NCBI GenBank assembly: GCA_944371305.1 | Contig: CALVXM010000010.1 | Span: 1 to 40,418 of the forward strand | Direction of reading: 5' to 3' | From: an uncultured Bacilli bacterium | GTDB taxonomy: Bacteria; Bacillota_I; Bacilli_A; RF39; UBA660 | DNA: 40,418 nt | Part shown: piece by piece, positions 1 to 40,418 of the stretch | Layout of the letters: each line of letters begins with the position of its first letter | Position numbering within the stretch: position 1 is the stretch's first letter | The notes under the pieces: model-generated | The model's database searches: none | The model's input: the letters and a program-made list of their open reading frames with translations, nothing else | What the model was told of the DNA's origin: nothing | Made by a program: the position numbers and the translations under genes

Positions 1-82
1 ATAATAAATCAAAAAAATATAAATAGAAAGGGATCAATCAAATAGATTAATATTTCTATAAGATTGATTATACGAGATTTAT

Positions 83-822
83 ATGAGAAAAAAAGGATTT
101 ACATTAATCGAATTATTAGCAGTAATATCATATTTGCTATAATAGCTTTGATAGCCACACCAATTGTATTAAATGTGATTAATGATGCGAGAAAATCAGC
201 TGGACTATCAGAAACAGAGATGATAATGAGTGGCATCAACAATTATTGTGCGACATCAGCAATGAAAAATCAATTAGATGGAAGTGTTGATATATGTACA
301 GATGATGATGGAGTAACTATTGATGATGTAAGCAAAATGGTAAGTTTAGGAAATGCTGAAGTATTAGAAGTAGAATACAGTAATAGTAAAGTAACCAAAT
401 TAAAAGTCAAAAGTAATAACTATGAATTTGAATTACAACCAGATGGCAGTTTTAGTGTTAATGGAGAAACAACAGATCCAGTAGATCCAACCCCAGAGGA
501 ACCAGAAGGAGAAAGCTTAATAACAACATTATTAGAACAAGTTGGAACCAAAGGATTAGTTCAAGATGAAACAAATAGTAATATCTATTATTATGTAGGT
601 GGAAAAGATTCCTATTTAGACATAAAAGATTATTTTTGGTTAGGGAATCGTGAGAGTTCGTCTGACATTCGTAGCGTGAGCGACAGTGGTATATCCAGCA
701 GCGTCGACCGTCCGTCGGATGCGTATGGCGTGCGTGCAGTTCTCTATCTGAAGTCAGGGGCTTCAGCCTTAACCTTCACAGGAGGAAATGGAACGGCCCA
801 GTCACTTTATGAACTAAACTAA
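83..822 (+). pseudogene. Type IV prepilin-like surface protein with C-terminal lectin-like module; frameshifted near the N-terminus
   Basis: ATG at 83 opens MRKKGFTLIELLAVI, the class III prepilin signal with methylation site (GFTLIE), but that frame stops at 140. One frame over, the text continues as IFAIIALIATPIVLNVI up to the stop at 820. A single missing base near 128 explains both halves; restoring a G would give AVIVIFAIIALIATP. An alternative TTG start at 64 runs open through the region but destroys the signal peptide. The middle holds an acidic, Pro-rich linker (about residues 135-150 of the open frame). The C-terminus has YFWLGNR and later GVRAVLYLKSG and TGGNGTAQS, a pattern I associate with C-type-lectin-like (FISUMP/DUF6273-type) modules of gut Firmicutes. 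The part between these motifs looks shortened. Bases 649-740 are GC-rich and A-poor, unlike the rest of the window. No strong ribosome binding site precedes ATG 83. It may be a true pseudogene or an assembly error. Confidence 0.72.
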
Positions 823-872
823 TTTTAAAATATAAAAAAAACTCAAAAAAAGGTTTATTTTTCTAAACATTA

Positions 873-881
873 TGATATAAT
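873..881 (+). promoter_or_regulatory. Extended -10 promoter for rpsB-tsf
   Basis: TG-A-TATAAT: TG at 873-874 and TATAAT at 876-881. No good -35 box is visible 17 nt upstream, as expected for an extended -10. Transcription from about 888 would give a leader of nearly 150 nt before rpsB, far longer than at other promoters in this window. Confidence 0.7.
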
Positions 882-896
882 ATTAATGGCTTTTTT

Positions 897-990
897 AAAC
901 CGCTGGACATTCGGGGCTTGCTATAATTAGAAAATGTCACAAAACACAAACATGAATTTTCAGGCCGAGTGCTTTATTCTAAAGTGGTAT
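897..990 (+). promoter_or_regulatory. Structured leader RNA upstream of rpsB, probable S2-responsive element
   Basis: Three helices can be drawn by hand. ACCGCT (899-904) pairs with AGTGGT (983-988). GACATT (906-911) pairs with AATGTC (933-938). The loop of that hairpin, GGCTTG (915-920), pairs with CAGGCC (961-966), forming a pseudoknot. A competing hairpin GCTTTA/TAAAGT (971-976 with 980-985) would exclude the outer helix and could be the switch. The element is GC-richer than its surroundings, sits between the promoter and a strong AGGAGG site at 1021, and precedes rpsB, which is autoregulated by S2 in other bacteria. That S2 binds this element is inference. Confidence 0.6.
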
Positions 991-1034
991 GATTTTGAAA
1001 TGTTTGAAAGTAATAACAAAAGGAGGAATAAAAT

Positions 1035-2054
1035 ATGGCAGTTGTGTCAATGAGTTATTTACTTGAAGCTGGTGTTCATTTTGGACATCAAACTAAAAGA
1101 TGGAATCCTAAGATGAAAGAATATATCTATACTTCTAGGGATGAAATTTACATTATCGATTTACAAAAAACAGCTAAGAAAATTGATGAAGCTTATGAAG
1201 CTTTAAAAGAAATCGTTACTAATGGTGGTAAAGTTTTATTTGTTGGAACTAGAAAACAAGCTCAAGAAGCAATTAAAGAAGAAGCAATTAGATCAAATTC
1301 TTTTTATGTAACAGAAAGATGGTTAGGTGGTACTTTAACTAACTTTAAAACAATTAGAAGAAGAGTTAGAAGATTAGAAGAAATCGAAAAAATGGAAACT
1401 GATGGAACTTTTGATTTATTACCTAAAAAAGAAGTTGTTGGTTTAAAGAAAGAATATGCTAAATTAGATAATTTATTATGTGGTATTAGAGAAATGAATA
1501 AATTACCTCAAGCTATCTATATTGTCGATCCTTCTAAAGAAGAAATTGCTATTAAAGAAGCAAGAAAATTAAATATTCCAGTATTTGGAATTGTTGATAC
1601 TAATTGTGATCCAGATATGGTTGATTATGTAATTCCAGCTAATGATGATGCTATTAGAGCTGTAAAATTAATCACAAGTGTTATGGCTAATGCTATTATC
1701 GAAGCTAATGGTGGTGAAATAATCGATTATGTTAGTGATAAAAACAAAGATGAAAATGCTACAGAAGTAATGCAAAAAGCATTAGAAACCGTTAAAAAAA
1801 GAGAAGAACGTCCGAGAAAAGAAAATAAAAATTTTAAAAAATCATTTGTAAAAAAAGAAAATAAAAAAGAAGAAGTTGTTCAAGAAACAAAAGAAAAAAC
1901 TGAAAAAGCTGTTGAAAAGAAAGAAGTAAAAAAAGAAAGTAATGTAAATTTAGAATCTTTAACTGTAGCTGAACTAAGAGATTTAGCTAAAGAAAAAGAG
2001 ATTAAAGGTTATTCAAGTATGAAAAAAGCTGAATTATTAGAAGCTTTAAAATAA
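1035..2054 (+). CDS. rpsB: 30S ribosomal protein S2 with extended C-terminal tail
   Basis: S2 joins the small ribosomal subunit late, near the head-body junction, and binds S1 or mRNA-platform elements in many bacteria. The start [19 protein letters not shown] and internal [17 protein letters not shown] and VDTNCDPD are S2 signatures; the S2 fold ends near residue 230. Family members are usually 230-260 residues; this one has 339. Residues about 240-300 are almost all Lys, Glu, Asn and Val. The last 35 residues ([19 protein letters not shown], then [15 protein letters not shown]) look like a Rho-N/SAP-type helical nucleic-acid-binding module. A strong AGGAGG lies 9 nt before the ATG. The gene is followed after 13 nt by tsf, the usual rpsB-tsf pair. 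Confidence 0.97.
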
Positions 2055-2067
2055 GGAGAGATAGTTT

Positions 2068-2940
2068 ATGATAAGTGCTAGTCTAGTAAAAGAATTAAGA
2101 GAAGCAACCGGTGCTGGTATGCTTGATTGTAAAAAAGCCCTAGAAGCTACCAATGGTTCTATTGAAGAAGCTATTAACTGGTTACGTGAAAAAGGAATTA
2201 GTAAAGCTGCTAAAAAAGCAGATCGTATTGCTGCTGAAGGTTTAGCTGCTACACTTATAGATGGTAACAAAGCAGTTATTATTGAAGTTAATTCAGAAAC
2301 TGATTTTGTTGCTAAAAATGACGAATTTAAAGATTTGGTTAATACAATTTTAAGAGCAATTATCGATAGCGATGCCAAATCAAATGAAGAAGTTTTAAAA
2401 TTAGTAGTTAATGGTGAAACTGTTGAAGATTTAATCGTTAATAAGACTGCTAAAATTGGTGAGAAATTATCTTTTAGAAGATTTGAAAAATTAACAAAAA
2501 CTGATAATCAAGTTTTTGGTTCATATTTGCATATGGGAGGAAAAATTGCTGTATTAGTTACTTTATCTAATACGAGTGAAGAAGTTGCTAAAGATGTTGC
2601 TATGCATGCTGCTGCAATGCGTCCAACCGTTGTAAGAAGAGACCAACTATCTAGTGAAGTTGTCGAAAAAGAAAGAGAAATATTAAAAGAACAAGCTATC
2701 AACGAAGGAAAACCTGCTGATATTGCTGAAAGAATGGTTGAAGGTAGATTATTAAAATTCTATCAAGAATCATGCTTAGAAGAGCAAGCATTTGTTAAAG
2801 ACGATAGTATTAATGTTTTAACTTACGTTAAAAATAACGGTGGAACAATCGACAATATGATTAGATTTGAAGTTGGCGAAGGTATGACTAAAAGAGAAGA
2901 AAATTTTGCTGAAGAAGTTGCAAAACAAATGGGTGAGTAA
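2068..2940 (+). CDS. tsf: Elongation factor Ts
   Basis: EF-Ts is the guanine nucleotide exchange factor that recycles EF-Tu from GDP to GTP form. The N-terminal UBA-like domain (residues 1-50) begins ISASLVKELREATGAGMLDC, and the EF-Tu-contacting motif TDFVAKND is at 78-85. Length, 290 residues, is normal. AAGGAGAG at 2053-2060 overlaps the rpsB stop and places the ATG correctly, so the two genes are co-transcribed. A terminator hairpin overlaps the stop codon. Confidence 0.98.
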   Translation: MISASLVKELREATGAGMLDCKKALEATNGSIEEAINWLREKGISKAAKKADRIAAEGLAATLIDGNKAVIIEVNSETDFVAKNDEFKDLVNTILRAIIDSDAKSNEEVLKLVVNGETVEDLIVNKTAKIGEKLSFRRFEKLTKTDNQVFGSYLHMGGKIAVLVTLSNTSEEVAKDVAMHAAAMRPTVVRRDQLSSEVVEKEREILKEQAINEGKPADIAERMVEGRLLKFYQESCLEEQAFVKDDSINVLTYVKNNGGTIDNMIRFEVGEGMTKREENFAEEVAKQMGE

Positions 2941-2953
2941 TCACTCATTTTTT
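2934..2953 (+). terminator. Terminator of rpsB-tsf
   Basis: TGAGT (2934-2938), loop AATC, ACTCA (2943-2947), then six T. The tsf stop codon lies inside the hairpin. The stem is only 5 bp, so termination may be partial. Confidence 0.6.
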
Positions 2954-2961
2954 GTATTTTC

Positions 2962-2999
2962 AAATAAAAAAATTAAAGTCTTCTAAGCTTTAATTTTCT
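2962..2999 (-). terminator. Terminator of the minus-strand carboxypeptidase gene
   Basis: Read on the minus strand, AATTAAAG (2998-2988 region) pairs with CTTTAATT (2978-2971) and is followed by a T-run. The gene's stop codon is in the second arm. The stem is mostly A-T. Confidence 0.55.
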
Positions 3000-4184
3000 C
3001 GATTTTTTTCTTTTTAATTTGTGTCTAACTATTAAAATTACCATAATTATTAATAATATAATTAAAATATTATCGATAAAAAAATTTATAATAGAAAATG
3101 TCAAACCACCACTATAAATAATAGGAATTGTTTTGATTAATTCATTATTTAAAGATACATCTAAAGAACCGATTTGTCCCTTTTTGGTAAAATAACTAAC
3201 TTCTTCTAATCCGTTATATTTAAAATCAAAATCTTCTTTTTTAATATCTTTATTCAAGTATTTAGCTAATGCTTCATCAGCCTTAATTTCTAATTTTTTT
3301 TCTTTACTATTTTTAGTATCTAAAGTAACAAGGGTATCATCTATATTTATAATATCTAAGTAGTGATAATTTGAAGTGTAATAATCATAAATCATGTTAG
3401 CATCCATGACATGAAGAGGAGTATTGCTTTCGCCATCAGCATTAGTAGTTATAAGCATATATTCTACACCATCATAATTAGCAATACTAGATAAGCAATA
3501 TCCTGCTTTAGTTGTGAACCCAGTTTTAGACCCATAAATATATTTATTTTCAATATTATACCTATCTAAATAATTAGAATAAACACTTTTAAATGTTAAT
3601 GAATTATCACTTGTCGTATAACGATCAGTTGTATATATCTGTTTGAACAAAGGATTATTTAGGGCATACTTTAGAATTATACTTACTTCTCTTACTGTCG
3701 AGTAGTGGTTATCAGTATCTAATCCTGAAGTATTGACAAAATGAGTATTCACCAATCCTAATTCTTTAGCTTTAGCATTCATTAAACTGACAAAATTTTC
3801 TTCATTTCCAGCAATATAATAAGCTAAAGTTTTAGTCGCATCAGCGCCTGATGGTAGTAAAACACCATATAATAAATCTAAATAAGTTACTTCTTGATTT
3901 AATCTAAATCCAGCTACTGAAGCATTGGCCTCAATCAAACCTTCTAACCCTTCATATGGGACAATAACTTTTTCATTAACGTCATCAATATTTTCGATTG
4001 CCACAATTGTAGTCATAATTTTAGTTAAACTAGCAATATAAGTTTTTTCATCAGCATTTTTTTCAAAAATAACTTCATCGTCGTTTAAATTATATAAAAT
4101 AGCATGCTCGGAATTTATCTCAAGAGCACTTATATTAAAAGGAATAAAAATAATAAGAAAAAGCAAATATTTTAAATATTTCAT
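2973..4184 (-). CDS. dacA: Serine-type D-alanyl-D-alanine carboxypeptidase (PBP5/S11 family)
   Basis: Low-molecular-weight penicillin-binding protein that removes the terminal D-Ala from peptidoglycan pentapeptides outside the membrane. A signal peptide spans residues 1-20 (ends NISA). The active-site SxxK is S52-L-T-K55, and KTG is K219-T-G221 within YGSKTGF. The second motif, normally SxN, reads S112-G-A followed by D. A beta-rich C-terminal domain follows, and then a membrane helix (about 365-390) with a basic tail, RHKLKRKKSRK, that anchors the protein. GGAGG lies 5 nt before the ATG. It starts 8 nt after the yigZ-like gene and is probably co-transcribed with it. The family is clear; the gene name is by analogy. 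Confidence 0.92.
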   Translation of the reverse strand: MKYLKYLLFLIIFIPFNISALEINSEHAILYNLNDDEVIFEKNADEKTYIASLTKIMTTIVAIENIDDVNEKVIVPYEGLEGLIEANASVAGFRLNQEVTYLDLLYGVLLPSGADATKTLAYYIAGNEENFVSLMNAKAKELGLVNTHFVNTSGLDTDNHYSTVREVSIILKYALNNPLFKQIYTTDRYTTSDNSLTFKSVYSNYLDRYNIENKYIYGSKTGFTTKAGYCLSSIANYDGVEYMLITTNADGESNTPLHVMDANMIYDYYTSNYHYLDIINIDDTLVTLDTKNSKEKKLEIKADEALAKYLNKDIKKEDFDFKYNGLEEVSYFTKKGQIGSLDVSLNNELIKTIPIIYSGGLTFSIINFFIDNILIILLIIMVILIVRHKLKRKKSRKLKLRRL

Positions 4185-4192
4185 AAAACCTC

Positions 4193-4762
4193 CTACATAT
4201 ATATTTTTTTGATTATTTCAACATCACTAATTTGTTTCAATTTTTTAGATAGTTTTTTAAATTCATCACAAGTTATATTCGCTTTATAATTTAGTATTTC
4301 TTCAAAATCTTTAGTAATGATTTGACTATTATTTAATAGATATTCAATTTCTTTTAAATTTTGATAAGTAAATGAAACATTGATTAAAAAACCTTCTTTT
4401 AAATCTTTGGTTATTAAAGCTGATTTGGCGGCTTTACCATAAGCTCTAATTAGACCACCAGCGCCTAATTTAATTCCTCCAAAATATCTTACAACTATAC
4501 ATAAAACATAATTAAGATTTTCTTTTTGTAATACATTTAAAATTGGTAATCCAGCAGTACCTTGTGGTTCTCCATCATCACTAGTTCTGATGAAATTATC
4601 GATAATATAGGCATAACAGTAATGCGTAGCGTCCCGATAAGTATCTTTAATTTCTCTTAACTTTTTATTTACATCTTCTATGCTACTGACATTATAGATT
4701 AGAGATATAAAACGAGATTTGTTTATAATTAATTCGTTTTTATTATCAATTACCGTTTTCAT
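4193..4762 (-). CDS. yigZ: YigZ/IMPACT family protein (UPF0029)
   Basis: Carries the family hallmarks DDGEPQGTAGLPIL (residues about 60-73) and RYFGGIKLGAGGLIRAYG (about 92-109). Members have an RNase PH/EF-G-like N-terminal fold and a ferredoxin-like C-terminal domain. Their relatives in eukaryotes (IMPACT) modulate GCN2, but the bacterial role is unsettled. The length, 189 residues, is slightly short of the usual 200-210. An AGGTGA site precedes the ATG. It leads a two-gene minus-strand unit with the PBP5-like gene and diverges from the radical SAM gene, with only 65 nt between. Confidence 0.9.
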   Translation of the reverse strand: MKTVIDNKNELIINKSRFISLIYNVSSIEDVNKKLREIKDTYRDATHYCYAYIIDNFIRTSDDGEPQGTAGLPILNVLQKENLNYVLCIVVRYFGGIKLGAGGLIRAYGKAAKSALITKDLKEGFLINVSFTYQNLKEIEYLLNNSQIITKDFEEILNYKANITCDEFKKLSKKLKQISDVEIIKKIYM

Positions 4763-4777
4763 AATTTCACCTAATTA

Positions 4778-4806
4778 ATTATAACTTATTATTTCAAATA
4801 AGTCTA
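4778..4806 (-). promoter_or_regulatory. Promoter of the yigZ-like/dacA unit
   Basis: On the minus strand, TATAAT at 4783-4778 with a 17-nt spacer to TAGACT at 4806-4801, a partial match to TTGACA. Confidence 0.5.
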
Positions 4807-4811
4807 GATTG

Positions 4812-4820
4812 TGTTAAAAT
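4812..4820 (+). promoter_or_regulatory. Extended -10 promoter, predicted leaderless transcript
   Basis: TG at 4812-4813, then TAAAAT at 4815-4820. The expected start point, about 7 nt on, coincides with the ATG at 4828, and no Shine-Dalgarno sequence is visible. The radical SAM mRNA may therefore be leaderless. Confidence 0.5.
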
Positions 4821-4827
4821 AAATGGT

Positions 4828-5622
4828 ATGAAAAAGTTTAAAAAAATTTATGTTGAAATAACTAATATTTGTAATTTAAATTGTCCATTTTGTTCTAAGG
4901 ATAACAATAAATTAAAAGAAATGACAAAAGAAGAATTTGAATACATTTTAAAAAAAATAAATAATTATACCGATTATCTTTATTTACATGTTAAAGGAGA
5001 ACCATTGTTACATTCTAAATTAAATGAGATAATTGAACTATGTGATAAATATCATAAAAAGGTTAATATCACAACTAACGGAACATTACTAAAAGACAAC
5101 TTAGAAATAATGAAAAAAGTAAGACAGATAAATATTTCATTACATAGTTTATTAGATAAAGAAAAATTATTTGATATTTTAAAGTGTGGTGATTATTTAT
5201 CTGATAATAACGTTCAAGTTGTTTATCGTTTTTGGACAGAAAACAATAGTGATTTAATTGAAAAAATTTTAAATTATTATAATTATAATAAAGATATAAC
5301 TAATAATATGAAATTAAAAAATAATCTTTATTTAAATAGATCTTTTGAATTTATTTGGCCTAATTTAAATAATAATTTTATAACCGATCAAGGAACTTGT
5401 TATGGGCTAAATACTCATATCGCAATACTAGTTGATGGAACTGTTGTTCCTTGTTGTTTGGATAGTAATAAAACTATTAATTTAGGTAATATTTTAGAAG
5501 AAAATTTAGAAGATATATTAAATAAAGAAAAAACACAGAAAATCTTAAAAGGATTTAAAGAAAATAAATTAATCGAACCACTATGTCAAAGATGTGATTT
5601 TAGAAAGAAGGTGTTTAAATGA
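4828..5622 (+). CDS. Radical SAM protein with SPASM-like C-terminus
   Basis: CxxxCxxC for the radical SAM [4Fe-4S] cluster is C15-x3-C19-x2-C22 (ICNLNCPFC). A second cysteine set, C191, C209-C210, C253 and C256 (PLCQRC), sits where SPASM domains bind auxiliary clusters. This layout is typical of enzymes that modify peptides or proteins or mature other enzymes; the substrate cannot be told from the sequence. No obvious precursor peptide is adjacent. At 264 residues it is short for a SPASM enzyme. The stop codon overlaps the uvrC start (ATGA), so the two are translated from one mRNA. Confidence 0.88.
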   Translation: MKKFKKIYVEITNICNLNCPFCSKDNNKLKEMTKEEFEYILKKINNYTDYLYLHVKGEPLLHSKLNEIIELCDKYHKKVNITTNGTLLKDNLEIMKKVRQINISLHSLLDKEKLFDILKCGDYLSDNNVQVVYRFWTENNSDLIEKILNYYNYNKDITNNMKLKNNLYLNRSFEFIWPNLNNNFITDQGTCYGLNTHIAILVDGTVVPCCLDSNKTINLGNILEENLEDILNKEKTQKILKGFKENKLIEPLCQRCDFRKKVFK

Positions 5623-7385
5623 TTAAAGATAAATTATCATTAGTTCCTCAAAAACCAGGCTGTTATTTGATGAAAAATAAAGATGGAAACATTATCTATG
5701 TCGGTAAAGCTAAAAAATTGAAAAATAGATTAAGTTCTTATTTTAGAGGAACACATTTTGGTAAGACCGCTAAATTAGTAAGTGAAATAGTCGATTTTGA
5801 TTATATGGTTGTTAATACAGAAATGGAAGCTTTAATCTTAGAAAATAATTTAATTAAACAATATGATCCAAAATATAATATTTTATTAAGAGACGATAAA
5901 AGTTATCCTTATATCGAACTTACAAATGATAAAGTACCGCGTTTAACGATTGTAAGAAATCTTAATCGAAAAAAAAATTTAAATCATTTATATGGACCTT
6001 ATCCTAATGTTACTGCAGCAAGAAATACTGTTAATTTATTAAATAGAATGTATCCACTAAGAAAATGTAACAATTATGGCAAAAAACCTTGTCTTTATTA
6101 TCATATCAATCAATGTTTAGGTTATTGTACTAATGAAGTTTCGCAAGATAAAATTGATAGCATGCGTAATGAGATAATTAAATTTTTAAAAGGTGATCAT
6201 AGTTTAATAACCGATAAAATAAAAAAAGAAATGCTTGAAGAAAGTGAATTAATGCATTATGAAAAAGCTAAAGAATTAAAAGAATTATTAGATTATATTG
6301 AAATAGTTCTAACTAAGCAACAAGTTGAGATGGGGGATATGATTGATCGTGATGTCTTCGGATTTTATAGTGATAAAGGCTATTTATCACTACAAGTATT
6401 TTTTATAAGAGGTTCAAAATTAATCGGCAAACATTCAAAAATTTTTCCTTTAATTGACGATTTATCTGATAGTGTTACTAGTTATATCACCAAGTTTTAT
6501 GATAAAGATATTATCAAACCGAAAGAAATTTTAGTTCCTAATGATTTAGATACTGATTTAATTAGTGAATATTTAGGTTTAAAAGTAATAAACCCTATTA
6601 AAGGAAATAAGAAAAAAATCGTCGATATGGCAATTAATAACGCCAAAATATTATTAAATGAAGAATTTGAATTAATAAAAAAAGACGAAGAAAAAACAAC
6701 TCTTGCTAACGAAGAATTACAAAATATTTTAAAACTTCCTAAATTAGATCGAATTGAAATATTCGATAATTCAAATCTCTTTGGTAATTTCAATGTTTCT
6801 GGTATGGTTGTTTATATCGATGGTAAAGAAGCTAAAAATGAATATCGTAAATATAAAATCACTGTGGATAAAAATGATGATTATGGTACAATGAGAGAAG
6901 TTATTTATCGAAGATATTTTAGGGTCTTGAAAGATAATTTACCAAGACCAGATTTAATCATTGTTGATGGGGGAATTGGACAAATGCATGTAGCTCGTGA
7001 AATTTTAAACCAATTAAATCTAAATATTATGGTTATTGGGTTAAAAAAAGATGACAAACATGCAACAAGTAAATTATTAGCCTTTGACCCGATTATTGAA
7101 ATTGACATCGATAAAAATAGTAACTTATTTCATTATCTTGAAAGAATGCAAGATGAAGTACATAATTATACTATTAATTATCATAAGCAATTAAGGAGTA
7201 AAGGAAGCTTAGAAAGTATTTTGAGTAATATATCTGGAATCGGTGAAAAGAGAAGGGTAATGCTGTTAAAAAAATATAAGTCAATTAACAAACTAAAAGA
7301 GTTAACTGTAGAACAATTAGAAGAACTTTTACCTAAAGAAGTTGCTATAAATTTATATGAATATTTACAAGAATTTGACAAATAA
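5619..7385 (+). CDS. uvrC: UvrABC excinuclease subunit C
   Basis: UvrC makes both incisions around bulky DNA lesions marked by UvrA and UvrB. The N-terminal GIY-YIG nuclease domain has GCYLM (14-18), YVG (27-29) and the arginine of KNRL (R37). A UvrB-interacting helical pair (MHYEKAKELKELLDYIE) lies near 212-228. The RNase H-like second nuclease domain includes IVDGGIGQM. Two helix-hairpin-helix motifs close the protein (SNISGIGEKRR, and the region near the C-terminus). The length, 588 residues, is normal. AAGGTG precedes the ATG, which overlaps the previous stop. Confidence 0.97.
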   Translation: MIKDKLSLVPQKPGCYLMKNKDGNIIYVGKAKKLKNRLSSYFRGTHFGKTAKLVSEIVDFDYMVVNTEMEALILENNLIKQYDPKYNILLRDDKSYPYIELTNDKVPRLTIVRNLNRKKNLNHLYGPYPNVTAARNTVNLLNRMYPLRKCNNYGKKPCLYYHINQCLGYCTNEVSQDKIDSMRNEIIKFLKGDHSLITDKIKKEMLEESELMHYEKAKELKELLDYIEIVLTKQQVEMGDMIDRDVFGFYSDKGYLSLQVFFIRGSKLIGKHSKIFPLIDDLSDSVTSYITKFYDKDIIKPKEILVPNDLDTDLISEYLGLKVINPIKGNKKKIVDMAINNAKILLNEEFELIKKDEEKTTLANEELQNILKLPKLDRIEIFDNSNLFGNFNVSGMVVYIDGKEAKNEYRKYKITVDKNDDYGTMREVIYRRYFRVLKDNLPRPDLIIVDGGIGQMHVAREILNQLNLNIMVIGLKKDDKHATSKLLAFDPIIEIDIDKNSNLFHYLERMQDEVHNYTINYHKQLRSKGSLESILSNISGIGEKRRVMLLKKYKSINKLKELTVEQLEELLPKEVAINLYEYLQEFDK

Positions 7386-7420
7386 AAAATATTTGCTATT
7401 ATATGTAGCTGGTGAGTTTT

Positions 7421-8122
7421 ATGAAGGATTTACATTTTCTAAATGATGAACATTTTAATGCTTTTTTAACTAATACTAAATATCTCGCTTCTGGGTCAGA
7501 AGGAGAATGTTACAAATTAGTTGATAACACAGTTTTAAAATATTTAAATGGTCCTTGTTACGAAGAAAAAAGTAAAGAAGAATTATTACAATTTAAAAAT
7601 ATCGCGATTCCTAATTTTATATTTGTTAAAAATTTAGTTTATATAAGAGATAGAATAGTTGGCGTTTTAATGCAATATGTAGTTGGTAAATCTGTTTACA
7701 ATGGATTACAACAAATAAAGATATTAAATTTAATAAAAGCTTTTGACGATTTAATAAAAGCTACTAAGAATTTATCAGAACAAGGAATACGAGTTGATGA
7801 TACAGCTACTTCCAATATGATTTATAATAAAAATCGCTTTTATCTTATTGATACTATCAATTATAAAAAAGAAAGTAATCCTTCTCAAATATTTAAAAGT
7901 AATATGCATGATTTAAGTTTAAATCTTTATGAGAGTATTTTAAATCGTGAAATTTTACAATTTATGAAAACAATTCCTGAGATAAAAGATTTTAATTTAG
8001 ATAGTAATCTTCTAATAAATCCAAGTTATGTTCTTAACGTATTACTAAATAAATTAAATGAATATTTTGGATATGAAATAAAAAATATTAAAGAAGCTAG
8101 TAAAAAATTAAATAAATGCTAG
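7421..8122 (+). CDS. Protein-kinase-fold protein of unknown function
   Basis: The sequence follows the kinase fold in miniature: a glycine-rich loop (ASGSEGECYKL), a lysine strand (NTVLKYL), a catalytic-loop-like stretch with D and N six residues apart (RVDDTATSNMIY) and a metal-site-like LIDT. The HRD and DFG motifs are both altered, so it could be an atypical kinase, a small-molecule phosphotransferase or a pseudokinase. GTG at 7412 is in frame, but GGTGAG at 7411-7416 is better read as the ribosome binding site for ATG 7421, giving 233 residues. It follows uvrC after 35 nt and ends in a strong terminator. Confidence 0.62.
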   Translation: MKDLHFLNDEHFNAFLTNTKYLASGSEGECYKLVDNTVLKYLNGPCYEEKSKEELLQFKNIAIPNFIFVKNLVYIRDRIVGVLMQYVVGKSVYNGLQQIKILNLIKAFDDLIKATKNLSEQGIRVDDTATSNMIYNKNRFYLIDTINYKKESNPSQIFKSNMHDLSLNLYESILNREILQFMKTIPEIKDFNLDSNLLINPSYVLNVLLNKLNEYFGYEIKNIKEASKKLNKC

Positions 8123-8133
8123 CTTCTTTTTTT
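8093..8133 (+). terminator. Terminator after the kinase-like gene
   Basis: GAAGCTAG (8093-8100) pairs perfectly with CTAGCTTC (8119-8126) and is followed by seven T. The stop codon lies in the second arm. Confidence 0.85.
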
Positions 8134-8142
8134 CTAATTTGT

Positions 8143-8148
8143 TATAAT
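8143..8148 (+). promoter_or_regulatory. -10 box of tRNA-Arg
   Basis: TATAAT at 8143-8148, nine bases before the mature 5' end of the tRNA. No clear -35 box; the upstream bases belong to the preceding terminator. Confidence 0.6.
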
Positions 8149-8156
8149 TGATTTAT

Positions 8157-8231
8157 GTCCATGTAGTTTAACGGATAGAATATTCCTCTCCGAAGGGAAA
8201 GATTTAGGTTCAATTCCTAACGTGGGCACCA
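8157..8231 (+). tRNA. tRNA-Arg (anticodon CCG)
   Basis: A full cloverleaf can be drawn. The acceptor stem GTCCATG pairs with CGTGGGC. The D stem is GTTT/GAAT. The anticodon stem TTCCT/GGGAA closes the loop CTCCGAA, with anticodon CCG reading the rare codon CGG. The T stem TTAGG/CCTAA closes loop TTCAATT. Discriminator A and CCA are encoded. Confidence 0.93.
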
Positions 8232-8405
8232 GATTGAATTTTAGTTGAATTTTATATGCTTTAACGCTCGAAAAATATCCTAGCACATATATAATAGATA
8301 ATGAAATTGTTTAATATAATTAGAGGTCTATTAGGCAATTATTAGTAATTTCTATCTATGTCAATTAGAAGGTGCAAAATAATGAAAAAATATGAAACAA
8401 AATTC
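8232..8405 (+). other. Spacer between the two tRNA genes, no gene recognised
   Basis: AT-rich, with a short direct repeat (TTGAATTTTA near 8234 and 8245) and a few TATAAT-like hexamers. No terminator with a T-run follows tRNA-Arg. A short frame opening at 8382 runs across the tRNA-Ala promoter and into the tRNA and is not a gene. Confidence 0.5.
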
Positions 8406-8435
8406 TTGACAATTCGTATAATAATATGCTATATT
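8406..8435 (+). promoter_or_regulatory. Promoter of tRNA-Ala
   Basis: TTGACA at 8406-8411, 18-nt spacer, TATATT at 8430-8435, with an extended TG at 8427-8428. The tRNA begins at 8448. Confidence 0.8.
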
Positions 8436-8447
8436 ATATGGGTACTT

Positions 8448-8524
8448 GGGGAATTAGCTCAGTTGGCTAGAGCATCTGCCTTGCACGCAGAGGGTCAGGG
8501 GTTCGAGTCCCCTATTCTCCACCA
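8448..8524 (+). tRNA. tRNA-Ala (anticodon UGC)
   Basis: Acceptor GGGGAAT pairs with ATTCTCC. The D stem GCTC/GAGC is standard. The anticodon stem TCTGC/GCAGA closes CTTGCAC, giving anticodon TGC. The T arm has GTTCGAG, and the CCA end is encoded. Translation across it gives the familiar spurious peptide LAQLARASALHAEG, which is not a protein. Confidence 0.97.
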
Positions 8525-8536
8525 AGTAGGTAAGCG

Positions 8537-8572
8537 AGTGGCAATTATTCTAGTAGTAATTGCCACTTTTCT
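8537..8572 (+). terminator. Terminator of tRNA-Ala
   Basis: GTGGCAATTA (8538-8547) pairs with TAATTGCCAC (8557-8566), extended by A8537-T8567, then TTTTCTATTT. Confidence 0.85.
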
Positions 8573-8587
8573 ATTTAAGGAGAGAAT

Positions 8588-9109
8588 ATGAAAATAATTG
8601 ATAAAAAAAATAATATAGTTTATATTCAAGGAAAAGATATCAAATTATTAATCGAAATAAAAAATATGATTCCAAAACAATTTCCATTTGTTTTAAACTG
8701 GACTAATATTGATGATGATGAACAATTTATCTGTTTTAATGATAAAAAATTAATAAATTTTCTTATCAAGAAAGATTGGATTGCTAGTTATTCACTAGAT
8801 AATGCTTTAGTAAAACAAAGGTTGATTCAATGTTTTAAGGAATTATTGTTATTAGTAAACAATAGTATTAATCAATATGATAATCCTTTTACAGAATTAG
8901 AAGAGACTGCTTGTAAAAAAATAATAGAACACAAATTAAATTGTTTAATTGGTATTTATACAATCAATAATGGAAAAGCAAAATCTCCAATTCCAAAAGA
9001 ATTAGTTGAGATAGTTTCAAAAGAAGAAAAAGTTATCGAACCATGTGATAAAGAAGAAATAGACTTTGTTAAAAAAATAAAAAAAAGATTTAAAACTAAT
9101 AAGTCTTAA
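8588..9109 (+). CDS. Hypothetical protein
   Basis: I do not recognise this 173-residue protein. It is soluble, with no signal or membrane segment. It opens with short beta-like segments (NNIVYIQG, IKLLIEIKN) and becomes helical and Lys/Glu-rich, ending in a basic stretch KKIKKRFKTNKS. A strong AAGGAGAG site sits just upstream of the ATG, so it is probably a real gene. It lies between tRNA-Ala and polA and has its own terminator. No separate promoter was found after the tRNA terminator, so transcription may depend on read-through. Confidence 0.7.
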   Translation: MKIIDKKNNIVYIQGKDIKLLIEIKNMIPKQFPFVLNWTNIDDDEQFICFNDKKLINFLIKKDWIASYSLDNALVKQRLIQCFKELLLLVNNSINQYDNPFTELEETACKKIIEHKLNCLIGIYTINNGKAKSPIPKELVEIVSKEEKVIEPCDKEEIDFVKKIKKRFKTNKS

Positions 9110-9126
9110 TGATTTATTAGTTTTAT
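9093..9126 (+). terminator. Terminator before polA
   Basis: AAACTAATAA (9093-9102) pairs with TTATTAGTTT (9114-9123) across an 11-nt loop, then TTTTATT. It ends only a few bases before the polA -10 box. Confidence 0.65.
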
Positions 9127-9128
9127 TA

Positions 9129-9137
9129 TGATATAAT
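9129..9137 (+). promoter_or_regulatory. Extended -10 promoter of polA
   Basis: TG at 9129-9130 and TATAAT at 9132-9137. The ribosome binding site (9145-9149) would lie almost at the transcript's 5' end. Confidence 0.65.
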
Positions 9138-9154
9138 ATTTAAAGGTGGAAAAT

Positions 9155-11722
9155 ATGGAAAAAATGATTTTAGTTGATGGTAATAATCTTTTATTTAGAA
9201 GTTATTATGCTACTGCTTACAATGGTAATTTTATGAAAAATAGCAAAGGTTTTCCAACTAATGCTTTATTTGGTTTTGTTAATATGATGAATAAAATAAT
9301 CGAAGAAGAACAACCAACTTATATAATGGTAGCTTTTGATAAAGGAAAAACTTTCCGGCATGAAAAATACGATTTTTATAAAGATGGGAGAATTGAGACA
9401 CCAAACGAATTAAAAATACAATTTCCTAAAGCTAAGGAATTATTAGAGGCTTTAGGTATTAAATATTATGAAATCGATAACTTTGAAGCTGACGATATCA
9501 TTGGTACATTTGCTAAATATTGTGATGAAGACCCTAATTTTGTTGGGACAATTATCAGTAGTGATAAAGATTTATTACAATTGATTAGTCATGATATAGA
9601 TATTAAGTTATTAAAACAAAAAGACTATATTAGATATAACGAAGAATCATTCAAAAAAGAATACGGTATTGATCCAATTAATATTATTGATCTAAAGGCT
9701 TTGATGGGAGATAGTTCAGATAACATACCAGGGGTTAGAGGGATTGGTGAAAAAACAGCATTAAAATTATTACAAGAGTATAAGACATTAGATGGTATTT
9801 ATAATAATATTGATAAAATCACCGGTAAAACGAAAGAAAAATTATTAGCTGATAAAGAAAACGCATACACAAGCTACGAAATAGCGACCATTTATAAAGA
9901 AGTTCCAATTAAAATAAATATTGATGAATTAAAATATACCGGTCAAACTGATAAAATTAACACTCTATATGAAGAATTGGAATTTTATTCATTTTTAAAA
10001 AAGAAAGTTAAAAAAGAAGAAAAATTAGATGTAACAATAATAGAAGATGTAAATACAATAAAGATAGATGGTGATTGTGCTTTATATTTAGAAATATTAG
10101 GAACTAACTATCACACATCGCCAATTATTGGACTTGGTTTATATAATAACAACGTAGCATATTATATTCCGTTTGCTAATTTAAGTAATCTTAACTTTCT
10201 AAAAAATATTGATATTTATACTTATGATTTAAAAAAATTATATGTTGCTTTAAAATGGCAAAATTTTGAATTAAATAACATTAAAAATGATTTGATGATA
10301 GCTGCTTCATTATTAGAATATAATACTAAAGATGATATTGCTTATTTAGCTAATCAATTGGGATACGATATGCCATTTTATGATACTAGTTATGGTAAAA
10401 ATGGCAAACAAGTACCTATTAATGTTGCTGATATTGTAGTTAGTAAAGCAAAATTTATTTATGAAGCTAAAGATGATTTGTTATCTAAAATTAAGAAAGA
10501 AGAGGTAACTGAATTATATAATGAAATTGAAGTTCCTCTTGCTTATGTTTTAGGTGATATGGAATATAACGGCGTCAACGTCGATCGCAATATTCTAAAA
10601 GATATGGGTGAAGAAATAAAAATAAAATTAGAACTTATTAGTAGAGATATTTATAATCAGGCTGGATGTGAATTTAATATTTCCTCACCACAACAATTAG
10701 GCGAAGTATTATTTGAAAAATTAAATTTACCACACGGTAAAAAAACAAAAAATGGTTATTCTACAGCTGTTGATGTTTTAAATAAATTAAGCAATAAACA
10801 TCCAATTATCGATTTAGTTATCGAACATCGACTACTATCTAAGTTATATACTACTTATATTGAAGGTTTAATCAATACCATTATGGATGATGAAAAAATT
10901 CATACTATTTATACTCAAACTTTGACGAGAACGGGACGTTTATCTAGTATCGAGCCAAATTTACAAAATATTCCGATTAGAACTGAATATGGTAGATTGA
11001 TTAGGAAAGCTTTCGTCCCATCAGCTGATTCGCTTATCATAAGCGGTGATTATTCCCAAATAGAATTACGAATTCTGGCTCATATGGCTAATGTTGAAGC
11101 TTTAATCAAAGCTTTCAATGATGGAATGGATATTCATAGCAAGACAGCTAGTGATATTTTTAAAGTTGATCAAACTTTGGTAACTAAGGATATGCGTAGA
11201 ATTGCTAAAGCCGTTAATTTTGGAATTATTTATGGTATTAGTAGTTTTGGATTAGCAGAAAATTTAAATATATCTAATCAGGAAGCTAAAAAATTTATTG
11301 AAGAATATTTAAAAACTTATCCCGGTATCAAAGAATATATGGATAAAACTATTGCTAAAGCTTATATTGATGGCTATGCAAAAACGTTATTTAATCGCAA
11401 AAGAGTAATTGATGAACTTAAAAATACTAATTATATGATTAGACAAAGTGGGGAAAGAATGGCGTTAAATACACCAATTCAAGGAACTAGCGCTGATATA
11501 ATCAAAAAAGCAATGGTACAAATTCATAAAGAGTTTAAGAAAAATAATTTAAAATCAAAAATGATTATTCAAGTGCATGATGAATTGGTTTTTGATTGTT
11601 TAAAAGAAGAAAAAGATATAGTTAGTAAGATAATGAAAGATGTAATGGAAAATGTTTGTAAATTAAATGTTCCATTAAAAATCGATATCGAATCAGGTAA
11701 TAATTGGTATGAAGCGAAATAG
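9155..11722 (+). CDS. polA: DNA polymerase I
   Basis: Gap-filling polymerase for Okazaki-fragment processing and excision repair. The N-terminal 5'-3' exonuclease (about 1-285) shows ILVDGNNLLFRSY, FEADDIIGTF and SSDKDLLQLI. The central 3'-5' exonuclease-like domain lacks the metal-binding DxE motif (it reads LYLEILG), as in Bacillus enzymes, so proofreading is probably absent. The polymerase domain has motif A DYSQIELR (D632), motif B RRIAKAVNFGIIYG and motif C VHDEL (D809). GTG at 9146 is in frame, but GGTGG at 9145-9149 acts as the ribosome binding site for ATG 9155, giving 855 residues. The stop is followed at once by the transporter gene's binding site. Confidence 0.97.
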   Translation: MEKMILVDGNNLLFRSYYATAYNGNFMKNSKGFPTNALFGFVNMMNKIIEEEQPTYIMVAFDKGKTFRHEKYDFYKDGRIETPNELKIQFPKAKELLEALGIKYYEIDNFEADDIIGTFAKYCDEDPNFVGTIISSDKDLLQLISHDIDIKLLKQKDYIRYNEESFKKEYGIDPINIIDLKALMGDSSDNIPGVRGIGEKTALKLLQEYKTLDGIYNNIDKITGKTKEKLLADKENAYTSYEIATIYKEVPIKINIDELKYTGQTDKINTLYEELEFYSFLKKKVKKEEKLDVTIIEDVNTIKIDGDCALYLEILGTNYHTSPIIGLGLYNNNVAYYIPFANLSNLNFLKNIDIYTYDLKKLYVALKWQNFELNNIKNDLMIAASLLEYNTKDDIAYLANQLGYDMPFYDTSYGKNGKQVPINVADIVVSKAKFIYEAKDDLLSKIKKEEVTELYNEIEVPLAYVLGDMEYNGVNVDRNILKDMGEEIKIKLELISRDIYNQAGCEFNISSPQQLGEVLFEKLNLPHGKKTKNGYSTAVDVLNKLSNKHPIIDLVIEHRLLSKLYTTYIEGLINTIMDDEKIHTIYTQTLTRTGRLSSIEPNLQNIPIRTEYGRLIRKAFVPSADSLIISGDYSQIELRILAHMANVEALIKAFNDGMDIHSKTASDIFKVDQTLVTKDMRRIAKAVNFGIIYGISSFGLAENLNISNQEAKKFIEEYLKTYPGIKEYMDKTIAKAYIDGYAKTLFNRKRVIDELKNTNYMIRQSGERMALNTPIQGTSADIIKKAMVQIHKEFKKNNLKSKMIIQVHDELVFDCLKEEKDIVSKIMKDVMENVCKLNVPLKIDIESGNNWYEAK

Positions 11723-11731
11723 GTGAGTAAT

Positions 11732-12589
11732 ATGAATAAAATAACAAAAGTATTATTGGTTAGTTCAATAACCAATATCTTTTTATCTATAATAAAAATA
11801 ATTTTTGGTTTTATTGGTAAATGTAGTTCTTTAATAGCTGATGGTATTCATTCTTTGAGCGATTTATCTACTGATGTAATTGCCATTATTGGTAATAAAA
11901 TGTCATTGAAACCTGCTGATAAGGAACACCCTTTTGGTCATGGTAAAACTGAATATATTACTAGTATGATAATTGGTTTAATAATTATTATCTTAAGTTT
12001 AGGTATTATTAATAGTGTATTTCATAAAGAAATAACAATTCCCAATATCTTAATAATTGTAGTAAGTATTTTTACAATTACATCCAAATTTATTTTAGCT
12101 AGTTATATTAGTAAAAAAGGTAAATTATATAATAATAATATTTTGATTGCTTCAGGAAAAGAAAGTAAATCGGATGTTTATAGTTCCATTTTTGTTTTAA
12201 TCTCGATTCTATTAATGCAATTTTCTAATCAAATTAATATTTTTAAATATGCTGATATTGTGGGAACTATTATAATTGCTTTATTTATTCTTCATACTGG
12301 ATATCGCGTTTTAATGGATAATATTAGTATTTTATTAGAGGAACAAGTAAATGATAAAGATTATATAAAAAAAGTTAGAAAAATTATTTTATCTTTTGAT
12401 GATATAATTGCTATTAAACAATTACACATTTTAAGATATGGACCTTATTATAAATTGATAGCTACAATTACAATGAAGGATAATATTTTACTTAGTGATG
12501 CTCATAACGTTATCGATGAATTAGAAGGAAAACTAAAAGAAAATAATGAAATAAAATATGTATTTATCCATATGGAACCTAAAAATTGA
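11732..12589 (+). CDS. Cation diffusion facilitator family transporter
   Basis: Exports divalent metals such as Zn2+, Fe2+ or Mn2+ in exchange for protons. The transmembrane metal site is visible as the paired motif IADGIHSLSDLSTD near residues 35-48 (the HxxxD arrangement is on this helix). EHPFGHGKTEY, the second family signature, follows, and SGKESKSDVYSS supplies the helix V metal residues. About six hydrophobic helices precede a cytosolic ferredoxin-like domain (from about 205). AGGTGAG at 11721 overlaps the polA stop and serves ATG 11732; the in-frame GTG at 11723 is unlikely. It is probably co-transcribed with polA. Metal specificity is not predictable here. Confidence 0.9.
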   Translation: MNKITKVLLVSSITNIFLSIIKIIFGFIGKCSSLIADGIHSLSDLSTDVIAIIGNKMSLKPADKEHPFGHGKTEYITSMIIGLIIIILSLGIINSVFHKEITIPNILIIVVSIFTITSKFILASYISKKGKLYNNNILIASGKESKSDVYSSIFVLISILLMQFSNQINIFKYADIVGTIIIALFILHTGYRVLMDNISILLEEQVNDKDYIKKVRKIILSFDDIIAIKQLHILRYGPYYKLIATITMKDNILLSDAHNVIDELEGKLKENNEIKYVFIHMEPKN

Positions 12590-12614
12590 CAAATGTATAC
12601 TTTTATGTTAGGAT
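12586..12614 (+). promoter_or_regulatory. Strong promoter for the gene at 12641
   Basis: TTGACA (12586-12591), exactly 17-nt spacer, TAGGAT (12609-12614), with extended TG at 12606-12607. It overlaps the stop codon of the transporter gene. Confidence 0.8.
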
Positions 12615-12635
12615 AACACTCCGTAAAGGAGTGTT
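12615..12635 (+). promoter_or_regulatory. 5'-terminal hairpin sequestering the ribosome binding site
   Basis: AACACTCC (12615-12622), loop GTAAA, GGAGTGTT (12628-12635). The AAGGAG site for the next gene (12626-12631) lies in the loop and 3' arm, and the predicted transcript begins at about 12621, inside the 5' arm. It could limit translation, or together with the short TTTT act as a weak terminator for the upstream gene. Confidence 0.55.
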
Positions 12636-12640
12636 TTAAT

Positions 12641-13777
12641 ATGCCAAGTAAATATGAATTTCAACAATTAATTGAAAAAATAGAAGAAGCAATTAATCTT
12701 TATAAAAATAGTCCTTGTCGTTTTAACGAAAATAAAATATTTTTATCTAATGGTAAAGCAATTAATTTTGAAATCAAACCTCATAATGTACCACATCTAT
12801 TGGGCATAAATATTAATAATTTAAAAAATAGTAAATTTTTAAAAGAAACCAAACCTTTAGACATGGTCGAAGAATTAATTAATCGTTATAATACTTTTTA
12901 TGAGAGAATGATTCGTGGTGAGATTATTTTTGGTGATATTTTTTCTGATTTTATCAAAGAAAAAATAGTTGCTTTTCCCAACGTTTTGAAGTGTAGTTTA
13001 AATGAAATTGAATTTGTTTGTAAATATAATCCAGAAAAAACTTACACAACCGGTCAGGTTGATAGTTATGGTTGTGAATATTATATTGCGTTCAATAATG
13101 ATGAAGATAATTATATTTATTTAGGATTAAAAAAAGAAGAAAATGGAAATTTTTATAGTTATTTTTATACTCCTGCTTCTATTTTATATCAAATGGATAA
13201 AGAAAAGGCAACTAAACTTTTAAGTAATATAATTAAAAATCAACAGATTTTTTTAGCTAATGGTTTAGAAAGAAGAAACATTGGTAAAACTGAAAATATC
13301 AGGAATGCTGATAAGTTATCTAAAGTTCAAAATTTAATGAATTTAGCTGATATTTATGATAGCAATTTAATTTTAAATAGTGAATATATTTATGTTTTAA
13401 AAAAGTTTATGTCTTTATCGGAAAATAGTGCTGAAGTGAATAATTTTATATCATCATTTACTTTAGCTTTAGTTAAAGGAAAACAAATTAACAACTATCA
13501 AGATATCAATGACGATTTCAATCAATTAGTCGAAGCTTATAATTTGTTTATAAAATCTCAAAACGGTGATATCGAAGGGGAATTAGCTGAATTAAAAGCT
13601 TTAAAACAACAATTAGAAAAAGCGAAAGCAGAAATAGCTTCACAAAGTGCTACTATTGAGAAACAAAAAGCAGAGATATCAAGACAAAAAGAAATTATTG
13701 ATGAACAAGATAAAAAATTGAATAGTATTGAACAGTTTAAAGAAGAAGCTTTTCAATTATTTAAGAAATACAATTGA
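12641..13777 (+). CDS. Possible PBECR4-like (barnase/EndoU/colicin/RelE-fold) protein with coiled-coil tail
   Basis: The N-terminal half (about 1-200) has INFEIKPHNVPHLLGI, near residues 41-56. This His-Leu-Leu-Gly pattern resembles PBECR4 domains, predicted RNase-fold modules first noted in phage polyvalent proteins. Further shared-looking features are DIFSDFIKEKIVAFPN and a beta-rich stretch YYIAFNNDEDNYIYLGL. The assignment is from memory of the family and tentative. The last 70 residues (about 305-370) form a coiled coil with repeated AEI, KQK and EIIDEQ heptads, suggesting oligomerisation. It has its own consensus promoter and a hairpin masking the ribosome binding site. Nothing resembling a separate antitoxin lies next to it. 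Confidence 0.5.
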   Translation: MPSKYEFQQLIEKIEEAINLYKNSPCRFNENKIFLSNGKAINFEIKPHNVPHLLGININNLKNSKFLKETKPLDMVEELINRYNTFYERMIRGEIIFGDIFSDFIKEKIVAFPNVLKCSLNEIEFVCKYNPEKTYTTGQVDSYGCEYYIAFNNDEDNYIYLGLKKEENGNFYSYFYTPASILYQMDKEKATKLLSNIIKNQQIFLANGLERRNIGKTENIRNADKLSKVQNLMNLADIYDSNLILNSEYIYVLKKFMSLSENSAEVNNFISSFTLALVKGKQINNYQDINDDFNQLVEAYNLFIKSQNGDIEGELAELKALKQQLEKAKAEIASQSATIEKQKAEISRQKEIIDEQDKKLNSIEQFKEEAFQLFKKYN

Positions 13778-13802
13778 CAAACAAACAAGTAAATGATAAA
13801 AT
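13774..13802 (+). promoter_or_regulatory. Promoter of the serS T-box transcript
   Basis: TTGACA (13774-13779), 17-nt spacer, TAAAAT (13797-13802), extended TG at 13794-13795. It overlaps the end of the preceding gene. Confidence 0.85.
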
Positions 13803-13808
13803 ACACAT

Positions 13809-14008
13809 GTAAAGCAAAAAAGAAACTAAGTAATAGAATGTTTATTTAAAAGAGAGTTAGTGGTTGGTGGAAACTAATAATAGATATCTATGAAATCTAC
13901 TTCTTTAGTGAAATGAAAACATTTCCGGATAAAACCGTTATCTGTAATTAAGACTATTGTTAGGATGGTACCGTATCTTATATACTCCTATATTAATAGT
14001 CTTTTTTT
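13809..14008 (+). promoter_or_regulatory. T-box riboswitch controlling serS (specifier probably UCU)
   Basis: Stem I has the conserved AGAGAG (13851-13856) and GGTTGGTGG (13862-13870). The specifier loop lies between helices ATAGA/TCTAT and ACTAA/TTAGT. It has the AGTA and GAA elements and then A-TCT-A, so the serine codon UCU at 13896-13898 is the likely specifier. The T-box proper, GGATGGTACCG, is at 13963-13973. The competing terminator pairs AGACTATT (13951-13958) with AATAGTCT (13995-14002) and ends in seven T. Uncharged tRNA-Ser should stabilise the antiterminator and raise serS expression. The T-box UGGU would face the tRNA discriminator base with a G-U wobble if that base is G, as is usual for tRNA-Ser. 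Confidence 0.93.
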
Positions 14009-14027
14009 AAAAGGAAAGGAAAATTTT

Positions 14028-15311
14028 ATGATTGATATTAAATTAATAAGAGAAAATAGCCAATTAGTTAAAGATAATATTAGAAAAAAGTTTCAAGATC
14101 AAAAATTATCGCTTGTCGATGAAATAATTGCTTTAGATAAAAATTACCGTGATATCAAACAAAAAGGCGATAATTTAAGAGCTTTAAAGAATAAGAAAAG
14201 TAGTGAAATTGGTCTACTTATGCAACAAGGTAAAAAAGATGAAGCAACTAAAATAAAAGAAGAAATTACTAACTATGGTCAAGAAATAAAAGAATTAGAA
14301 ACTAAAGAAATTGTTTTAGAACAACAAATAAAGGAAAAAATGATGATGATTCCTAATATTATCGATGAATCTGTTCCTATTGGAAAAGATGATACTCAAA
14401 ATGTTGAAATCGAAAAATTTGGTGAACCAGTAGTTCCTAGTTATGAAATTCCGTATCATGCTGATATAATGGAAAAATTGAATGGTTTAGATAAAGAAAG
14501 TGCAGGAAGAACGAGTGGCAATGGTTTTTACTATTTAACAGGTGATATTGCTAGAATTCATTCAGCTATGCTTTCTTATGCTCGTGACTTTATGATTGAT
14601 AAAGGTTTTACTTATTGTATTCCTCCTTTTATGATTAGAAGCGATGTTGTAACCGGTGTAATGTCATTTGCTGAGATGGATGCGATGATGTATAAAATTG
14701 AAGGGGAAGATTTATATTTAATTGGAACTAGTGAACATTCGATGATTGGACGTTTCAAAGATCAAATAGTTAAAGAAAATGATCTACCAATTTTGCTTAC
14801 TTCTTATTCACCATGTTTTAGAAAAGAAGTTGGCGCTCACGGAATCGAAGAACGTGGTGTATACCGTGTTCATCAATTTGAAAAACAAGAAATGGTTGTT
14901 TTGTGTAAACCGGAAGAATCTATGGATTGGTATAACAAAATGTGGCAATTTACAGTGGAATTTTTTAGAAGTTTAGATATTCCGGTTAGAACTTTAGAAT
15001 GTTGTTCTGGCGACTTAGCTGACTTAAAAGTTAAATCGTGTGATGTTGAGGCATGGAGTCCAAGACAACAAAAGTATTTTGAAGTCGGTTCTTGTTCTAT
15101 TTTAGGTGATGCTCAAGCAAGACGATTAGGAATTAGAACTAAAGGAGAAAACGGAACTTACTATGTCCATACTTTAAATAATACCGTTTTAGCCACGCCA
15201 CGCGGATTAATTGCTTTTTTAGAAAATAATTATCAAGCAGATGGTAGTATCAAAGTTCCTAAAGCTTTGATGTCTTATATGGGAGGTAAGGAAGTAATAA
15301 TTCCGAAATAG
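14028..15311 (+). CDS. serS: Seryl-tRNA synthetase
   Basis: Class II synthetase that charges tRNA-Ser. The N-terminal long antiparallel coiled coil (about 30-100) that holds the tRNA variable arm is visible as Lys/Glu-rich helices. Motif 2 is in SPCFRKEVGAHG and motif 3 in TPRGLIAFLENN. GTSEHSMIG and FEKQEMVV are also typical. Length with this start is 427 residues. An in-frame GTG at 13965 lies inside the T-box and is not the start; AAAGGAAAGGA at 14010-14020 places ATG 14028. mscL follows after 6 nt. Confidence 0.97.
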   Translation: MIDIKLIRENSQLVKDNIRKKFQDQKLSLVDEIIALDKNYRDIKQKGDNLRALKNKKSSEIGLLMQQGKKDEATKIKEEITNYGQEIKELETKEIVLEQQIKEKMMMIPNIIDESVPIGKDDTQNVEIEKFGEPVVPSYEIPYHADIMEKLNGLDKESAGRTSGNGFYYLTGDIARIHSAMLSYARDFMIDKGFTYCIPPFMIRSDVVTGVMSFAEMDAMMYKIEGEDLYLIGTSEHSMIGRFKDQIVKENDLPILLTSYSPCFRKEVGAHGIEERGVYRVHQFEKQEMVVLCKPEESMDWYNKMWQFTVEFFRSLDIPVRTLECCSGDLADLKVKSCDVEAWSPRQQKYFEVGSCSILGDAQARRLGIRTKGENGTYYVHTLNNTVLATPRGLIAFLENNYQADGSIKVPKALMSYMGGKEVIIPK

Positions 15312-15317
15312 TAACAT

Positions 15318-15731
15318 ATGAAAAAAGTTAAGAAAGAAAAAATTGTTGAAAAAAGTAAAGGATTAATTCACGAATTTAAATCATTTATCTCACGAGGTAA
15401 CGTTGTTGATTTAGCGGTTGGTGTGATTATAGGTTCAGCATTTGGTAAAATTATTACTTCAATAGTAAATGATATTTTAATGCCAATCATTGGAATTTTA
15501 TTAGGTGGTCTTGATTTTACAAATTTGACTTTAAAAGTTGGTAGTGCAACTATTAGATATGGATCTTTTATTCAAAATGTTGTTGATTTTATAATAGTTA
15601 GTATTTGTATTTTTATATTTGTTAAAATTGTCAATCACCTTTTATGTAAAAAAGATATAAAAGAAGAGACAAATACTACTTCTGAAGTAGAACTTTTATG
15701 TGAAATTCGTGATTTATTGAAAGAAAAATAG
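15318..15731 (+). CDS. mscL: Large-conductance mechanosensitive channel MscL
   Basis: Homopentameric emergency valve that opens under membrane tension during osmotic downshock. The hallmark first-helix segment RGNVVDLAVGVIIGSAFGK is near residues 28-46; the second helix (about 85-108) is followed by a charged amphipathic C-terminal helix (ELLCEIRDLLKEK). The N-terminus is extended by about 12 mostly Lys/Glu residues relative to common homologues. No clear ribosome binding site is present, and the gene begins 6 nt after serS, so translational coupling is likely. Confidence 0.95.
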   Translation: MKKVKKEKIVEKSKGLIHEFKSFISRGNVVDLAVGVIIGSAFGKIITSIVNDILMPIIGILLGGLDFTNLTLKVGSATIRYGSFIQNVVDFIIVSICIFIFVKIVNHLLCKKDIKEETNTTSEVELLCEIRDLLKEK

Positions 15732-15779
15732 TTTAGAAGTTAATTTCTAGGCTTTTTAATTCTAATTAAAATTTATTTG

Positions 15780-15788
15780 TGATATAAT
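15780..15788 (+). promoter_or_regulatory. Extended -10 promoter of murI-mutM
   Basis: TG at 15780-15781 and TATAAT at 15783-15788, giving a leader of about 24 nt. A weak hairpin (TTAGAA/TTCTAG, 15733-15750) before it may end the serS-mscL transcript. Confidence 0.7.
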
Positions 15789-15818
15789 TAATATGAAATT
15801 AAAGATGAAAGGATTTTT

Positions 15819-16541
15819 ATGAAAGTAGGTTTATTTGATTCGGGAGTAGGCGGACTGACCGTTTTGAAAGAATTGATAGATAAATATCCCCATAATCAAT
15901 ATTATTATTTTGGCGATAATATTAATGTTCCGTTTGGAACTAAGAGTAAATATGAGTTAAAAATCTTATCAGAAAATATTATTCAATTTTTATTGTCTAA
16001 AGATGTTGATATTATTATTATTGCCTGTGGGACTGTCAGTGCTAATCTAAGTGAATATTTAAAAAATAAATATAATATTCCAATATATGATATTATCAGT
16101 CCGACTATAAAATATTTAAACGATAGTAATTATAATGATATTGGTATTATTGCTACTGAGATGACTGTTAAAAGCAATATTTTTAAAAAAGTAGCAAAAA
16201 GAGTTTATCAACAAGCTTGTCCTTTATTAGTTCCTCTTATTGAAAAAGATTTAGATTATTTAAAAGAACTTAATTATTATATTTCAAAATTGCCAAAATT
16301 TGATGTTTTAGTTTTAGGATGTACACACTATTCTATATTTGAAAGTTATTTAAAAAAAATAAATATAAATACAATCAATATGGGGAAGATTTTATGTGAT
16401 AGTATTAAAATAAAAGGTAACAAAGAGTCAAAAATAAATTTATATTTTAGTAAAGTTAATCATCAATTAATTAATAATATCGAAAAAATTATAAAATATG
16501 ATTATCAATTGGAGGAATTATGCCTGAATTACCAGAAGTAG
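15819..16541 (+). CDS. murI: Glutamate racemase
   Basis: Makes D-glutamate for peptidoglycan by cofactor-independent racemisation with two cysteines. These are C70 in IACGTVSAN and C168 in LGCTHY. The N-terminal FDSGVGGLTVL and GDNINVPFG are standard. The usual ACNTAS motif has Gly in place of the Asn beside C70. The protein, 240 residues, is about 20-30 shorter than common homologues at the C-terminus. The 3' end overlaps mutM by 22 nt in another frame, and the mutM ribosome binding site is inside murI, so the two are coupled. Confidence 0.92.
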   Translation: MKVGLFDSGVGGLTVLKELIDKYPHNQYYYFGDNINVPFGTKSKYELKILSENIIQFLLSKDVDIIIIACGTVSANLSEYLKNKYNIPIYDIISPTIKYLNDSNYNDIGIIATEMTVKSNIFKKVAKRVYQQACPLLVPLIEKDLDYLKELNYYISKLPKFDVLVLGCTHYSIFESYLKKININTINMGKILCDSIKIKGNKESKINLYFSKVNHQLINNIEKIIKYDYQLEELCLNYQK

Positions 16542-17332
16542 AAACAGTAAAAGAAACATTAAAAAAGCAAATTTTAAATCAAAAGATTTTAGATGTTGTT
16601 GTTAATTATCCAAATATTATTGAACGACCATCTTTAGAAGAATTTATTAAAAAAATTAAAAATCAGACAATAATTGATATTAAAAGAAGAGGTAAATGGT
16701 TATTATTTGAATTAAATGATTATTATTTATTAAGCCATTTAAGAATGGAAGGAAAGTATTATATTAAAAATTTTGACGATGAAGTAACTCGTCATCAACA
16801 CGTTATTTTTAAATTTAAAGATTTTGAGTTAAGATATAATGATACTCGTAAATTTGGCAGAATGTATTTATTAGATAAAAAAGATGCTTACAGTCAAAAA
16901 CCTTTAAATGAACTTGGTTATGAACCATGGGATCCGAATTTAAATAATGATTATTTAAAAGAAAAATATAAAACTAAAAAGTTACCTATTAAAACAGTTT
17001 TGTTAGATCAATCTATTGTCGTTGGAATCGGTAATATATATGCTGATGAAGTACTTTATTTAAGTAAAATAAATCCTTATAAAAGTTGCAATTTATTAAC
17101 TGATAAAGAATTAAATAATATTATTAAGAATACTAAAATAGTTTTAGAAAAAGCGATTAAATTAGGCGGAACAACAATTAAGAGTTATACATCTAGTGAA
17201 GGAGTTCATGGTAGATTTCAAAACGAATTATTGGTTCATACCAAAGAAACTTGTCCTAATTGTCACAAAAAAATCACTAAAGTTAAAATAAATGGTCGCG
17301 GAACTTATTATTGTGAAGAATGCCAAAAATAG
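16520..17332 (+). CDS. mutM: Formamidopyrimidine-DNA glycosylase
   Basis: Removes oxidised purines such as 8-oxoguanine and cuts the abasic site by beta,delta-elimination. The mature N-terminus PELPEVETV has the catalytic P2 and E3. The conserved lysine lies in RRGKWLLFEL. The helix-two-turn-helix is VVGIGNIYADEVLY, and the C-terminal zinc finger has CPNC and CEEC. It is full length at 270 residues. GGAGG lies 6 nt before the ATG. Confidence 0.97.
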   Translation: MPELPEVETVKETLKKQILNQKILDVVVNYPNIIERPSLEEFIKKIKNQTIIDIKRRGKWLLFELNDYYLLSHLRMEGKYYIKNFDDEVTRHQHVIFKFKDFELRYNDTRKFGRMYLLDKKDAYSQKPLNELGYEPWDPNLNNDYLKEKYKTKKLPIKTVLLDQSIVVGIGNIYADEVLYLSKINPYKSCNLLTDKELNNIIKNTKIVLEKAIKLGGTTIKSYTSSEGVHGRFQNELLVHTKETCPNCHKKITKVKINGRGTYYCEECQK

Positions 17333-17357
17333 TTGTGAATAACACAATTATTTTTTT
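17330..17357 (+). terminator. Terminator of murI-mutM
   Basis: TAGTTGTG (17330-17337), loop AATAA, CACAATTA (17343-17350), then seven T. The mutM stop is in the first arm. Confidence 0.75.
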
Positions 17358-17388
17358 ATAAAAAAAGATAAAGATTAATTCTTTATCT
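17358..17388 (-). terminator. Terminator of rnjA
   Basis: On the minus strand GATAAAG (17387-17381) pairs with CTTTATC (17373-17367), then a T-rich run. It sits back to back with the mutM terminator in the convergent gap. Confidence 0.7.
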
Positions 17389-19021
17389 CCATAATTACTG
17401 GTAGTATAGTTGGTTTACGACCAGTTTTATCATAAATATAATTAACTAATTCTGAAATTATTAAAGATTTTAATTCATTAATGTTTTTTATCTTGTTTTC
17501 AACAACATATTTAGTTTTATTTTCTAAATCGTGTAATAATTCCATATTATCATTTACTAAAACAAACCCTCTTGTTGTAACAGTTGGATTAGTTAATAAT
17601 TTATTATTTTTAATAGCTAAAGTAATAATTACAATACCATCCTGACTCATCGATTTGCGCTCTTTCATAACGACATTATCGACGTCACCAATTTTATTAC
17701 CATCGACGTAAGAGTCGCCTGAAATGACTGATTCACCTTTAGTAATATGATTGTTTTTCATATTTAAAACGTCACCATTACTCAAGATAAAAGTATTTTC
17801 TTTAGGAATGTCACACATAATACCAATATCGGCATGTTTTTTTAACATTCGATATTCACCATGAATAGGCATAAAATATTTTGGTTTCATTAACCTAATC
17901 ATTAATTTTAGTTCTTCTTCACTAGCATGACCGGAAGTGTGAATATCACTTAAAGATGTATTAGTATATACTTTTACGCCTCTTAAATAAAGTTTATTAA
18001 TAGTTCTAGAAATACTAATGGCATTACCAGGTATAGTTGAAGAAGAGAATACAACTGTATCGTTTCCTTTTAATTTTATTTGTTTATGACTACCGTTAGC
18101 AATTCTACTTAAAGCAGCTAAAGGTTCTCCTTGACTACCAGTACATAAAAGACATACTTTATGATCTGGCATACTGTTAGCTTCTTCTGGAGTAATAAAT
18201 ATATCTTTATTCTTAATATATCCGCCTTCGATAGAAATCTCAATATTGTTATTCATACTTCGACCAAAAATGGCAATTTTACGATTGTTTCTTCTGCAAG
18301 TATCGACAATATGTTTTAAACGATAAATATTTGAAGCAAAAGTAGCAATTATAATTCGTCCGTGATGTTTTTTAAAAATATCTGATAAAGCTTCATCGAC
18401 TTTTGATTCACTAGCTGAAAATCCTTCATTTAAAGCATTTGTACTATCACTTAATAATAAAGTTACTCCCTTTTTACCAATTTCAGCCATTTTGTGCAAG
18501 TTGGCCATAGGACCAATTGGTGTTAAGTCAAACTTAAAATCACCAGTTGTCACAACAGTTCCATTTGGTGTGTGAACACAAATACCGTGACTATCAGGTA
18601 TCGAATGAGTAGTCATAAAAAACTCGACCATCATATGCTTAAATTTGATTTTAGATTTTTCATTATAAACAAATAAATTTTTATATTGAATATTTTTTTC
18701 TTCTAATTTCTTCTTTATCAATCCGACAGCTTGATTTGGAGCATAGATAGCAGGAATGTTGACATGTTGAAGTAAAAATGGAATTGCTCCAATATGGTCT
18801 TCATGACCGTGAGTTATAAATAAAGCTTTAATCTTTCTTTCATTTTTCTTTAAAAAAGTAAAATCAGGAATTATATAATCGATTCCTGTTACATCATCAG
18901 GAAAAGTTACTCCCGCATCGATAATGACAATTTCATTTTCATGCATCACACAATACATATTTTTTCCTACTTCGCCTAAACCACCTAAGGCAAATACTTT
19001 GCTGACATTTTCTTTAAACAT
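17375..19021 (-). CDS. rnjA: Ribonuclease J
   Basis: Dual endo-/5'-3' exoribonuclease central to mRNA decay and rRNA maturation in Firmicutes. The metallo-beta-lactamase zinc motif H71-G-H73-E-D75-H76 is in ITHGHEDHIG. Later elements include the beta-CASP motif regions SDSTNAL and CLLCTGSQGEP, and SGHASEEELK. Length, 548 residues, is normal. AAGGAGG is 6 nt before the ATG, and a consensus promoter drives it alone. Only one J-type gene is present in this window, so whether it is J1 or J2 cannot be decided. Confidence 0.96.
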   Translation of the reverse strand: MFKENVSKVFALGGLGEVGKNMYCVMHENEIVIIDAGVTFPDDVTGIDYIIPDFTFLKKNERKIKALFITHGHEDHIGAIPFLLQHVNIPAIYAPNQAVGLIKKKLEEKNIQYKNLFVYNEKSKIKFKHMMVEFFMTTHSIPDSHGICVHTPNGTVVTTGDFKFDLTPIGPMANLHKMAEIGKKGVTLLLSDSTNALNEGFSASESKVDEALSDIFKKHHGRIIIATFASNIYRLKHIVDTCRRNNRKIAIFGRSMNNNIEISIEGGYIKNKDIFITPEEANSMPDHKVCLLCTGSQGEPLAALSRIANGSHKQIKLKGNDTVVFSSSTIPGNAISISRTINKLYLRGVKVYTNTSLSDIHTSGHASEEELKLMIRLMKPKYFMPIHGEYRMLKKHADIGIMCDIPKENTFILSNGDVLNMKNNHITKGESVISGDSYVDGNKIGDVDNVVMKERKSMSQDGIVIITLAIKNNKLLTNPTVTTRGFVLVNDNMELLHDLENKTKYVVENKIKNINELKSLIISELVNYIYDKTGRKPTILPVIMEIKN

Positions 19022-19055
19022 TAAGTCCTCCTTTCTATAAGAATATAACTACCTA

Positions 19056-19084
19056 ATTATACATTGTTTTGCTAGTTTTGTCAA
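19056..19084 (-). promoter_or_regulatory. Consensus promoter of rnjA
   Basis: On the minus strand, TTGACA (19084-19079), 17-nt spacer, TATAAT (19061-19056). All twelve positions match the sigma-A consensus. Confidence 0.88.
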
Positions 19085-19089
19085 AAAAA

Positions 19090-19118
19090 TGGACATAGAT
19101 ATTTTTTTTTGATATAAT
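19090..19118 (+). promoter_or_regulatory. Promoter of ftsY
   Basis: TGGACA (19090-19095), 17-nt spacer, TATAAT (19113-19118), extended TG at 19110-19111. The leader would be about 13 nt. Confidence 0.8.
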
Positions 19119-19137
19119 TATTTAAGGTGAAACAAAT

Positions 19138-20115
19138 ATGGGATTATTTGATAAATTTAAACAGATTTTTGATAAAAAAAACAAAAAAGAATTAGACGAT
19201 TATGAACAAGGTTTACACAAAACTAGTAAAGAATTTGTCAATAAAATTAATTTGTTGAGTAGCAAATATAAAAAGGTAAGTCCAGAGTATTTCGATGAGT
19301 TAGAAGAAATATTTATCATGGCTGATATTGGCGTTGAAACGGTTATGAAATTTATTGATAAGTTGAAAAAAAGGGTTAAAACAGAAAATATTGTCGATTC
19401 CAAGGATTTGATGGATATCATTATTGATGAAATGTTTATTATTTACGTTAACAATGATATTATTGTCAATAAGATAAATTATAGCGAAGAAGGACCTACA
19501 GTTATTTTGTTTGTTGGTGTTAATGGAGTGGGTAAAACTACTAGCATCGGAAAAATTGCTCATCGCTTAAAAAATCAAGGTAAGAAAGTTTTGTTAGTAG
19601 CTGGCGATACTTTTAGAGCAGGAGCGGTGGAACAAATTATCGAATGGGGTAATAAAATTGGATGTGATGTTGTATCTAAAGATACTCAAGACGCTTCTAG
19701 TGTTATATTTGATGCTTTAAATAAAGCTAAAACTGAAAATTACGATGTTGTTTTAATCGATACTGCTGGAAGATTACAAAACAAAATTAACTTGATGAAT
19801 GAATTAGATAAAATAAACAAAGTCATTGGTAAAATTATTCCTAAAGCTCCTCATGAGACATTGTTAGTAATCGATGCAACAACTGGTCAAAATGGGATTA
19901 GTCAAGCTAAGAGTTTTAAAGAAATAACTGATATAACTGGCATTATTTTAACCAAGTTAGATGGTACTGCTAAAGGTGGAATAGTTTTAGCTATTAAAGA
20001 AAATGTTGGAATACCTGTTAAGTTTATTGGTTTAGGAGAAAAGGAAGACGATCTTAAAGTCTTCGATATTGAAAAATATATATATGGATTGTTTGGAGGA
20101 GAAAATGAAAAATAA
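19138..20115 (+). CDS. ftsY: Signal recognition particle receptor FtsY
   Basis: GTPase that docks SRP-ribosome complexes at the membrane. A short charged N-terminus (A domain) and helical N domain precede the G domain. The P-loop GVNGVGKTT is at 127-135, GDTFRAGAVEQ at 157-167, DTAGR at 208-212 and TKLD at 272-275. The length, 325 residues, fits Firmicutes. AAGGTGA precedes the ATG. The last codons overlap the start of the small membrane protein gene. Confidence 0.97.
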   Translation: MGLFDKFKQIFDKKNKKELDDYEQGLHKTSKEFVNKINLLSSKYKKVSPEYFDELEEIFIMADIGVETVMKFIDKLKKRVKTENIVDSKDLMDIIIDEMFIIYVNNDIIVNKINYSEEGPTVILFVGVNGVGKTTSIGKIAHRLKNQGKKVLLVAGDTFRAGAVEQIIEWGNKIGCDVVSKDTQDASSVIFDALNKAKTENYDVVLIDTAGRLQNKINLMNELDKINKVIGKIIPKAPHETLLVIDATTGQNGISQAKSFKEITDITGIILTKLDGTAKGGIVLAIKENVGIPVKFIGLGEKEDDLKVFDIEKYIYGLFGGENEK

Positions 20116-20359
20116 ATTAGAAGTAAATACAATTGAACAAATTACGATGTTATTACAAATTACATTGGCAATATTTTTAGTTATGTTTGGAGTTGCTAGC
20201 TTTTTTGAAGCAGAATTGTTTTTGATTTGTCAAATATTAATTGGATTATTAATGTTTGTCATTGCTTATAATAATCAAAAGATCTATAAAAGAAAATATA
20301 TGACACCTATTTATCTAGGGTTAGGCATAGTTATAATTGCTTCTGCTTTCTTTGCTTAA
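20105..20359 (+). CDS. Small membrane protein
   Basis: An 84-residue protein with three hydrophobic stretches (about 15-33, 38-55 and 68-83). I recognise no family. GGAGGAG lies just before ATG 20105; an upstream in-frame ATG at 20069 is inside ftsY and lacks a site. It overlaps the end of ftsY by 11 nt and is followed after 2 nt by ylxM, so it is translated in an SRP-related operon and may help in membrane targeting or insertion. That role is inferred from position only. Confidence 0.72.
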   Translation: MKNKLEVNTIEQITMLLQITLAIFLVMFGVASFFEAELFLICQILIGLLMFVIAYNNQKIYKRKYMTPIYLGLGIVIIASAFFA

Positions 20360-20361
20360 TT

Positions 20362-20652
20362 ATGGAAAACCAAATTTTATTATGTAATCTTTTTGACTAT
20401 TATAGTGAGTTGTTAACCGATAAACAAAAACAGTATTTTAAAGATTATTATTTTGATAATCTTAGCTTAAGTGAACTGAGTGAAAATTATGATGTTAGTC
20501 GTAACGCGATTCATAAAACTTTGAAGGATGCTGAAGAAAAATTATTTTACTATGAAGAAAAATTACGATTATTAGAAAAAAACAAAAAAATAAAAAAAAT
20601 CATCAGTAAACTAGATGATAATTTAAAAAACGAAATTTTAGATTTGATTTAA
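20362..20652 (+). CDS. ylxM: YlxM/UPF0122 family HTH protein
   Basis: Short all-helical protein with a sigma-70 region 4-like helix-turn-helix: LSLSELSENYDVSRNAIHKTLKDAE (about 33-57 of 96). YlxM proteins are encoded next to ffh or ftsY in many Firmicutes and are thought to act with SRP. No ribosome binding site is visible, and the start is 2 nt from the previous stop, suggesting coupling. The stop codon overlaps that of the convergent regulator gene. Confidence 0.93.
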   Translation: MENQILLCNLFDYYSELLTDKQKQYFKDYYFDNLSLSELSENYDVSRNAIHKTLKDAEEKLFYYEEKLRLLEKNKKIKKIISKLDDNLKNEILDLI

Positions 20653-20891
20653 ACATTTACCTTGGAATTATTTTCAGTAAATAGTTGTTTTACACTAATA
20701 TTTAATGCTTTGGCAATTTTAGAAAATGTATTAAAGGTGATATTTTTAAATTCTTTTCCTGATTCAATTTGTTTGATATATGAAACACTTAAATCCGCTT
20801 TTTCTGCCAATTGTTCTTGAGTCATATTTGCTTTATGACGGTAATACTTAATATTTCGTGTCAGAATAGCGTATTCATCTAAATTATTCAT
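20649..20891 (-). CDS. XRE-family HTH regulator
   Basis: An 80-residue lambda-repressor-like DNA-binding protein. The HTH is MTQEQLAEKADLSVSYIKQIESG (about 23-45), with ITFNTFSKIAKALNISVKQL completing the five-helix fold. There is no extra domain. AGGTGA precedes the ATG. It ends tail to tail with ylxM, overlapping by 4 nt, and has no visible terminator of its own. A dyad ATTGG-9nt-CCAAT (20906-20924) overlaps its leader just downstream of a TATTAT box and could be an autoregulatory operator. The divergent neighbour is a second, smaller HTH gene. Confidence 0.88.
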   Translation of the reverse strand: MNNLDEYAILTRNIKYYRHKANMTQEQLAEKADLSVSYIKQIESGKEFKNITFNTFSKIAKALNISVKQLFTENNSKVNV

Positions 20892-20954
20892 TTTATCACC
20901 TCTAAATTGGAAAAAATTACCAATAATATTTTCTCATAAAATAACGCATTTTAC

Positions 20955-20985
20955 AGTACACTAATGGTGTACTTTGTGCTATAAT
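20955..20985 (+). promoter_or_regulatory. Promoter with palindromic operator for the small HTH gene
   Basis: Perfect dyad AGTACAC (20955-20961), 5-nt spacer, GTGTACT (20967-20973), overlapping the -35 position. The extended -10 is TG (20977-20978), C, TATAAT (20980-20985). A bound dimeric repressor would block RNA polymerase here. Confidence 0.7.
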
Positions 20986-21004
20986 TGTTATGAGGAGTTG
21001 TTGT

Positions 21005-21169
21005 ATGAATTTAAAATTGAAACAGACTAGACAAAAAAAGGGATATACTACTAAATATATGGCAGAACAATTGGGAATAAGCAAACCTTTTTATTCGCAA
21101 ATAGAAAATGATCGAAGAAGTTTATCTTATAAAATGGCGGTTAAGATTGCTGATATTAGAACCTTTTAA
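21005..21169 (+). CDS. Short XRE-type HTH protein (54 residues)
   Basis: Reads MNLKLKQTRQKKGYTTKYMA, then EQLGISKPFYSQIENDRRSL, a typical XRE helix-turn-helix. It ends after ...KMAVKIADIRTF, cutting off the last helix that usually closes the fold, so it may be a minimal Cro-like regulator or a truncated copy. GAGGAG (20992-20997) lies 7 nt upstream of the ATG. It has its own promoter with operator and its own terminator. It is shorter than most annotation cut-offs. Confidence 0.75.
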   Translation: MNLKLKQTRQKKGYTTKYMAEQLGISKPFYSQIENDRRSLSYKMAVKIADIRTF

Positions 21170-21171
21170 AG

Positions 21172-21196
21172 AAAGAATTAAATAATTCTTTTTTTT
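21172..21196 (+). terminator. Terminator after the short HTH gene
   Basis: AAAGAATT (21172-21179), loop AAAT, AATTCTTT (21184-21191), ending in a run of eight T. Confidence 0.75.
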
Positions 21197-21208
21197 ATCG
21201 TTCAAATA

Positions 21209-21217
21209 TGATATTAT
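21209..21217 (+). promoter_or_regulatory. Extended -10 promoter of dnaB-dnaI
   Basis: TG at 21209-21210 and TATTAT at 21212-21217, followed by GGAGTGG ahead of the dnaB ATG. Confidence 0.65.
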
Positions 21218-21243
21218 ATATTAAGAAATGGAGTGGATGATTT

Positions 21244-22512
21244 ATGGATATTTCCTTATTACCACTTGATAGTTTTGTTGTCATTAATAAAACTATTTTA
21301 AATGATCAAGATCGTTTAATTTTAAATCTTTTATACCAACCGTTAATAGGTAGTATTGCAATTAATTTGTATTTAACTTTGTGGAGTTTTTTAGATCGTA
21401 ATAAAATTAATTCATCTGGTAATGACCATAATGATTTAGTTATAAGCATGCAAATAAAATTAGAAGATATCAAAGAAGCAAGGGAAAAATTAGAAGGAAT
21501 TGGTCTTATTAAAACATATTTAAAAAAAGGTGATGTTAATAGTTATATATACGAATTATATAGTCCTTTATCAGCCTTTGAATTTATTAATAATCCAGTT
21601 TTAAATACAGCTTTATATAATAATTTAAGTCGTAAAGAGTATAAAAGAATTGTTGAATTTTTAACTGTACCTAAGATTGAATTAAAAGGATATAAAGATA
21701 TATCTTGTGGTTTTAAAGATATTTTTAGTTTTGTTAGTTCTGATAAAATAGGAAATGAAAATATAAAAAAAATAAATCATTTAGACTTATCATTTGAATC
21801 TAATATTAATTTTAATGATATTTTAAGTTCTATTCCAGAGCCGATGTTAAATTTAAAAACTATTACTAAGGAAATTAAAGAATTGATATCACAATTGGCT
21901 TTTATTTATAACATGGATAATGATGAAATGGGTGAAGTAATAAGAAATAGTATTGTCGATTGTAAGATTGATATTAGTCTATTGAAAGAAAATTGTCGTA
22001 GTTTTTATAAATTTGAAAATAGAGGAAAAATACCAAAATTAATTTATCAAAATCAACCACTATATTTAAGACAAGAAACGATAGGAACTGATAAAAAATC
22101 AGTATTAATTAACCAATTCGAAACATTAAGCCCATATGAATTTTTAGAGTTAAAGCAAGATTCCAAACCTAGTTCTAAAGATTTAGAAATAGTTGAGGAT
22201 TTAATTGTTAATCAAAAATTAAATCCCGGTGTTGTGAATGTTTTAATTGATTATGTATTAAAAATAAATAATAATAAGTTAGTTAAGTCTTTTGTCGAAC
22301 AAATTGCGGTTCAGTGGAAAAGAAGTGATATTAAAACTGTTAAAGATGCTATCGATATTGCTTTAGTTGAATATGACCAAAAAAATATCAAAAAACAAAA
22401 TAAAAAAGTTAAAATAGTCGAAACTGTTCCTGATTGGATTAATCAAAATATTAATGATGAGTTATTGAGCGATGAAGAATTAGAAGCTTTTGAAAAGGAG
22501 TTAGGACGATGA
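21244..22512 (+). CDS. dnaB: DnaB-like replication initiation/primosome protein (Bacilli type)
   Basis: Firmicute DnaB (not the helicase) is a DnaD-like protein that, with DnaD and DnaI, loads the replicative helicase at oriC and at restarted forks. The N-terminal winged-helix-like part begins DISLLPLDSFVVINKTILN and includes DQDRLILNLLYQPLIG. The C-terminal DnaB_2/DnaD-like helical domain spans about 310-400 (SPYEFLELKQDSKPSSKDLE; FVEQIAVQWKRSDIKTVKDA). The acidic tail ends SDEELEAFEKELGR. The stop overlaps the dnaI start by 4 nt, the conserved gene pair of Bacilli. Confidence 0.9.
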   Translation: MDISLLPLDSFVVINKTILNDQDRLILNLLYQPLIGSIAINLYLTLWSFLDRNKINSSGNDHNDLVISMQIKLEDIKEAREKLEGIGLIKTYLKKGDVNSYIYELYSPLSAFEFINNPVLNTALYNNLSRKEYKRIVEFLTVPKIELKGYKDISCGFKDIFSFVSSDKIGNENIKKINHLDLSFESNINFNDILSSIPEPMLNLKTITKEIKELISQLAFIYNMDNDEMGEVIRNSIVDCKIDISLLKENCRSFYKFENRGKIPKLIYQNQPLYLRQETIGTDKKSVLINQFETLSPYEFLELKQDSKPSSKDLEIVEDLIVNQKLNPGVVNVLIDYVLKINNNKLVKSFVEQIAVQWKRSDIKTVKDAIDIALVEYDQKNIKKQNKKVKIVETVPDWINQNINDELLSDEELEAFEKELGR

Positions 22513-23399
22513 TTAATTTGAAAGATAATATTAAATGTGATTATGGTAAATTAAAAGAATCTTATCAAAAGTCATTACAAAATCAAGAATTTAAGGATTT
22601 TGTTTCCAAATTAAAGATTAATGATACTTTGCTTATGAAATATACTTCAGCATTAGAAGACAGTTGTATAGAATATAATCATTGTTTAAATTGTCAAGGA
22701 TTAAGCGAGTGTCAAAATAAGTTGTTAGGGTATGCTTATTTACCTAAAGTTGTCGATAAAACTTTACAATTTCATTATAAACCATGTCGATATAAAAAAA
22801 ATAATGACAAAAAATATAGTTATTTAAAAAATGTTAAATATTATGATTTGCCAACTTCTTATTTAGACGCTAATTTTAGTAAAATTGATAAAAGATTAGT
22901 AAGTAGAAAACAAGCGATTACTTGGCTAAACAATTTTATAAATAACCAAGGTAGTAAAGGTATTTATTTAACTGGTAATTTTGGTTGTGGTAAAACATAT
23001 TTAATTGTTGCTACTTTTAATGAATTAGCTAAAAATGGAATTAAATCAGCAATTGTTTTTTGGCCAGAGTTCTTAAGAAATTTAAAATCATCTTTTGCAA
23101 CTGATTATGAAGATAAGTTAGATTATATTAAAAATGTTCCCTTACTATTGATAGATGATTTAGGTGCTGAAGTTTCTACCTCTTGGTCTAGAGATGAAAT
23201 ATTATGTCCTATTTTACAACATCGAATGGATAATAATTTAGCCACTTTTATTACTTCTAATTTAAATTTAAGTAATTTAGAGCAACATTTAGCGCAAACT
23301 AAAGATGGCGTTGAGATAGTTAAAGCAAAAAGAATTATTGAAAGAATTAAATTTTTAACCGAAGAAATTGAAATGATTGGTCAAAACATGAGAAAATAA
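22509..23399 (+). CDS. dnaI: Primosomal protein DnaI, helicase loader
   Basis: AAA+ ATPase that delivers the replicative helicase to DNA. The N-terminal helicase-binding domain has a Cys-rich zinc site (C53, C59, C62, C68, C93). Walker A is G156-N-F-G-C-G-K-T163, and Walker B is LLLIDDLGAE (about 212-221). TSNLNLSNLEQHL matches the sensor I region and RIIERIKFL the arginine-bearing C-terminal part. The length, 296 residues, is normal. ATG overlaps the dnaB stop. Confidence 0.93.
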   Translation: MINLKDNIKCDYGKLKESYQKSLQNQEFKDFVSKLKINDTLLMKYTSALEDSCIEYNHCLNCQGLSECQNKLLGYAYLPKVVDKTLQFHYKPCRYKKNNDKKYSYLKNVKYYDLPTSYLDANFSKIDKRLVSRKQAITWLNNFINNQGSKGIYLTGNFGCGKTYLIVATFNELAKNGIKSAIVFWPEFLRNLKSSFATDYEDKLDYIKNVPLLLIDDLGAEVSTSWSRDEILCPILQHRMDNNLATFITSNLNLSNLEQHLAQTKDGVEIVKAKRIIERIKFLTEEIEMIGQNMRK

Positions 23400-23412
23400 A
23401 CTCATGTTTTTT
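23385..23412 (+). terminator. Terminator of dnaB-dnaI
   Basis: AACATGAG (23385-23392), loop AAAATAAA, CTCATGTT (23401-23408), then TTTT. The dnaI stop is in the loop. Confidence 0.75.
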
Positions 23413-23475
23413 GGTACAAATACATATACAACTATTATCTTACAACATATTATAAAATAGGTAAGGGGGATTAAA

Positions 23476-23721
23476 ATGTTTAATAAAAGAGGATGCTGTT
23501 GTAATAAAGGAATGATGCAACCAGTAGAGCCTATTTATGAACCTATGATTAATAATTGTGTAGAAAAGGATTTTTATTGTGAAGTACCACATATTTGTCC
23601 GATTAATACTCACACGATAAATAGAGTTCATTATGTTCATAGTTACACTCCAAAATATACATGCACTGAAGAAACACAAATTATCAACGATGATTGTGGA
23701 TGCAATGGTATGTTTAGATAA
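23476..23721 (+). CDS. CotD-like spore-coat-family small protein
   Basis: An 81-residue Cys- and His-rich protein. The core EVPHICPINTHTINRVHYVH then SYTPKY follows the CotD pattern of H-x-P, an HT-x-x-N segment and an H-x-x-x-P end; cysteine clusters lie at both ends (GCCCNKG and DDCGCNG). CotD is an inner spore-coat protein of Bacillus. Relatives occur in lineages not known to sporulate, so coat function is not certain. AAGGGGG precedes the ATG and a TATTATAAAAT region is upstream. No other sporulation gene is visible in the window. Confidence 0.65.
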   Translation: MFNKRGCCCNKGMMQPVEPIYEPMINNCVEKDFYCEVPHICPINTHTINRVHYVHSYTPKYTCTEETQIINDDCGCNGMFR

Positions 23722-23752
23722 AAAGTAGGTTAGTAGATTAACCTACTTTTTT
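23721..23752. terminator. Bidirectional terminator between the CotD-like and VanY-like genes
   Basis: AAAAGTAGGTTA (23721-23732), loop GTAGAT, TAACCTACTTTT (23739-23750). The 12-bp stem has A-runs and T-runs on both sides and serves both converging genes; the minus-strand stop is inside it. Confidence 0.85.
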
Positions 23753-24405
23753 AGATACTCTTCTAAGGTAATTTTTTTATTATAAATTTCATTAGCTGCT
23801 TCTATTCCAACATAACGATAATGCCATGGTTCATATTTAAATCCTGTTATATCTTCTTTTCCTTTAGGATATCTTAAAATAAAACCGTATTTATGTGCAT
23901 TGTCTTTTATCCAAATAAAAGCTTTACTATTTTCAAAATTATCATAATCTTTATTTTCGCCTTCAACATCTAAAGCAAGACCAGTTTGATGTTCAGAATG
24001 TCCTGGTTTGGCAGAACAATCCAAAGCATATTCTAGTCCTTTTTCTTCGACGTAGTAGTTAAATAATTGATTTTGATAATTATAATCGCGATAAGCTGAA
24101 ACAGCGACAATTCGATATCCTAGTTTTGAGGCATCTTCACTTAAAGATTCAAAAGCAATACGAGCTTCTTTCTTTAGGTATTTATCACTATTAGCATATT
24201 TTAATGAAATACTTTCTAAATCTTTTGGTACATAATTAGCTTGTAACTGGTTATTTTTATTAACTAAAACTAATAATTCATCAGGATTATTTATTAATTT
24301 AATTTCTTTATAAAATTTATCTTTTATATTGACGTCTTTAGTAAAAAAAAGTAAAATTAAAATCGTTAAAACAATATAATAAGCTTTTTTTAAATTTTTC
24401 TCCAT
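23743..24405 (-). CDS. VanY-like D-alanyl-D-alanine carboxypeptidase (M15B)
   Basis: Zinc peptidase trimming D-Ala from peptidoglycan stems outside the cell. A single N-terminal membrane helix (about 8-24) anchors it. Zinc and catalytic motifs are GHSEHQTGLALDVE (His and Asp ligands) and YEPWHYRYVG (Glu and His). SAYRDYNYQNQLF is the upstream substrate-binding motif. Full-length at 220 residues. GGTGA precedes the ATG. A second M15B paralogue is at 29881-30786 with near-identical catalytic text. Gene order gives no sign of a vancomycin-resistance cluster. Confidence 0.92.
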   Translation of the reverse strand: MEKNLKKAYYIVLTILILLFFTKDVNIKDKFYKEIKLINNPDELLVLVNKNNQLQANYVPKDLESISLKYANSDKYLKKEARIAFESLSEDASKLGYRIVAVSAYRDYNYQNQLFNYYVEEKGLEYALDCSAKPGHSEHQTGLALDVEGENKDYDNFENSKAFIWIKDNAHKYGFILRYPKGKEDITGFKYEPWHYRYVGIEAANEIYNKKITLEEYLKK

Positions 24406-24460
24406 AAGTTATTCACCTAATAAATTATATGCGATAAAATTGATTTGGTAATATAATTTA

Positions 24461-24490
24461 TTGCTACAAAATATTTAACTATGGTATAAT
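24461..24490 (+). promoter_or_regulatory. Promoter of the Gtr-like operon
   Basis: TTGCTA (24461-24466), 18-nt spacer, TATAAT (24485-24490), extended TG at 24482-24483. Confidence 0.7.
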
Positions 24491-24506
24491 GATTGTGGTG
24501 AAATAA

Positions 24507-26090
24507 ATGAAAAAAAATTGGAAATACTTAAGTTTAATTTTATTAGTTGCGATTATAACGATGCTCCCAATGTTTACGAGCAGTTATAAATCAAGTCATG
24601 ATACAAAATTTCATTTAATAAATGTTGATAAATTAACTGATCAAATTAGAGAAGATTTTTTCTTTCCTAGTAATGTCGTTGGTTATATTGGTAATGATTT
24701 AGGATACGGAACAGAAATTTTTTATCCACCTTTAGGTCACTATGTGACAGCATACATCAATGTTATATTTGACAACCCAACCATCAGTATTAGAATAACT
24801 CATTTCTTAGGATTATTTTTCTCTGGTGTTGCTATGTTTTTCCTATCAAAAAGATTATCGAAAAATAATTGGATTGGATTATTATCAGCAGTTATTTACA
24901 TGTTGTTCCCTTATCGTTTATCTGATATTTATATAAGGGATGCTTTAGGCGAAAGTTTAATTTTTGTTTTTATTCCACTTATTTTCTTAGGATTATATGA
25001 ATTATTTAATAATAAAACAAAAAGATTTTATCCTTTATTCATCGTTGGCTATGTTGGAGGAATGCTATCACACCTTACGATGATGTGTTATTTAACTGTT
25101 ATAATTTTGATATTTTTAATAATTAAATATAAAACAACACTTAAATATATAAAACAATTTTTATTGGCTTCAGTATTCATTTTAGCTATTACATCACCAT
25201 TTATAGTTGGATTATTACAACAAAGAATATTAGGTAATTACAATGTTTTTGTCGATGGAGTAATGGTTCAAGGTACTTGGGGTAATGGTCTTAATCCTTT
25301 TGATTATATTTTAGTATTTAGAAATATGGGTGATCAAAATGTTAAATATTACATCGATTTAATTACACTTATTTTATTAGTTTTAACATTTAAAAATTAT
25401 AAAAAATACAACAATAAATTTTATAAATATATTTTAATATTTGGCATTATTAGTTTTGTTATTTCTACAGTTTTGTTTCCATGGGATATTTTGCCAAAGT
25501 CATTTAGATTAATTCAATTTCCTTGGCGATTTGCAACATTTGTAGCTGTATCTATAAGCGTTTTAGCGCCTCTTTGCATCAGTAAATTTAAAGATAAGAA
25601 GATGTTAAGTATTATTTTAATAGTGGTAATGGTTTTGTTATCGCAACCTAATCTAAAACAAGCTTCCGATGAAGTTATCGATATGTCTAATATTGAACAC
25701 TGGTATGGTATGGGATGGCAAAGAGAATATTTACCAGTTAATGCTGTTGATAATATGGAGTATTTTGATAATCGAAATCAAGATATTATCATAAAAAATG
25801 GCGAAGGTAATATTGAGATTGTTGAAAATAATGTTCCTTATTTAGAATTTAAAATTGAAGGAAATGTGACTATAGAGTTACCAAGATTATACTATATTGG
25901 TTATAGTTTAAAAGATCAAAACAATAAAAACATAGAAATATATGAAAATGAAAATGGCTTTATTGAAACTAATCTTACAAGTGGTACTTATAAATTAGAT
26001 TTTACCGGAACTAATTTTGATAAAATAGCTCGTGTTGTTTCAATAGTTAGCATTTTAGGATTAGTAGTGTTTGTATGGAGGAAAAAATGA
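24507..26090 (+). CDS. Polytopic GT-C-type membrane glycosyltransferase (PTPS-related family)
   Basis: 527 residues with about ten membrane helices and a final one at the very C-terminus. The first extracytoplasmic loop carries SSHDTKFHL (H31, D32, H36), where GT-C enzymes place their catalytic acids; YPPLGHYVTAY follows. I match it to the family labelled 6-pyruvoyl-tetrahydropterin-synthase-related membrane proteins, which are GT-C-like. Together with the GtrB- and GtrA-like genes it would transfer a sugar from a lipid carrier to a surface polymer. The sugar and acceptor are unknown. The stop overlaps the next start (ATGA). Confidence 0.78.
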   Translation: MKKNWKYLSLILLVAIITMLPMFTSSYKSSHDTKFHLINVDKLTDQIREDFFFPSNVVGYIGNDLGYGTEIFYPPLGHYVTAYINVIFDNPTISIRITHFLGLFFSGVAMFFLSKRLSKNNWIGLLSAVIYMLFPYRLSDIYIRDALGESLIFVFIPLIFLGLYELFNNKTKRFYPLFIVGYVGGMLSHLTMMCYLTVIILIFLIIKYKTTLKYIKQFLLASVFILAITSPFIVGLLQQRILGNYNVFVDGVMVQGTWGNGLNPFDYILVFRNMGDQNVKYYIDLITLILLVLTFKNYKKYNNKFYKYILIFGIISFVISTVLFPWDILPKSFRLIQFPWRFATFVAVSISVLAPLCISKFKDKKMLSIILIVVMVLLSQPNLKQASDEVIDMSNIEHWYGMGWQREYLPVNAVDNMEYFDNRNQDIIIKNGEGNIEIVENNVPYLEFKIEGNVTIELPRLYYIGYSLKDQNNKNIEIYENENGFIETNLTSGTYKLDFTGTNFDKIARVVSIVSILGLVVFVWRKK

Positions 26091-27022
26091 AAATAAGTAT
26101 TATTGTACCTTGTTATAATGAAGAAGAGTCTTTACCTATTTTTTATGAAGAGATAAATAAAGTGAAAAAAGAAATGAAAAAAGTTAAATTTGAATTAATT
26201 TTTATTAATGATGGATCTAAAGATCGAACTTTGGAAATTTTAAGAAATTTAGCAAAAGAAGATAAAAATGTCAGATATATATCTTTTTCTAGAAATTTTG
26301 GTAAAGAAGCTGGAATACTAGCTGGTTTAGAAGCTTCAACTGGTGATTATGTTTGTATGATGGATGTTGATTTACAAGATCCACCACATTTATTAATCAA
26401 AATGTATGATACTTTACAAAATACTGATTATGACTGTGTTGCTACTAGAAGTATATCAAGAAATGGTTATTCATTTTTCAGGAAATTATTTACTAATTGG
26501 TATTATAAGATAATTAATAAAATTTCTAAAACAGAAATTGTCGATGGGGCAAGAGATTTTAGATTGATGACTAGACAAATGGTCGATGCCATATTATCTT
26601 TAAAAGAATATAACCGTTATTCTAAAGGAATTTTTAGTTGGGTTGGTTTTAAAACTAAATGGTTGACTTTTGAAAATACCGAAAGAGTAGCAGGAACTAC
26701 TAAATGGAATTTTTGGAAATTGTTTGCTTATTCGATGGAAAGTATTGTTGGTTTTTCAACAGTACCACTTTTAATTTCATCTATAGCTGGTATTTTGTTT
26801 TGTTTGATATCATTTATTATGATTATAGTTATTATTTTTAAAACATTAATGTTTGGTGATCCAGTTGCTGGTTGGCCTAGTTTGGTTTGTATCATATTTT
26901 TTGTAAGTGGTATCCAATTATTCTGTTTAGGAATAATCGGCCAATATTTATCTAAAACCTATTTAGAAGTTAAAAATCGTCCAATATATATAGTTAAGGA
27001 AACAGAAAAAGATGTTAAATAA
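26087..27022 (+). CDS. GtrB-like family 2 glycosyltransferase
   Basis: Makes a polyprenyl-phosphate sugar at the inner membrane face. The GT2 fold begins ISIIVPCYNEEESLP. FINDGSKDRT (39-48) and MMDVDLQDPP, with DVD at 93-95, are the nucleotide-sugar and metal sites. RNFGKEAGILAGL is typical of the DPM1/GtrB group. Two membrane helices (about 225-250 and 265-290) close the protein. The in-frame ATG at 26075 is less likely than 26087, which has GGAGG 5-6 nt upstream and overlaps the previous stop, giving 311 residues. Confidence 0.92.
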   Translation: MKISIIVPCYNEEESLPIFYEEINKVKKEMKKVKFELIFINDGSKDRTLEILRNLAKEDKNVRYISFSRNFGKEAGILAGLEASTGDYVCMMDVDLQDPPHLLIKMYDTLQNTDYDCVATRSISRNGYSFFRKLFTNWYYKIINKISKTEIVDGARDFRLMTRQMVDAILSLKEYNRYSKGIFSWVGFKTKWLTFENTERVAGTTKWNFWKLFAYSMESIVGFSTVPLLISSIAGILFCLISFIMIIVIIFKTLMFGDPVAGWPSLVCIIFFVSGIQLFCLGIIGQYLSKTYLEVKNRPIYIVKETEKDVK

Positions 27023-27428
27023 ATTATTAGAATTGTATAAAAAATATAAGGAAATAATCAATTATCTTATTTTTGGAGTTTTGACCACTGTAGTATCGAT
27101 TGGTACATACGCTTTATTTACAAAACTGTTTTCTATCAATTATTTAGTTAGTAACATTTTATCATGGATTTTAGCTGTTTTATTTGCTTTTATAACTAAC
27201 AAATTATTTGTCTTTGAAAGTAAAAGTAAGGATAAAAAACAAGTTACTAAGGAAATGATTAATTTCTTTTTCTTTAGAATTATCTCTTTAGGAACTGAAA
27301 TGATTATTATGTATACATTTGTAGATTTATTATCTATTAATGATTTGATAACTAAAGTGATTGCTCAAATAATTGTCATTTTAAGTAATTATATTTTTAG
27401 TAAAGTATTTGTATTTAAAAAAAATTAG
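27012..27428 (+). CDS. GtrA-like membrane protein, putative lipid-linked-sugar flippase
   Basis: 138 residues with four membrane helices. GtrA family markers are NYLIFGVLTTVVSIGTYALF and SWILAVLFAFITNKLFVF. GtrA proteins are thought to move polyprenyl-phosphate sugars across the membrane. It overlaps the GtrB-like gene by 11 nt and completes a three-gene set with the GT-C enzyme. Confidence 0.9.
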   Translation: MLNKLLELYKKYKEIINYLIFGVLTTVVSIGTYALFTKLFSINYLVSNILSWILAVLFAFITNKLFVFESKSKDKKQVTKEMINFFFFRIISLGTEMIIMYTFVDLLSINDLITKVIAQIIVILSNYIFSKVFVFKKN

Positions 27429-27433
27429 TCAAG

Positions 27434-27461
27434 TCTATTCTTGTTTGAGAATAGATTTTTT
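27434..27461 (+). terminator. Terminator of the Gtr-like operon
   Basis: TCTATTCT (27434-27441), loop TGTTTG, AGAATAGA (27448-27455), then six T. The last T is also the first base of the next promoter's TG element. Confidence 0.85.
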
Positions 27462-27469
27462 GATATAAT
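27461..27469 (+). promoter_or_regulatory. Extended -10 promoter of the amidase gene
   Basis: TG at 27461-27462, TATAAT at 27464-27469, directly fused to the upstream terminator's T-run. The leader would be about 11 nt. Confidence 0.75.
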
Positions 27470-27486
27470 TTTATTAGGTGAATAAT

Positions 27487-28776
27487 ATGAAAAAGAAGAA
27501 AAAAAATATGACTGGTAAAATAATTTTATTTGTCATTTTAGCTATTATTGTTATTTGTTTGTTTTTATTTTTAAATAAGGATAAATCCGATGAACCAACT
27601 GTTGATGAACCAGGAACAAGCGAAGAAAATCCTCAAGGTGGAGATTCTGAAGAAATTGTTGATCCAGTTGGTACAAGTTACTTAAATGAGATAACTTATA
27701 CGGAAAAAGTTACTAAGGATGTTGAAAAAGTAGTCGTTGAATTTTTGGATGTTTATTATAATTCAATAAAAAAATTGGAAGAAAATGATATGACATATTT
27801 ATTTAAGGATAGTTCTTCAGAAGCAGCTTTGATAAATCAGACGGCTTTATCTCTTTTGGTTGAAACTAGAAAATTAAAACCAAATGATTTAAAATTAGAT
27901 AAAGCAAAGTATGATTTGGATTTTATTAGTGTTAGTGAAAACGGTGATATAGTAACTTTAACTGTTTTGGAAAACAATTATTTAAATTTTAATTTTATGA
28001 AAGAAATTGAGTCGAAAGTTTATAACATTAAAAATGAATTTACTTTAGAAAAAGTTGACGATACTTATAAAATAGTTAATTATAAAAAAGTTCAAGATTT
28101 TTATGTTATGATTACTGATTTATATGATGGTGGTGGTAAGGAAGAATTAGATAAAATTAAATCTGATTATTTAGATTTAATAGAAAACAAATTAGAAAAG
28201 GATCGTTCAGATTATAATGATTTTTTAAATGGTACTGGGATAAATCGAAAAACTTGTGATCATCCATATAATCGTGATAAAGCTTTAGAACATGTTTTAA
28301 AATGGGTTAATAGAAGAGATCCTGAATGGATAGAATTTGATTCAAATTGTCAAAATTTTGCGTCACAAGTATTGTATAGTGGAGGAATTCCAATGGATCA
28401 TTATGGTAGTGCTGGTAAATATTTACAGTGGAAATTATATGATGGAAGTTATAATGAAGCTGAAGTAGATAAGGGTTATGTTTATACTTGGACATATGTG
28501 CCTTACTTTTATACTTACGTTAAAGATAATACTGGTTACGGTTTATGTGCGGATGTTGATGTTAATCTTTATTATGCTGAAGCAGGCGATGTTATTCATG
28601 TGGGAACAACAGGACCTACAAGACATGCATTAGTCGTAATAGGAGATTATAAAGTCGATGGTAAAACGGTGGATATATTAGTTAATTCTAATACTGTTGA
28701 TCTAGAAAATTATCCAATATCTGCGTATTCTTATCCTTATCTTAGCTTAATTAAAGTATATGGGTGGAATGAATGA
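27487..28776 (+). CDS. Membrane-anchored amidase-domain protein (Amidase_6 type)
   Basis: A basic N-terminus and one membrane helix (about 10-30) are followed by an acidic, Pro-rich linker (to about 65), a beta-rich stalk domain (about 70-220) and a C-terminal amidase module. The module begins YNRDKALEHVLKWVNRR and has the catalytic-type cysteine in DSNCQNFASQVL (C288), GGIPM and TRHALVV (H380). This is the putative amidase family 6 fold, NlpC/P60-like, probably acting on cell wall. GTG at 27478 is in frame, but AGGTGA serves ATG 27487, giving 429 residues. Confidence 0.83.
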   Translation: MKKKKKNMTGKIILFVILAIIVICLFLFLNKDKSDEPTVDEPGTSEENPQGGDSEEIVDPVGTSYLNEITYTEKVTKDVEKVVVEFLDVYYNSIKKLEENDMTYLFKDSSSEAALINQTALSLLVETRKLKPNDLKLDKAKYDLDFISVSENGDIVTLTVLENNYLNFNFMKEIESKVYNIKNEFTLEKVDDTYKIVNYKKVQDFYVMITDLYDGGGKEELDKIKSDYLDLIENKLEKDRSDYNDFLNGTGINRKTCDHPYNRDKALEHVLKWVNRRDPEWIEFDSNCQNFASQVLYSGGIPMDHYGSAGKYLQWKLYDGSYNEAEVDKGYVYTWTYVPYFYTYVKDNTGYGLCADVDVNLYYAEAGDVIHVGTTGPTRHALVVIGDYKVDGKTVDILVNSNTVDLENYPISAYSYPYLSLIKVYGWNE

Positions 28777-28916
28777 AAGAAAAGGTAAAAAACATTATTA
28801 TTATAGTTTTAATAATTGTTTGTATTTTTGCTTATAAACAAATAGATGAGGAAGAGAATATCGAAATAGCAATGCAATTAAGCATTGTTTTTTTTATCAA
28901 TGAAAATTTACTTTGA
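28773..28916 (+). CDS. Small membrane-helix ORF, doubtful
   Basis: A 47-codon frame starting in the stop of the amidase gene (ATGA), with GGTGG upstream. Residues 6-20 (KNIIIIVLIIVCIFAY) would form a membrane helix, followed by an acidic stretch. A terminator (28870-28895) lies inside the last third, so most transcripts would lack the stop codon. It may be the remains of a longer gene or not a gene. Confidence 0.35.
   Translation: MKEKVKNIIIIVLIIVCIFAYKQIDEEENIEIAMQLSIVFFINENLL
28870..28895 (+). terminator. Terminator after the amidase gene
   Basis: CAATGC (28870-28875), loop AATTAA, GCATTG (28882-28887), then eight T. Confidence 0.75.
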
Positions 28917-28930
28917 ATTAACAAATTCTA

Positions 28931-28959
28931 TTGACACTAATTTTTTACTATGATAATAT
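28931..28959 (+). promoter_or_regulatory. Promoter of the BRO-N gene
   Basis: TTGACA (28931-28936), 17-nt spacer, TAATAT (28954-28959), extended TG at 28951-28952. Confidence 0.82.
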
Positions 28960-28999
28960 TTGTTTGTAGGAGTTAATAATTTTAGAAAGGAGGATTTTC

Positions 29000-29845
29000 A
29001 TGAAAAATAAACTAGATACAATTAGTAATTTGTTTGAAGGCAGTGAAATAAGAAGTGTTTGGGATTCTGAAAAAGAAGATTACTATTTTAGTATAATAGA
29101 TGTTATTAGTGCATTAACTAATAGTAATGTGCCTAAAAGATATTGGTCAGATTTAAAAAGAAAGCTCATCGAAGAAGGAAGCCAACTGTACGAAAACATC
29201 GTACAGTTGAAAATGAAAGCTTCTGATGATAAAATGCGTATTACTGATACATTAGATACAAAAGGAATATTAAGATTAATTGAATCTGTTCCATCACCTA
29301 AAGCAGAACCATTTAAACTTTGGTTAGCTTCTTTAGGTAGTGAGAGAATCGATGAGGTGTTTGATCCTGAAAAAGCGATAATTAGAGCTGTTAATTATTA
29401 TCGTAATCGAGGATATAACGATGAATGGATAGAATCAAGACTAAAAGGAATTTTAAATCGTAATAAATTAACTGATGTATGGAAAGCAAATGGCATTGTC
29501 GAAAATTATGAATATGGTATTTTAACTAACGAAATATATCAAGCTTGGTCAGGTATGAAGGCAAATGAATATAAAAAATTTAAAGGAATTAGAAAAGAAT
29601 CGTTAAGAGACAACATGAATGATATTGAAATAGCTTTAACTGATTTAAGTGAAATAGCAACTCGTGAGTTAGTTAAAAAACATAAACCACATGGATTAGA
29701 ACAAAATAAAAAAATAGCTAAAATGGGTGGAGACGTTGCTAAAGTAGCTAAAGACGATATCGAAGAAAAATTAGGAGAATCTATAATAAGTAAAAATAAT
29801 AATTTATCTTATCAATATTTAAAAGATAATTTAATTGAAAATTAA
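29000..29845 (+). CDS. BRO-N domain protein, phage-antirepressor-like
   Basis: The N-terminal BRO-type DNA-binding domain (about 1-110) shows VWDSEKEDYYFSIIDVISAL, then WSDLKRKL and TDTLDTKGILRLIESVPSP. The C-terminal part (AIIRAVNYYRNRGYNDEWIE; FKGIRKESLRDNMNDIE; ATRELVKKHKPHGLEQN) matches the conserved tail of the free-standing BRO proteins found in many gut bacteria, also present in DinD-like proteins. Such genes are often phage-derived, but no other phage gene is adjacent. It has a strong promoter, a strong AAGGAGGA site and a GC-rich terminator. A perfect 10-bp inverted repeat lies inside the coding region at 29183-29209. Confidence 0.85.
   Translation: MKNKLDTISNLFEGSEIRSVWDSEKEDYYFSIIDVISALTNSNVPKRYWSDLKRKLIEEGSQLYENIVQLKMKASDDKMRITDTLDTKGILRLIESVPSPKAEPFKLWLASLGSERIDEVFDPEKAIIRAVNYYRNRGYNDEWIESRLKGILNRNKLTDVWKANGIVENYEYGILTNEIYQAWSGMKANEYKKFKGIRKESLRDNMNDIEIALTDLSEIATRELVKKHKPHGLEQNKKIAKMGGDVAKVAKDDIEEKLGESIISKNNNLSYQYLKDNLIEN
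29183..29209. repeat. Perfect inverted repeat inside the BRO-N gene
   Basis: CAACTGTACG (29183-29192), 7-nt loop, CGTACAGTTG (29200-29209). The encoded peptide is QLYENIVQL. Confidence 0.85.
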
Positions 29846-29848
29846 TTA

Positions 29849-29882
29849 AACCCCTCATTATTAAAAAATGAGGGGTTGTTTT
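29849..29882. terminator. Terminator between the BRO-N gene and the second VanY-like gene
   Basis: AACCCCTCATT (29849-29859), 7-nt loop, AATGAGGGGTT (29867-29877), then GTTTTAA. The 11-bp stem with a GC core is one of the strongest in the window; on the minus strand it is preceded by the converging gene's end. Confidence 0.8.
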
Positions 29883-30786
29883 AACAAGCCTTTTTATATT
29901 CACAATAGTAAGCATAATATTCATCGTAAGTTAAGCCACTTTCTTTAACTTTAGTAGCTAAATCTTTTCCAACATAACGATAATGCCATGATTCATAATT
30001 ATATCCAGTAATATATTCTTTATCTTTAGGATATCTTAAGATAAATCCATATTTGTGAGCATTTTCTTGTAACCATCTAAACTCATCGGTATTTTCAAAC
30101 TCGTTGCCTTGGACACCGTCAGAAACAATATCTAAAGCTAGACCTGTTTGATGTTCGGAAAATCCTGGTCTTGATGCATAGTCATCATTTGACATATTAT
30201 ATTCATTTTCTTGATCTTCAAAAGTCCGATATGATGAATTAACTAATAAAACTAACCCTTTTTTATTAGCTGCATTCCACATATTAATATAATTATCATA
30301 TACTTCTTTTTTAGTTGAATGTCCTTCATAAGCATACCAATTACTGATAGAAACAATATCATTTGGTAAGTAATCTTCTTTTAAGTAATGAAATTTATTG
30401 ACTAACATTTTAATACCATCATCTAAATTGGTTTCTTTAGTGTTAGTGTACCATTCATTATCAGCACCAACATTAACAATACTAATAATATCATCAATAT
30501 TATCAGTTTTAGGGGAATAAGCTATATATCTATCTAAATTATCAGGAATATAATATGTTGCATTTAAAATGCTCACTAGTTTTTGATTATATTCCATATT
30601 TAATATTTTTTCGATATCAGTTTCACTTAGTTTTTCAATAATAACTGTTATATCTTCTTTAGAATATCCTAATTCTTTTAAAGCTTTTTCTGTTTTGTTG
30701 GTATTTTGAATAATTAAAATAATTCCAACAACAATAATAACAAATAAAATTACAAATATTAATCTTTTAATCGTGTTTTTATCCAT
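29881..30786 (-). CDS. VanY-like D-alanyl-D-alanine carboxypeptidase (M15B), second paralogue
   Basis: Same peptidase family as the gene at 23743-24405. Motifs are SSYRTFEDQENEY, FSEHQTGLALDIV and YESWHYRYVG. One N-terminal membrane helix (about 7-26) precedes a helical region of some 130 residues that the other paralogue lacks. The open frame extends upstream to 31008, but that part overlaps the divergent ligase gene. ATG at 30786 has AGGTGTGATT just upstream and starts MDKNTIKRLIF, giving 301 residues. The C-terminal tail is rich in Tyr and ends KKAC. Confidence 0.9.
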   Translation of the reverse strand: MDKNTIKRLIFVILFVIIVVGIILIIQNTNKTEKALKELGYSKEDITVIIEKLSETDIEKILNMEYNQKLVSILNATYYIPDNLDRYIAYSPKTDNIDDIISIVNVGADNEWYTNTKETNLDDGIKMLVNKFHYLKEDYLPNDIVSISNWYAYEGHSTKKEVYDNYINMWNAANKKGLVLLVNSSYRTFEDQENEYNMSNDDYASRPGFSEHQTGLALDIVSDGVQGNEFENTDEFRWLQENAHKYGFILRYPKDKEYITGYNYESWHYRYVGKDLATKVKESGLTYDEYYAYYCEYKKAC

Positions 30787-30811
30787 AATCACACCTATCT
30801 TTCTTAAAATA

Positions 30812-30884
30812 ATTATACTATATTGAAAAAATATTGTCCATTGAAATAATAAAAATTGACAATATTTTTTTGATATGTTAGAAT
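30812..30884. promoter_or_regulatory. Divergent promoters with a 13-bp dyad
   Basis: Minus strand: TGGACA (30840-30835), 17-nt spacer, TATAAT (30817-30812). Plus strand: TTGACA (30856-30861), 17-nt spacer, TAGAAT (30879-30884), extended TG at 30876-30877. AAAAAATATTGTC (30826-30838) and its exact reverse complement (30858-30870) place mirror-image spacer sequences in both promoters. Confidence 0.75.
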
Positions 30885-30910
30885 AACAACGATATGAGGG
30901 GAGTTTATAT

Positions 30911-40418: not shown

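Follow-up and report, generated by a model that had tools for sequence, protein, structure and literature searches.

Bases 655-739 of the window, by which we mean the whole 40,418-base stretch of DNA analysed here, are very probably the variable repeat (VR) of a diversity-generating retroelement (DGR) target gene that has since decayed. The repeat lies on the forward strand, as do the features of its gene and flanks given below, is 85 nt long, ends at the VR/template-repeat (TR) boundary GTGCGTGCAG and belongs to a second TR lineage, lineage B. The feature itself is a remnant of a known DGR kind; the dispersal of the templates that belong to its family is less ordinary.

The repeat stands out by its composition. 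A sequence-only reading of the window had noted that 34 of the 60 bases at 661-720 are G or C and 12 are A, all in one frame, and a recount agrees (A12, C16, G18, T14); the background over the whole window is 26.2% G+C and 39.1% A. Among 40,359 overlapping 60-mers, 103 hold at least 34 G+C, and these fall into two clusters only, 654-771 and 8440-8545, the second of which contains a tRNA gene (8448-8521). Confinement to two clusters argues that the shift at 661-720 exceeds chance. It lies inside a single open frame, 64-822, flanked by the motifs YFWLGNR (631-651) and GVRAVLYLKSG. The shift is real, but the block runs past 661-720, taking in the VR at 655-739 and a 3' hairpin, to about 771. Eight VRs of this genome, the window's included, have a G+C content of 0.46-0.59 and the TR cores 0.44-0.52, so the composition is a family trait. 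Recent transfer of a G+C-rich segment, which the earlier reading had named as the alternative, has the composition and nothing else in its favor; the patch coincides with a VR and its hairpin, and an equal patch recurs in family VRs elsewhere in this genome. We have rejected horizontal transfer, which we consider barely credible. Repeated rewriting of adenines to any base (A-to-N), starting from a template already above the genome in G+C, would by itself leave an A-poor, G+C-rich patch.

Where is the retroelement that could have written such a repeat? A DGR-type reverse transcriptase (RT), for which the sequence-only reading had pointed to the rest of the genome, is found on contig C23, where an A-rich TR at the start of the contig is followed by MutS-I-like, Avd-like and RT genes. 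The RT gene is the one RVT_1 gene of the genome over the cut-off (E 1.8e-16). Its closest solved structure is 8ub7 (E 5.7e-30; the next entry has 9.6e-10), which we take to be the DGR reverse transcriptase of phage BPP-1, and its PIGNLTSQ and YMDD align to PIGSLTSQ and YMDD of that structure. The best NCBIfam model, a group II RT, scores below its cut-off. By the 8ub7 match and the motifs, the enzyme is predicted to belong to the DGR group of RTs. The adjoining gene, which scores significantly but below the curated cut-offs of both bAvd (E 1.6e-9, 38.6 bits; cut-off 40) and DivGenRetAVD (E 5e-10, 39.6 bits; cut-off 80), is the putative Avd gene by which a DGR is recognized beside its RT, and the third gene carries a MutS domain I over the cut-off (E 2.4e-5). 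PHROGs returned a family of RTs, a pilin family matched weakly by the target gene on contig C25 (E 2.8e-4) and families without known function, and PADLOC returned RTs of many kinds and nothing for Avd; neither set of results was used for classification. A fragment of a second RT (G000:C2:104307-104519), 61% over residues 261-331 and with a stop, is a trace of another DGR.

A protein search with the target gene of contig C29 returned 15 matches, the window's among them, spread over 13 contigs. Since one gene on C5 was matched in two pieces, these amount to 14 target-family places, 13 of them besides the window. The C25 target gene has a prepilin-type signal and two VRs. Compared with the TR on C15, its VR1 is changed at 15 of 26 adenines and none of 53 other bases (p 1.4e-9) and its VR2 at 12 of 26 and again none of 53 (p 1.9e-7), with equal counts when gaps are disallowed. 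This TR/VR pair carries the signature of a DGR, with template (C15), target (C25) and RT (C23) on three different contigs. Against the RT-adjoining TR of C23, the same two VRs have 11/53 and 10/53 non-A differences. In an ungapped rescan of the own-genome stretches compared, C25/C15 is the only pair within four non-A differences, and no VR comes that close to the C23 TR. The end of C25 shares exactly 77 bases with that of C16, which runs on into a degenerate TR, and this overlap makes the two contigs likely, though not certain, neighbors. If they are, the TR belonging to C25 is defective, and a different template wrote the C25 VRs. On C11 (L016 7362-8054) and C1 (L015 6544-7461), the ends of target genes run into a TR-like core and its 3' flank; these fused ends close with ..VRADSF or ..VRAYSF and a stop, in an apparent recombination of VR1 with a TR.

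The window VR was aligned to 15 TRs with neutral alignment scores, lineage-B TRs of congeners reading like YSSSNVRNVNNNGN...GVRADSF. Relative to one of the two best congener TRs, 12 of 25 adenines and 8 of 57 other bases are changed (p 0.0016), and relative to the other, 13 of 27 and 7 of 54 (p 0.0009); both p-values are optimistic, as these are the best-scoring two of 15 templates. Counted in reverse, by the adenines of the window VR, the changes are 2/15 and 1/15. Outside the VR, where the window gene was compared with four paralogues, adenines are changed at a rate of 0.08-0.16 and are never the most changed base; that base is C against all four, and A slightly exceeds G and T only against the C4 paralogue. 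The bias is present in the VR and not outside it and depends on the direction of counting, and is therefore local and directional.

One could propose instead that a ligand-binding loop simply diverged fast under selection, with no retroelement involved, since the loops of lectin folds are variable in many families. We regard this as very improbable: the differences fall on template adenines and in one direction, and the C25 VRs keep every non-adenine position of their template twice over. A DGR thus remains the preferred origin of the window VR. Of the three checks suggested by the earlier reading, those for an RT and for an A-specific pattern favor it; TR elements exist, and the VR is A-biased against those of congeners, but no exact template for it is present in its own assembly, which is 92% complete. 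Its non-A differences from own-genome TRs are 15/63 (C11) and 12/55 (C5). An ungapped scan of the loci then available, in which template adenines were left free, likewise gave no exact template; the matches listed are poly-A-rich chance matches apart from one real TR, in congener G008, with 4 non-A differences in 45. It also counts against the assignment that, of seven other lineage-B VRs of this genome compared with their best-scoring TRs, in a set without C14, C1m, C11, C4, C26, C8, C15 and C3, C29_v1, C29_v2 and C22_v2 are not significant (p 0.09-0.13) and C22_v1 is borderline (p 0.05).

What has become of the window gene? The longest open frame containing the VR (64-822, 252 aa from a TTG) is a degenerate target gene whose product has no Pfam match at E 0.1. 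Alignment to the C29 paralogue places at 83-142 a stretch, MRKKGFTLIELLAVI..., which we take from its motif to be a prepilin-type signal. This signal (ATG at 83, MRKKGFTLIELLAV) is out of frame with the VR-bearing tail; one base is missing relative to the C29 paralogue, in the one assembly at hand, and the signal frame stops at 140-142. An in-frame N-terminal signal of the KGFTLIEL type, present in paralogues such as C4 and C25, is absent from the window copy. Further on, at 597-609, an internal deletion brings together two stretches that the C29 paralogue keeps about 320 nt apart, as seen from overlapping matches of the middle segment to the C29 locus (L013 8012-7732 and 7408-7365). The flanks of the VR are of two kinds. 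The 5' flank (601-652) is identical to the VR1 flanks of C5a, C29 and C22 at 38-44 of 52 positions and to their VR2 flanks at 14-19, whereas the 3' flank (740-822) agrees with their VR2 flanks at 56-66 of 83 positions and with their VR1 flanks at 14-18. C5b resembles the window copy on both sides (45/52 and 68/83), and is therefore a VR1/VR2 hybrid of the same kind. We infer that recombination between the two VRs of the window gene joined a VR1 flank to a VR2 flank; decay would also have removed the stretch of about 320 nt and put the prepilin signal out of frame, the order of events being a matter of reconstruction. With a frameshifted signal, an internal deletion and hybrid flanks, the window copy is not intact, and the gene looks dead. 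The earlier proposal of a DGR target or the remnant of one holds in its second form, given the A-directed differences of the VR and the DGR in the same genome; the surface-displayed binder with a pilin-signal N-terminus that went with it does not, because the signal exists but is out of frame with the tail.

Elsewhere in the genome, the prepilin signals of both C5b (L012 about 4777) and C1m (L015 about 7528) are interrupted by a stop at codon 5, and C5b is also frameshifted; target copies of this genome are damaged in differing ways. A phase-variable signal was considered and rejected, since codon-5 stops in these two copies and a base shift in the window amount to no common switch.

Just 3' of the window VR, at 748-766, lies a hairpin with a stem of 6 bp after a base change. 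Behind the five lineage-B C-terminal VRs compared (C5a_v2, C29_v2, C22_v2, G015_v2 and G008_v2), the hairpin consists of an 8-bp stem with a 3-nt loop; in C5b the stem is 7 bp. Stems of at least 7 bp occur in the 50 bases after 12 of 19 VRs, compared with 6.1% of 4,000 random 50-mers; by this test, the five lineage-B internal VRs have a stem of only 4-5 bp.

Might the window locus nevertheless be an active target, its frameshift an assembly error or phase variation and its TR absent from the contigs? Because TR elements and targets are located at contig ends, templates may be lost in repeats; moreover, the frame of the VR-bearing tail is still open, and the C25 target agrees at every non-A site with a TR of another contig. 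We nonetheless consider continued activity unlikely, because this copy has lost the segment of about 320 nt, joins a VR1 flank to a VR2 flank and has a weaker 3' hairpin, because the nearest TRs differ at 7-8 non-A sites, and because no TR element was seen between 822 and 1035 by eye or among the matches of the family searches. Broken copies could also form a silent archive that donates ready-made VRs to intact targets by gene conversion, in the manner of silent pilin cassettes. The window, C5b, C1m and C11 copies are indeed broken or shortened yet keep VRs, and flanks are mixed, but the matches of the family searches include no near-identical copy of the window VR, and plain decay accounts for identical facts; we find an archive more doubtful still. 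The window gene is best described as a remnant DGR target.

The gene that follows the window feature is presumably rpsB, and the conserved stretch before it, 826-1034, anchors the site among congeners. Stretches upstream of rpsB were collected from 13 congeners, and 11 were examined, those of 55 and 451 bases being left out. Four of the 11 (G009, G010, G014 and G003) have a prepilin-like or target-like gene there, followed in G009 by a truncated TR element about 20 bases past the gene. A TR remnant stands at the contig edge in G017, a different gene in G013 and no gene in five other congeners. The window gene has therefore probably decayed at a site that is also in use in some congeners. The anchor stretch is matched at 82-90% in all 11 congener loci, in six of them only from about 845; a search of the window against Rfam at gathering thresholds gave no match for 826-1034, which is possibly a leader RNA.

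The fold of the target proteins was approached through the intact C29 paralogue, whose sequence has no match at E 1 among solved structures and whose inner part is assigned by Pfam to DUF6273. In its predicted model (mean pLDDT 77.6, 14 sequences), residues 317-502 resemble the C-terminal domain of Legionella Lcl (Z 7.4, rmsd 3.5, 114 aligned) and mannose-receptor-type C-type lectin domains (Z 4.5-5.3), both by VIA-align. Residues 100-309 resemble 9qa6, an IgA peptidase of Thomasclavelia ramosa, in its N-terminal part (Z 14.8, rmsd 2.6, 174 aligned, 24% identity), and, more weakly, lectin domains (Z 4.5-4.7). Foldseek alone returns one match under E 0.001, again 9qa6. Both VR-bearing halves of the modeled paralogue thus lie near known folds, and the target proteins are probably lectin-like, Z scores of 4.5-7.4 being suggestive, not proof. 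The lectin-like tail of the sequence-only reading gains moderate support from this comparison, though the window copy is without much of the domain. Intact targets would be displayed on the cell surface.

A search of the genome with the TR stretch of C23 found long copies on C15, C1 (at its end), C30 and C5, all four without an adjoining RT, together with partial copies fused to target genes on C1 (97.4 kb) and C11 and a short degenerate copy on C16. Contigs C1, C15, C16, C23, C25 and C30 break at or near TR elements and targets, so short-read assemblies may under-count both. Among 18 genomes of the genus, the TR element was matched in 15 and the RT protein in 16 (E 1e-10), and nine have a complete or almost complete RT with at least 70% identity. 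We counted by hand 25 elements that span the query from position 46 or before to 238 or beyond, leaving out shorter matches. Seven have an RT within 3 kb; 16, in 11 of the 18 genomes, stand alone, with at least 1.4 kb downstream and no RT match in it; two (G001 C80 and G009 C6) fall outside this classification. A target gene adjoins the element in four of the 16 stand-alone cases, the four that were checked (C5 of this genome, G008, G004 and G010). Several genomes that have stand-alone elements show no close RT, perhaps because their assemblies are incomplete.

Do such cassettes carry the adenine signature as well? We hand-picked seven from the available congener loci, four RT-linked and three without RT, and pooled their 14 VRs: changes affect 167 of 359 adenines, 22 of 278 C, 22 of 262 G and 16 of 224 T. 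Thirteen of the VRs reach p 2.4e-3 or lower; the exception is the second VR of G008 (8/25 A, 11/57 non-A, p 0.17). In a G009 cassette, which has no RT on its contig, the ungapped rescan finds changes at 9/26 adenines in one VR and 12/26 in the other, with 0/53 other bases changed in each. The DGR of G015 (L028 5598-8705) has three genes, tyrosine-recombinase-like by eye, between its target and its TR-RT part.

The TR elements also appear to share an RNA scaffold. In an alignment of 18 of the 25 copies (six RT-linked and twelve stand-alone, 316 columns), the consensus forms a 5' hairpin and a helix of columns 67-78 with 225-236, which pairs the 5' flank of the TR core with a stretch about 150 columns downstream. 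Overall, 97.6% of cells pair, compared with 37-49% after sliding. In three pairs of this helix both partners change, mostly from one TR lineage to the other. There are 13 cells changed on both sides, a figure that kinship may inflate; shuffling gives 4.9 on average and reaches 13 in none of 500 runs. Pairs changed on both sides number 4 against 2.5, a value reached by 40 of 500 shuffles, and these double changes may amount to few events. We regard the covariation as moderate support for a structured template RNA. Rfam, searched at gathering thresholds with six loci, has no family for the element.

These observations suggest a working model. A template RNA of about 290 nt would consist of a 5' hairpin, an A-rich TR core and a conserved 3' part that pairs across the core. 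The RT encoded on C23, together with Avd, would reverse-transcribe this RNA and misread its adenines, and the cDNA would replace VRs in the lectin-like domains of prepilin-like surface proteins, acting in trans; the hairpin behind the VR may help to mark the site. For the genus as a whole, we lean, with some reserve, towards a single RT station serving many dispersed units, each a prepilin-like gene with two VRs and a template RNA of its own. The templates would share a covarying scaffold with interchangeable cores and also write elsewhere, and their repeats would recombine, leaving fossils such as the window gene.

How does this arrangement compare with known systems? Like the DGR of Bordetella phage BPP-1, it has a DGR-type RT, an Avd-like gene, A-to-N differences between TR and VR, a VR in a domain that is here probably lectin-like, and a hairpin just 3' of the VR, which has a role in the phage. 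It differs from BPP-1 in that intact targets carry two VRs each, most TR elements counted lie away from an RT and the window gene is damaged.

Published DGRs already include cases with remote targets, with more than one TR and with activity in trans (PMC4891356, PMC7517822, PMC10907252, PMC6642488); a term search of PMC8144416 gave nothing relevant. Passages on Treponema denticola and cyanobacteria describe DGR targets that are remote, paralogous and dispersed and, in T. denticola, a leftover target with a VR that corresponds to a TR different from the current one (PMC4891356, PMC7517822). In those accounts it is the targets that are remote, whereas here TR elements are dispersed too, adjoining a target in four cases. 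According to the relevant section on Thiohalocapsa PB-PSB1, VRs at other loci match a distant TR at all non-adenine sites, and incomplete loci reflect transposon damage or remote targets (PMC10907252). The present genus resembles that strain, as described there, in a VR that matches a TR elsewhere at all non-A sites and in the incompleteness of some loci, and differs in that stand-alone TR elements built on a common scaffold occur in 11 of its 18 genomes. The survey passages on MetaCSST list 216 of 271 multi-VR DGRs with only one TR and the rest with several (PMC6642488), and in them stand-alone TR elements are not compared within a genus. We have not met stand-alone target-TR units across a genus in the open-access literature, which weakly supports their novelty.

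The window gene illustrates that a compositional anomaly can flag a DGR target whose RT is out of view. It also draws attention to uncultured Bacilli of one genus whose prepilin-like and probably lectin-like proteins owe their diversity to several templates. Should the dispersed units be confirmed, the recognition of templates in trans by a DGR RT would become testable, because natural templates share a scaffold and differ in their core. Copies such as the window gene suggest, in turn, that VR and TR repeats collapse targets through recombination.
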